This document shows positions 1 through 6,762 of a DNA stretch of 6,762 nucleotides, in pieces. The notes beneath the pieces were generated by a model. The model saw nothing but the letters and a program-made list of their open reading frames with translations, ran no database searches and was not told where the DNA came from. The stretch's first letter is position 1. The number at the start of each line of letters is the position of its first letter. The position numbers were made by a program, and so were the translations under genes. The stretch is from Ignavibacteriales bacterium (GTDB lineage Bacteria; Bacteroidota; Ignavibacteria; T3Sed10-11): the NCBI GenBank assembly GCA_003560935.1, contig PWJF01000108.1, positions 1 to 6,762 on the forward strand, given 5' to 3'.

Positions 1-29
1 CATTTAATTGCACCAAGTATAATGTTGTC

Positions 30-100
30 AATTGTTTTTTAATCAATGAGCGAAGCGAATTAATTGTTTTTTAATCAATGAGCGAAGCGAATTAATTGTT
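30..100. repeat. Tandem 32-bp intergenic repeat, two full copies plus a 7-bp start of a third
   Basis: Two identical 32-bp units lie head to tail at 30-61 and 62-93, and 94-100 repeats the first seven bases of the unit. Each unit starts AATTG, has a run of six T, then the core AATCAATGAGCGAAGCGAAT, which contains AGCGA twice. A slightly diverged third copy lies at 4372-4404 in the same orientation. Each unit contains a five-codon reading frame, ATG-AGC-GAA-GCG-AAT-TAA (46-63 and 78-95). The element lies downstream of the lipid kinase gene, which points toward it. Its function is unknown; an interspersed intergenic repeat family is the simplest reading. Confidence 0.9.
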
Positions 101-113
101 GTATTTTTCAACA
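97..113. repeat. Small inverted repeat downstream of the lipid kinase gene
   Basis: TGTTG (97-101) and CAACA (109-113) are perfect complements around a T-rich seven-base loop. On the minus strand this hairpin would form about 30 bases after the lipid kinase stop codon. No U-tract follows it in that direction, so it is at best a weak transcript-end structure. The rest of 1-141 holds only the tandem repeat, and I see no gene there. Confidence 0.35.
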
Positions 114-141
114 GAATGATGGTGGGTAATGTTCCCGTATA

Positions 142-1044
142 TCAAGCAAGCACCTTGAGTGCTTTAGGGATAACACGGATTTCTATATCTTTGGCATTTG
201 TTGCGAGCACCTCGCCGTCCGCATGCAGCATGATTTTTTGCTTCGATTCCACCCGCAGGGCATCGGTACGGTAAAAATGAACTTGCGAATGTTTTTTATG
301 AGTACCTTTCATCACACTCGGGAATATTTTAACGACCTGCGGGACGCTAACATTATCGACCAAGCAGACATCGAGCAGCCCGTCGTCTATTTGTGCGTCA
401 GGCGTCAGATAGAACCCGCCGCCTGCGCATTTACCGTTACCGATTGCAATTAAAAAATGCTCGCCATTCATTGAGGCACCGTTCATTGACATAAGCATGT
501 TAGGTGTCTGATAATTGAATAGTACCACCGCTACTGAGAATGCATAGAGACTCACTCCCCGCAAGTGTTTGAATTTAGTGGTTTGATTTGCAACTGCAGC
601 ATCGAATCCTATTCCGATGCCGTTCATAAAATACCGTTTGATTTCGGACCCGTCGGTAGTCTGTATAACAACATGGCCGACATCAGAGTCCCTGACGGTA
701 CCATTTTTGATCTTTTCAATAGCTTTGTGAATGTCGGGAGGAATATTGAACATTTTGACAAAATCATTCCCGGAACCAATGGGAATAACGCTGATCTTTG
801 CACTCCCTTCAATTAATCCGTTTCCTACCTCATTCACAGTCCCGTCACCGCCGACGGCAATAATGGTTCTCGATGAATCGTTCTTGCGCTCCGATGCAAT
901 TTTATAAGCATGCATTCTCCGCTGGGTGATAACAATTTCAGCATCGGGGAAATGCTCATGGATCAACTGATCCAGTGTCCGTAACAATTTTTTTCCTCTT
1001 CCTTTACCTGCTATCGGATTGATTATAAACGTATAAGTGTCCAT
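142..1044 (-). CDS. Diacylglycerol kinase family lipid kinase (DagK/YegS/BmrU type)
   Basis: This 300-residue protein is a soluble or membrane-associated lipid kinase of the DagK catalytic family, which transfers phosphate from ATP to a lipid hydroxyl. Visible hallmarks are the N-terminal strand and phosphate-binding start IINPIAGKGRG (residues 7-17), the nucleotide-binding motif GGDGTVNEV (65-73), the GSGNDF motif (90-95), a GGGFYLTPDAQIDDGLLDV stretch in the C-terminal beta-sandwich, and the late DGE (276-278). Length matches the family. The ATG at 1044 shares one base with the dapF stop codon (TAATG), so translation is probably coupled to dapF. It is the last gene of the minus-strand block. 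The lipid acted on (diacylglycerol, undecaprenol, sphingoid base or other) cannot be told from sequence, so I give no gene symbol. Confidence 0.93.
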   Translation of the reverse strand: MDTYTFIINPIAGKGRGKKLLRTLDQLIHEHFPDAEIVITQRRMHAYKIASERKNDSSRTIIAVGGDGTVNEVGNGLIEGSAKISVIPIGSGNDFVKMFNIPPDIHKAIEKIKNGTVRDSDVGHVVIQTTDGSEIKRYFMNGIGIGFDAAVANQTTKFKHLRGVSLYAFSVAVVLFNYQTPNMLMSMNGASMNGEHFLIAIGNGKCAGGGFYLTPDAQIDDGLLDVCLVDNVSVPQVVKIFPSVMKGTHKKHSQVHFYRTDALRVESKQKIMLHADGEVLATNAKDIEIRVIPKALKVLA

Positions 1045-1997
1045 TACTCGCCCTTTTGTAATGTGAAAGAATGAATTCCTTTAGCAATATTTTCCGGGAG
1101 ATGCATAACCCCGGTTATAGCAGAGTTTTTATCAATAAATACCGAACCGGTGTAATGATATAACCATGTTCCGGTAAGCGTGACATCATAGATATTTTTA
1201 TCTGTTACATCGATAGAAAAATCCACGGTGAGTACTTCACCGCTGCGTGTATGAACACTGACCGGTGGACGGTTATTAAACCGAACCGCCGTCACAGCGG
1301 CGGATGCAACTGCACCCGTACCGCACGCAAGGGTCTCCCCTTCTACCCCACGTTCATACGTGCGTACGCGGATTGCGGTATCGGACAATGGTTTCACGAA
1401 ATTTACATTTGTTCCCATGGGTTTGAACGCTTCATGACGTCGAATGCTGCCGCCAATGTGTTTAATATCGAAATTATCAAATGTAATTTCGGGAAATGTT
1501 TGTTCCAGATCGTCCATAAAAACGATCACATGCGGAGATCCGGTATCGATGAAGTAACAATTGATTGTATCACCGACGATATTAATCGAGAGATTTCTTA
1601 ATAAATGGGTCGGGTCCTTCATTCGTATAGATATTGTATCTCCGTCCGTTGATGCTGAATATTGGTGACCGAATGCAATAAAGTCTACGGATTTAGTTCC
1701 TTTTCCATACACGTCGAAATGGTACGCAGATATACAGCGTGCCCCGTTGCCGCACATTCCGCCTGTCGATCCGTCGGCATTATAATAATCCATCTCAAAG
1801 TGCAGTATTGCATGATGTTTGTATATAAGGAGTCCGTCGGCACCGATGCCGTAGTGACGATCGCACACTTTTTTTGCAAGATTACCATAGCCGGCGATTT
1901 TTACCGCATGCCGCGTCTCGTCGATGAGGACAAAGTCGTTCCCCGCAGCCGACATCTTGATAAAGGGTACGTGAAGTATTTTATTTGGCACGCTCAT
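1044..1997 (-). CDS. dapF: Diaminopimelate epimerase
   Basis: DapF interconverts LL- and meso-diaminopimelate in the cytoplasm, the step before lysine and the peptidoglycan cross-linking residue. In this 317-residue reading, the start motif AAGNDF is at residues 17-22. The first catalytic Cys is in MCGNGARC (Cys82), GSPH is at 153-156, and the second catalytic Cys is in GETLACGTG (Cys225), so the two-cysteine racemisation machinery is intact. I place the start at the ATG at 1997. A longer reading opens with TTG at 2006, but the protein already has about nine residues more than usual before the GNDF motif. The chosen start overlaps the upstream DUF3108-type gene by 17 bases. The protein is about 40 residues longer than the usual ~275, mainly from a C-terminal tail of about 30 residues after the last strand, where the usual LTGPA reads LTGTW. 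Adjacent genes suggest operon expression rather than a lysine-specific cluster. Confidence 0.96.
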   Translation of the reverse strand: MSVPNKILHVPFIKMSAAGNDFVLIDETRHAVKIAGYGNLAKKVCDRHYGIGADGLLIYKHHAILHFEMDYYNADGSTGGMCGNGARCISAYHFDVYGKGTKSVDFIAFGHQYSASTDGDTISIRMKDPTHLLRNLSINIVGDTINCYFIDTGSPHVIVFMDDLEQTFPEITFDNFDIKHIGGSIRRHEAFKPMGTNVNFVKPLSDTAIRVRTYERGVEGETLACGTGAVASAAVTAVRFNNRPPVSVHTRSGEVLTVDFSIDVTDKNIYDVTLTGTWLYHYTGSVFIDKNSAITGVMHLPENIAKGIHSFTLQKGE

Positions 1998-2766
1998 ATT
2001 CTTCAAGTTCTATTTTTATCGAACCAATTGCAATACGCACCCTGGCATGTAACGGTATTCGGTATTCATCCGCACTTATCCATGACTGGTACTTTCTACT
2101 AAGCCCGTGTATTGCCTCAAAATCAATTACGCCGTTTATATGAAATGCATCTGTTTCATTATCGAATGCACGGACATCGATTTTTTCCTTTCCTTCAGAG
2201 GAATCGATTCTGATTTTCTCGATTGAGCGATCGATGAGGATGTCCAGTTCATACGGTCTGCCTGCATGTGCCGAATCGCGTAATATCGAGATAAACGTGA
2301 GAGCATCGTGAACCGGCTGTCCGGGATGTAAGGTATCTATTTCAACATCATAAATCTCACCGTTCTCCACGTTTTTATATCCGCGATCGACAATAATTTC
2401 GGTGGATTTATTTTCCCTGCTCGCATGATAGTATGCCCACGTATTGCGTTGGCGATCAAAAGTAGTCGACTCAATAAAGAAACCGTCTGTACCGCGTTTA
2501 CTGTAGAATTCCGTGTGAACCGACATAAAGGGAATACCGGAAAGAGTGCGTAATGTAATGACCGTTTCATCGATACTATGCGGATTGATCTTATTCTGCC
2601 TGTTAAGGACTTCGATGGTTCCGATTCGAATTCCGAGATAGGTAACCCTGTAACGAAGTCGTTCATTATATACAAACGTTTCGGGGTCGACACGCTCAAT
2701 GATTTCACCCATGACCGCACATGTAAATACAACAATAATCGGAATTAAATTCTTGAAGACTGACAT
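1981..2766 (-). CDS. Exported DUF3108-type protein of unknown function
   Basis: This is a 261-residue protein with a hydrophobic N-terminus (residues 7-19, after Lys5) that looks like a signal peptide, so a periplasmic location is likely. The first mature segment, VYNERLRYRVTYLGIRIGTI (32-51), is the signature I associate with DUF3108: a strand pair reading roughly 'E-L-Y-V-Y-G-I-G'. The rest is rich in alternating hydrophobic and charged beta-strand sequence (FMSVHTEFYSKRGTDGF, YRIPLHARVRIAIGSIKIEL), as expected of a beta-barrel or lipocalin-like fold. No catalytic motif is visible. An AAGGA ribosome-binding site (plus-strand 2777-2781) sits ten bases before the ATG. The gene follows apt after 49 bases and overlaps dapF. 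The family assignment is by recollection of the N-terminal motif; the function is not known. Confidence 0.8.
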   Translation of the reverse strand: MSVFKNLIPIIVVFTCAVMGEIIERVDPETFVYNERLRYRVTYLGIRIGTIEVLNRQNKINPHSIDETVITLRTLSGIPFMSVHTEFYSKRGTDGFFIESTTFDRQRNTWAYYHASRENKSTEIIVDRGYKNVENGEIYDVEIDTLHPGQPVHDALTFISILRDSAHAGRPYELDILIDRSIEKIRIDSSEGKEKIDVRAFDNETDAFHINGVIDFEAIHGLSRKYQSWISADEYRIPLHARVRIAIGSIKIELEEYERAK

Positions 2767-2815
2767 ATAATATACATCCTTATTTCGATCTATTGTTATC
2801 GCTGATCAGATAATT

Positions 2816-3349
2816 TTATTCACTGTCGTACGTAATCAATGATTGAATCGGATGCCTGCCGATTCGCTGTCGCCCATTTAAAAAAGAAAGTTCGATCAGA
2901 AATGATAATCCTACAATCTCCCCCTGCAGTCGTTCAACCAACTTACAGGCAGCTTCGATAGTCCCTCCGGTCGCAAGCAGATCGTCGAGTATGACAATGC
3001 GATCCCCCGGCTGGACAGCATCGGCATGAATCTCCATCGCATCGGTACCATATTCGAGTTCATATTCCTGTATGATAGTTTCAGCTGGAAGTTTTCCCTT
3101 CTTCCGTATCGGTACAAACCCGGCATTTAATTTATAAGCGAGTGCAGCGCCGAAGATAAAGCCGCGTGATTCAACGCTGACCACTTTGGAAATATCTTTG
3201 TCCTTGTATTCGTCATAAAAACGGTCTACGACTTGCTTGAGCGCCTTCGGGTCTTTTAATAATGTCGTTATGTCGCGGAAGACAATGCCCTTTTTCGGAA
3301 AATCGGGGATGCTTCGTATCGTTGATTTTAAGTATTCATCAGTTTTCAA
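2816..3349 (-). CDS. apt: Adenine phosphoribosyltransferase
   Basis: Apt converts adenine and PRPP to AMP and pyrophosphate in the cytoplasm (purine salvage). The 177-residue length is typical. Visible family features are PDFPKKGIVFRDITTLL (15-31), ESRGF (60-64), the flexible-loop region RKKGKLP (82-88), YELEYG (96-101) and the PRPP-binding loop DDLLATGGT (122-130). The end, SLITYD, is also typical. The start codon is TTG at 3349: there is no in-frame ATG between the upstream gene's stop, which lies in the same frame, and this codon. A GGAG ribosome-binding site (plus-strand 3359-3362) sits nine bases upstream. The gap to the upstream crotonase gene is only 18 bases, so the two are probably co-transcribed. 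A 7-bp inverted repeat (2845-2865) lies inside the 3' end of the gene. Confidence 0.97.
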   Translation of the reverse strand: MKTDEYLKSTIRSIPDFPKKGIVFRDITTLLKDPKALKQVVDRFYDEYKDKDISKVVSVESRGFIFGAALAYKLNAGFVPIRKKGKLPAETIIQEYELEYGTDAMEIHADAVQPGDRIVILDDLLATGGTIEAACKLVERLQGEIVGLSFLIELSFLNGRQRIGRHPIQSLITYDSE

Positions 3350-3358
3350 GAATCTATT

Positions 3359-3362
3359 CTCC
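3359..3362 (-). promoter_or_regulatory. Ribosome-binding site deciding the TTG start of apt
   Basis: On the minus strand this reads GGAG, nine bases before the TTG at 3349. It supports TTG initiation, because no ATG or GTG lies in frame after the preceding gene's stop codon. Confidence 0.65.
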
Positions 3363-3367
3363 GCACA

Positions 3368-4147
3368 TTACCATTCTACTGTATCTTTATTTAAAAACGC
3401 ATTGATCCCGCGTTTACAGTCATCGGTCATTCTCGTTGCTGCATTCATTCGGGCTGCAAATTCCAGAGCATTCTGTATATCCATTCCCTGTACTTTTGAA
3501 AGGATCTCTTTAGTAATAGCGACCGATGAACCGCTGACGTCTTTCGACAATTGCAAACAGTATTCATGTACTTTTGTATCAAGTTCTTCGGGGCGTGTAA
3601 CGTCATTAATCAAACCCATCGTGAGTGCTTCACGGGCGGTAATAGTCTTACCGGTGAGCAGCAATTCCCGTGCTTTTCCCTCTCCTATTCTACGCACGAG
3701 AAATATCATAACAAGAGCAGCAACAAATCCGATCCGTGCTTCGGGATAACCGAATACTGCATTGTCCGAAGCGACGATGATATCGCAGACAGTTGCCAGT
3801 CCGCAGCCGCCTGCAAGTGCCGGGCCCTGTACCCGGGCGACGATCGGTTTCTTTAATTTATACATTTGCAGGAACAGACGCATCAGGGATTGAGAATCGT
3901 CCAAATTTTCTTCAAATGTAAATCCGGATAAATCCTGTATATAGGCAAGGTCGGCGCCCGCACAAAATGCCTTACCGTTTGCACGTAAAACTATAACCCG
4001 GACGTCATTCGCTTTTTCCGCTGCGGTAAATGACTGCGCCAGTTCTTTGACAAGCCCTGCATTGAACGCATTACGTTTCCCGGGTCGGTTTAAAGTTATA
4101 TATGCTACCCGTTCTTTTACCTCGTAATCAAGGTGGGTATAATTCAT
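3368..4147 (-). CDS. Enoyl-CoA hydratase/isomerase (crotonase) family protein, LiuC/methylglutaconyl-CoA hydratase-like
   Basis: This is a crotonase-fold acyl-CoA enzyme, 259 residues from the ATG at 4147. Visible are the N-terminal ITLNRPGKRNAFNA (17-30), the first oxyanion-hole segment AFCAGADL (60-67) and the second, GPALAGGCGLATVCD (108-122). Then comes FGYPEARIGFVAALVMIFLV (132-151), followed by the trimerisation helices starting at RRIGEGKARELLLTG. Of the two catalytic glutamates of classical enoyl-CoA hydratase, the second is present (Glu136 in PEARIG), but the first is replaced by Gly116 (GGCGLA for GGCELA). The substrate is therefore uncertain; the IGFVAALV stretch resembles the branched-chain (leucine) degradation members. 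The frame extends upstream to 4213, but the extra 22 residues are not family-like. I see no Shine-Dalgarno at either start. It is the first gene of the minus-strand block. Confidence 0.92.
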   Translation of the reverse strand: MNYTHLDYEVKERVAYITLNRPGKRNAFNAGLVKELAQSFTAAEKANDVRVIVLRANGKAFCAGADLAYIQDLSGFTFEENLDDSQSLMRLFLQMYKLKKPIVARVQGPALAGGCGLATVCDIIVASDNAVFGYPEARIGFVAALVMIFLVRRIGEGKARELLLTGKTITAREALTMGLINDVTRPEELDTKVHEYCLQLSKDVSGSSVAITKEILSKVQGMDIQNALEFAARMNAATRMTDDCKRGINAFLNKDTVEW

Positions 4148-4266
4148 ATAGGATAATATCCGTGTATATGTATATAAACATTTTAAAGTAGCTAATTGAT
4201 TGAAAAAATGCAATATAAGCGAAATCAGAAAAACATATACAAAATATTGGAAATTGTGTAACGCAT

Positions 4267-4296
4267 ATTTCCAAATAATTCTTATATTTTGGAAAT
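4267..4296. promoter_or_regulatory. Dyad ATTTCCAAA-N11/12-TTTGGAAAT, candidate operator
   Basis: ATTTCCAAA at 4267-4275 is the exact reverse complement of TTTGGAAAT at 4288-4296, with a 12-base AT-rich centre. A third half-site, TGGAAAT, occurs at 4248-4254, so ATTTCCA-type half-sites are spaced about 20 bases apart. It lies between the divergent transcription units. It could bind a dimeric regulator or form a hairpin; neither is proven, and the bound factor is unknown. Confidence 0.45.
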
Positions 4297-4371
4297 CTGA
4301 AAATCACTATATCGAAAATTTAGAGTTTCGGGAACTTGCTGTTGGCATGATTGTTGTTTATATTTATTGAC

Positions 4372-4404
4372 AATTGTTTTTTTAATCAATGAGCGCAGCG
4401 AATT
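4372..4404. repeat. Third, diverged copy of the intergenic repeat, abutting the next gene's start
   Basis: This 33-bp copy matches the 32-bp units at 30-93 except for one extra T in the T-run (seven instead of six) and GCGCAGCG instead of GCGAAGCG. Similarity also continues five bases upstream (TTGACAATTG here, TTGTCAATTG at 25-34). The copy ends two bases before the ATG of the exported Cys/His protein, so it forms that gene's entire immediate 5' untranslated region. Confidence 0.85.
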
Positions 4405-4406
4405 AA
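4389..4406 (+). other. Five-codon mini-ORF overlapping the start of the next gene (TAATG)
   Basis: ATG-AGC-GCA-GCG-AAT-TAA (M-S-A-A-N-stop) lies inside the repeat copy, and its TAA shares its last base with the ATG at 4406. The gene at 4406 has no recognisable Shine-Dalgarno of its own, so re-initiation after this mini-ORF is conceivable. The same mini-ORF (M-S-E-A-N-stop) exists in both copies near the left end, where no gene follows. It may therefore be only a property of the repeat. Confidence 0.3.
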
Positions 4407-4828
4407 TGAGTAAATCAACAACATATAGGATATTTGTAATTTCATTCTTGCTGCTGTTTTCCTTCTTTCATGTCGGATTCGCAGCGGTAGAGTATATCTG
4501 CTCCATGGGCATGAAAATGGAAGCGCCGGTATGCTCGAGCTGTCACGCCGGTCACGACCATCCTGGCGGTAAGGTTACAATCACAAGTACCGGTAAGACC
4601 ACCTGCTGCAATGTGGTTGTCACAAAAACGGAAACGATTGATACCTATGTAATCAATCAGGTAAAAGCGCAAAGTTTCATCGAGCATGCACTCGCTTCTG
4701 ACATCGTGGCTCTCACAACCGATGAGAAACCAAGTGCAAACTATTTCAACCATACAACCCCTGTTTTACCGATTTTTAATCTACACGGAATCAGTACGTC
4801 TATTCAGTACACTTCTTTTCTCCGGTAA
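4406..4828 (+). CDS. Small exported Cys/His/Met-rich protein leading the metal efflux operon
   Basis: This 140-residue protein has a clear signal peptide: basic start, hydrophobic stretch at about residues 9-21, and likely cleavage around GFAA (24-27). The mature N-terminus is dense in metal ligands: Cys32, then Met34, Met36 and Met38, then C-x2-C-H-x2-H-x-H (Cys43, Cys46, His47, His50, His52), and a Cys67-Cys68 pair. The C-terminal half has almost no such residues and no motif I recognise. It resembles the short exported Cys-pair proteins found near metal efflux genes in Bacteroidota-like genomes, but I cannot name a family. The position just ahead of the channel and adaptor genes suggests a periplasmic metal binder, chaperone or sensor; that is inference. 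The frame stays open upstream to a TTG at 4367, but that part is read through the repeat, so I start at the ATG giving a proper signal peptide. Confidence 0.8.
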   Translation: MSKSTTYRIFVISFLLLFSFFHVGFAAVEYICSMGMKMEAPVCSSCHAGHDHPGGKVTITSTGKTTCCNVVVTKTETIDTYVINQVKAQSFIEHALASDIVALTTDEKPSANYFNHTTPVLPIFNLHGISTSIQYTSFLR

Positions 4829-4843
4829 TCGTACCCCTTACCG
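4823..4843. repeat. Inverted repeat CGGTAA-N9-TTACCG across the stop codon
   Basis: CGGTAA (4823-4828) and TTACCG (4838-4843) are exact reverse complements with a nine-base spacer. The left arm contains the stop codon of the exported Cys/His protein. No U-tract follows, so it is not a standard terminator. It has the same 6-9-6 geometry as the dyad at 4881-4901. Confidence 0.4.
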
Positions 4844-4858
4844 AAACTATCAAATTAT

Positions 4859-4870
4859 TTACAATTGTAA
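4859..4870. promoter_or_regulatory. 12-bp perfect palindrome TTACAATTGTAA
   Basis: The twelve bases are their own reverse complement and lie in the gap between the exported Cys/His protein gene and the channel gene, 35 bases upstream of the TATAAT box. It could be an operator half of a larger control region. The sequence is AT-rich enough that chance cannot be excluded. Confidence 0.35.
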
Positions 4871-4880
4871 CCCGTAAGTA

Positions 4881-4910
4881 GTGCAGTATTATAACCTGCA
4901 CGGCTATAAT
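4881..4910 (+). promoter_or_regulatory. Candidate promoter: dyad GTGCAG-N9-CTGCAC just before a TATAAT box
   Basis: A perfect -10 hexamer TATAAT lies at 4905-4910, 25 bases before the preferred start of the channel gene. No hexamer at 16-19 bases spacing resembles TTGACA. The place where a -35 would lie is instead occupied by a perfect dyad (GTGCAG 4881-4886, CTGCAC 4896-4901). A dyad sitting between poor -35 and good -10 elements is the layout used by MerR-type metal-responsive activators, but no known MerR-family operator sequence is recognised here. Confidence 0.4.
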
Positions 4911-4925
4911 ATAAATTTAAATAAT

Positions 4926-4930
4926 GAGGA
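4926..4930 (+). promoter_or_regulatory. Ribosome-binding site deciding the channel gene start
   Basis: GAGGA ends five bases before the ATG at 4936 and eight before the adjacent ATG at 4939. It lies inside the reading frame if the ATG at 4924 were used, and that first ATG has no Shine-Dalgarno of its own. This favours initiation at 4936 or 4939. Confidence 0.6.
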
Positions 4931-4935
4931 ATGGC

Positions 4936-6198
4936 ATGATGTTACGTTCACTTGCTTTATTTTTAGTTATTCTAATAGGTGTTCAGTCATCCGGAGCGCA
5001 GATTTCCCGATCGGGAGAGGCGCCGCCGCTTGAATCGCTTATCCGGGAAGCCCTTGAACGAAATCCCGGCATTGAATCATCACGGTATCGTGAACAGTCG
5101 GCCGAACAGCGCATCGACCAAATGCGATCATGGATGCCTCCCATCCTGAAGTATGAGTTCAATCCGGTTCCTATCGGTACGATGGATGCACTTTCATATA
5201 TGAATATGAATGTATTCTCGCTTTCACAGATGATCCCGTTTCCAGGTAAAATCGCTGCACGTGTAGATATGGAAGAAGCCGGATATAATATGGCAACGTT
5301 TGAGCGAGGAGATGATGAAGTACAAATAGCCTCCGAAGTGAAGAGAACATACTATGAACTCTGGATGATGCAGAAAAAACTTGAGGTAAATCGGGAGCTA
5401 CAATCGCTGTTGGAAAATTTCGTTCAATCGGCGCAGCGGATGTACGAGGTCGATATGACGGGACTTGCGGCGGTACTTTCCGCACAGACCAATTTAGCAA
5501 AACTTCGTACTGAGGAAAGAACGATAAAGAACGATTATAATAAAATGCTTGTCATGTTCAATCAACTTCTGTACCGCGAACCCGAAACACCGCTTGGAGA
5601 GATTGTCTCCCTCCCTCCGGAGATAATACCGAGGGATTTTGAAGAATTAGAGCGGCTGATGATTGCACGGCGGCCGGATCTACAGGCGATGCGCTACGGG
5701 ATTGAGATGAATAAAGCGGAAATTCGTTCAGCCCGCCGCGAGTACTATCCGGATATAATGCTCGATTTAATGTACATGCAAATGCCCGGCGGTGCAGAAG
5801 ACCGCTTCGGAGCAATGGTAACGCTGCAAATTCCCCTTGCACCATGGTCGAGCAATATGGTAACACGGCGGGTCAGTGAATCACAATACCAAAGACAATC
5901 CCGTGAGAAAGCTCTTGAAAACATGATAACGATGGCGCGTGCCGAAATACGTCAAGCTCTCCTTGATCTTGAAACGCAACTTGACATTATACGCCTGTAT
6001 CGCGAAGAAGTATTGCCGCAGGCAGAACAGACAGCAGAATCGGCGCTCGGTGCATTTCAAGCAGGTAAAACCGAATACCTGATGGTGCTCGACAGCTATC
6101 GCATGCTCGAAATGTTCCGTATGGAATATTATATGGCGGTAGCGGACTTCCACACGGCTATGGCAGAACTCGAGCGGCAGGCGGGAATAATTTTTTAG
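4936..6198 (+). CDS. TolC-family outer membrane channel of an HME-RND metal efflux system (CusC-like)
   Basis: This 420-residue outer-membrane efflux protein would form the exit duct of a tripartite pump. It has a signal peptide ending near SSGAQ. Two sequence-related halves follow, each made of long alpha-helical stretches around a short beta segment: the first beta region lies around NPVPIGT to SQMIPFPGK (about residues 76-104), the second around PDIMLDLMYMQMPGGAEDRF. The phrases 'SQMIPFPGK' before the helices, 'RRPDLQAMRYGIEMNKAEIRSARREYYPD' type spacing and a late 'FQAGKTEYLMVLDSYRM' are characteristic of the family. It has about 33 methionines in 420 residues (near 8%), several clustered in the two beta segments, and no cysteine. 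Start chosen from the GAGGA site; 4924 and 4939 are alternatives. There is no lipobox, unlike E. coli CusC. The next gene follows after 56 bases. Confidence 0.93.
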   Translation: MMLRSLALFLVILIGVQSSGAQISRSGEAPPLESLIREALERNPGIESSRYREQSAEQRIDQMRSWMPPILKYEFNPVPIGTMDALSYMNMNVFSLSQMIPFPGKIAARVDMEEAGYNMATFERGDDEVQIASEVKRTYYELWMMQKKLEVNRELQSLLENFVQSAQRMYEVDMTGLAAVLSAQTNLAKLRTEERTIKNDYNKMLVMFNQLLYREPETPLGEIVSLPPEIIPRDFEELERLMIARRPDLQAMRYGIEMNKAEIRSARREYYPDIMLDLMYMQMPGGAEDRFGAMVTLQIPLAPWSSNMVTRRVSESQYQRQSREKALENMITMARAEIRQALLDLETQLDIIRLYREEVLPQAEQTAESALGAFQAGKTEYLMVLDSYRMLEMFRMEYYMAVADFHTAMAELERQAGIIF

Positions 6199-6243
6199 TT
6201 TCGTGTTTACAGTTTATAGTTCAAGTTAGATAATTAATTAATT

Positions 6244-6250
6244 GAGGTGA
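6244..6250 (+). promoter_or_regulatory. Strong ribosome-binding site of the adaptor gene
   Basis: GAGGTGA ends four bases before the ATG at 6255. It is the best Shine-Dalgarno match on the plus strand of this window and fixes the start of the adaptor gene. Confidence 0.7.
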
Positions 6251-6254
6251 GTTT

Positions 6255-6762
6255 ATGAAATATTTAATTTTTTTCATAGGGTTTTTGTTTATGTTTGGAA
6301 TTGCCGGGTGCAGTTCGGACGATCACGATCATGACGACGACATTGCCTACTGGACATGCCCCATGCATCCGGAAATTAAAGAAAGTGAACAAACACCCTG
6401 CCCGTTATGCGGCATGGACTTAACACCTGTCCGGTACGATGATGAAGATGATCACGATGAACATGTGCACCGGGGTGATCCTGAAATCGAATACTGGACG
6501 TGCCCGATGCATCCTGAAATCCAGGAAGATGAAGCCGGTTCGTGCCCCATTTGTGGAATGGACCTGGTTCCCGTCCATGCAGATCATGATGAACATGACA
6601 TTAACGATGAACCGCGGGGAAGACTTCGTATTTCTCCAACGCAACAACAAATTATCGGCATGACGTATGACACTGTTCTGACACGGCACCTCGAACCTAC
6701 AATCAGGACGGTTGGAAGAGTAAAAACCGATGAACGGCGGGAAGCAGAGATTACACTCCGGG
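6255..6762 (+). CDS. CusB-like RND periplasmic adaptor with two heavy-metal-binding modules (partial, runs off the right edge)
   Basis: The frame is open from the ATG at 6255 to the window end, giving 169 residues of an expected 400-600. A hydrophobic N-terminus ends in IAGC, a lipobox-like site with Cys19, so the protein is probably a lipoprotein. Two near-identical modules follow at residues 32-59 and 80-107. Each has the pattern YWTCPMHPEI ... CP-x-CGMDL-x-PV, the heavy-metal-binding domain found on CusB/CopA-type proteins. They are separated and flanked by Asp/His-rich linkers (22-29, 62-75, 108-115). From about residue 123 the sequence LRISPTQQQIIGMTYDTV and then IRTVGRVKTDERREAEI is the usual start of the membrane-fusion adaptor core. 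It would couple an inner-membrane RND pump to the TolC-like channel encoded upstream. The ligand set (Cys, Met, His) fits Cu(I)/Ag(I), but Zn/Co/Ni cannot be excluded. Confidence 0.93.
   Translation, partial: MKYLIFFIGFLFMFGIAGCSSDDHDHDDDIAYWTCPMHPEIKESEQTPCPLCGMDLTPVRYDDEDDHDEHVHRGDPEIEYWTCPMHPEIQEDEAGSCPICGMDLVPVHADHDEHDINDEPRGRLRISPTQQQIIGMTYDTVLTRHLEPTIRTVGRVKTDERREAEITLR
6348..6431 (+). repeat. Intragenic duplication, copy 1 (metal-binding module)
   Basis: This encodes residues 32-59 of the adaptor. It pairs with 6492-6575 at a period of 144 bases (48 codons). The two copies share the codons for YW-T-CPMHPEI and CGMDL with mostly synonymous differences. Confidence 0.85.
6492..6575 (+). 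repeat. Intragenic duplication, copy 2 (metal-binding module)
   Basis: This encodes residues 80-107 of the adaptor, the second YWTCPMHPEI ... CGMDLVPV module. All four cysteines and the PMH element of copy 1 are conserved, so both modules look functional. Confidence 0.85.

Follow-up and report, generated by a model that had tools for sequence, protein, structure and literature searches.

What does a small exported protein rich in cysteine, histidine and methionine do at the head of a metal efflux operon? Such a protein is encoded at positions 4406 to 4828 of the window analyzed here, a stretch of 6,762 nucleotides from an Ignavibacteriales bacterium that is an entire contig of a 2.95-Mb genome (79% complete). 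The original prediction offered three roles for the product: a periplasmic metal chaperone, a sensor or a sacrificial binder. On balance, we lean toward the sensor: a divergent HYC_CC_PP relative would detect metal in cis while still a nascent chain, as described for CutF and CruR, and would thereby control the cusCBA-type efflux genes behind it.

The leader gene and its operon

The genes and signals in question are as follows (L numbers denote loci of our collection).

4406..4828, forward strand: leader gene, encoding a 140-amino-acid Cys/His/Met-rich protein of divergent HYC_CC_PP type (ATG start; open reading frame with homologue and profile comparison)
4829..4935, forward strand: intergenic region between the leader and the likely tolC start (107 nt if the conserved start at 4936 is used)
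4927..4932, forward strand: AGGAAT ribosome-binding-like motif (conserved in the window and three relatives, alignment A6)
4936..6198, forward strand: tolC/cusC-type outer-membrane efflux protein (PF02321, E = 5e-47; start reassigned by comparison with L009 to L011)
6255..6762, forward strand: cusB-type adaptor, cut by the contig end (PF19335, E = 2e-26; two N-terminal HMBD stretches)

The leader had been proposed to be the first gene of a metal efflux operon, and this assignment stands. The tolC/cusC (PF02321) and cusB (PF19335, HMBD) genes come next, and the related contig L010 runs on into an RND pump gene of the cusA type (PF00873, E = 4e-81). Against the CusB model, 6255 to 6762 gives a fragment match (E = 1e-14) that is below the model cut-off. 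The tolC start listed at 4924 overlaps the conserved AGGAAT motif, and from the related sequences 4936 or 4939 appears the more likely start. Upstream of the leader, the opposite strand carries housekeeping genes: an enoyl-CoA hydratase (PF00378) and, as judged by eye, adenine phosphoribosyltransferase-like and diaminopimelate epimerase-like genes.

Conservation of the leader protein

A protein search with the leader product yielded nine homologues with 43% to 68% identity. The gene is present in five of the six genomes of the genus, its own included, and is absent from one that is 68% complete. Four segments of the gene can be distinguished.

4406..4483, forward strand: predicted Sec signal peptide, residues 1 to 26 (inspection, alignment and an AF2 helix at residues 3 to 20; presumed cleavage)
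4493..4609, forward strand: metal-ligand cluster YxCSMGMxM...CxxCH...CC, residues 30 to 68 (Cys and Met columns invariant in 10/10; putative metal binding)
4658..4765, forward strand: variable linker of fixed length, residues 85 to 120 (0/36 positions invariant; CC to stop 72 residues in 10/10)
4781..4825, forward strand: conserved C-terminal tail LHGISTSIQYTSFLR, residues 126 to 140, candidate arrest or contact peptide (conservation rank 1/99)

The sequence confirms an open reading frame with a predicted signal peptide, followed by C, MxMxM, CxxCHxxHxH and CC within 37 residues. From C32 to C68, the ligands are C32, M34/M36/M38, C43-x-x-C46-H47-x-x-H50-x-H52 and C67C68. Y30, C32, S33, M34, G35, M36, M38, C43, C46, C67 and C68 are invariant in all ten clade sequences, and so are G24 and A26, a pattern compatible with the −3/−1 rule for signal peptide cleavage. 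The expectation that both the Cys and the His positions would be conserved among homologues holds for the cysteines (10/10) and, in nine of ten sequences, for H47, but the other two histidines (H50 and H52) vary.

The C-terminal half had been called plain, and this description proved wrong. Among the 99 overlapping 15-residue windows of the mature protein, residues 126 to 140 rank first in conservation when the window protein is aligned with its nine homologues. Conservation in the clade falls into two blocks, one formed by the signal peptide and the Cys/Met cluster and the other by the last 15 residues, while the linker between them drifts. In 10/10 window-clade proteins, exactly 72 residues separate the CC pair from the stop.

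At conserved tail residues, identical codons are used at 5/12 positions between the window and L009, at 4/11 between the window and L010, at 4/13 between L009 and L011, and at 3/12 between L010 and L011. The codons are mostly kept in two other genome pairs (window and L011, 10/14; L009 and L010, 13/14). Since most tail codons differ in four of six genome pairs, the RNA is probably not what preserves the tail. Over larger distances, the peptide is retained though its codons change.

The tail (ISTSIQYTSFLR/IPxxxSSLLI) resembles one beta-strand, and its amino acid sequence is preserved; it could be a docking peptide instead. The leader product would then work after export as a sensor or adaptor in the periplasm, using its tail to dock onto CusB, CusC or a signaling receptor, much as CnrX does with CnrY. 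However, no signaling gene was seen beside the leader when the open reading frames of the window and four relative contigs were inspected by eye, and a fixed CC-to-stop length combined with a drifting linker suits tunnel geometry better than docking. We regard a docking role as distinctly improbable.

A separate observation concerns the signal-peptide codons (4406 to 4486). Synonymous codons there tend to be identical between relatives more often than in the rest of the gene (16/20 for the window and L009), which may reflect codon bias or RNA constraint.

Predicted structure

The AF2 model of the window protein, built with 26 sequences, contains the signal helix only (mean pLDDT 46; pLDDT <50 over residues 25 to 103 and 108 to 140), and the protein has no sequence relative in the PDB. 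The model of a family relative of flavobacterial type, L072, reaches a pLDDT of 75 with 52 sequences and is partly ordered. Because this model includes strands and a helix, the family is not wholly unstructured; nothing in the PDB matches the L072 model at E ≤ 0.001. Residues 92 to 108 of L072 form a second, hydrophobic helix in the linker that the window model does not have.

CusF is the small periplasmic copper protein of the Cus operon and is a folded beta-barrel. The earlier statement that the window protein is not CusF by sequence is upheld, as the protein has no PF11604 match. A CusF-type chaperone was rejected on this basis together with the lack of a confident predicted fold and of a PDB match.

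In a broader version of the chaperone proposal, the leader product would move freely in the periplasm as a metallochaperone or metal buffer, deliver Cu(I) via the Cys/Met/His cluster to CusB and CusA and thereby substitute functionally for CusF. Its soft-metal ligands are conserved after a predicted signal peptide, its gene shares an operon with tolC and cusB (with a cusA-type gene in L010), and CusF (PF11604) was found in none of six congeneric genomes, all but one of which are <90% complete. However, the CusB encoded here already has two HMBD stretches, and the mature part of the leader product lacks both a confident predicted fold and a PDB sequence relative. Moreover, neither the conserved tail nor its fixed distance from CC would be necessary for such a role. 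We consider this reading unlikely, although it deserves the most attention among the alternatives to a cis-acting sensor.

Relationship to the HYC_CC_PP family

The window protein reaches no Pfam or NCBIfam cut-off, and the search for an already described family thus gave no clear match, as the original prediction had anticipated. NF047658 (HYC_CC_PP), a family named by its motifs alone, has a curated cut-off of 28 bits; the window protein has no match to it at E ≤ 10. Two distant relatives score above this cut-off (L007, 28.8; L008, 40.7), and a third that was tested, L006, has no NF047658 match. In the wider alignment A4, 9/26 members match NF047658 at E ≤ 10. An hhalign comparison of the ten-member clade with 52 sequences collected by NF047658 alone gave a probability of 87.5 and E = 3.6e-6, over residues 3 to 84 only. 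The wider 26-member alignment matched the NF047658 side at 99.2%, nearly end to end and with the window end placed on the relatives' ...VQSFLI, in a comparison that is not independent, as five sequences are common to both sides.

Like NF047658 members, the window protein has a signal peptide, H/Y-x-C after the signal peptide, CC ∼70 residues before the stop, a C-terminal ...SxLLI/QSFLI tail and a place ahead of RND efflux or TonB genes. The position of the HYC motif is occupied by EYIC, a Y-x-C whose Y30 and C32 are invariant. The window protein departs from these members in having no PP near its end and in its particular CSMGMxM, CxxCH and LHGISTSIQYSSFLR-type tail. A PP lies within the last 20 residues in 48/65 full-length relatives, a count that omits three contig-end loci (L023, L045 and L047), whereas only 1/10 of the window clade has one there, or within the last 25 residues. 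Alignment A3 likewise omits L045 and L047, as well as L027 because of bad start trimming.

The spacing before the stop is also a property of the whole family. CC-to-stop measures 66 to 73 residues in 106/112 distinct members (SD 2.9), whereas the distance from the first Cys to CC has an SD of 9.6. These counts start from 115 proteins including three near-duplicates and omit L024, a weak match with CC 104 residues before the stop.

The profile of the ten-member clade matches 15/391 genomes of the class at E ≤ 0.01, ten of them outside the genus. NF047658 matches 58/198 sampled genomes of the phylum (55 over cut-off) and 55/197 of the class (32 over cut-off), the two samples overlapping. Searched against 5.8 billion proteins, the 26-member profile gave at least 50 matches, and the named ones among the matches listed are all called 'hypothetical protein.' Viral contigs and plasmids contained no relative of the window protein.

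Together, the motifs and profile comparisons suggest that the window protein is a divergent relative of a phylum-wide NF047658-type family, in a clade without the usual C-terminal PP. The earlier label of a lineage-specific protein is apt for close relatives, which the genomes covered here yielded from a single genus, but not for the clade as a whole, since it belongs to that wider family.

Genes downstream from family members

We fetched 68 unique family loci as best matches only (≤30 per search), 13 via window-clade queries and 55 via NF047658; the duplicates L035, L040 and L054 were excluded from the neighborhood count. A same-strand gene follows in 63 of these best-match loci, four have none before the contig end, and one (L024, the weak match) has an opposite-strand neighbor. 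Among the 63, the next gene encodes ACR_tran (RND pump) in 28, OEP (efflux channel) in 13, a TonB Plug domain (receptor) in 10 and HMA in two (E ≤ 1e-5). Efflux neighbors, which the original prediction expected of homologues, are therefore present, the pump in 28/63 and the channel in 13/63 of the best-match loci. The 10/63 TonB-receptor genes argue against the metallochaperone described above.

The leader product might simply be an exported Cys-rich protein that is co-transcribed with the pump, for example as a sacrificial sink for metal or oxidant, and that has no regulatory role. Only the metal ligands and the position speak for such a sink, and the phylum-wide linkage just ahead of efflux and TonB genes, the conservation of the tail and the spacing speak against it. 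We judge it very improbable.

RNA structure at the leader/next-gene junction

When scored against shuffled sequences, the RNA running from the leader into the next gene folds more stably (mean z = −2.58, 55 junctions) than the RNA preceding the leader (mean z = −0.97; p = 3e-6). Pairing between the leader end and the start of the next gene exceeds that of shuffles across 65 family junctions (p = 2e-9), with 22/65 beating at least 38/40 shuffles. At control junctions upstream of the same genes, p is 0.81 and 1/31 beat at least 38/40. The first RNA runs covered 51/63 downstream junctions plus four of the window's family, omitting 12 because their next gene, inspected by eye, did not resemble an RND, OEP or TonB gene. 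The first pairing runs gave 21/56 rows, against 0/27 in a first control of junctions picked by hand. The final pairing run restored the 12 (L044 and L071 were too short to score, and 2/10 scored beat 38/40 shuffles), and the final control used all 31 junctions of 38 to 220 nt. Next-gene starts are partly mechanical open reading frame starts and are probably wrong for L008, L016, L064 and the window's 4924.

Because related loci are not independent, counts were also made per taxonomic family. Pairing is positive in 18/20 families (p = 7e-4), a test that reused rounded pairing values of the first run on the earlier junction set. By duplex energy, cognate arms pair better than the arms of other families in 18/19 families (p = 2e-5). 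The arms diverge between taxonomic families but match within each locus; the window's family is included, with a small effect. Structures were drawn for 16 chosen relatives and four members of the window's family, and among the 16 a long stem often joins the leader stop codon to the start of the next gene. RNAalifold gave no long stem for seven flavobacterial-type or four window-clade junctions, probably because MAFFT fails to register the diverged arms; the comparison of cognate and noncognate arms was used instead.

Pairing of the leader end with the start of the next gene is thus established family-wide, and it is weak in the window's own operon. Minimum free energy z values are 0.18 for the window, −1.74 for L009, −0.80 for L010 and −1.27 for L011. 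The observed pairing is reached by 8, 1, 9 and 16 of 40 shuffles for the window (start 4936), L009, L010 and L011, respectively, so that only L009 beats 38/40; with the tolC start at 4924, it is reached by 37/40 for the window. Cognate-arm ranks for these four loci are 23, 19, 21 and 19 of 52, in a comparison that dropped junctions <56 nt and the first of the window starts. Pairing and folding that are not clearly above shuffles constitute the main weakness of a cis-acting leader here. For the docking partner, the family-wide RNA coupling to the next gene is a difficulty, since it would be left unexplained.

The tail codons of the window clade were also considered as an anti-Shine-Dalgarno element, and this role was rejected: short complementarity exists in 4/4 genomes, yet the ranks are 19 to 23 of 52, and the codons mostly differ in four of the six genome pairs. 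Rfam has no match in the window and, in ten relatives, matches only one tRNA away from the junction.

Comparison with known metal-responsive leaders

CutF of Rhodobacter capsulatus is described as a co-translationally exported copper sensor with a stem-loop over the start of the next gene, which delayed export allows to open. According to the same account, the CutF tail alone failed to stall a LepB fusion, and the arrest is thus termed stalling-like (PMC9973294). CutF and the CutF-like set (Ozturk et al. 2023, PMC9973294) resemble the window leader as characterized there, in that each is a short exported protein with a Cys metal motif and a C-terminal motif, encoded first before metal genes. 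CutF differs in its CxxxC and its proline-rich C terminus (PMC9973294). By the selection rules given in that paper, the window leader is <150 residues long (140), has a signal peptide by inspection and a metal-binding motif, and is followed by a same-strand gene within <1000 nt (107). The accompanying filter (PMC9973294), PP within the 15 C-terminal residues, selects 0/10 of the window clade. The published CutF-like list, as presented, contains many Bacteroidota proteins as well as OEP, ACR_tran and TonB neighbors (PMC9973294), and NF047658 members with a late PP are likely in it. A CutF-like stem-loop masking the next start is clear across the family and weak or absent in the window clade.

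CruR of Bordetella pertussis is reported to be a DUF2946 (PF11162) leader in which copper relieves arrest at RAPP via CxxC, with a dispensable signal peptide (PMC9426467). Its arrest was later shown in vitro (PMC12992588); a 2024 paper that predates this proof treats neither the CutF nor the CruR arrest as yet demonstrated in its discussion of them (PMC10987492). Like the window leader, CruR is described as a leader open reading frame in which the spacing between a Cys motif and a C-terminal motif is conserved and little structure is predicted, and it controls a downstream TonB receptor gene by copper (PMC9426467, PMC12992588). It differs in its RAPP arrest motif and its CxxC-RAPP spacing of 45, and in acting without a signal peptide and through Rho (PMC9426467, PMC12992588).

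DUF2946 (PF11162) membership of the window protein was rejected, as there is no match at E ≤ 10 and, for 52 relatives, the domain does not appear in the 25 families listed out of 29. Across the 198 sampled phylum genomes, DUF2946 was found in five (two over cut-off), compared with the 58 (55 over cut-off) for NF047658. CzcI of Cupriavidus metallidurans pMOL30 (L089) resembles the window leader, being encoded just before czcC, exported-looking and marked by ...YC after the signal peptide. It differs in its length of 115 residues, and its own DUF2946 match is weak (E = 0.026, below cut-off). In its discussion, PMC9973294 suggests CzcI as a metal-sensing regulator without PP. Homology to CzcI was rejected, the hhalign probabilities being 15% and 4%. 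With DUF2946 not listed for the relatives and the CzcI alignment confined to the signal peptide and first Cys, a common origin with the leaders studied so far is unsupported.

No study of NF047658 proteins was found in the portions of the literature that treat HYC_CC_PP and CruR- or CutF-like leaders, supplements aside. As these papers present them, the copper-responsive leaders CutF and CruR, with CopL as a likely third, come from Proteobacteria (PMC9973294, PMC9426467).

A possible mechanism of metal sensing

What is established for the leader is its place in the operon, the conservation of its ligand cluster and its tail, and the constant distance from CC to stop. The family link, the tail, the spacing and the neighbors make a cis-acting leader the most likely reading, and the layout shared with CutF, CruR and CzcI favors a nascent-chain metal sensor over a chaperone. 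Thus, among the roles first proposed, the sensor gains over the chaperone: the tail is conserved and keeps a constant spacing to the Cys pair, no confident fold is predicted for the mature part, and the layout is that of CutF, CruR and CzcI.

The ribosome tunnel holds ∼30 to 40 residues and the translocon some 25 to 30. With these dimensions, CC would exit the translocon at about the time that the last codons are read. In the cis-acting sensor, the predicted signal peptide would target the nascent chain to the Sec translocon. With the ribosome at the last codons, the YxC, CxxC and CC ligands would lie at least 70 residues ahead and would have just begun to reach the periplasm, where they may bind Cu(I) or another soft metal of this kind. 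Metal binding could alter the pull on the chain, and the conserved tail might then slow or release the ribosome at the end of the frame. Ribosome occupancy at this site would open or close the tolC junction, such that the pump is made when metal is present. Among the points against this mechanism, the C-terminal PP of CutF and CruR is missing in the clade, the CutF tail by itself failed to stall a reporter, and CruR, as described, responds without its signal peptide and has its arrest relieved by copper, unlike an export-coupled model (PMC9973294, PMC9426467).

A wider proposal, which we put forward tentatively and as somewhat less probable than the sensor role of the window leader itself, is that HYC_CC_PP leaders could be a Bacteroidota-wide counterpart of CutF and CruR. 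They would be exported nascent chains that sense periplasmic metal and gate RND efflux or TonB genes via an RNA stem from stop to start. The window clade would be a branch without the stem, in which a new arrest peptide, LHGISTSIQYSSFLR, replaces the proline motif. If this is true, then the HYC_CC_PP-type family fills a Bacteroidota gap beside the Proteobacteria leaders and does so with another kind of tail, and translation coupled to export often sets metal efflux across a large phylum. An arrest tail free of proline would also provide a new sequence for studies of ribosome stalling.

Sequences upstream of the leader

One further conserved element precedes the leader gene.

4328..4366, forward strand: conserved promoter-like block TCGGGAACTTGC-N2-TTGGCATGATTGTTGTT-TATATTTA, partly sigma54-like (alignment A7)

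A dispersed repeat, TTAATCAATGAGCGNAGCGAATTAA, occurs at 39 to 63, 71 to 95 and 4382 to 4406 of the window. It has 42 copies (≤2 mismatches) in the window's genome and zero to five in each of five congeneric genomes. One copy lies between the promoter-like block and the leader ATG and is missing upstream in three aligned relatives. In relatives the ATG comes almost directly after the block, so the 5′ leader may be very short.

The sigma54-like label of 4328 to 4366 refers to the sigma54 consensus. Within the sigma54-like TTGGCATGATTGTTGTT at 4342 to 4358, TGGCAC...TTGTTGT is retained in L009 and L010 and degenerate in L011. The sigma54 activator domain has 16 matches in the window's genome, some of them weak. 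An inverted repeat, ATTTCCAAA...TTTGGAAAT, lies at 4267 to 4296 in a partly conserved upstream block, where L009 carries TTCTTAtattTAAGAA; it is possibly an activator site.
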